Below, in pieces: positions 1 to 36,202 of a DNA stretch of 36,202 bases. Below the pieces are notes generated by a model. The model did no database searches and was not told the DNA's origin. It saw nothing but the letters and a program-made list of their open reading frames with translations. Made by a program: the position numbers and the translations under genes. Position 1 is the stretch's first letter, and each line of letters begins with the position of its first letter. The stretch comes from Anaerolineae bacterium (GTDB taxonomy: Bacteria > Chloroflexota > Anaerolineae > UBA4142 > SHND01): the NCBI GenBank assembly GCA_021463195.1, contig JAJTXZ010000050.1:1-36202 (forward strand), written 5' to 3'.

Positions 1-120
1 AAGCGCGGCAACCAGAACGCAAGTCTGCGGCGAATCAAGAATATTCGCAATCGCAGCCCAGCGGGAACGTCCGCAGGGACGTTTCGTGTATTTGTTGCGA
101 GCGAATTCGATTTGCCCGCA
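1..120 (+). repeat. Partial copy A of dispersed intergenic repeat
   Basis: This non-coding DNA is cut by the window edge. It aligns by eye over about 110 bp with 27367-27475 in the same orientation, and in two shorter blocks with the reverse complement of 17547-17640. Shared blocks include AGTCTGCGGCGAATCAAG, CGCAATCGCAGCCCAGCG and GCGAGCGAATTCGATT. It contains a short hairpin (AACGTCC at 66-72 with GGACGTT at 77-83, loop GCAG). The best copy (27294-27490) is a bounded insertion element, so this is probably the right part of a related element. No matching terminal repeat is clear at its right end. Confidence 0.7.
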
Positions 121-159
121 AACTGCCGACAAAGGACGAAATCCCAAATCTTTTGCGTC

Positions 160-188
160 TTGGCAGATAGAGCGAAACACAGTAAAAT
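160..188 (+). promoter_or_regulatory. Candidate promoter of the penicillin-binding protein gene
   Basis: A -35 TTGGCA (160-165) and a -10 TAAAAT (183-188) are separated by 17 bp, each matching 5 of 6 consensus bases. Transcription would start near 195. The -10 lies inside an inverted repeat, CACAGT (178-183) and ACTGTG (190-195), which could be an operator. Predicted from consensus only. Confidence 0.55.
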
Positions 189-193
189 CACTG

Positions 194-225
194 TGCCATT
201 TTTTCCGATGCTCCCAAAAATGGCA
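194..225 (+). promoter_or_regulatory. Stem-loop at the predicted mRNA 5' end
   Basis: TGCCATTTTT (194-203) pairs perfectly with AAAAATGGCA (216-225) around a 12-nt loop. The stem starts almost exactly where the promoter at 160-188 would begin transcription. It ends 15 nt before the ATG at 241, which has no Shine-Dalgarno sequence. It may stabilise the transcript or affect translation. It lacks the GC-rich stem and T-run of a terminator. Confidence 0.45.
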
Positions 226-240
226 TGACTGATTGATGGC

Positions 241-3200
241 ATGAGTTCTATACCCATTTACAATCGCCGCCGTCATACGCGGCACAACAGCAAGCGCAGC
301 AATAGTTGGATTTCAAAACTTTTGCTCGGCGCGCTTGGTTTGCTCATTTTTGGTTCGCTCTTGGCTGTGTTGGGCGTCGTGGTCTTTTCCGCCATAACGG
401 TCACGAACGTATATTCCGAATTCGCCAAGAATCTCCCCGAACCCGAAAAAGTTTCGCAGCAAGCGGCAACGCAATTCAAGACGACAAAGATTTATGACCG
501 CACCGGCAAAGTGGTGTTGTATGAATTGTTCGACCCAACGGGCGGCAATCGCACCAATGTCGCGCTCGACAAAATTTCGCCGTATTTGATTAACGCCACG
601 ATCGCGCTCGAAGACAAATCGTTTTGGACGAACGAGGGCGTAGATTATATCGGCATGGTGCGCGCGTTTTACAATATGGCGCGTGGGCAGCCGCTGCAAG
701 GCGCGTCCACGCTGACGCAGCAGCTGGTGAAAAAAGTTTTGCTGCCCGAACGTGAAATGCAATCGCGCACGAATGTGGAACTCAAAATCCAAGAGACCAT
801 CATGGCGCGCGAGATTTCACAAAAATACAGCAAGCAGCAAATTTTGGAATGGTATCTCAACACCATTTACTATGGCAATTTCGCGTATGGGATCGAGGCG
901 GCAAGCGAAGCGTATTTTGGCAAACATGCAAGCGAGTTAACTTTGTCCGAAGCGGCCACGCTCGCGGCGATTCCGCAATATCCCGCGCTCAATCCGATTG
1001 ATAATCCTGACCCTGCCCGCGAACGCCGCGATATTGCGCTCGACCGTATGGCGACGGAAGGATACATTACCGAACGCCAAGCCGCGGATGCAAAAAAACA
1101 AGACATTCAAGTCGTTCAGAAAAATTTCGACATCAAAGCGCCGCACTTTGTCTTTTATGTGCGCCGTTACTTGGAAGACAAGTACGGTCCAGCGGCGGTG
1201 AATAAAGGCGGTTGGAGTGTTTATACGACCCTCGATTACGACGCGCAGCTCCAAGCCGAAGAAATCGCGCGCAATCAAATCGCGAAACTGACAGAGGAAA
1301 AACGCAATGTAACGAACGCTTCGGTTGTCGTCATGGAACCCCAGACCGGCGAAATTCGCGCGATGGTCGGCTCGGTGGATTATTTTAATCGCGACATTGA
1401 CGGCCAAGTCAATATCGCCACCTCAGACCGCCAACCCGGTTCATCGTTCAAGATGTTTAGCTATCTACAAGCATTTGAAAAGGGCGCGCAAGATGGCACA
1501 CCGCTTTCACCTGCAAGCGTAGTCTATGATGTTCGCACCGCGTTCGAGGACCCGCCCAATCCGCCGTATGTGCCAGAGAATTATGACCGCAAATATCATG
1601 GCCCCGTGCGTTTGCGGACCGCGCTCGCGTCGTCGTACAATATCCCCGCCGTCAAAGTGTTGGATTTGGTCGGCATCAAAAACGTTTTGAATCTCGCGCA
1701 CAAGATGGGCATCACGACGCTCGATAAAAATTATGGGCTCGCGTTGACCCTCGGCGGCGGCGAAGTGAAATTGCTCGACATGACGTACGCGTATTCTGTA
1801 TTGGCGAATGGCGGCGTCATGGCAGGCCAACAAGTCAACGCGGCTGAACAGCGCGACGGTTTTCGCACGCTCAATCCCGTTTCAGTTTTAAAAGTTGTTG
1901 ATGCCGATGGCAATCTCAAAGAAGAATACAAAGAACCCGCGACCGAACGCGTGGTCTCGGAACAAGCCGCGTATTTGATGACCGATGTGTTGAGCGATAA
2001 TAACGCGCGCGCGCCCGCGTTCGGTCTAAACAGCGTTTTGAAATTGGACCGACCCGCCGCCGTGAAAACCGGCACCACTTCATCGTGGCGCGACAACTGG
2101 ACGCTCGGCTATACGCCCGATTACGTCGTCGGCGTGTGGGTCGGCAACGCGGACAATTCCGAGATGGAACATATTTCGGGTATCACGGGCGCGGCGCCGA
2201 TTTGGCACGATGTCATGACATTCTTGCATGAAAAACTGCCGATCCAAGAATTTGTCGCGCCAGAAAATATCGTGCGCGTGCCGGTGTGTCTCGCGAGCGG
2301 ATTGCTGCCGACGGCGGAATGTCCGCAAGTCGTACGCGAAACTTTTATTCAAGGCAACGAGCCGACCAAACCCGACGATATTTGGAAACCGTTCCGCATT
2401 TTTGTGCCAAATGGAAAACTCGCGACCGCGTTTGATCCGCCCGACCAAGTGACGACGGTGGTGTACCCGATTTATCCGCCCGACGCGCAAGATTGGGTCA
2501 AAGAGAATAATATTCCGCAGCCGCCAACGGAATTTGACACCACGTATGCGGCGAGCGCGGCAGGCGGCGATTTGGCGATTTTTAGCCCCGCCAATTACGC
2601 GTCAGTCAAAGGCATCGTCGAAGTGCGCGGCAACGCAAAAATGGGCGGCATGAATGAATGGCGTTTGAATGTGGGCGCGGGCTTGGACCCAACGCAATGG
2701 TTGACTATCGGACAAGGCGGCTGCTGTGTGGACAATGGCGTGCTGGCAAATTGGGAGACGACCGAAAGCGGTCTGTACACGTTGCAGCTCACCGCAGTTG
2801 ACGGTTCCGGCAATGCGCACACCGCATCCTCGCAAGTCACAGTGGATAACAAACCGCCGCAAGTGGAAATCATCAATCCGTGGGACGATAAACAATATCT
2901 CATGGAAGACGACGAATGGGTCAGCATTGACGCGGACGCGCGCGACAATCTCTCGATGGGCTATGTGGATTTTTGGCTCGACGATTCGTATCTCGGCCGC
3001 ACGCAGGTTTCGCCGTTCTCGCTAAAATGGAATATTACAATGCACGATGCATTTACGCCAACGTTAAAAGCGGCGCTCGAATTGCCGGTGGATTCGCCGA
3101 CAATGCCGGTGATTGCTTATGTGGCGAGCAAACAGCGCTTGGAAGATGACGGCAAGACGGTAACAGCGATTACCGAAACGCTCGTTGCGACCATGACGAA

Positions 3201-3471
3201 AAAAGCGGACCGCGTTGTCGGCGTCTTTCCAAATGGGTTTGGCGTTATCATGGACGCGGGCGGATACACTGAAACGCACACCGTGCGCGTCAAAGCGTAC
3301 GATGTGGCGGGCAATTTCGTTGACAGCGCGAGCGTGCGTTTTCTCGTTTCGCATCGCCCCAAACCGCCAACCGAAAATCCGCAGGGGCTAAATTGGTTCG
3401 CGACGGACCGAGCGCAAATTTGGACATTGCTCGACCCTGAGCGTTATCAGTGGCACACGCAAAAATTCTAA
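241..3471 (+). CDS. Class A penicillin-binding protein (PBP1A/1C-like) with long C-terminal extension
   Basis: This is a bifunctional peptidoglycan synthase of 1076 residues: a GT51 glycosyltransferase plus a penicillin-binding transpeptidase acting outside the membrane. A basic cytoplasmic N-terminus is followed by one membrane helix (about 27-57). The GT51 domain (about 80-260) carries the catalytic Glu in ALEDKSFW (E124) and the QGASTLTQQ motif. The transpeptidase has SxxK at S401-K404, SYN at 465-467 and KTG at 609-611. After about residue 770 come roughly 300 residues of probable beta-sandwich (Ig-like) domains, which makes it longer than a standard PBP1A of about 720-850 residues. Where the usual GT51 motif has His after ED..F, this protein has Asn131. 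It is monocistronic, with its own promoter and a terminator at 3481. ATG 241 is chosen because the basic N-terminus and membrane helix follow directly; no ribosome site is visible. Confidence 0.93.
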   Translation: MSSIPIYNRRRHTRHNSKRSNSWISKLLLGALGLLIFGSLLAVLGVVVFSAITVTNVYSEFAKNLPEPEKVSQQAATQFKTTKIYDRTGKVVLYELFDPTGGNRTNVALDKISPYLINATIALEDKSFWTNEGVDYIGMVRAFYNMARGQPLQGASTLTQQLVKKVLLPEREMQSRTNVELKIQETIMAREISQKYSKQQILEWYLNTIYYGNFAYGIEAASEAYFGKHASELTLSEAATLAAIPQYPALNPIDNPDPARERRDIALDRMATEGYITERQAADAKKQDIQVVQKNFDIKAPHFVFYVRRYLEDKYGPAAVNKGGWSVYTTLDYDAQLQAEEIARNQIAKLTEEKRNVTNASVVVMEPQTGEIRAMVGSVDYFNRDIDGQVNIATSDRQPGSSFKMFSYLQAFEKGAQDGTPLSPASVVYDVRTAFEDPPNPPYVPENYDRKYHGPVRLRTALASSYNIPAVKVLDLVGIKNVLNLAHKMGITTLDKNYGLALTLGGGEVKLLDMTYAYSVLANGGVMAGQQVNAAEQRDGFRTLNPVSVLKVVDADGNLKEEYKEPATERVVSEQAAYLMTDVLSDNNARAPAFGLNSVLKLDRPAAVKTGTTSSWRDNWTLGYTPDYVVGVWVGNADNSEMEHISGITGAAPIWHDVMTFLHEKLPIQEFVAPENIVRVPVCLASGLLPTAECPQVVRETFIQGNEPTKPDDIWKPFRIFVPNGKLATAFDPPDQVTTVVYPIYPPDAQDWVKENNIPQPPTEFDTTYAASAAGGDLAIFSPANYASVKGIVEVRGNAKMGGMNEWRLNVGAGLDPTQWLTIGQGGCCVDNGVLANWETTESGLYTLQLTAVDGSGNAHTASSQVTVDNKPPQVEIINPWDDKQYLMEDDEWVSIDADARDNLSMGYVDFWLDDSYLGRTQVSPFSLKWNITMHDAFTPTLKAALELPVDSPTMPVIAYVASKQRLEDDGKTVTAITETLVATMTKKADRVVGVFPNGFGVIMDAGGYTETHTVRVKAYDVAGNFVDSASVRFLVSHRPKPPTENPQGLNWFATDRAQIWTLLDPERYQWHTQKF

Positions 3472-3480
3472 AAACACAAA

Positions 3481-3515
3481 ACAGGACAAGGCAAGTGGAT
3501 TGTCCTGTTTTTTTT
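3481..3515 (+). terminator. Rho-independent terminator after the PBP gene
   Basis: ACAGGACAA (3481-3489) pairs with TTGTCCTGT (3500-3508) around a 10-nt loop. An unbroken T-run to 3515 follows. It lies 10 nt past the stop codon. Confidence 0.9.
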
Positions 3516-3526
3516 GAACGCGGAAT

Positions 3527-3554
3527 TTGCGTTCACGCGCTGAAAGACTAAAAT
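3527..3554 (+). promoter_or_regulatory. Candidate promoter for the cupredoxin gene
   Basis: A -10 TAAAAT (3549-3554, 5 of 6 matches) sits 16 bp after TTGCGT (3527-3532, weak -35). The position directly after the upstream terminator fits a new transcription unit. It implies a leader of about 180 nt before the ATG at 3745. Confidence 0.35.
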
Positions 3555-3573
3555 AGATTTGTTGCGCACGCGA

Positions 3574-3629
3574 CGCTTGCGCCAGCGCAAGCGCTATCTT
3601 AAAAGCGCGCTGCGGCAGCTTGCGCTGGC
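3574..3629 (+). promoter_or_regulatory. Overlapping inverted repeats in the cupredoxin leader
   Basis: CGCTTGCGC (3574-3582) is complementary to GCGCAAGCG (3585-3593). The middle segment GCCAGCGCAAGC (3581-3592) is also perfectly complementary to GCTTGCGCTGGC (3618-3629). The two helices share bases, so they are mutually exclusive in RNA, as in a conformational switch or attenuator. No T-run follows the second helix. The function is unknown, and this could instead be remnant repeat DNA. Confidence 0.45.
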
Positions 3630-3744
3630 AAAAACATTGCGCGCAAACACAATCACACAATTCATCACGTCAGAGGGGCGTGAAATTTACAATACGGTAT
3701 TCCCAAAAGTAAAACGTCTTTTGAGAACACACGAGGAGGAAACA

Positions 3745-4116
3745 ATGTTTCGCAAGTTAATCTTGTTCGTTGGGTTATTGGTTGCCGTTACAGCCGTCTT
3801 GTCAGCTTGCGGCGGCGGCGGTGGCAACGCGGGCGCCGGCGCCGCGACCGTAAGTGTGGAAGGTTCCGAATTTGCCTATACGCCGGCGGACATTACCGCC
3901 AAGCCCGGTCAAAAAGTGACCGTCAATTTCAAAAATGTCGGCACTGTTGAACACACCTTTGTCATCAAAGATTTGAATTTCAAACTGACCGCGCAGCCGG
4001 GTCAATCCGCTTCTGGCACGTTCACGGCGCCTTCGACCCCCGGGACCTTCCAGATTCATTGCGATGTGGCGGGACACACCGAAGCCGGCATGGTCGGAAA
4101 ATTAACCGTCCAATAA
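3745..4116 (+). CDS. Lipoprotein cupredoxin (plastocyanin-like blue copper protein)
   Basis: A small secreted electron carrier of 123 residues. A signal peptide ends in a lipobox (VLSAC, Cys near residue 22), followed by a Gly-rich linker and one cupredoxin domain. Type 1 copper ligands are recognisable: His in VEHTF, then Cys, His and Met in CDVAGHTEAGM with the expected C-x4-H-x4-M spacing. It should sit lipid-anchored on the outer face of the cytoplasmic membrane and shuttle electrons to or from a respiratory or copper enzyme that is not in this window. The start at 3745 is set by AGGAGG (3734-3739) five bases upstream and by the signal peptide. The reading frame stays open further upstream, but only through the hairpin-rich leader. 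Flanking terminators suggest it is transcribed alone. Confidence 0.9.
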   Translation: MFRKLILFVGLLVAVTAVLSACGGGGGNAGAGAATVSVEGSEFAYTPADITAKPGQKVTVNFKNVGTVEHTFVIKDLNFKLTAQPGQSASGTFTAPSTPGTFQIHCDVAGHTEAGMVGKLTVQ

Positions 4117-4137
4117 CTCTACGCGCTTGACAATCCG

Positions 4138-4171
4138 ACACCCGCGTTCAATTTGGCGCGGGTGTTTTTTT
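4138..4171 (+). terminator. Rho-independent terminator after the cupredoxin gene
   Basis: ACACCCGCG (4138-4146) pairs perfectly with CGCGGGTGT (4157-4165) around a 10-nt loop, followed by a T-run to 4171. Confidence 0.92.
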
Positions 4172-4231
4172 ATCCACCATAACCTTTTCGCGGTCAAGGC
4201 GTATATCACTCCAGAACTCAAGGAGAAAAAA

Positions 4232-5068
4232 ATGTCCTATTCAGCAGAAATTAGCCGCACCAATCCCTCGTGCTTTATTTTTGTGATTGACCAATCCGGT
4301 TCGATGGCTGACCCATTCGGCGGCCAAGCCGGCAAGCGCAAAGCCGACGGCGTGACAGACGCATTGAATCGGCTGTTGCAAAATCTGGTGATTAAATGCG
4401 CCAAAACCGAAGGCGTGCGCGATTATTATCACATCGGCGTCATCGGTTACGGCGCGAACGTTGGGCCCGCGTGGTTGGGCGCGCTGGCAGGCAGCGAGCT
4501 AGTTCCAATCAGCCAAGTCGCGGCAAATCCCGCGCGCATCGAAGAACGCGCGAAAAAAGTGGACGATGGCGCCGGCGGCTTGATTGAACAAAAGGTAAAA
4601 TTCCCATTGTGGGTCGAGCCGGTGGCGAATCAAGGCACGCCGATGGTTCGCGCCATGACGATGGCGGCTGACATGCTCAACAGTTTTGTTGCCGCGCATC
4701 CCGATTGTTTTCCGCCCATCGTCATTCACATTACCGATGGCGAATCCACTGACGGCGACCCGACGCAAGCGATGCAGATGGTGACGCGCATCGCGTCTTC
4801 GGACGGCAACGCGCTATTGTTCAACGTGCATCTTTCAAGCAATGCCAACGCGCCGCTGGCGTATCCCGACAGCGCGGCTAATTTGCCCGACCAATACGCG
4901 AAACTCTTGTTCGAGACCGCCAGCGAATTAACTCCGTTCATGCTTGGCATCGCGCAAGAGCAAGGATACGATCCACAACCCGGCGCGCGCGGCTTTGTCT
5001 TTAATGGCGACCTCGCGTTGGTGGTGCAATCGCTCGACATCGGAACGCGTCCAAGCAATCTGCGCTAA
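4232..5068 (+). CDS. vWA-domain protein, TerY/YegL-like
   Basis: A 278-residue protein that is essentially one von Willebrand A domain, with no signal peptide or membrane helix, so cytosolic. The metal-ion-dependent adhesion site is intact: DQSGS at residues 20-24, a downstream Thr in NQGTPM, and Asp in HITDGESTDG. The next two genes encode a PP2C phosphatase and a kinase-like protein. This is the arrangement of the TerY-P triad and of Escherichia coli yegL-yegK-yegI. In such sets the vWA protein is thought to be a partner or scaffold for the kinase/phosphatase pair; its exact role here is inferred. The start at 4232 follows AGGAG (4221-4225) six bases upstream and replaces a longer open frame beginning in the previous terminator region. 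A hairpin follows its stop, so coupling to the next gene may be partial. Confidence 0.87.
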   Translation: MSYSAEISRTNPSCFIFVIDQSGSMADPFGGQAGKRKADGVTDALNRLLQNLVIKCAKTEGVRDYYHIGVIGYGANVGPAWLGALAGSELVPISQVAANPARIEERAKKVDDGAGGLIEQKVKFPLWVEPVANQGTPMVRAMTMAADMLNSFVAAHPDCFPPIVIHITDGESTDGDPTQAMQMVTRIASSDGNALLFNVHLSSNANAPLAYPDSAANLPDQYAKLLFETASELTPFMLGIAQEQGYDPQPGARGFVFNGDLALVVQSLDIGTRPSNLR

Positions 5069-5110
5069 AAAGTTTAACGTTTGTCGCGGTTGCGATATGA
5101 TGGCTTATAG

Positions 5111-5148
5111 GTGCCCGATGCCGCAAGGCGCCGGGCATTTTAAATTTT
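5111..5148 (+). terminator. GNRA-capped hairpin between vWA and PP2C genes
   Basis: GTGCCCGATGCC (5111-5122) pairs with GGCGCCGGGCAT (5127-5138), with about one mismatch and two wobbles, around a GCAA tetraloop. The AT-rich tail TTTAAATTTT follows. The tail is broken, so this may be a partial terminator that lowers read-through, or an mRNA processing/stability element. Confidence 0.45.
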
Positions 5149-5163
5149 GATACGGGTACTCGA

Positions 5164-5925
5164 GTGAATGTAGAGACGCGCGTGTTATGGCTGCCCAAAG
5201 CGGGCAATACCGAAAATGAATATGAGGACGCGTTTTATCTGCCTAAACGCGGACGCGACAATCAACCGTTCGTGTGCGCGCTAGCGGATGGCGCGACCGA
5301 GAGTTTGCTCAGCCGTCAATGGGCAAATCTTTTGGTCAAGCGTTTTGGGCGTCAATGGCGCGCGGCGGATGCCTGGCCAAGCTGGCTGAATGAGACGCTG
5401 CGCGTGTGGCAAAACGAAAAGCGCGCCTATATGCGGCGACGCGCGCGCGCAGGCAAGCCCGTGCAATGGTACGAAGAACCGGGTTTGGAAGCTGGCGCGT
5501 TCGCCGCGTTATTGGGCCTGGTTATTACGCGCGCGGCGCGCGGCGGACAATGGCGCGCGGCGGCATTGGGCGATTGTTGTCTCGCGCAAATACGCGCCGA
5601 CGAATTAGTGGACGCGTTTCCGATGCAGGACGCCAGCGCATTCAACAATCGTCCATTCTTGTTGAGCAGCAATCCGGCGCGCAATATAGAGTTGGACGCG
5701 CATTGGCGTTTTGCCGCAGGCGAGTTGGCGCGCGGCGACCGTTTATATCTGATGACGGACGCGTTGGCGGCATGGTTTTTTCGCGCGCGCGAAGCGGGCG
5801 CGCGTCCGTGGCAGGCATTGGATGCGCACGCGGATGACGCCGCGTTCGCCGCATGGATTCACGAACTGCGCGCGGCGCGCTTGATGCGTAATGACGATGT
5901 GACGTTGATTCGTTTGATGATTTGA
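5164..5925 (+). CDS. PP2C-family protein phosphatase, YegK-like
   Basis: A 253-residue cytosolic protein of the PPM/PP2C serine/threonine phosphatase family. The expected metal-binding acidic residues are in place: E21/D22 (NEYEDAFY), D42 (ADGATES), D137 (LGDCCL), D199 (LMTDALA) and D244-D245 (NDDVTL). The family uses two Mn or Mg ions to remove phosphate from Ser/Thr. The likely substrate is the kinase encoded two bases downstream, or a target they share; this is inferred from gene order. The start is a GTG at 5164 with only a weak ribosome site. Translation is probably coupled to the next gene, since the stop at 5923-5925 lies between that gene's two possible starts. The hairpin at 5111-5138 separates it from the vWA gene. 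Confidence 0.85.
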   Translation: MNVETRVLWLPKAGNTENEYEDAFYLPKRGRDNQPFVCALADGATESLLSRQWANLLVKRFGRQWRAADAWPSWLNETLRVWQNEKRAYMRRRARAGKPVQWYEEPGLEAGAFAALLGLVITRAARGGQWRAAALGDCCLAQIRADELVDAFPMQDASAFNNRPFLLSSNPARNIELDAHWRFAAGELARGDRLYLMTDALAAWFFRAREAGARPWQALDAHADDAAFAAWIHELRAARLMRNDDVTLIRLMI

Positions 5926-5927
5926 TT

Positions 5928-8096
5928 ATGTGGTGGCCCAGTCCTTCGGATTATCAAGACGCGATGCAAAATCCGCAAACCGCATTTACGGAAGCGGCAT
6001 TGCGCGATGGCGTCGTCGTCAGCGACACATTGGGATTGCCCAAACCGATTTCGGGCAGTTTCGCCACCGTGTATCAAGTGGATTATCGCGGGCGTCGGCA
6101 CGCGGTGCGCTGTTTTTTACGGCATGTGCCGGACATTGCGCAGCGTTACGCCGCCATTAGCGCGTATTTGAAACAAGCGGCTCTGCCGTACACGGTCGAA
6201 TTTTCATTTTTACCGCAGGGCATTCGTTTGCGCGGACAATGGTTTCCGATTGTCAAAATGGCTTGGCTCGAAGGCGAGCGGCTTGACGTTTTTGTCGCGC
6301 AGCATTTGAATGAACCATCCGCGCTGCTCGAAATCACGCGTCAGTTTTTAGAGCTCGCGCGCGCGTTGCGACTCGCTCAGATTGCGCACGGTGATTTGCA
6401 ACACGGCAATCTATTGGTCGTCAATCGGCAACTGCGTTTGCTCGATTATGACGGAATGTTTGTGCCAGCGCTGGCGGGACAGCAGAGCAACGAATTAGGG
6501 CAGCCGAATTATCAACATCCGCGTCGTTCGGCGCGCGATTATGGTCCGCAGCTGGACAATTTTTCGGTGTGGGTGATTGCGCTGTCTTTATTGGGTTTGG
6601 CGCTCGACCCCGAGCTGCGCTTTGGTTTCAACGGCGGCGGAGGCGAAGCGCTATTGCTGCAACAATCTGATTTCGCGAATCCCGCGCAATCCAAATTGTT
6701 GTTGGCGCTGCAGCGTTCGCCGCATCCGATGCTGCGCCAGCTAACGCAAACATTTTTGCCGTACCTGTTTGTGCGCGATTTAAAAAATGTCGCGCCGCTT
6801 GAACCTAACGCGTTGGACGCGCTGAAACCTCTGGGCGCGACGCCGGCGAATCTGCCCGATTGGCTGCGCGAACGCGTCGGCGGCGCGTCCGCGCCATCGC
6901 CCTCCACCGCGCCAAGACTTGCGCCCGTAAACGCTGCCGCCTCCGCCGCGAATGGCGCGGATTGGTTATTGGACCATGTGCCTCTCGCCGCGCCACAAAC
7001 TTTGAACGGTTCATTTCGCGCCGAAAAATCATTTTTAGGTTTGCTCGGTTTGGTCATTCTCGCGACATTGGCGTTTGGAGTTTTCGGCGCGTTCGATCCG
7101 CTGATGAGCGCTGCCGTATTGACGTTCACGCCGCTCGCAGGATTGGCGGCATTGAGCATCGGTTTCGTCGTGCGCTATAACAATCCCGAACGACGGAGCG
7201 CCGCGCGCAGTGTTCGAACCTATGCCCAAGCCAAGTTGGATTTGACGCGTCAAACGCAAGAATTGACGGCGCGGCAGGCGCAGCTGGAACGCGACGCGCA
7301 GGATACGCTCACCCATTTGCTGCGGCAACAGACGGATAATGCGGCGGAAGAAAAAAGCGCGCTCGCCGCGCTCGATCGCGCCTTGGAAGCCGCGCGCCTC
7401 CAAAACGACGCCGAGCGCCAAAAATTGGCGACGCAGGAAACTGAAATGCTGGCGAGCGCGCTAATTGAATATCGCAAACAAAAACTGTATCGCTTAATGG
7501 AAGCGTTTCGCGTCGCCGATGCAACGCTGCCCGGCATATTGAATCGCGAGTTGAAACAAAATTTGGCGGCGGCGGGCTTTGTCACAGCGGGCGATATTGT
7601 GAATTTTCGCGTTGTGCCGACCAAAATGGGACCGCAGTTTTGTCTGGTGAATCGGCGGAACCAAGCAGTGCCGGTGGAAGGCGTCAACGCGCAGCGCGGC
7701 GTCGCGATTTTTTTGTGGCGGCGCGCGATGGAAGCGCGCGTAAAACATACGATGCCCGACACGCTGCCGCCTGAAACGGTAAACGCGCTGACGAAAAAAT
7801 TTCAGGACGCGCGCGTAACGCTGCAACTGAATGAATTGAAAAAACAGCAGCAGACCGCGCAAGAAAAAACGCGCGCGAGCGAACGCGCGCGGCAAACGCA
7901 CGCGCGCCTGACGCGCGAAATGCAAGAGCTGCCCGCGCGCGCGCAACGCCAGCGGGAAAAGGTCGAACTGGAATTAGCGCAGCAGCGCAAAGAGCTCGCC
8001 GAAAAAGAATGGGCTTGGATTTTGGCGCGCCGACAGTTGGACGCCTACGCGCATATTAATTTTTTCAATTACTTGAAATCTATTTTAGGTTTGTGA
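5928..8096 (+). CDS. Protein kinase-like membrane protein with coiled coils and probable HhH segment, YegI-like
   Basis: A 722-residue protein. The N-terminal kinase fold (about 35-290) has a Gly-rich loop (ISGSFATVYQ), a catalytic-loop equivalent HGDLQHGN (D156) and DYD (173-175) in place of DFG. The usual ATP-contacting Lys position appears to read Arg61 (HAVRCF), so activity is uncertain. An Ala/Pro-rich linker leads to two hydrophobic helices (about 363-412). Then come a coiled coil, a globular segment around 510-560 that could be a helix-hairpin-helix (AAAGFVTAGDIV), and a second Gln/Arg-rich coiled coil. This matches the third member of vWA-PP2C-kinase triads such as E. coli YegI. It would carry its kinase and C-terminal parts in the cytoplasm on a membrane hairpin. 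ATG 5928 is used; an in-frame TTG at 5922 is possible. Confidence 0.82.
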   Translation: MWWPSPSDYQDAMQNPQTAFTEAALRDGVVVSDTLGLPKPISGSFATVYQVDYRGRRHAVRCFLRHVPDIAQRYAAISAYLKQAALPYTVEFSFLPQGIRLRGQWFPIVKMAWLEGERLDVFVAQHLNEPSALLEITRQFLELARALRLAQIAHGDLQHGNLLVVNRQLRLLDYDGMFVPALAGQQSNELGQPNYQHPRRSARDYGPQLDNFSVWVIALSLLGLALDPELRFGFNGGGGEALLLQQSDFANPAQSKLLLALQRSPHPMLRQLTQTFLPYLFVRDLKNVAPLEPNALDALKPLGATPANLPDWLRERVGGASAPSPSTAPRLAPVNAAASAANGADWLLDHVPLAAPQTLNGSFRAEKSFLGLLGLVILATLAFGVFGAFDPLMSAAVLTFTPLAGLAALSIGFVVRYNNPERRSAARSVRTYAQAKLDLTRQTQELTARQAQLERDAQDTLTHLLRQQTDNAAEEKSALAALDRALEAARLQNDAERQKLATQETEMLASALIEYRKQKLYRLMEAFRVADATLPGILNRELKQNLAAAGFVTAGDIVNFRVVPTKMGPQFCLVNRRNQAVPVEGVNAQRGVAIFLWRRAMEARVKHTMPDTLPPETVNALTKKFQDARVTLQLNELKKQQQTAQEKTRASERARQTHARLTREMQELPARAQRQREKVELELAQQRKELAEKEWAWILARRQLDAYAHINFFNYLKSILGL

Positions 8097-8111
8097 AAAA
8101 AGTAGAATCAT

Positions 8112-8140
8112 TTGGCGCGAGTTCTCTTGTGTAGTATCAT
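8112..8140 (+). promoter_or_regulatory. Candidate promoter for ilvE unit
   Basis: TTGGCG (8112-8117) and TATCAT (8135-8140) are 17 bp apart, with 4 of 6 and 5 of 6 consensus matches. The predicted start near 8147 lies just upstream of the AAAGGAG ribosome site at 8157-8163. Confidence 0.45.
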
Positions 8141-8171
8141 CGTTGAAAATCTCAACAAAGGAGCTGAGTGA

Positions 8172-9158
8172 ATGATGACTATACCGGTTGCGGCGTCCAA
8201 CGCAGTAACGCCGACGCCAATCAAAAAAAGACATCGCGCGGCATTGATGGGCGAATGGGCGTTTTTTGAAGGCGAGTATACGCCTTTGGCGAACGCCCAA
8301 GTCAGCATCGCTTCGCACGCGTTCAATTATGGCACGGGCGTCTTTGGCGGTATCCGCGCTTATTGGAACGACGCGGCGCAGCAGTTGTACGTCTTTCGTC
8401 CGAAAAAACATTTTCAACGTTTCTTGGAATCGTGTCGGTTGTTGAATCTGCATTTGCCATACGGCGAAGAAGCATTGCTTGAAATTATGCTCGAACTCTT
8501 GCGTCGCGATAATTATCGCCAAGACGCGTACATGCGCCCGCTCGCGTACAAGGCGACCGAAGACATTACGCCGCGGCTGCACGATCTTGACGACGAGTAC
8601 GCCATGTTCACGCGCCCGCAAGGCAATTATATTAAACTCGAAGTGCGCGCCGGCACATCATCGTGGCGCCGTGTGGATGACAATTCCATTCCCGCGCGCG
8701 GCAAAATCACGGGCGCCTACATCAATTCCGCGTTCGCGCGTTCCGAAGCGTATTGGAACGGCTATGATGAAGCGATTGTGTTGAATCAAGATGGCCATGT
8801 GTCCGAAGGCAGCGCGGAAAATTTCTTTATGATTCGGCATGGCAAATTGTTTACGCCGTCCATCATGGACAATATCCTCGAAGGGATTACACGCGCGACG
8901 GTGATGGAATTGGCGCGCGATGAATTGGGTTTGGAAGTGGTCGAGCGTTCGATTGACCGCAGCGAATTGTATGTGGCGGATGAAGCATTCTTTACCGGCA
9001 CCGGCGCCCAAGTCGCGGCGATTGTCGAGATTGACCATCGGCCATTGGGCGACGGCACGATTGGGCCATTAACCAAACAAATTCAAGAATTGTATTTTCG
9101 CACCGTGCGGGGCCAACATCCGCGTTATATGCACTGGCTGACGCCCGTGTATGCTTGA
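8172..9158 (+). CDS. ilvE: Branched-chain amino acid aminotransferase
   Basis: A PLP enzyme of fold type IV, 328 residues, that interconverts Leu, Ile and Val with their 2-oxo acids using glutamate/2-oxoglutarate in the cytosol. The Schiff-base lysine is K178 in ARGKITGAYINS. The cofactor-binding stretches EGSAENFF and FFTGTGAQVAAI follow at the expected distances. The start at 8172 has AAAGGAG eight bases upstream, although homology proper begins near residue 26, so the first 25 residues are an extension. Most relatives read VFEGIR near residue 57; here it is VFGGIR, a Glu-to-Gly difference in the substrate-side loop. The stop overlaps the next gene by 8 bases. A related fold IV activity (such as aminodeoxychorismate lyase or D-amino acid transaminase) is less likely given length and motifs. 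Confidence 0.9.
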   Translation: MMTIPVAASNAVTPTPIKKRHRAALMGEWAFFEGEYTPLANAQVSIASHAFNYGTGVFGGIRAYWNDAAQQLYVFRPKKHFQRFLESCRLLNLHLPYGEEALLEIMLELLRRDNYRQDAYMRPLAYKATEDITPRLHDLDDEYAMFTRPQGNYIKLEVRAGTSSWRRVDDNSIPARGKITGAYINSAFARSEAYWNGYDEAIVLNQDGHVSEGSAENFFMIRHGKLFTPSIMDNILEGITRATVMELARDELGLEVVERSIDRSELYVADEAFFTGTGAQVAAIVEIDHRPLGDGTIGPLTKQIQELYFRTVRGQHPRYMHWLTPVYA

Positions 9159-9558
9159 CCGATTCATGCGTCAACAGAGTTTTCCCAAGTTCAGCGCGCG
9201 GCTGCCCGAATGGCTGCGCGATGCGCTGCGCGACCGCTATTTTTGGGCGATGCTGATTGTGGCGCTGTTGCTCAATCTCGGCTTGTTTGCCTTTTTACTT
9301 GCGCTGTTGCCCCAGCTGCCGCCGTTCGTCCCGCTGCATTTTGACAGCGCGGGCGCGCCCGACCGAATTGAAGACAAGCTCGCGATTCTTTCGCTGCCGC
9401 AAATTGGGCTTGTTATAATTGGGTTGAATTTTGCGCTCGGCGCGGCGGCGTATCGGCGCGAAACGCTAGTCTCGTATCTGCTCAGCGGCGTGGCGATTGG
9501 CACGCAATTTCTTTTGTGGTTCGCCGCGATTGATGTTATGCGTGCGGTTATTACATGA
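9151..9558 (+). CDS. Small membrane protein with DUF1648-type motif
   Basis: A 135-residue protein with an amphipathic N-terminus and about three membrane helices (around 32-54, 80-100 and 108-130). The sequence VPLHFDSAGAPDRIEDK after the first helix matches the P-x-H-[FW]-x-x-x-G-x-P-D motif of DUF1648 proteins, a family of small membrane proteins of unknown biochemical role (some are fused to SdpI-like immunity domains). Its ATG lies inside the last codons of ilvE, so translation is probably coupled. DUF92 follows 23 bases later. Confidence 0.75.
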   Translation: MLDRFMRQQSFPKFSARLPEWLRDALRDRYFWAMLIVALLLNLGLFAFLLALLPQLPPFVPLHFDSAGAPDRIEDKLAILSLPQIGLVIIGLNFALGAAAYRRETLVSYLLSGVAIGTQFLLWFAAIDVMRAVIT

Positions 9559-9581
9559 CGCCGAGATAGGGATAAAAGCGC

Positions 9582-10490
9582 TTGCCGACACAGCTGCCAT
9601 CTTACGAGTCCATCGCGCTCGGTTTGGGCTTGAGCGCGGGGATTGGCTTGTTGGGCTATTGGCGCGGCGCATTGACGCGCAGCGGCGTGTTGGGCGCGAT
9701 GCTCACGGGCACCGCGATTTTTGGTTTCGGCGGCTTTGTCCCCGGTTTGCTCCTCGTTGCATTCTTTGTTTCCTCAACGCTTCTTTCGCGCTTTAAAGGG
9801 CGCGTCAAGGAAAAATTTTCCGAAAAATTTCAAAAAGGTTCGCGGCGCGATTTGGGCCAAGCGTTGGCAAATGGCGGTTGGGCGGCGCTCCTCGCTATCG
9901 GTATGGGCGCGGCGCACTGGTTCGCATGGGACACGCGCGCGCAAATACTTTGGTTTGCCGCGTTTCTCGGCGCGCTAGCAACCGTCACGGCGGACACTTG
10001 GGCGACAGAGCTCGGCGTTTTGTCGGACGCGCTGCCGCGCTTGATCACAACAGGACGCGTGGTGCCGGCTGGCACGTCGGGCGGGATTACGCGGCTCGGC
10101 GTGTTTAGCGCATTGTGCGGCGGCGCGTTCATCGGCTTGATGGCGGCGTTGGGCATCTTGGCGCAAGCGTTGGCGTTGCAAAATTTGGGCTGGAATGGCG
10201 GTTGGAATTTTATTTCCGACGCGAGCGCGACGTACGCGTTCACGCTGCTTATGCTGGGCGCGGGCAGCGGCTTGCTCGGTTCGTTGTTTGATTCACTGCT
10301 CGGCGCGACGGCGCAGGGAATTTATTTTTGCGAATATGATGAAACACAGACCGAACAAAAAATTCATTCGTGCGGTCAGCCAACGCGGTTGGTGCGCGGT
10401 TGGAGCTGGCTCGACAATGACGCGGTGAATTTCAGCGCGGCGGTCTTGGGCAGTCTCTTCGCGGCATTGGCGGCGTTTTTTATTTTATGA
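9582..10490 (+). CDS. DUF92 / VTE6-like integral membrane protein
   Basis: A 302-residue protein with about seven membrane helices. Diagnostic blocks of the DUF92 family are present: GVLGAMLTGTAIFGFGG, GSRRDLGQALANGG, ATVTADTWATELGVLS, PAGTSGGITRLG and LGSLFDSLLGATAQ. The plant and cyanobacterial member VTE6 is a phytyl-phosphate kinase; most bacterial members are uncharacterised, so a prenyl-phosphate kinase role is only suggested. The start is TTG at 9582 with a GGGAT-type ribosome site about 10 bases upstream, 23 bases after the DUF1648 gene. Its TGA stop forms the first bases of the palindrome at 10488-10502. Confidence 0.85.
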   Translation: MPTQLPSYESIALGLGLSAGIGLLGYWRGALTRSGVLGAMLTGTAIFGFGGFVPGLLLVAFFVSSTLLSRFKGRVKEKFSEKFQKGSRRDLGQALANGGWAALLAIGMGAAHWFAWDTRAQILWFAAFLGALATVTADTWATELGVLSDALPRLITTGRVVPAGTSGGITRLGVFSALCGGAFIGLMAALGILAQALALQNLGWNGGWNFISDASATYAFTLLMLGAGSGLLGSLFDSLLGATAQGIYFCEYDETQTEQKIHSCGQPTRLVRGWSWLDNDAVNFSAAVLGSLFAALAAFFIL

Positions 10491-10517
10491 CGCACTGCGT
10501 CAAAAATATGCTATAAT
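10488..10517 (+). promoter_or_regulatory. 15-bp palindrome next to a consensus -10, upstream of the SCP2-AOR unit
   Basis: TGACGCA-C-TGCGTCA (10488-10502) is a perfect palindrome. Nine bases further is a perfect -10 hexamer, TATAAT (10512-10517). The -35 region, whether taken as ATGACG with a 19-bp spacer or otherwise, would lie inside the palindrome. This is the usual geometry of an operator that blocks polymerase. The binding protein is unknown. Confidence 0.5.
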
Positions 10518-10571
10518 AAGAGCGACGGCAGCCGGAGCGGGTTTGCCGCACTATGTTGGAGGAGGGCAAGG

Positions 10572-10994
10572 ATGTCCAAACCGATTTTTCCATCTCAAGA
10601 ATGGGTCAAGGCGCTAGAACAGGAATTAAATCACAGCGAGAGCTATACTGAAGCCGGCAAGAATTGGGAAGGCGATTTTTATTTTGTCATCGAACCGGAT
10701 AAAGACAACACGGCGCTCCCAGCGCCCGTCTATTTGTACATGGATTTATGGCACGGCGCGTGTCGCGACGCGTATCTGGTGACGGACAAAGACGCCAAGA
10801 AACCCGCGTTTATCATGTCGGGAACGTACTCGAAATGGAAGCGCGTGGTGACAAAACAACTCGACCCGATTCAAGGACTTATGACCGGTCAACTAAAACT
10901 CAAAGGCAACATGGTCATGGTCATGAAAAATGTCAAAGCCGCGCAAGAGATGGTGAACGCGTGCACGCGCATTGACGCTGAATTTTTATCTTGA
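10572..10994 (+). CDS. SCP-2 sterol-transfer family protein
   Basis: A 140-residue cytosolic protein resembling the SCP-2 lipid-binding fold. The features used are a central beta-rich part (DFYFVIEPDKDN, VYLYMDLWHGACRDAYLV), then FIMSGTYSKWKRVV and the conserved end GLMTGQLKLKGNMVMVMKNVKAAQEMV, a typical SCP-2 C-terminal block. Members bind hydrophobic ligands such as fatty acyl groups or sterol-like molecules; the ligand here is unknown. A strong ribosome site, GGAGGAGGG (10558-10566), sets the ATG at 10572. It precedes the aldehyde oxidoreductase gene by 42 bases and probably shares its transcript, which raises the possibility of a hydrophobic aldehyde or acid as common substrate (inference). 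Confidence 0.83.
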   Translation: MSKPIFPSQEWVKALEQELNHSESYTEAGKNWEGDFYFVIEPDKDNTALPAPVYLYMDLWHGACRDAYLVTDKDAKKPAFIMSGTYSKWKRVVTKQLDPIQGLMTGQLKLKGNMVMVMKNVKAAQEMVNACTRIDAEFLS

Positions 10995-11036
10995 CGATCG
11001 CACGCACGCTTAACGCGCGCGTTTTTGCGTATCAGT

Positions 11037-12917
11037 ATGCATAGTTACGCTGGCAAGTTATTGTGCGTGAATCTGACGACGCGCGAAATCACGTCAGAGG
11101 AATTGGCGCGCGAATACGCGGCGCAATTTCTCGGCGGCAGCGGTCTCGCCGCGCGCTATCTGTATGATTGGCTTGACGCCGACACCGCGCCGCTCGGACC
11201 GGACAATCCTTTGGTGTTTATGAATGGCCCATTGGACGGAACCGGCGCGCCGTCGGCGGGACGTTTTGCCGTGTGCGCGCGTTCGCCGCAAACGGGCTTG
11301 TGGGGCGAAGCGATTGCGGGCAATTTTTTTGGACCCGAATTGAAATTCGCGGGCTATGATGGCATCGTCATTCGCGGGCGCGCGGAACGATTGTCGTATT
11401 TGCATATTACGCCCGAAGGCGTAGAACTGCGCGACGCGGAACATTTGCGCGGCATGACGACATTTGACACGGGCGACGCGCTGCGCGCGGAAAATAATGA
11501 TCCCGGTCTAGTAACGGCGTGCATCGGCCCGGCAGGCGAGAATTGTGTAAAGTTCGCGCTCATTCTCGCTTCGAGCGCGCGCGCGGCGGCGAAAAAGGGT
11601 ATCGCAGGCCGCTGCGGCATGGGCGCGGTAATGGGCTCGAAAAATCTCAAAGCGGTGGCGGTGCGCGGTTCGAAATCGAATCGCATGCTCAAACTCGAGC
11701 TGCATGATCCCGCGCGTTTCCGCCAAGCGATGGCGCGCGCGCAAAAGTTTTTGAGCGATGACATGTCCACCGAAGTTTTTCGCGCGGTGGGGACGAGCGG
11801 CACGATGGATTATCTCGGTTTGCTCGGCGATGTGCCGGTCAAATATTGGACGCGCGGCGAATTCGATTACGGCAAGATTTCGGGCAATCTGATTGCGGAA
11901 ACGATTTTGACGGGGCGCGGGACGTGCCACGCGTGTATGGTGGCATGCGGGCGCAAAATCCAAAAAGCGGGCGAATATGTTTTGCCACACGCCGAGGGAC
12001 CCGAATATGAAACGCTGGCGGCGTTTGGCTCGCTTATGCTGGTGGATGATGTTAACATTCTCTCGCATATCGGAGCGCAGTGCGATGCGCTGGGCGTGGA
12101 TTCCATCAGCGCAGGTTCGACGATTGCGTTCGCTATCTATTTGCGCGAATTAGGATTATTACCCGATGCGGATTTGCAGGGCGCGCGTTTGCAATGGAGC
12201 GACCCCGAAGGGGCGCTAGCTCTGGTCGAGGCGATTGCGCGCCGTCAAGGATTGGGCGAAATTTTGGCGGAAGGTTCGCGCGCGTTGGGCGCGCGCTATG
12301 GCGTGGAGGGTCTCGCGGTGCAGGTGAACGATATGGAAATGGCGATGCACGATCCGCGCGCCGCAACCGGTATGGCGATTTCGTATGCGACTTCGCCCAT
12401 CGGCGCCAGTCACAATCACAGCGACTTTTTCATGGTCGAAACTTCGGGGCGTCCGATTTATGAATTGGGCATCGAGACGGTGGACCGTTTTCAAACCGAC
12501 GGCAAGATGCAGTTTCTCGCGCGGCATCAGGATTGGCGCGGCATCAATAACGCGCTGGTGCTTTGCTTTTTTCCCAATCCGCCAGCGGCAGAGATTTGCG
12601 AAATGTTGTCCGCCGCGACGGGGTTTGATATTACGCTGGATAATATTTTGACTTTTGGCGAACGCATTTGGAATTTGAAACGCGCGCTGAATTTGAAATT
12701 GGGCTATCGCGCGCGCTGCGCGGAAAAATTGCCTGAATTGATTGCGCGTCCGCTGCAAGAGGGCGGCGCCGAAGCGCATGTGCCAGAGTTTGAAACGATG
12801 CTGCGCGAATATTATCAAACGCGCGATTGGGATTGGAAAACGGGCAAGCCATCGCGCGCGAAATTAAACGCGCTGGGCTTGAATCAAATTGCCGACAATT
12901 TATGGGGGGAGCTATGA
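11037..12917 (+). CDS. Aldehyde:ferredoxin oxidoreductase (tungsten/molybdenum pterin, AOR family)
   Basis: A 626-residue cytosolic enzyme that reversibly oxidises aldehydes to carboxylic acids, passing electrons to ferredoxin. The N-terminal domain carries GGSGLAARYLYDWL and PSAGRFAVCARSP. The 4Fe-4S cluster cysteines are C297, C300 and C304 (TCHACMVAC) plus C510 (NNALVLCFF), matching the CxxCxxxC...C pattern of the family. AAKKGIAGRCGMGAVMGSKNLKA is the expected glycine-rich cofactor region. Length is normal for AOR, where about 600-630 is usual. The ATG at 11037 has no clear ribosome site; a TTG at 11025 in frame is an alternative. The stop overlaps the next start as ATGA, indicating translational coupling to the peptidase gene. 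The substrate cannot be read from sequence. Confidence 0.92.
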   Translation: MHSYAGKLLCVNLTTREITSEELAREYAAQFLGGSGLAARYLYDWLDADTAPLGPDNPLVFMNGPLDGTGAPSAGRFAVCARSPQTGLWGEAIAGNFFGPELKFAGYDGIVIRGRAERLSYLHITPEGVELRDAEHLRGMTTFDTGDALRAENNDPGLVTACIGPAGENCVKFALILASSARAAAKKGIAGRCGMGAVMGSKNLKAVAVRGSKSNRMLKLELHDPARFRQAMARAQKFLSDDMSTEVFRAVGTSGTMDYLGLLGDVPVKYWTRGEFDYGKISGNLIAETILTGRGTCHACMVACGRKIQKAGEYVLPHAEGPEYETLAAFGSLMLVDDVNILSHIGAQCDALGVDSISAGSTIAFAIYLRELGLLPDADLQGARLQWSDPEGALALVEAIARRQGLGEILAEGSRALGARYGVEGLAVQVNDMEMAMHDPRAATGMAISYATSPIGASHNHSDFFMVETSGRPIYELGIETVDRFQTDGKMQFLARHQDWRGINNALVLCFFPNPPAAEICEMLSAATGFDITLDNILTFGERIWNLKRALNLKLGYRARCAEKLPELIARPLQEGGAEAHVPEFETMLREYYQTRDWDWKTGKPSRAKLNALGLNQIADNLWGEL

Positions 12918-14002
12918 TTCACGAACAACGCCTTGTCGAAACGTTTTTGGAATTGGCGCGGATTGATTCGCCGTCCGGCGACGAACAGGCGCTGGCGGAA
13001 CATGTCGCGGCAAGATTGCGCGCGCTCGGCGCCAAAACGCAAATAGATGCCATGTTCAATGTGAGCGCGTTCTTGCCGGGGCGCGGCGTCAAATCGGGGA
13101 CCAAACCGCTATTTCTCAACGCGCATCTGGACAACGTCGCGCCAGCACGCGGTATTCAGCCCGTTGTCGCGGGCGGACAAATCGCGTCGGACGGCACGAC
13201 AGTTTTGGGCGCGGACGATTTGGCGGGCGTCGCCGCGATTTTAGAAGGCGTGACCGCGCTGCTGGAAAGCGACAAAAAAGTTTTGCCGTTAGAAATCGCG
13301 TTTACGACGCAAGAGGAATTGGGGTTGGTGGGAGCCAAAGGATTGGATTTGGGAAACTTTTCCGCCAAAGAGGGTGTTGTGTTTGATGGCGGTGGCCCTG
13401 TCGGCGCGATTATTCTCGCATCGCCTACGCACAATTTATTGGAAATTATTATCAAAGGCAAAGCGTCGCATTCAGCGCGCCCCGCCGGCAGCATCAACGC
13501 GTTGAAAATCGCGGCGCAGGCGATCGCGAAAACAAAATTGGGACAGCTCGATCGCGATTCGACCGCGAATTTTGGGATTGTGCGCGCGGGCCAAGCGCGC
13601 AATGTGGTGCCAGACAAGGCGGAAATCGTCGGCGAAGTGCGTAGTCGCAATACGCGTAAATTGGAACAACATACGCGCGCCATCAAACAGGTTTTTGAAA
13701 AAACCGCGCGCGGCACGGGCGCGAAATTAGAATTTCGCGTAACGCGCGCGTACAATCGTTACGAATTCAAAAAGAACGACCGCGTAATTCAACGTGTGGC
13801 GAAAGCGTTGAAACAAATTGGACGCGCGCCGCGTTATGAAATGACAATGGGCGGCAGCGACGCGAACGTCTGGAACGCCAAAGGGATCAAGACGGCGGTA
13901 GTGAGCGTCGGCTATGAACAGATTCACACGACGAGCGAATATCTCCCCATCGCGGAATTGGTAAAGGCGGCGGAATTGGTCCAGGCATTGGCGACAGCGT
14001 GA
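12914..14002 (+). CDS. M20-family metallopeptidase, PepT-like
   Basis: A 362-residue cytosolic di-zinc exopeptidase resembling the PepT-like branch of M20. Metal ligands and catalytic residues are in order: H71 (NAHLDN), D101 (GADD), the E134-E135 pair (TTQEE), D158 (VFDGG) and H338 (QIHTTSE). The dimerisation domain is inserted between, starting near ASHSARPAGSINAL. The start at 12914 overlaps the AOR stop (ATGA) and follows GGGGGA, so it is chosen over the longer open frame starting at 12827 inside the AOR gene. It probably removes N-terminal residues from short peptides. Why it is coupled to an aldehyde oxidoreductase is not evident. A terminator follows 30 bases after the stop. Confidence 0.88.
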   Translation: MIHEQRLVETFLELARIDSPSGDEQALAEHVAARLRALGAKTQIDAMFNVSAFLPGRGVKSGTKPLFLNAHLDNVAPARGIQPVVAGGQIASDGTTVLGADDLAGVAAILEGVTALLESDKKVLPLEIAFTTQEELGLVGAKGLDLGNFSAKEGVVFDGGGPVGAIILASPTHNLLEIIIKGKASHSARPAGSINALKIAAQAIAKTKLGQLDRDSTANFGIVRAGQARNVVPDKAEIVGEVRSRNTRKLEQHTRAIKQVFEKTARGTGAKLEFRVTRAYNRYEFKKNDRVIQRVAKALKQIGRAPRYEMTMGGSDANVWNAKGIKTAVVSVGYEQIHTTSEYLPIAELVKAAELVQALATA

Positions 14003-14032
14003 GCGCGCGCTTGCGAAAAATATCGCGCTGAA

Positions 14033-14081
14033 TAAAAAGAGCCGTTTTCGATCAACCTGTTTTGGTCGGAAACGGCTTTTT
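14033..14081. terminator. Bidirectional rho-independent terminator
   Basis: AGCCGTTT (14040-14047) pairs with AAACGGCT (14070-14077), and further pairs inside extend the stem. A T-run to 14081 serves the + strand genes, and an A-run upstream (14034-14038) becomes a T-run for - strand transcripts. It separates the convergent peptidase gene and the gene at 14105-14557. Confidence 0.9.
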
Positions 14082-14104
14082 GATGGCGAATTTTTTTGAC
14101 GCGC

Positions 14105-14557
14105 TCACGCGCTATTTTTGCGCGGCAAGAGTTTGGCAAAAAAATTATTGGGCGTGGGCTGATAGCTGGTGATGGTGATTTCGGGAATCACTTCGCGCGC
14201 GGCAGCCCAATAGAGAATGAGCGAGCCGCGCGCGGGAAACGTCTTCATACTGACGGTCGCGAAATTGTGGCGTTCGCCGCCGCTGCGTAGAATCGCGTTC
14301 TCTTGGCCCTTGACTTGCAAATGATGAATCATCGTCGCCGCCTGCGGGTCGAATTGAATCGTGATTTTGACATTCGGCGCGGCTTGGCGGCCGCGATTTT
14401 CGACAACGACGCCGCCAACCAGAATCACATCCGGCACTTCGTACGGCAAAAGCTGGGTGTGCGTGAGAACGGGAATATTGACGCGCGTCTGCCAATAATA
14501 ATAACCACCCGCGGCGGCAGCCAACGCAACGAGCAAGAGGATGAGCCAGGGCAACAT
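14105..14557 (-). CDS. Small membrane-anchored protein of unknown function
   Basis: A 150-residue protein that I do not recognise. An N-terminal hydrophobic helix (about residues 2-22) is followed by an outside domain with alternating hydrophobic strands (VPDVILVGGVVVENRG, PNVKITIQF, GSLILYWAA, EITITSYQP). That pattern is compatible with a single beta-sandwich such as a DUF11/CARDB-like Ig fold. The phrase VVENRGRQAAPNVKI resembles the 'N.G...A.nV.v.' signature of such domains. It lies 71 bases downstream of rimO on the same strand and ends just before the bidirectional terminator, so it is probably the last gene of the RodZ-RimO transcript. No ribosome site is obvious at the ATG. Confidence 0.7.
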   Translation of the reverse strand: MLPWLILLLVALAAAAGGYYYWQTRVNIPVLTHTQLLPYEVPDVILVGGVVVENRGRQAAPNVKITIQFDPQAATMIHHLQVKGQENAILRSGGERHNFATVSMKTFPARGSLILYWAAAREVIPEITITSYQPTPNNFFAKLLPRKNSA

Positions 14558-14628
14558 GTTGAATCTATTTTAGCACAGCCCATCGCGCGAGGCAATGGGC
14601 GCGCGGACACCGAACACGGACGCGTTTG

Positions 14629-16032
14629 TTAAATCGGTTCGCCAACGAGATCGTATTCGCTCGCTTGCGTGATTTTCACCTTGACGATTTTGCCGATGGG
14701 CAGTTCGCTTTGCGCGATCACTACGCCGTCCACTTCCGGCGCGTCGCGATAACTGCGCCCGATGCTGACACAGTTGCCGCAATCCAATTCTGGATCGCGC
14801 AGCGCCTGACCCGCATGCTGCGAATCCGAAACTATTTCACCGACGCCTTCAATCAATACGTCGAGCGTTTCGCCGATGTGCGCGCGATTTTTGCGCGCGG
14901 AAATTTTTTGCTGCAAGAGCATCGCTTCATGCCGTCGCCGCGCGCTGATTTTGCGCGGAACTTGCTGCGACATTGCGCCGGCGGGCGTGCCTGCTTCTTG
15001 TGAATATTCAAATACGCCGACGCGATCAAACTCCTGCGCTTCAAGAAATTCCAACAGGGAATGAAATTCCTCTTCGGTCTCGCCGGGAAAGCCGACAATA
15101 AAAGTGGTGCGAAGGGCGAGGTCAGGCATCGCGGCGCGCAAATCATCCAACATGCGGCGCGCCGTCGTAATGTTGGGACGCTTCATGCGGTGCAGCGTCT
15201 GCGGGTTCGCGTGTTGCAGCGGCACATCAACGTAATGCACGATTTGCGGATAGCGCGCCATCGTTTCAATCAAACGCGGCGTCACATGGCCTGGATACGC
15301 GTACATTACGCGCAGCCACTGCATTCCTTCCACCTCGCCGCACAATCGTTCGAGCAGCGGCGCCAAGACGTCGCGCTGCTTCCAATCCCAGCCGTACGCG
15401 GTCGTGTCTTGCGCCACCAATACAATTTCGCGCGCCCCTAACGCGACCAGTTCACGCGCTTCGGCGATTACATCGTCCATCGGTTTGCTGCGATGACCGC
15501 CTTTGATCGTGGGGATGATACAAAAGGCGCAGGGGCGGTCGCAGCCGTCGGCGATTTTCAAAAACGCGCTCGGGCCTTGCGCGTGACGCGGCAAATAAGC
15601 GGTGACGGAACGCGCGGCTAGTTGCGCGCGCGGCAGATTCAAATACGCATCATCGAACCAATCCGCGTCGCCGTGATTATTTTCGCGCAGATATTGAATC
15701 AAACGCGGCATCGCCAACCATTTGCCCGCGTCAATTACGCCATCCACGCCCGGCGCTTCGCGTTTTACATTTTCGCCGTATCGCGAAATCAAACAACCTG
15801 CCGCAATTAATAATTGGCCATCGTGTTTGCGCTGCCCCAAGGCGCGCAGCGCTTCGAGCGATTCCGCGCGCGACGCTTGCAAAAAGCCGCACGTATTGAC
15901 AATCATCACATCCGCATCTTCGGACGCGTCCACCATCTGAAAGCCCGCGCGTTCCAACACCGCGCCAATGCCGTCCGAGTCGGCGGTGTTTTTCGCGCAG
16001 CCTAGCGTTTGAATAAAAAAGCGATTCGACAT
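14629..16032 (-). CDS. rimO: Ribosomal protein uS12 methylthiotransferase RimO
   Basis: A radical-SAM enzyme of 467 residues that adds a methylthio group to the beta carbon of the conserved aspartate of ribosomal protein S12. Three N-terminal cysteines (C12 in TLGCAKN, C48 in VNTCGFL, C80 in AAGCLIS) hold the auxiliary 4Fe-4S cluster. The radical-SAM cluster uses C164, C168 and C171 (GCDRPCAFCIIP). The C-terminal 65 residues look like a TRAM domain (LDVLIEGVGEIVSDSQHAGQ). The 'GCAKN...DS' opening and length favour RimO over the tRNA enzyme MiaB. ATG 16032 is used because homology starts there; an upstream in-frame start would add 19 unrelated residues. It lies 164 bases downstream of the RodZ-like gene on the same strand. 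Confidence 0.94.
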   Translation of the reverse strand: MSNRFFIQTLGCAKNTADSDGIGAVLERAGFQMVDASEDADVMIVNTCGFLQASRAESLEALRALGQRKHDGQLLIAAGCLISRYGENVKREAPGVDGVIDAGKWLAMPRLIQYLRENNHGDADWFDDAYLNLPRAQLAARSVTAYLPRHAQGPSAFLKIADGCDRPCAFCIIPTIKGGHRSKPMDDVIAEARELVALGAREIVLVAQDTTAYGWDWKQRDVLAPLLERLCGEVEGMQWLRVMYAYPGHVTPRLIETMARYPQIVHYVDVPLQHANPQTLHRMKRPNITTARRMLDDLRAAMPDLALRTTFIVGFPGETEEEFHSLLEFLEAQEFDRVGVFEYSQEAGTPAGAMSQQVPRKISARRRHEAMLLQQKISARKNRAHIGETLDVLIEGVGEIVSDSQHAGQALRDPELDCGNCVSIGRSYRDAPEVDGVVIAQSELPIGKIVKVKITQASEYDLVGEPI

Positions 16033-16196
16033 CTCAATCACATTCCCTCTGAACAAGCCAAAAGCATTACGCAATCTCCGGCTCGCCAATCAATCTTTTC
16101 GCCACGGCGTTTGTGGCGTTCAAAAACATGCACCCGCGCAAAGCGTTCGAGCTCTGCCAAGTTTGGCGGTTGGAAAATAATATTTCCGCGAACGTA

Positions 16197-17471
16197 TTAC
16201 GGCGCGCGCGTCGTTGTCGCTGTAGCCGAAACAGTTTGAGTCGGCGTCGCGGTTTGCGTCGGCGTCAGCGCGCGCGTCGCGGTTTGCGTCGGCGTCGGCG
16301 TGCGCGTCGCGGTTTGCGTCGGCGCGCGCGTCGGTGACGCAGTGGCAGTCGGCGCAACGGTAAACGTGCTCGTCGCTGTGCTTGCGTTGGGAAATGGCGT
16401 AGGTGAAACGGCGACGGGCGTGCCGCGCGGATTCATTGCCCACGCGCGCGTGAGGTCGCTGCGTTCTTTTTGGTCGCGCGGTAAAATACGTTTGCCGTTG
16501 AACGCGACGCGCCCTTGCGTAATATTTTTAATTTGTATAAATAATTGCGCGCGCGCCGTCCAGGTGCGTGTTTCATTTTGCAACGGACCATTATAGATTT
16601 CTTGGCCGTCCGCCACAATCCATGCTTCCATTGCGCCTTCGGCTTGGACCGTCAAAGTCATAAGCGCGTTGACGGGCAAGTCGAGGGTGGGAGATGGCGG
16701 CGCCACTTGCAAAGTGGGCGTGATAGGGAGCGCGGTCGGCTGCGCGCCGGTGAATGAAACGGGCGTGAATGCTTCGACAGTTTGCGCCAAGGTTGGGATG
16801 GGTGTGCGTGTGCTGCCCGGCGGCACGGTGATTTCGGGCGAGGGCGATGGGCGCGCTGTTTCCACAGCGCCGAACAAATTGCGTAATTGTTTAAACTGGT
16901 CGAATCCAACGGATACCAAACCAAATAGCGCGACGGCGAGCGCGATGATGGCAACGGCTTCGGGAATGCGCGTGCCGCCAATTTTTTGCGCCCAAGTTGA
17001 CGGCTCTTGCGGCAGGTTCAATGGCGGCGTCGGTTCGGGGACGACCGATTCGATTTCGGGCGCGACGATAAAGGTGGGTTCCGGTTCGGGTGGATGCGAC
17101 GCGCGCGCGCTGGGTTCGGATTGCGCCAAGGCGGGCGTGGTGAATGCGGGAAAGACCAACGTATCAGGCGGTGGCTCTGCGGTTGACGCGGGAATGGACG
17201 CTGTTTCGGGCGCGGCGTCCGCAGGCGCGGCAGGCGTTTTTATACCGAGCGCGAAATCGAGCTCTTCTAACGTCGTGTCCGGCTCGAGATTCAAATAGAT
17301 GGCGTAATTACGCAACAAACCGCGTAAAAACGGACGCGGCGGCAGCGCGGTATATTCATCTTGTTCGAGCGCTTCGAGGACGCTTTGACGGATGCGCGTT
17401 TCGAGCGCAGCTTGATTGACACTCACTTGGCGCGCGAGGCGCGCTTGACGCAAGGTATCGCCGAGAGACAT
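16197..17471 (-). CDS. RodZ-like membrane protein: HTH_25, one membrane helix, DUF4115, Thr/Pro tail
   Basis: A 424-residue bitopic protein. Residues 1-70 form a Xre-type helix-turn-helix of the RodZ class (SLGDTLRQARLARQVSVNQ...PRPFLRGLLRNYA). An acidic Pro-rich linker runs to one membrane helix (about 169-190). A second Pro/Thr linker leads to an outer DUF4115-like beta domain (about 268-350, LMTLTVQAEGAMEAWIVADG). In rod-shaped bacteria RodZ links the MreB cytoskeleton to the wall-synthesis machinery. Unusually, about 75 residues of Thr/Pro/Ala repeats follow the DUF4115 domain; these are encoded by 30-bp tandem repeats. It is the first gene of a unit with rimO. Its promoter would start transcription at the ATG itself, giving a leaderless mRNA. 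Confidence 0.85.
   Translation of the reverse strand: MSLGDTLRQARLARQVSVNQAALETRIRQSVLEALEQDEYTALPPRPFLRGLLRNYAIYLNLEPDTTLEELDFALGIKTPAAPADAAPETASIPASTAEPPPDTLVFPAFTTPALAQSEPSARASHPPEPEPTFIVAPEIESVVPEPTPPLNLPQEPSTWAQKIGGTRIPEAVAIIALAVALFGLVSVGFDQFKQLRNLFGAVETARPSPSPEITVPPGSTRTPIPTLAQTVEAFTPVSFTGAQPTALPITPTLQVAPPSPTLDLPVNALMTLTVQAEGAMEAWIVADGQEIYNGPLQNETRTWTARAQLFIQIKNITQGRVAFNGKRILPRDQKERSDLTRAWAMNPRGTPVAVSPTPFPNASTATSTFTVAPTATASPTRAPTQTATRTPTPTQTATRALTPTQTATPTQTVSATATTTRAP
16245..16324 (-). repeat. 30-bp tandem repeat encoding the Thr/Pro tail
   Basis: A 20-bp core, CGTCGCGGTTTGCGTCGGCG, recurs at 16245, 16275 and 16305, giving an exact 30-bp period (10 codons). It encodes near-identical TPTQTATR-type decapeptides at the end of the RodZ-like protein. 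Such arrays can change copy number by slippage without shifting frame. Confidence 0.8.
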
Positions 17472-17478
17472 CGCAAAG

Positions 17479-17506
17479 AGTGTATGCTGAAATGGGGTAA
17501 AGTCAA
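17479..17506 (-). promoter_or_regulatory. Promoter of the RodZ-like gene, predicted leaderless
   Basis: Read on the - strand, TTGACT (17506-17501) and TACACT (17484-17479) are 16 bp apart. The -35 matches 5 of 6 and the -10 matches 4 of 6; TACACT is also the -10 of the divergent promoter at 17729-17757. The expected start, about 7 bases past the -10, coincides with the ATG at 17471. Confidence 0.6.
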
Positions 17507-17546
17507 TTCACGCGCTCATGTGGATTTTTGGCGCGACATTCGATGT

Positions 17547-17704
17547 GTCAAACTTTTGGGCGAATCGAATTCGCTCGCAACACATACACGAAACCGTCCC
17601 TACAGATGTTCTTGCAAGTCTGCCGCCGCAGACTTGCGTTCTTGGGGCGATGGGCTTTCGCACGCGAGCCTTTAACCGCTTGAGATGATTCGCAAAAGTT
17701 TGAC
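17547..17704. mobile_element. Degenerate MITE-like repeat, copy B
   Basis: This 158-bp piece fills most of the divergent spacer 17472-17800. It ends in inverted repeats: GTCAAACTTTTGGGCGAATC (17547-17566) and GATTCGCAAAAGTTTGAC (17687-17704), identical apart from a 2-base gap. Its reverse complement matches the element at 27294-27490 at both ends and copy A at 1-120. A perfect 10-bp hairpin, GCAAGTCTGC (17614-17623) with GCAGACTTGC (17628-17637), lies inside. No target duplication is visible, so it is an older or rearranged copy. The remaining spacer holds the two divergent promoters. Confidence 0.65.
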
Positions 17705-17728
17705 GCGCGCCTCCGACCAAATTTCCTG

Positions 17729-17757
17729 TTGACAGTCCTTCAAGCCGCGTGTACACT
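17729..17757 (+). promoter_or_regulatory. Promoter of the GAF-chain sensor kinase
   Basis: A perfect -35 TTGACA (17729-17734) and TACACT (17752-17757, 4 of 6) have the ideal 17-bp spacing. Transcription should start near 17764, 37 bases before the ATG at 17801. This argues against translation from the upstream in-frame TTG at 17729. Confidence 0.7.
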
Positions 17758-17800
17758 TTTGCCGCGTAGATTCCTGTCTCAAGATAAGCGAAAAAGATTT

Positions 17801-20800
17801 ATGAATAAAACGTTTGCCCGCCTGTATAAAAATCGGCGCGACAATTTACGGTTGCGTTGGATTGGATTGGCGTTAGTGTCCATCGCGTTGGTGATTGCCA
17901 GCTGGTTCGTCGCGTACGACCATTTCTCGATTGTCCAAATCGCCGCGCTGTTTGCGTTGGAACTGGGCGCGGTGTGGTTTGCGCTCCGCCGTTTACGCGC
18001 GCCGCGTGATTATGCGCGCGCCATCCTGATTTTGCGAATCCTTGGACATTTGCAAGTCATCGTGGAATTATTGCTGCTCACCTGGGCGGTGTACTATACG
18101 GGCGGCATTACGAGCCCCCTCATTCCGCTCTACTTTATTTATATTTTTGGCGATGGGCTAACCTCTTCAACGCCCACCTTGATTGCGCATGCGACGCTAG
18201 CGACGGCGTTATTTGTCGGCATGACTGTCGCGACGTATTACGGTTATCTCTCGCGCTACAACGCGTTCAATTTCGCCGAAACCGATTTTTGGCGTAATCA
18301 ACAATATGTGGATGGCGCGCTGATTGTTTTTGCGGCGCTGATGGCATTGACCACGATTGTGGCGATTGCGTTCAGTCGTCGCGCCGGCGAACGCGAACAG
18401 GCGTTGGGCGAAGCGGCGAAAAAATTATCCACTCGCGTCGAACAGGTCAATACGCTGCGCGACATCGGACAGCGGCTCGCGTCGTCATTGGATTTGCAGG
18501 CGGTGTTGGACGCGGTGTGCGCGAGCGCGCTGCGAATCGTCCAAGCCACTGACGCGCATATTTTCTTGTACGATGAGAATACGGAGCAATTTTCCAATGG
18601 CGTCGCGGTGTGGTCGGATGGACATCGCGGCACCGTGTTGACGGCGCCACGCAGCGAAGGCATATCGGCGCAGACGGCGCGCAGCAAAACGCCGCTGGTC
18701 ATTGATGACGCCGAAAACAGTCCGCTGTTTCAATCGCTGCAAGCGCGCGCTTGGGCGGTCAAGGCCATCGCGAGTTTTCCCATCATTAAATCCGAGCGCG
18801 TAATTGCGGTAATGAATGTGGCATCGCTCCAGCCGCATCAATTCACCAATGAGGAACAACAAGCGCTTCTCTTGTTGGCGGACCAAGCCGCGATAGCGAT
18901 TGACAACGCGGGGCTGTATCTTCAGGTACAGCGCAAGATTCAAGAGCTCTCGGCGCTGAATACGGTGACGCAATCGGCGGCGCAGTTGACGGATATTTCC
19001 GCGCTGTTGAATGACGCGCTCGACGCGATTTTGACCGCGATTCCAGCTGATGCGGTGTTAGTGTCCACGCACAATCAAGCCAAAGGCATGCTCGAGTTGG
19101 CGGCGCAACGCGGCTTGTCCGCGACGTCGGCGCAGGAATTCAAAATAAATCCGCTGCCGGTCAGCGCGGGCTTTGGCGGACAAGTGGTGCGCTCGGGACA
19201 GCCGTTGGCGATATATGACATGGCGTCCGACCCGCGTCGTTTTCGCTCGAGCAAGGTTGAACAATACGCGTCGTCCTACACGGTCCCGCTGCGCGCGTAC
19301 GATAGCGTGATTGGCGCGCTGCAACTGTTGTGGGCGCAGCCGCATCATGTTACGCCCAATGAAATTAGTTTGAGCGGCGCGATTGCCCCGCAGTTGGCGA
19401 TTGCGATGCACAACTCGAAATTATTTTTTGAAACCAAGCGCCGCGCCGAAGAATTGGCGACGCTGCGTTCGATTGGGTTGGCGACGACTTCGACGTTGAA
19501 TCTGCGCGAACAGCTGCGTTTGTTATATGAAAATGTGAATCAATTATTGCGCGCCGACACTTTTTTTGTCGGTTTGTATGACGAGACGCGCGACGAATTG
19601 CGCGTCGAGTATGTGGTGGAAGAGGGTTGGTTCTTGCGCCCGGTCCAAGTGCCGCTCGCGCAAGCGGGGCTGTCGGCGGTGGTGATTCGCAGTCAAAAGT
19701 CGCTGCTCTATGGCGATTTGCAAAATGAACCCAATTTATTGGCGCAGCCGCAGCATATTACGCGGCCCGCGCGCAGCTGGCTCGCCGTGCCGTTGATGCT
19801 CAAAGAACGCATCATCGGGTTGATTTCGGCGCAGAGTTTTCAGCCCAGCGCGTTCACGCCGGAGGATGAACGTTTTTTGTCGGCGGTGGCGCAACATGTG
19901 GCATTGGCGCTGGATAATGCGCGGTTGTTTGGCGAAGCGGAACGGCGCGCGCGCGAATTGACGCTCTTGAATGAAATTAGCCGCACGATTAGCGCGTCGC
20001 TGGATTTTGATGTGGTGGTGGAACGCGCGGCGCATGCCTTGTCAGATCAACTGGGTTATCGCTACGTTTCGATTTATGAATTTGAAGGCGAGCAGCTGCT
20101 TTGCCGCGCCAGCATTGGCGATCGCGACGCGGGCGCGACGTGGGATATTTCGCGCGGCGTGATTGGGCGTGTGGCGCGCACGGGGCGCGCGGCGTTCATC
20201 ACGAATGTAGCGGCGGACCCCGATTATGTGTTGGGTTATGAAGATGTCATCGCCGAGATTTGCGTGCCGATTGTGCGCGAGGGACGCGTCTTGGGCATTG
20301 TCAATGTCGAGGAATCGCGCCCCGGCGCGTTAAAAGAAGATGATCTCGCGTTGTTGACGCTGCTCGGCGAACAGTTGGCGATTGCGGCGACAAACGCGAC
20401 GTTATATCGCGAGGCGCTGAACCGCGAACGTTTTGCCACGCGGCTCGGTCAGTTGGGCATGACCGTGACCGCGACGTTGGAATTGGTGCCGCTGATTGAA
20501 ATTTTGTGCCGCGAATCGTTGACCTTGTTCGCGGTGGATACGGCGGCGATTTATATTCGCGAAACACGACACACACCAGCGAAAACCGAGCCGCTGGCTG
20601 CGCCGTCTGTAGACAATGGCTCGGCTTTGCAACCATTGGGAATGCGCGCGGAATTGGTATGTCGCGCGGCGGCGGGATTCGGGCGCAACGCGTTGTTGGG
20701 CAATACGGCAGACGCGGAACAGCTGGGCAATTTATTGGCGCGCACGATGCGGCTGGCGCGCGGTTTTATTATCCACGACGCGCGCGTATCGGGACAGTTG

Positions 20801-23278
20801 ACGCCTGAATTGCGCGCGCATCTGGACGCGGAAGCGTGCATGGTGGCGCCGATTATGAAAGAGCGCGATGTCATTGGCGTGTTGTTGTTAGCGGACCGTC
20901 AAAACCCGCAGCGTTTTGGCGAACCCGATTTGGCGCGCGCGGCGATTGTGGCATCGCAAGCGGGTCTCGTGATTTCTAACGCGCGGCTCTATTTTGAAGC
21001 GCAGCGTCGCGCCAAAGAACAAAGCAGTTTGTACGAAATTGGGCTGGCGGTTAACTCGACCTTGGATTTGCAAGAACAATTAGGCATTATTTACGCGCAA
21101 ATCGCAAAACATTACACGCTCACCGGTTTCAGCGTGGCGTTGTGCGATGAGCCGGATGCGCTGCATTTTGTCATGTTTGTTGATCAAGGCAAGCCGCTCG
21201 AACCGTTCACGCGTCCGATGGCCCAAGCCGGGCTGGCGGGATGGATTGTCAAACAGCGTCGTCCGTTGGTGATTGACGACATTCAACGCCAATGGGATAG
21301 TTTGCCAACGCCGCCGGGCGAATATGGCGCGCCGCAAGAGACGGCTTCGTACATTGGCATTCCGTTGATGATCAAAGCGGAGGCGATTGGCGTGATGGCG
21401 TTGCAGCGCGCGCCCGTAGAGCCATTTACGGCGGATGAGCAGCGCTTTTTATTGGCGTTGGCGCAGCAAATCGCGTTCGCGGTTGATAATGCGCGTTTGC
21501 ATCAACAAGTGCAGCGCACGGCAAATCAACAATCGCTGCTGTATCACGCGAGCCGCCGCATCGCGGGCGCGTTGAATTTGGACACGCTGCTGCAAGGAAT
21601 TGTGGATGCGCTGAGTCAAGATTTTGGTTTTCGCGCGGTGATGACGCTGTTGCGCGATCCCAATCTCGATGAATTAATTCCGGCGGCGGGTTCGGCGGAT
21701 GTGGCGAAATTTGTGTCGCCCGCGTATCGGTTAAAAATGGGCAAAGGTTTGATTGGCACGGCGGCGCAAACGGGTCAAACGCAGTTGACAGACCAAGTAT
21801 TGGAAACGCAGCGTTTTTATGCTTCAACCGAACGAGAACCGCACGCAGGCGTGGCGGCGCCAATTAAATCGGGCGAGCGCGTGATTGGCGTGTTGAATGT
21901 CGAAAGTCCGCAGCGTGGCGCGTTTGCCGCGGACGATGTGCGGATGTTCGAGGCGATTTCCGACCAACTCGCCGTCGCCATCGAAAACGCGAAATTGTTT
22001 GCGAGCGCGCAAGAACGGTTGGCGCGCATCAACGCGCTGCAAATGATCGAAGTCTCCATCCTTTCAACGATGAATTTGAACGACCGCCTGGATTTGATTT
22101 TGGAACATGCGTTGACGCAAATGCGCGCGGATGTGGGCGTCGTCTTTATGCGCGATATGTCGTCACGTGAATTGTATGGCGCGCGACAACGCGGGACGCG
22201 CGATCTGGGCGCGTTTCGCGAATTGCGGATCAAATCCGGCGAAGGCGCGGTCGGCTGGGTCTTTGCGCATGGCGAACCGCTATACATTCCAGATGTGCAG
22301 GCGGATGCGCGTTGGTCGAATGCGCCCTCATCGCAACAGGAAGAGTTGATTTCCTTTTTGGGCGCGCCGCTCAAGGTTGAAGAGCGCACGATTGGCGTGT
22401 TGATTGTTTCGACGCGACAGCCGCGTTTGTTTACCGAAGAAGAAATCAATTTTTTCTACACGCTCACCAGTCACGCGGCGGTGGTGATTGAAAATTCACG
22501 TTTGTATGACCAAACGCGCACACAGTTGGAACAGCTGCGCGCGACCCAAGACCGTCTCATCGAAACCGAACGTCGCGCGGCGATTGGGGAATTGGTGGCG
22601 GGACTGGCGCACGAAATTAACAATCCGTTGACCGCCATCATGGGACATTCGCAGCTGCTGCAAGAGGCGATGACAGAAGACAATTCTAATGCCGAATGGA
22701 ACGCCGAATTGGATACGATTAGCGGCGCCGCGCAGCGCATCGCGCGCATTGTTCAAGAGTTTATTCGGCTGTCGCATGTCGAAGGCGGACATACGGACAA
22801 GATGGATTTGAACGAAGCGGTTCGCAATGCGATGCGCAAATTTGAATTGCGCCAAGATGCGCGCGCGGTCACATTGAACGAAACGCTGCCGGCAGAGCCG
22901 ATTCTAGCGCTGGCGAATTTGCAGTTAATTGACCAGATGTTGGGAGAAATTTTTATGAATGCGCTAGAAGCGATGCCACACGGCGGACGCATTGATGTGA
23001 CGGTGGGACGCTTGGATGACGCGATGGTCTATTGCGCGATTCGCGACAGCGGCTATGGCGTGCCGACGGGCGATTTGAAACGCGTCTTTGAACCCGGCTA
23101 TACGACTAAAATCGAAGGCGGCGTGGTGCGCGGCATCGGTTTGGGTCTATATACCGCCGAGCGCATTGTCAAAAGTCATGGCGGCGCGATTTGGTTAGAA
23201 AGCGAGGAAGGCAAATACACTCAAGTAACGTTTACGTTACCGCGTCAAACGCCGGGAGCGCGCGCTGATGGCCAATGA
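17801..23278 (+). CDS. Membrane sensor histidine kinase with eight tandem GAF domains
   Basis: A very large sensor kinase of 1825 residues. About six membrane helices occupy roughly residues 18-200. A short coiled linker then leads to eight consecutive GAF domains beginning near residues 217, 385, 554, 722, 882, 1077, 1247 and 1413. Each is introduced by the same helix pattern, as in LRDIGQRLASSLDLQAV, LRSIGLATTSTLNL and LYEIGLAVNSTLDL. A HisKA domain carries the phosphoacceptor H1604 (GLAHEINNPLTAIMG). A complete HATPase domain follows (N box LGEIFMNALEAMP, DSGYGVP, GIGLGLYTAERIV). GAF domains bind small ligands or mediate dimer contacts; no chromophore cysteine or haem motif was recognised. 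It ends 11 bases inside the next gene, a REC-containing kinase and the obvious phosphotransfer partner. The start at 17801 is preferred over TTG 17729, which overlaps the promoter. Confidence 0.9.
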   Translation: MNKTFARLYKNRRDNLRLRWIGLALVSIALVIASWFVAYDHFSIVQIAALFALELGAVWFALRRLRAPRDYARAILILRILGHLQVIVELLLLTWAVYYTGGITSPLIPLYFIYIFGDGLTSSTPTLIAHATLATALFVGMTVATYYGYLSRYNAFNFAETDFWRNQQYVDGALIVFAALMALTTIVAIAFSRRAGEREQALGEAAKKLSTRVEQVNTLRDIGQRLASSLDLQAVLDAVCASALRIVQATDAHIFLYDENTEQFSNGVAVWSDGHRGTVLTAPRSEGISAQTARSKTPLVIDDAENSPLFQSLQARAWAVKAIASFPIIKSERVIAVMNVASLQPHQFTNEEQQALLLLADQAAIAIDNAGLYLQVQRKIQELSALNTVTQSAAQLTDISALLNDALDAILTAIPADAVLVSTHNQAKGMLELAAQRGLSATSAQEFKINPLPVSAGFGGQVVRSGQPLAIYDMASDPRRFRSSKVEQYASSYTVPLRAYDSVIGALQLLWAQPHHVTPNEISLSGAIAPQLAIAMHNSKLFFETKRRAEELATLRSIGLATTSTLNLREQLRLLYENVNQLLRADTFFVGLYDETRDELRVEYVVEEGWFLRPVQVPLAQAGLSAVVIRSQKSLLYGDLQNEPNLLAQPQHITRPARSWLAVPLMLKERIIGLISAQSFQPSAFTPEDERFLSAVAQHVALALDNARLFGEAERRARELTLLNEISRTISASLDFDVVVERAAHALSDQLGYRYVSIYEFEGEQLLCRASIGDRDAGATWDISRGVIGRVARTGRAAFITNVAADPDYVLGYEDVIAEICVPIVREGRVLGIVNVEESRPGALKEDDLALLTLLGEQLAIAATNATLYREALNRERFATRLGQLGMTVTATLELVPLIEILCRESLTLFAVDTAAIYIRETRHTPAKTEPLAAPSVDNGSALQPLGMRAELVCRAAAGFGRNALLGNTADAEQLGNLLARTMRLARGFIIHDARVSGQLTPELRAHLDAEACMVAPIMKERDVIGVLLLADRQNPQRFGEPDLARAAIVASQAGLVISNARLYFEAQRRAKEQSSLYEIGLAVNSTLDLQEQLGIIYAQIAKHYTLTGFSVALCDEPDALHFVMFVDQGKPLEPFTRPMAQAGLAGWIVKQRRPLVIDDIQRQWDSLPTPPGEYGAPQETASYIGIPLMIKAEAIGVMALQRAPVEPFTADEQRFLLALAQQIAFAVDNARLHQQVQRTANQQSLLYHASRRIAGALNLDTLLQGIVDALSQDFGFRAVMTLLRDPNLDELIPAAGSADVAKFVSPAYRLKMGKGLIGTAAQTGQTQLTDQVLETQRFYASTEREPHAGVAAPIKSGERVIGVLNVESPQRGAFAADDVRMFEAISDQLAVAIENAKLFASAQERLARINALQMIEVSILSTMNLNDRLDLILEHALTQMRADVGVVFMRDMSSRELYGARQRGTRDLGAFRELRIKSGEGAVGWVFAHGEPLYIPDVQADARWSNAPSSQQEELISFLGAPLKVEERTIGVLIVSTRQPRLFTEEEINFFYTLTSHAAVVIENSRLYDQTRTQLEQLRATQDRLIETERRAAIGELVAGLAHEINNPLTAIMGHSQLLQEAMTEDNSNAEWNAELDTISGAAQRIARIVQEFIRLSHVEGGHTDKMDLNEAVRNAMRKFELRQDARAVTLNETLPAEPILALANLQLIDQMLGEIFMNALEAMPHGGRIDVTVGRLDDAMVYCAIRDSGYGVPTGDLKRVFEPGYTTKIEGGVVRGIGLGLYTAERIVKSHGGAIWLESEEGKYTQVTFTLPRQTPGARADGQ

Positions 23279-24863
23279 GCGCGTGTTGGTAGTGGATGAC
23301 GACCCGGTGATTCTCTTGTTGTGCCAGCGCATTCTGGAAGCGGATGGCTATGCGGTGACAACGGTCAAACGCGGCGAAGATGCGCTCGCCAAGCTCGAGA
23401 GCGAAACTTTTGATTTGTTATTGACCGATATTCGGCTGCCCGGTTTGGACGGTCTCGAGGTCACGACGCGTTTGCGCGAACTCGGTTTAGAGATGGTTGT
23501 CATTACCATGACCGGCTATAGCAATATGGAAATGGCGATTCAAGCGCTACGTTTAGGCGTGGACGAATTTGTCATCAAGCCATTTACGCCCGACACGCTG
23601 CGCGTGCATGTCACGCGCGCGTTGGAAAAGGCGAAACTGCGGCGCGAGAATATGCGTTTACGGACGCTTATCCCGTTATTGCATACCGCGCAAGAATTTG
23701 CCGCCGCGCGTTCGCGCCAAGACATTTATCAAGAACTCTTTGCCGCGCTGACGGAACAGTTACAAATCACCAATGCCGCGCTTTTGGGTTGGGACAATGA
23801 AACGGAAACCTTGACGCTGGCGGCTGGACGCGGCGCGCTCGAAACCGCGCTCGCGTCGCTGAAATTATCGGCGGAAACCCTGCCGCCGCGCGAATTATTT
23901 TTTGCGGGGCAGGTGCAATCGTGGAATCAACGCGCCGAACCGCGCTTGCCTTGCGCCGAGTGCGGCCAAGAGTTGACAAGTATCGCGCTCAAGTCGCATC
24001 TCAATACGCTGGGCGTATTGGTGGTTGAAGCGCCGCAACTATCGGCAAGCAACGCGGAATGTTTGCGCCTGATTGCGGCGCAAGCCGCGGCGGCGCTAGA
24101 AAATGTGGATTTGATTGCGCAAGTAAGCAAAGCATATGTTAATTTGAGCGAACTCGACCACATGAAAGGCGAGGTTCTTGACATCGCTGGACACGAATTA
24201 CGCACGCCGCTCGCCGCGCTGCTCAATTCCGCCAAAATGTTGCGTGGACGCGCCAAAAGTAAAACGAACATTTTAGCCGCTGAAATTATTTCCAATGGCG
24301 AACGGTTGCAGCGCATTGTGGACGACATGCAGAATTTGAAATATATGCGCCAAGGTCCGATGGATTTGCGCTTGGAAGAGCTGGAGATTGAACAAGTGAT
24401 GATCGAAGCGGTGAACGCGTATCGCCCGTTGGCGCAAGAAAAAAATCAAACGATTGATTTGGAGGTTACCATCCATGCCGGTCGCGCGATAGCGGACCGC
24501 GCCATGTTGGATTTGATTCTGGGCAATATCCTTTCCAATGCCGTCAAATTTTCACCGCCTAATTCGCGCGTGCAGGTGCGCGCCGATGGCGACGCCGAAG
24601 CTGTAACTTTGGCCATTCAAGACAAAGGGCGCGGTTTAGCGCCAGACGAAGCGGCGCGCGTGTTTGAACCGTTTTATCAAGCCGGGGATTCATTAACGCG
24701 TTCTCAAGGCGGAATCGGTTTGGGCTTGACGTTGACGCGCGAGATAACGCGCGCGCATGGCGGCAAGATTTGGGTAGAAAGCCAGGCGGATCAGGGCAGC
24801 GTATTTTACGTCATGCTACCGCGCCAACCGCGCGGCGCGGGCGCGCGCCAGACCGAATCGTAG
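23268..24863 (+). CDS. Hybrid protein: response-regulator receiver, GAF-like domain, histidine kinase
   Basis: A 531-residue cytosolic protein. The receiver domain (1-125) has the acidic pair D11/D12, phosphoacceptor D54 (LLLTDIRLPG), T82 (MTGYSN) and K104 (VIKPF), all conserved. A GAF-like segment spans about 140-285 and includes a CAEC motif (229-232) that could be a redox or metal site (speculative). HisKA follows with H309 (DIAGHELRTPLAALL), then HATPase with DKGRGLAPDEAARVFEPF and GGIGLGLTLTREI. The receiver at the N-terminus of a kinase suggests a relay: the eight-GAF kinase phosphorylates D54, which then tunes this kinase's own output. No DNA-binding output domain or second regulator is encoded next door, so the final target lies elsewhere. 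Overlapping translation with the previous gene implies equimolar production. Confidence 0.9.
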   Translation: MANERVLVVDDDPVILLLCQRILEADGYAVTTVKRGEDALAKLESETFDLLLTDIRLPGLDGLEVTTRLRELGLEMVVITMTGYSNMEMAIQALRLGVDEFVIKPFTPDTLRVHVTRALEKAKLRRENMRLRTLIPLLHTAQEFAAARSRQDIYQELFAALTEQLQITNAALLGWDNETETLTLAAGRGALETALASLKLSAETLPPRELFFAGQVQSWNQRAEPRLPCAECGQELTSIALKSHLNTLGVLVVEAPQLSASNAECLRLIAAQAAAALENVDLIAQVSKAYVNLSELDHMKGEVLDIAGHELRTPLAALLNSAKMLRGRAKSKTNILAAEIISNGERLQRIVDDMQNLKYMRQGPMDLRLEELEIEQVMIEAVNAYRPLAQEKNQTIDLEVTIHAGRAIADRAMLDLILGNILSNAVKFSPPNSRVQVRADGDAEAVTLAIQDKGRGLAPDEAARVFEPFYQAGDSLTRSQGGIGLGLTLTREITRAHGGKIWVESQADQGSVFYVMLPRQPRGAGARQTES

Positions 24864-24976
24864 AGACCCGAGAATTAGTCATACCTGTCGAGAAACGCGA
24901 TCCCGTCTCGCGATTTTGCGTCAGGCCCGCCACGCGCATTGCCATCCATTTTTTTATGGATCGAAAATTTCATTCG

Positions 24977-25585
24977 ATGGAAACGTTGCGGCTTTTTATC
25001 GCCATCGAATTGGACCCCGCGCTGCGCGCCGCGTTAAAACGCGCGCAAACACAGCTGCAAGACGCCTGCGCGCGCGGCGCGGCGCGCGCGACAGTGCGTT
25101 GGGTCGCGCCGCCAAACCTTCATCTGACGCTTAAATTCTTGGGTAACGCGCAATCGGCGCGCGTTCCCGCGTTGCAACAAGCTCTCGCGCGCGTCGCCGC
25201 GAAAAACGCGCCGTTTACATTGCGCGCGCGCGGTTTGGGCTGCTTTCCCAATATACAGCGTCCCAATAATGTGTGGGTCGGACTGGACGGCGAACTGCAA
25301 CGCGCTGCCCTGCTCGTCCAGCAACTTGACGACGCATGCGCCGCGCTCGGTTTCGCGTGTGACCAACGCGGCTTTGCGCCGCATCTCACTTTGGGCCGCG
25401 TCCAGCGCGCGGCAAGCCCTGCCCAACGCGCGGCATTAGGCGAACTTGTCGCCAATTCGGCGTCGGAAATTTATGGCGACATTCACGCGTGTTCCGCGCA
25501 ATGGATTGCGAGCGTCCTGCGCCCAAACGGGCCCACCTATACAATTTTATCTGAACACTTTTTTTCAAAAGCGCCTTTGCCATGA
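24977..25585 (+). CDS. thpR: RNA 2',3'-cyclic phosphodiesterase / 2'-5' RNA ligase
   Basis: A 202-residue member of the 2H phosphoesterase family. Both catalytic H-x-T/S motifs are present: HLTLKFLG and, about 90 residues later, HLTLGRVQ. Family members hydrolyse 2',3'-cyclic phosphate ends of RNA and can join tRNA halves in vitro; the physiological role is uncertain. The start at 24977 gives the typical opening METLRLFIAIEL. An in-frame ATG at 24956 would add seven residues, and the open frame further upstream belongs to the preceding kinase region. A 6-bp inverted repeat (ATCCAT 24944-24949, ATGGAT 24956-24961) lies just before the start. It follows the kinase gene by about 110 bases on the same strand. 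Confidence 0.9.
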   Translation: METLRLFIAIELDPALRAALKRAQTQLQDACARGAARATVRWVAPPNLHLTLKFLGNAQSARVPALQQALARVAAKNAPFTLRARGLGCFPNIQRPNNVWVGLDGELQRAALLVQQLDDACAALGFACDQRGFAPHLTLGRVQRAASPAQRAALGELVANSASEIYGDIHACSAQWIASVLRPNGPTYTILSEHFFSKAPLP

Positions 25586-25651
25586 AAATTTTGTCCAATC
25601 AAAAACTTGCGCTGGCATTTTACCGCCGCGCGACGCACGCGACACCGAAAC

Positions 25652-26284
25652 ATGATACGTTTTAAAAATCGTCGCGCGGCTGGACAACAACTCGCCGCCA
25701 AATTGAGCGCGTATCAAAATCGCGCGGAGGTCGTCGTATTGGGCATTCCGCGCGGCGGCGTTGTAATCGCCGCCGAAATCGCGCGCGCGCTGCGCGCGCC
25801 GCTCGATATTTTTAGCGCGCGCAAAATCGGCGCGCCGTTCAATCCGGAACTCGCTATCGGCGCGGTCGCCGGCGACGGCGCATTTTTTTTGGATGACGCG
25901 TTGATTCGCGAATTACGTCTCGCGCCAGAGCTGGTACGTCAAGCGCGTGACGCGCAGCTGCGCGAAATCGAACGTCGTGAAAAATTGTATCGCGGCGACC
26001 GCGCGCCGCTGTCCCTACAAAACAAAATCGTGATTGTGGCGGATGATGGCGTTGCCACTGGCGCGACGACGCAAGCGGCGCTGCACGCGCTGCGGCAACA
26101 CAGCCCCGCGCATCTGACGCTTGCGATTCCTGTCGCGCCGCGTCAAGTGATGCCGCAACTGCGCGCGGCATGCGACCAAGTGATTGTGTTGGATACGCCG
26201 GAACCATTCGAGGCAGTGGGTTTTTTTTACGCGGATTTTGAACAGGTGACGGACCAGCAGGTCATTGACCTTTTGAAGAGCTAA
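25652..26284 (+). CDS. Phosphoribosyltransferase-domain protein
   Basis: A 210-residue type I phosphoribosyltransferase fold protein. The PRPP-binding motif is VIVADDGVATGATTQAAL, and an early loop reads GIPRGGVVIAAEIA. This matches the family of stand-alone PRTases often annotated as 'phosphoribosyltransferase' next to dienelactone-hydrolase or stress genes; their substrate is unknown. ATG 25652 begins at MIRFKNRRAAGQQLAAKL, where similarity starts; the longer open frame from 25607 has no support. It lies 66 bases after thpR and is convergent with the zinc-ribbon gene. Only 43 bases separate their stops, with no convincing terminator apart from a tiny AAGC-GGCT-GCTT hairpin. Confidence 0.85.
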   Translation: MIRFKNRRAAGQQLAAKLSAYQNRAEVVVLGIPRGGVVIAAEIARALRAPLDIFSARKIGAPFNPELAIGAVAGDGAFFLDDALIRELRLAPELVRQARDAQLREIERREKLYRGDRAPLSLQNKIVIVADDGVATGATTQAALHALRQHSPAHLTLAIPVAPRQVMPQLRAACDQVIVLDTPEPFEAVGFFYADFEQVTDQQVIDLLKS

Positions 26285-26327
26285 CCAAGCGGCTGCTTCC
26301 CCGAACGCTGCGCTCCCATTTTTATTT

Positions 26328-27233
26328 TCAATACCAATAAAACGTCCACGCTTCGCTCGGCACGCTCAAACTTTGATAGGGCGCGTCGCACGTTGCCGGC
26401 GCGACTTGGGTGGAACGCACCACGTTCACGCGCCAGAGAAACGAACGCACGTTGGGCGACGTCTCGTCAAATAAATCGCGCGGAAATTCGAGCGCGCTCG
26501 CTTTGGTGAACGCGCACCAACTCACCGGCTGCCCCATGCGGTCCAAATAATCCACTTGCACGCGATACCATTCTTGCATGCCAATCGGCTGCGCCGGTTG
26601 AAACTTCAAAGTGATGCGTTTGTTGGCGCCTTGCACGCGCTCGCCATCTGTCGGCGCGACCAGTTCGGGTGGCGGCGCCGGGATCGGCGTGGGAATCGCG
26701 GTAAAAGTCGCGGTGGGCAGCGGCAGTCCGCTAATTTGCGTGAGCGTAGGCGTAACCGTCGGCGAAGCGGCGGGAGTGTCGGTAGCGCGCGGCGTGACGG
26801 TGGCGACATGCGCTTGCGTTGGCGGCGCGAGCGTCGCCGTCGCGGGACGCGGCGTTGCCGTGATAATAACCGTAATGGGGCGCAGCGTCGCGCTCGCCGT
26901 CGGCGTTGCCGCCAGCGCAATGACACGCAGCGGGTCAAAACCATTTAGCGACGCGCCAAAAAAATCCGCGCCGACAGTCGCAAAGAAAATGATCGCCGCG
27001 CACAGCGCCGCCCCAAGCAGCGCGAGCGCGTACCAGCGTTTCCAATAAAACGCGCGCGGATTATGTTGGCAGTTTGGACACACCGCCGCTGAAGCGGGAA
27101 TGCGCCGCGCGCAATAATTGCATCGAATACGAGGGGTATGCGTCACGTTTCCATATCCGCAAGCGGGACATTTCAAATCGTCCACGCTCATTCGCTTGCC
27201 GCAATCGGGACAGCGAATCGAAAAATCAGCCAC
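26328..27233 (-). CDS. Zinc-ribbon membrane protein with Thr/Pro linker
   Basis: About 301 residues, function unknown. Two zinc ribbons open the protein (CPDCG...CPACG and CNYC...CPNC), then one membrane helix (WYALALLGAALCAAIIFFATVGA). About 90 residues of Thr/Pro/Ala linker follow, then an outer domain with PPELVAPTDGERVQG, WYRVQVDYLD and FLWRVNVVRS, an Ig/FN3-like pattern ending in WTFYWY. The ribbons would be cytosolic. The start is uncertain: GTG at 27233 gives VADFSIRCPDCG, typical for such proteins, while TTG at 27269 would add 12 residues. Neither has a good ribosome site. The MITE at 27294-27490 has inserted 60 bases upstream of the chosen start, between this gene and the hydrolase gene that would precede it on the same transcript. 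Confidence 0.78.
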   Translation of the reverse strand: MADFSIRCPDCGKRMSVDDLKCPACGYGNVTHTPRIRCNYCARRIPASAAVCPNCQHNPRAFYWKRWYALALLGAALCAAIIFFATVGADFFGASLNGFDPLRVIALAATPTASATLRPITVIITATPRPATATLAPPTQAHVATVTPRATDTPAASPTVTPTLTQISGLPLPTATFTAIPTPIPAPPPELVAPTDGERVQGANKRITLKFQPAQPIGMQEWYRVQVDYLDRMGQPVSWCAFTKASALEFPRDLFDETSPNVRSFLWRVNVVRSTQVAPATCDAPYQSLSVPSEAWTFYWY

Positions 27234-27293
27234 GCAAACGATTGTAATCGCAATGCGTTCGCGCAACAAACCTGCTTGGCTAGATAGCCAGAT

Positions 27294-27490
27294 GGGTGTG
27301 CGTCAAAATTTCGGAAATCACCTCAGACGCTTAAAAGATCGCGTGCAATAAAGTTTATCGCTTCAACAAGAACATAGTCTGCGACGAATCAAGCGCATTC
27401 GCAATCGCAGCCCAGCGCGAACGCCCGCAGGAACGTTTCGCGTATTTGTTGCAAGCGAATTCGATTCGCCCAAAAGCGCGGCGCACACCC
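27294..27490. mobile_element. MITE-like element, copy C, with 9-bp TIRs and 9-bp target duplication
   Basis: A 197-bp insertion. It begins GGGTGTGCG (27294-27302) and ends CGCACACCC (27482-27490), a perfect 9-bp terminal inverted repeat. The sequence TAGCCAGAT is duplicated exactly on both sides (27285-27293 and 27491-27499), the signature of transposition. It has no transposase gene. Its interior matches copy A (1-120) closely and copy B (17547-17704) at both ends. The left target copy is also part of a small palindrome, TGGCTA-GA-TAGCCA (27277-27290). Nine-base duplications are made by several DDE transposase families; the parent element is not in this window. Confidence 0.85.
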
Positions 27491-29007
27491 TAGCCAGATT
27501 GTTCCGGCGCAAAGTATGTCAAGCGACACATTTGCAGTTGCGGCGGCATCGTTGGCGCCAGCGTAATAAAAACTTCCAACGCGCCGCGTTCGCATTCAAT
27601 GCGCCAGGCGCCGCGCAACGCGTTATAGGCATGCAGCGCGCCGACGGATAGAAACGCGCCCGCCTCGGCGCAAAGTTTTGCCCGTTCCGCGCGCCGATGC
27701 GCCGCATCCCGATCCAAATAAAAATTTGACGCGACGCGCGCGGCGAGCTCCGACTCGTCGCCGGTCTCGAGCCAATGCTGCGTCACGCGAACCAGCTCCG
27801 CCAAAAACGGCGCGGGCTGCGGCGCGCGCGGGACTAGCGCGCCCGTGCGCGCGAGCGCGTCAAGAATCTTTGGAAAGACTAGCGCGACGCGCCCGTAGGT
27901 TTTATTGCTCAACGCCACAATCCCGACGCCATGCTCGGGCAGCAGATAAAAATAACTGCCATAGCCCGGCAAGCCGCCGCCATGCGCCACACCATAACCA
28001 AAACGGTCATCCTGCCACACCGCTAAACCAAACCCATAACCGGTTGCCGCGCGCCATACAGTCTCGGCATTCGCCGCGCGCGTCACCATTTCTTCAAAAC
28101 GGGCCATTTGCTGCATCGCGCGCGCGGTGGCGCGCGCGACGGGACCGCGTTCGCGTTCATCGCGCGGCGGAAAGGCATCCAGCAAAAATGTCATATAGCG
28201 CGCGAAATCTGGCGCCGTCGTAAACAAGCCCGCCATGCCCGCGAACGCGCCATCCGCCAAAATCGGTTCGCGTTTCCAAGTTTCATCTTCGTGGCGATAG
28301 CCGTGCGCGAAATGTTTCGGCGGCACGCGCGTTTTATCCCACATCGTCCGCCGCATTTTCAACGGGCGCAAAATTTCGCGCGTAATGTATTGTTGAAAAG
28401 GCATGCGCGCGACACGCGTAATGAGACGCGCGAGCAGCGCGTACGCGTAATTGGAATATTCGAATTTTAGACCGGGCGCATTGGAAAAGGGAATGCCTGC
28501 GCGCAGCCATGCGGTAAATTCGCGTTCCGTGATTGCCATTTGACGGTCGCCCCACGGATTGTCTTCGGGAAAACCGGGCGACATGGTTAACAAATCGCGC
28601 AGCGTGATGATGGCGGAATCGCGCGTCGGATACGCGAGCGTTTTTAATTCGGGCAAATATTTTTCCGCCGCGTCATCCAAGCGCACTTTATTTTCGTCGC
28701 GCAATTTTAAAAGCGCCATCGCGACAAAACTTTTGGTCATGGACGCGATCCGAAATACCGTGTCCAGCGTGACCGGCGCGCCCGTTTCTATTTCGCGCAC
28801 ACCGAACGCATCGGCATACGCCAATTCACCATCTACTACAATGCCAAACACGAGACCCGGCACATTCGTCGTCTCGGCAAATTCGCGGAAATGTTCGCGA
28901 ATTTCCGGAAAGGCGGCGCTGATTTTTTCGCGTCGTCGCGCCGATATAAACCGCGGCGGCGGCGCCGTCAATTCACTTGATTTTACGCGCAGCGGGCGAG
29001 CAGTCAC
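27490..29007 (-). CDS. Serine hydrolase of the class C beta-lactamase / DD-peptidase fold
   Basis: A 505-residue protein. Active-site motifs are complete: SMTK at 89-92 (nucleophile Ser and general-base Lys), YSN at 184-186 and HGGG in the third-motif position. Such proteins include esterases, D-aminopeptidases and beta-lactamases; the lack of a signal peptide makes a cytosolic esterase or peptidase more likely than antibiotic resistance. About 110 C-terminal residues form an extra domain. The start is a GTG at 29007 with GGAGG seven bases upstream (complement of 29015-29019), clearly better than the longer open frame. It follows rseP on the same strand, past a terminator. Its TAG stop spans the junction with the MITE: two bases come from the target duplication and one from the element. 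Confidence 0.87.
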   Translation of the reverse strand: MTARPLRVKSSELTAPPPRFISARRREKISAAFPEIREHFREFAETTNVPGLVFGIVVDGELAYADAFGVREIETGAPVTLDTVFRIASMTKSFVAMALLKLRDENKVRLDDAAEKYLPELKTLAYPTRDSAIITLRDLLTMSPGFPEDNPWGDRQMAITEREFTAWLRAGIPFSNAPGLKFEYSNYAYALLARLITRVARMPFQQYITREILRPLKMRRTMWDKTRVPPKHFAHGYRHEDETWKREPILADGAFAGMAGLFTTAPDFARYMTFLLDAFPPRDERERGPVARATARAMQQMARFEEMVTRAANAETVWRAATGYGFGLAVWQDDRFGYGVAHGGGLPGYGSYFYLLPEHGVGIVALSNKTYGRVALVFPKILDALARTGALVPRAPQPAPFLAELVRVTQHWLETGDESELAARVASNFYLDRDAAHRRAERAKLCAEAGAFLSVGALHAYNALRGAWRIECERGALEVFITLAPTMPPQLQMCRLTYFAPEQSG

Positions 29008-29033
29008 AGAGATTCCTCCAATGCGTGTTTTGA

Positions 29034-29070
29034 AATAAAAAAACGATTCGACATTCGCGTCAAATCGTTT
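29034..29070 (-). terminator. Rho-independent terminator after rseP
   Basis: On the - strand, AAACGATT (29070-29063) pairs with AATCGTTT (29048-29041) around a 14-nt loop, followed by a T-rich run to 29034. It lies about 33 bases past the rseP stop and just before the hydrolase ribosome site. Confidence 0.8.
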
Positions 29071-29102
29071 ATACCACATATTTGGTCAGACGCGCGCTGG
29101 CG

Positions 29103-30677
29103 TCATGGCTCAAAAGGCGATTTGCCCGAAAGCACGCGCGCCACATCGAAATATGAAATGACAAAAATGAGCATGAGCAAAAACACGAAACCCGCGAGAT
29201 GAATATAACCCTCGCGCCGCGCGTCGAGTTTGCGCCCGCGCATCGCCATCTCGGCAAGGACGAAAATCAGACGTCCGCCATCCAAACCCGGAATCGGCAG
29301 TAAATTAAAGATGGCGAGATTGAGCGATAACACGCCAATCAAGGTGAGAATAAAGGGCAAGCCGCCCGCCGGCGCGCCTTCCACCACCACTTGAGTAATG
29401 CCGACGGGCCCCATTACGCCGCTGCTATTACCGCGCGCCAGATTCGCGAACATATCGCGAAACGCGCGCGGCACGGACATGAGCGCGGTGTACATTTGTT
29501 GGCTCGCTTCTTGAATCGCGGGGCCCAGTTCGAAATGCAAACCCAGACCGAGCGTCGCTTCCTGTCGCGACATGCCTGTCGGAATCGTCAGTTTGACTTG
29601 CGCTGTTTCGCCATCGCGGATAAAGCGCACAATGACAGTCGTATTCACCTTGTAATGGTCTGTAATGTGCGCGGCGAGAGCGTTTTCATCTTGCAAGATA
29701 TTGACGAGCGTGTCTTGCGGCACCACATTGAAATCGCCGACGCTCACCAACGCGTCGCCGGGGCGCAAACCGATTTTTTCCGCCAACGAGCCGGGCGCGA
29801 CGCGCGCGATTTTCGCGCCGACATCTTGCGCGATCGAGACGCCGATGATACATGGCGGATCATCCGCAGGGCGCGGCGTCACTTGCGTTTCAAAATTTTC
29901 GACGCCGCCATGCGGATTAGCGCGTTCAATTCCGAGCGCGATGGGCGCGCCGCAATGTTCAGCCAACTGCGCGGACATTTTTTGACGGCTGCCGTTGATA
30001 TCCACTCCGCCGACGGAAACAATCACATCGCCCGCCGCCAAGCCCGCCGTCGCCGCCGGACTATTGGTTTGGACGCGCACAACTTTGGTGCCTGCCGCCA
30101 AAACCATTTGCGGAACCATCATCGGCAAAACCACAAAGACCAAGAACGCTAGAATAAAATTCATGGTCACGCCCGCGACCAAAATAATCGCGCGCTGCCA
30201 CGCCGCTTTGCTCACAAACGCGTTCGGCGCAGTGGACGAATCGTCTTCATTCATTCGCACGAAACCGCCAAGCGGAATCGCGTTCAACGTAAACTCGGTG
30301 CCGCGGTCGAGCAACTGGATTTGGCTCGCGCCCGGCAAATTATGACTCTCTGCGTCAATCGGCGCAAGGGCGGTTAAAACTTCTTTACCGTCTTGCGTTT
30401 CCGTTTTGTAGGTAACCCACGCGCCGCTGCGCACGCCGTCGGGCAAAACAAATTTTTTAGGAATCACGATTTTACGATTCTGAATTTCCAAGAACCCATT
30501 CGTTTTCCAAAACGTTAAAAGGCGCGGCGGGAAACCGATGCCGAATTCGGGCGCTTCGACGCCGAAACGCCGCGCGGCAAGATAATGCCCCAACTCATGG
30601 ACGATTACTAGAATGCCGATGATAATGATAAACAGCACAATGCCTTGCGCCGTTTGCAGTAACGAACCAATTTGCAT
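29103..30677 (-). CDS. rseP: Site-2 zinc metalloprotease RseP (M50) with two PDZ domains
   Basis: A 524-residue intramembrane protease that cuts membrane-spanning regulators such as anti-sigma factors after a first periplasmic or extracellular cut. The active site HELGH (H27, E28, H31) lies in the first membrane helix, and the third zinc ligand is in NLLPIPGLDGGR near the C-terminus. Two PDZ-like domains (NSPAATAGLAAGDVIVSVGG and PGSLAEKIGLRPGDALVSVG) sit between. Relative to E. coli RseP there are about 60 extra residues (roughly 58-130) between HELGH and the LGGFVRM segment. The ATG at 30677 has AAAGGA seven bases upstream. A perfect TATAAT (complement of 30707-30712) upstream and terminators on both sides indicate a single-gene unit. 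Its 5' neighbour is mvaD, where many bacteria have dxr. Confidence 0.92.
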   Translation of the reverse strand: MQIGSLLQTAQGIVLFIIIIGILVIVHELGHYLAARRFGVEAPEFGIGFPPRLLTFWKTNGFLEIQNRKIVIPKKFVLPDGVRSGAWVTYKTETQDGKEVLTALAPIDAESHNLPGASQIQLLDRGTEFTLNAIPLGGFVRMNEDDSSTAPNAFVSKAAWQRAIILVAGVTMNFILAFLVFVVLPMMVPQMVLAAGTKVVRVQTNSPAATAGLAAGDVIVSVGGVDINGSRQKMSAQLAEHCGAPIALGIERANPHGGVENFETQVTPRPADDPPCIIGVSIAQDVGAKIARVAPGSLAEKIGLRPGDALVSVGDFNVVPQDTLVNILQDENALAAHITDHYKVNTTVIVRFIRDGETAQVKLTIPTGMSRQEATLGLGLHFELGPAIQEASQQMYTALMSVPRAFRDMFANLARGNSSGVMGPVGITQVVVEGAPAGGLPFILTLIGVLSLNLAIFNLLPIPGLDGGRLIFVLAEMAMRGRKLDARREGYIHLAGFVFLLMLIFVISYFDVARVLSGKSPFEP

Positions 30678-30706
30678 ATTGCGATCCTTTCCAACGCTTA
30701 CGGCAA

Positions 30707-30712
30707 ATTATA
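30707..30712 (-). promoter_or_regulatory. Candidate -10 element of rseP
   Basis: The complement reads TATAAT, 30 bases upstream of the rseP ATG and downstream of the mvaD terminator. No good -35 is visible at 16-18 bp. Confidence 0.35.
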
Positions 30713-30747
30713 ACATGCCCACGCGCCGCGCGCATTAAAGCCAAGTG

Positions 30748-30785
30748 AAAAAAAACCCTTTGCGACATTTATATCGCAAAGGGTT
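30748..30785 (-). terminator. Rho-independent terminator after mvaD
   Basis: A perfect 12-bp stem: AACCCTTTGCGA (30754-30765) with TCGCAAAGGGTT (30774-30785), loop of 8. On the - strand it is followed by a run of eight T (complement of 30748-30755). It lies 9 bases past the mvaD stop. Confidence 0.93.
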
Positions 30786-30793
30786 AGCGCGCG

Positions 30794-31792
30794 CTAAAAA
30801 AGATGAGTTTCAATCACACGCGCGCCGCCGCCCGGCGCGCTCGACAAGACCGCGCGCACGCCTTCCAAGGCGCGCAGACGCTGCGCCAATTCCGCCGCGT
30901 CTGACGCTTGAACCAGAATATGCGCGTTTGGCCCCGCGTCGAGCGTATAGTACGCTTCCAATCCTTCCGCGCGCCACGCGCGCACCGCGTCCATTACGCG
31001 CACCGTCTCGGGCGTCCAATAAAAAATCGGCGGACGCGAAGTCATCGCCAACATATGCAATTCAAGCGCTTCGGCTTCGATATCGGCGCCCATGCCCTTT
31101 AGATTTTTCGCCAATAATTCGCGCCGCACGCGATGATAACGCATCGGCAAACGCGAAATGCGTTCGCCCAGAAAGGGACTCGTATGCGCGAGCGCGTGTC
31201 CTTCGGTCGAACCAACTTTTTTCGCGTCCGCTGACACCAGCGCAATCACATCGCGCAGGGCCCACGCTTCGGGCGGCATCAACTGACGCGCGTACGATTG
31301 GTCGCTCGTTGAAGTCACATTCGTCGCGGCAAGCCATTCCACAAAACCGCCGGGAATCGAGCGCGCCGCGCTGCCCGATCCTTGCCGCGCTAACACCGAT
31401 AGAGCGCGTTCGTCCAATTCCAAACCGGCGGCACGCGTGCCCGCCAACGTCAATGCCGCGAACGCGGACGCGCTCGAAGCGAGGCCCGCCGCGCTCGGAA
31501 AATTATTGCGGGAATGCGTACGCGCGCGCGTTTCAATTTTGGCGAGCTGCCGAATGCGCGCGAGCTGTTCCGCTACGCGCGTGAACGTTTTCTCGTCGGC
31601 AGGTTCGCCGCCAACGACCACCTCATCGTTTTCCAACGCGCTGTCAAACTCGACCGTAGTTTCAGTCGTCAACGCGTCCAGAGTCATCGAAAGCGAATCA
31701 TTCAACGGCATCCGCAATTTCGCGTCGTGATTGCCCCAATATTTAATCAGCGCGAGATTGGAATGCGCGAGCGCAGTGATTTTATTAGACAT
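30794..31792 (-). CDS. mvaD: Diphosphomevalonate (or phosphomevalonate) decarboxylase
   Basis: A GHMP-superfamily enzyme of 332 residues from the mevalonate route to isoprenoids. Conserved blocks: IKYWG at 16-20, the ATP loop NFPSAAGLASSASAFAAL (97-114), GSGSAARSIPGGFVEW with R144, and the catalytic Asp D285 in TLDAGPNAHIL. Diphosphomevalonate decarboxylase makes isopentenyl diphosphate. In the related Roseiflexus and haloarchaea, homologues act on mevalonate 5-phosphate instead and feed isopentenyl phosphate kinase. Here the position after KYWG is Asn21, where the yeast enzyme has Lys22, so the substrate is open. The ATG at 31792 lacks a Shine-Dalgarno sequence; TAAAAT (complement of 31811-31816) lies just upstream and may be its -10, giving a very short leader. 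A strong terminator follows. Confidence 0.88.
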   Translation of the reverse strand: MSNKITALAHSNLALIKYWGNHDAKLRMPLNDSLSMTLDALTTETTVEFDSALENDEVVVGGEPADEKTFTRVAEQLARIRQLAKIETRARTHSRNNFPSAAGLASSASAFAALTLAGTRAAGLELDERALSVLARQGSGSAARSIPGGFVEWLAATNVTSTSDQSYARQLMPPEAWALRDVIALVSADAKKVGSTEGHALAHTSPFLGERISRLPMRYHRVRRELLAKNLKGMGADIEAEALELHMLAMTSRPPIFYWTPETVRVMDAVRAWRAEGLEAYYTLDAGPNAHILVQASDAAELAQRLRALEGVRAVLSSAPGGGARVIETHLF

Positions 31793-31942
31793 ATTTGATG
31801 CACCGAAAAAATTTTACGCGCGAAAAAAATATTTTTCGCATTTGCGACGTCCGTTTCGCGCCGCGATGCAGTGTAACACGTTTCGCGACAACGCCAATTC
31901 ATCGTAACCCAAACGCCAAACATTTCCGCGCCGGCGACGCGT

Positions 31943-32506
31943 CTAGCGTTCAGCGCGGTCGCGGACGGAACGACTTAGCCGCAGCAGCGCCAATTCATCG
32001 GGCGGCGTCGTTTTGTCTTGACCGCCTTGCGCTTTGAGGCGGTAATATTGGCCGCCAAAATAAAGCAAGGGTTTACCATCCGTCCACTCGAGAAATTCCA
32101 CGTGTCCCAGAAACAACATGTGATCGCCCGCCGGATACATTTCGACGACGCGCGCGATGACGTATGCGATGGCGCCGTCCAAGACCGGCATTCCGCCTCG
32201 CTCCACAAAACGCAACGCGGGCGCGGGAACGGGCCGCCGCGCAAAATAATCGCTCAACGCGCTCTGGCCCTCCGCGAGAATGCTCACGCCAAAACGTTTC
32301 GTCGCGGATAAAATTTTGCGTATGTTGGCGTGATGATTAACCGACACCAACACCAACGGCGGCTCGAGCGAAACCGACATGAACGCATTCGCGGTCATAC
32401 TGTAAATTTGTCCATCCTGTTCGGCTGTAAGCGCCGTCACGCCCGTGGCAAAACGCCCAAGCGTGTTACGAAACTCGCGCAAATCAATTTTATTTTCGTT
32501 CGTCAT
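31943..32506 (-). CDS. Flavin reductase-like FMN-binding protein
   Basis: A 187-residue protein of the flavin reductase-like (HpaC-type) family. The opening FRNTLGRFATGVTALTAEQDG, the FMN-binding MTANAFMSVSLEPPLVLVSVN block and the GDHMLFLGHVEFLEW strand near the C-terminus are all characteristic. Members reduce FMN or FAD with NAD(P)H for a partner monooxygenase, or use bound FMN themselves. No monooxygenase is encoded nearby. The ATG at 32506 has no clear ribosome site. A palindrome (TTGGTGTATACCAA at 32619-32632) lies about 115 bases upstream. It is separated from mvaD by 150 bases holding only an AT-rich inverted repeat (31820-31839). Confidence 0.87.
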   Translation of the reverse strand: MTNENKIDLREFRNTLGRFATGVTALTAEQDGQIYSMTANAFMSVSLEPPLVLVSVNHHANIRKILSATKRFGVSILAEGQSALSDYFARRPVPAPALRFVERGGMPVLDGAIAYVIARVVEMYPAGDHMLFLGHVEFLEWTDGKPLLYFGGQYYRLKAQGGQDKTTPPDELALLRLSRSVRDRAER

Positions 32507-32618
32507 GTGGCTCGAACGCCTTTCGATAAAAAGCCAAAGCGCGCGCGGCGCGCGCCAACGCGTAAACTCTATCGGCTTGAACGCAAACTATCATCAAATA
32601 CGTTTGGCGCTTTTGCTA

Positions 32619-32632
32619 TTGGTGTATACCAA
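32619..32632. promoter_or_regulatory. 14-bp palindrome upstream of the flavin reductase gene
   Basis: TTGGT-GTAT-ACCAA has perfect 5-bp arms. It sits in the otherwise featureless part of the 278-bp spacer 32507-32784. The geometry resembles operators of dimeric repressors (for example GntR-type TGGT..ACCA sites), but no regulator gene is nearby. Confidence 0.3.
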
Positions 32633-32708
32633 AGCGACAATATTACGCGTCGCGCGCGCAGCCGACCATGTATAGATGGCGCGTGATAATCCAACCGCGC
32701 CGCCGCGC

Positions 32709-32751
32709 AAAAAAGATCCGCGGGTCGTTTGCGCGACTCGCGGATTTTTTT
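32709..32751 (-). terminator. Rho-independent terminator after the DUF1269 gene
   Basis: ATCCGCGGGTCG (32716-32727) pairs with CGACTCGCGGAT (32734-32745) with one wobble/mismatch and a 6-nt loop. On the - strand it is followed by a T-run (complement of 32709-32714). It also has a T-run on the + strand, so it could work both ways. Confidence 0.88.
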
Positions 32752-32784
32752 AACATGCACAGCAAAACCAGAATGACGCGCGGC

Positions 32785-33273
32785 TTATTCTTGACTGAAA
32801 GACGCCATCAATTCTTTTTCTTCGGCTTTGGTCAGGTTGCTCGCAATTAATTCAAATTTTGTGCCTTTGAAAGCCGCCGTCACTTTGTCGCGCACCGCGC
32901 CGCTCGTCAGCAAGAATAACGCCGAAGTGCCTTCGGTGACTTTGCCGCGCACCGAGGCAATGAACGAATCGTCAATGCCATAATCGCTAAACTTGCCCGA
33001 CAACGCGCCCATCGCGGCGCCAATCGCGAGCCCAAAGAACGGCACAAAGAAAATCAAACCGAATAGCATGCCCCAGAACGCGCCGCTAAGCGCGCCCGCG
33101 CCGGCAAGGTTGACCAATTGTTTGGTGTTGGGTTTTTTATCGCCCGCTTTCCATGAAACAATCGCCGCGTCTTGAATCTGAATCAGACGTTCTTTTTGCA
33201 GCCCCTTGACGATATTCAGCGCCTTTTGCGCGCCCGCCGGGGTATCGAACTTGAGAACTGTTAAAGTAGCCAT
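32785..33273 (-). CDS. DUF1269-family protein with glycine-rich membrane hairpin
   Basis: A 162-residue protein matching DUF1269. The N-terminal ferredoxin-like part (MATLTVLKFDTPAGAQKALN...IQIQDAAIVSWKAG) is followed by a Gly/Ala-rich hydrophobic hairpin (LAGAGALSGAFWGMLFGLIFFVPFFGLAIGAAMGALSG). Then comes FSDYGIDDSFIASVRGKVTEGTSALFLLTS, the most conserved family segment, and an amphipathic C-terminus. The role is unknown; such proteins are often linked to stress. The ATG at 33273 has a perfect AGGAGG six bases upstream. A MITE (33298-33391) sits right upstream of the ribosome site, so the native promoter has been displaced by about 100 bp or replaced. Confidence 0.87.
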   Translation of the reverse strand: MATLTVLKFDTPAGAQKALNIVKGLQKERLIQIQDAAIVSWKAGDKKPNTKQLVNLAGAGALSGAFWGMLFGLIFFVPFFGLAIGAAMGALSGKFSDYGIDDSFIASVRGKVTEGTSALFLLTSGAVRDKVTAAFKGTKFELIASNLTKAEEKELMASFSQE

Positions 33274-33297
33274 TTGCTACCTCCTAAATAATTTACT

Positions 33298-33391
33298 CTG
33301 GTGATTGCCCGGATTTCCAGACCCTACGGGTTTTCGAAAACCCTTAGGGTCTGGAAATCCGCTGCGTTTTCGAGATGTGGGTAATCACCAG
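33298..33391. mobile_element. 94-bp palindromic MITE with 13-bp TIRs and 8-bp target duplication
   Basis: The ends are CTGGTGATTGCCC (33298-33310) and GGGTAATCACCAG (33379-33391), inverted repeats with one mismatch. AATTTACT is duplicated on both sides (33290-33297 and 33392-33399), and the match continues for a ninth base. Inside is a 26-bp near-perfect inverted repeat, 33311-33336 against 33335-33360, with one mismatch and centred on TTCGAA, so almost the whole element folds into a hairpin. It is unrelated in sequence to the 27294-27490 family. No coding capacity. Confidence 0.85.
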
Positions 33392-33428
33392 AATTTACTC
33401 ACTCGACTTATTAGTTTAGCATGAAACG

Positions 33429-33453
33429 CGCGCGATGAAAAATTCATCGCGCG
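33429..33453 (-). terminator. Hairpin after the C11 peptidase gene
   Basis: CGCGCGATGAA (33429-33439) pairs perfectly with TTCATCGCGCG (33443-33453) around a 3-nt loop, 10 bases past the peptidase stop on the - strand. Only three T follow, so termination may be weak. Confidence 0.5.
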
Positions 33454-33463
33454 GCATCACGCG

Positions 33464-36004
<2,541 letters not shown>

Positions 36005-36037
36005 CTTGACCTCATTGTTTTTTTCTTGGGACTTTCG

Positions 36038-36202
36038 CTTGTCATTTCGAACCCCTCAATCCTTCGGGGTGAACTCTGTGAGAAATCTCGCGCTGTCCCA
36101 TTAAGATTTCTCGCAAAAACGGCTGCACAGAACTTGTCATGTCGAAGGGACTGAGACATCTCGCTCCGCTCGATGTGACAGTTCTCTGCTCACACAGCCC
36201 CT
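36038..36202. repeat. Intergenic repeat with two half-units, running off the window
   Basis: CTTGTCATTTCGAA (36038-36051) recurs as CTTGTCATGTCGAA (36133-36146), 95 bases later, each followed by a GAGAAATCTCG or GAGACATCTCG block. A 9-bp hairpin, GAGAAATCT (36080-36088) with AGATTTCTC (36104-36112), lies between. This type of 'GTCAT.TCGA...GAGA.ATCTCGC' text is a common dispersed intergenic repeat in several bacterial phyla. It is non-coding and lies upstream of the C11 peptidase gene. Confidence 0.55.

Follow-up and report, generated by a model that had tools for sequence, protein, structure and literature searches.

A probable MITE with ISKra4-family ends and a two-hairpin repeat as its interior, from a family spaced to promoters, in an Anaerolineae draft genome

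Background

Insertion sequences (IS) of the ISKra4/p-MULT superfamily generate target duplications of 8 or 9 bp, and several ISKra4-group elements insert 13-17 bp from sigmaA promoters (Guerillot et al., PMC3942029). Bacterial MITEs, among them Nezha, MITEAba12, Chunjie and QMITE, are short, non-coding and present in many copies, carry terminal inverted repeats and target duplications, and are presumed to be mobilised in trans (PMC10969869). REP sequences can lie inside such elements, the precedent being QMITE2 of Coxiella, whose core contains a GTAG REP (PMC10969869). A 197-bp element between two genes of an Anaerolineae genome was compared with these systems. The stretch of DNA analysed (the window, 36,202 nucleotides) makes up all of contig C90 in a draft genome of 4.72 Mb (98% complete, 143 contigs).

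Results

Geometry of the element

Exact inverted ends of 9 bp, GGGTGTGCG at 27294-27302 and CGCACACCC at 27482-27490, were read from the window sequence, with a direct repeat of 9 bp immediately outside them on both sides. When the whole window was scanned for exact 9-bp inverted repeats (span 60-400 bp) flanked by exact 9-bp direct repeats, this element was the sole place returned, and the same geometry was found in 0 of 30 shuffled windows. In the family to which the element belongs the terminal repeat is about 21 bp long (GGGTGTGCGTCANNNTTTTGG) rather than 9 bp, and the right repeat of the window copy is imperfect past its ninth base pair. No transposase is present within the 197 bp. The main features are:

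27294-27490, unstranded: MITE (type A), 197 bp, non-coding, assigned from its geometry, the family copies and the empty site in five congeners
27285-27293, unstranded: target site duplication, left copy, TAGCCAGAT
27491-27499, unstranded: target site duplication, right copy, TAGCCAGAT
27294-27314, plus strand: left terminal inverted repeat, GGGTGTGCGTCAAAATTTCGG (21-bp family consensus as given above)
27470-27490, minus strand: right terminal inverted repeat, GGGTGTGCGCCGCGCTTTTGG in minus-strand reading, partly decayed

At 27270-27293, TTGGCTAGA precedes the left duplication, giving an inverted repeat, TGGCTA-GA-TAGCCA, beside the insertion.

Flanking genes, empty site and age

Both flanking genes lie on the minus strand, a beta-lactamase-family hydrolase at 27490-29079 (PF00144) and a zinc-ribbon gene at 26328-27269. 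They are direct neighbours, with no insert, in all five congeners. The stop codon of the hydrolase is made by the junction:

27490-27492, minus strand: hydrolase stop codon TAG, with TA from the duplication and the first G from the MITE end

Removal of the element in silico lengthened the hydrolase frame by about 35 codons, into the zinc-ribbon gene; the congener hydrolases, 62-74% identical to that of the window, end near the position of the present junction stop. An older stop may have been lost either before or after the insertion. The zinc-ribbon gene has a likely GTG start at 7 nt past its -10 box (window 27231-27246), likewise in the congeners G001 and G002, and this short distance, common to all three genomes, suggests a leaderless mRNA.

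The original prediction, made from the letters of the window, had described a MITE with perfect 9-bp inverted ends between identical 9-bp flanks, carrying no transposase and separating two minus-strand genes that had probably once been adjacent, and had proposed comparison with an empty site in relatives. Each of these points was borne out, the uninterrupted site being present in the five congeners. It had also called the insertion recent, which the comparisons do not establish: an intact duplication stands beside about 20% divergence of the copy from the closest full-length paralogue (79% identity to the best near-full-length one in its own genome, 87-88% across the better preserved part). 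Since the copy is diverged, its right repeat decayed and the congeners distant, the insertion can be dated from these comparisons only to some time since the lineage parted from its nearest sampled congener.

Copies and target duplications of the family

Searching the window's own genome with the window element gave 45 full or partial matches, and searching with a consensus-like copy gave 43, with a typical length of 178 bp, so that about 40 full or partial matches are present. Copies with the same ends elsewhere in that genome include one on contig C88 with the exact duplication CGCAACCGC, one on C120 whose duplication has one mismatch, and one on C111 with GTCGCTAG, an exact duplication of 8 bp. 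The window copy is among the more diverged members, and two further copies lie on the same contig:

1-123, minus strand: second copy of the same interior, cut off at the contig edge, 97% identical to the consensus-like query
17553-17706, unstranded: third copy, degenerate, directly upstream of a large GAF kinase gene

The gene downstream of the third copy (17729-23278) encodes a GAF-domain sensor kinase of 1849 aa. Contigs C62, C102 and C7 of the same genome also end within copies, and these repeats therefore break the assembly. On C111 (L010, 88623-88890) a different palindromic repeat (TAGAGTGAATTCC...AGACCTTTCGGGTTTTCGGAAAC...GGCTCTA) splits a type-A MITE, and palindromes like it, of the form AGACC..GGTCT, are present at further sites of this genome.

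Outside this genome, the congener G001 has 57 occurrences of the 12-bp end GGGTGTGCGTCA and G012, a genome of the same order, has 37, against 0-3 for a reversed control pattern. Nearly all the matches listed for the longer, 21-bp consensus pattern lie in Chloroflexota drafts, many of which belong to the Anaerolineales.

Paired ends were counted across the sequence gathered from the own genome and its relatives, which gave 67 distinct elements. Exact duplications flank many of them (9 bp in 27, 8 bp in four and 7 bp in two), and the 27 words of 9 bp are all different; with flanks re-paired at random, 0.46 exact 9-bp matches would be expected. The original prediction had proposed, as a check on the MITE reading, a search for more copies that share these ends but have other 9-bp duplications; such copies occur both in the own genome and in relatives.

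A complete insertion sequence with the same ends

A complete IS of 1688 bp was found in a genome of the same order (G019:C11:4319-6006), with ends GGGTGTGCGTCAAAGTTTTGG and a 9-bp duplication, ATCCCAGGA. The larger reading frame of its transposase alone scored 206.3 bits against the ISKra4 model of NCBIfam (NF033572, cut-off 205). In a second IS (G008:C103) the transposase is 56% identical to the first and the ends are related (GAGTGCGCGTCAAAGTTTTGC), and there is no clear duplication. In the G019 IS a TTTTTC run marks the place where the two overlapping frames of the transposase meet; the G008 IS is built alike at the corresponding position, which points to programmed -1 frameshifting. A TnpB gene (RNA-guided nuclease family, NF040570; L114, 304-1449, on G019:C11) adjoins the complete IS.

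The window's family and the G019 IS share their ends and the length of their duplication; on these grounds an ISKra4-type transposase, acting in trans, is the probable mover of the element. The 9-bp, in some copies 8-bp, duplications and the ends of about 21 bp also fall within the ISKra4 description of 8- or 9-bp duplications and inverted repeats of 18-39 bp. A partner able to encode the transposase is thus known from the same order, as the original prediction had anticipated in asking for a full-length transposon with these terminal repeats. In the own genome, protein search and family-model search of the 98%-complete draft (143 contigs) returned no ISKra4 transposase; repeated IS copies can be lost from a draft assembly of this kind. 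That the interior is a remnant left by internal deletion of the IS was ruled out, the part in common being the ends of about 21 bp only.

Spacing to promoters

Promoters of sigma70 type cluster outward of the ends; their -35 boxes most often begin 15-16 bp beyond the junction, with a peak at 16 bp. Promoters were scored to a maximum of 12, with a cut-off of at least 8, for a -35 box at 14-17 bp outside an end. By this measure 53 of 134 ends passed, against 5-7 at each of four control distances. At least one end had such a promoter in 49 of the 67 elements, about seven times the level at control distances, and in 45 of them this was so on one side only; the 49 include 20 of the 27 elements with an exact 9-bp duplication. 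The count of which end faces the promoter (21 against 12, by eye) is too weak to claim an orientation preference. The complete IS of G019 has TTGCTT-17-TATACT at 16 bp, the same spacing as the family. The family's preferred target has a -35 box of sigma70 type 14-17 bp downstream of it, so that most copies lie just before promoters.

The window copy is an exception, its two ends scoring 5 and 4 with no good promoter at 14-17 bp. The nearest candidate is 8 bp more distant than is usual for the family:

27241-27269, minus strand: promoter-like TTGTTG-17-TACAAT before the zinc-ribbon gene, with the -35 box 24 bp outside the MITE end

At the orthologous place G001 and G002 have TTG...-17-TAAAAT, like the zinc-ribbon promoter of the window.

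The interior as a separate repeat

The same ends enclose differing interiors, most of them strongly self-complementary: their folding reached a median z of -3.8 against mononucleotide shuffles, compared with -0.4 in the flanks. In single-strand folding the window copy does not stand out (z -1.8 and -1.9), as its decayed outer hairpin would lead one to expect. Across the window's genus, and in several relatives, two inverted units form the interior as a dimer; each unit, or module, is made of a hairpin GCGNNT...ANNCGC, a conserved linker near GCAACAANNACNCGA and a hairpin of seven pairs. The modules of the window copy are:

27420-27469, minus strand: interior module 1, which matches the two-hairpin module of the family
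27455-27469, 27438-27454 and 27420-27437: parts of module 1, namely a hairpin (GCGAATTCGATTCGC), the linker and a hairpin (AACGCCCGCAGGAACGTT)
27332-27410, plus strand: interior module 2, in the opposite orientation to module 1, placed by comparison with the intact copies on C88 and C120
27332-27364 (approximately) and 27379-27410: parts of module 2, namely a degenerate outer hairpin and, after a linker, the inner hairpin (CTGCG...CGCAG)

Modules were selected by the 3' arm of the first hairpin and the linker alone (n=99). A perfect second hairpin of seven pairs was present in 57, against 7.6 when the 3' halves were re-dealt, with 13 different stems; the stems covary across species. No G-U pairs occurred in a hand-picked alignment of well-paired modules, which is a mere hint of upkeep of the palindrome at the DNA level.

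A covariance model of the module found it in 27 of 201 Chloroflexota genomes, where the dimer often stands without type-A ends. In one congener (L365, G002:C21:44744-45207) four dimers follow each other in tandem with a period of about 119 bp. The own genome has the dimer in three settings: bare (C85), between type-A ends and between a second, different set of MITE ends (GGGTGTAGTTCACATTG...; GGGCGCATTTCACTTTGG...). The interior is therefore read as a repeat in its own right, which at least two families of MITE ends have enclosed in this genome. For the second end set, 10 module-bearing ends were listed in the own genome, and 7 of these lie 14-16 bp from a promoter. Three findings go beyond the original prediction: the family keeps a set distance to promoters, its two-hairpin interior also occurs free, and a second end family has the same interior and similar targeting.

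No match to the interior was found in Rfam, and its exact motif strings were not found in open papers. A GTAG motif is present in several relatives (e.g. L098, L185 and L395), the own genome having mostly GTTG. A search of the own genome found no RAYT gene flanked by the interior hairpins, and its four Y1 loci had no module in the stretches read. At one site (C66:262-693, L359) a Y1 (IS200-type) transposase gene directly precedes a large gene of ATP-dependent helicase or restriction-like type.

Discussion

We consider it highly probable that the element is a MITE with ISKra4-family ends, moved in trans, promoter-preferring, and with an independent two-hairpin dimer inside. The two ends of about 21 bp would be those of an IS of the ISKra4 family (Mutator-like DDE); a transposase of this type would act on them in trans, insert the element and duplicate 9 bp of the target. 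Insertion would be preferred where a -35 box of sigma70 type begins 14-17 bp away, which would bring copies to the front of promoters, and the module dimer, free elsewhere in Chloroflexota, would have been enclosed by at least two sets of MITE ends. We infer the activity of the transposase in this genome and the way in which the interior became enclosed. Against this explanation stand the lack of an ISKra4 transposase match in the own genome, the off-distance position of the window copy, at 24 bp, and the marks of the two IS, which point to different subgroups of the family. The reading of the locus as a product of MITE transposition, put forward in the original prediction, is nevertheless supported by the ends, the duplications, the family, the empty site and the IS partner alike, with mobilisation itself a deduction from the common ends and duplication length.

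The repeats could in principle have arisen by chance, the 9-bp arms being short, yet their uniqueness in the window, the shuffled windows and a large family with independent duplications refute this, and we give it next to no weight. A different origin would be a palindrome of REP/BIME type that a single-strand transposase (Y1, RAYT-type) disperses, with the MITE ends and duplications incidental to it. The interior dimer is indeed found without these ends in many Chloroflexota genomes, and its linker often has GTAG inside the outer hairpins, like tail-tail GTAG REP dimers (PMC3733652). The own genome also has Y1 transposase genes, but the loci examined have no module nearby, and differing interiors between the same ends mean that the ends, not the interior, define the unit. 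Exact 9-bp duplications also flank 27 of the 67 elements, and Y1 transposition is not known to produce duplications of 9 bp. As an origin of the ends this is in effect refuted by the duplications and the end-defined unit, and as a whole we hold it to be very improbable.

Duplications of 9 bp are not specific to ISKra4, and since several families share this length another DDE family (IS1, IS4/IS50, IS256 or IS903-like) might have been the mover. The complete transposons found with these ends encode only ISKra4-family transposases, however, and the promoter spacing fits ISKra4, so that we regard a mover from another family as hardly probable. Compatible with a MITE, and in our estimate unlikely, is an interior kept as a selected RNA or DNA regulatory element (e.g. 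an attenuator or terminator cassette) of use upstream of promoters. Folding far above that of shuffled sequence, stem covariation across species and the position of copies directly upstream of promoters speak for such selection. Against it, Rfam gave no match, inter-arm copying or transposon biology can keep palindromes without host selection, the missing G-U pairs of the hand-picked alignment are atypical of selection at the RNA level, and the congeners have no insert at the orthologous site. Returning to the MITE reading, we propose tentatively, and at somewhat less than even odds, that two MITE families with different ends, both moved by ISKra4-type transposases that target promoters, serve as interchangeable carriers that plant the independent hairpin dimer at a fixed distance upstream of -35 boxes genome-wide.

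MITEs at a fixed promoter spacing would show that the target choice of ISKra4 type is set by the ends alone and works in trans; targeting by ends only would make it possible to test directly, on a very small substrate, whether the transposase contacts RNA polymerase as has been proposed. One hairpin-dimer repeat in two end families would also be a route for REP-like palindromes to travel and end up before promoters.

Among known systems, the ISKra4 family (p-MULT 4, with the ISAzba1, ISMich2 and ISKra4 groups; PMC3942029) resembles the element in the ends of the relative's IS, the 8-9-bp duplications, the fixed promoter distance and its occurrence in Chloroflexi. It differs in that the MITE has no transposase and an unrelated interior, only the ends of about 21 bp being common. 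The apparent -1 frameshift of both IS is a published mark of ISMich2, and the promoter spacing of the G019 IS one of the ISKra4 group (PMC3942029). With the bacterial MITEs named at the outset the element shares size, lack of coding sequence, terminal repeats, target duplications, copy number and presumed mobilisation in trans (PMC10969869), and it differs from them in having one interior between different end families; the open papers searched contained no description of MITEs at a fixed promoter spacing. The GTAG REP dimers (PMC3733652) show a resemblance, clear in some relatives, in their hairpins with a GTAG-type tail in an inverted dimer, whereas here there are two covarying hairpins per half, the assignment to REP being one of motif resemblance.
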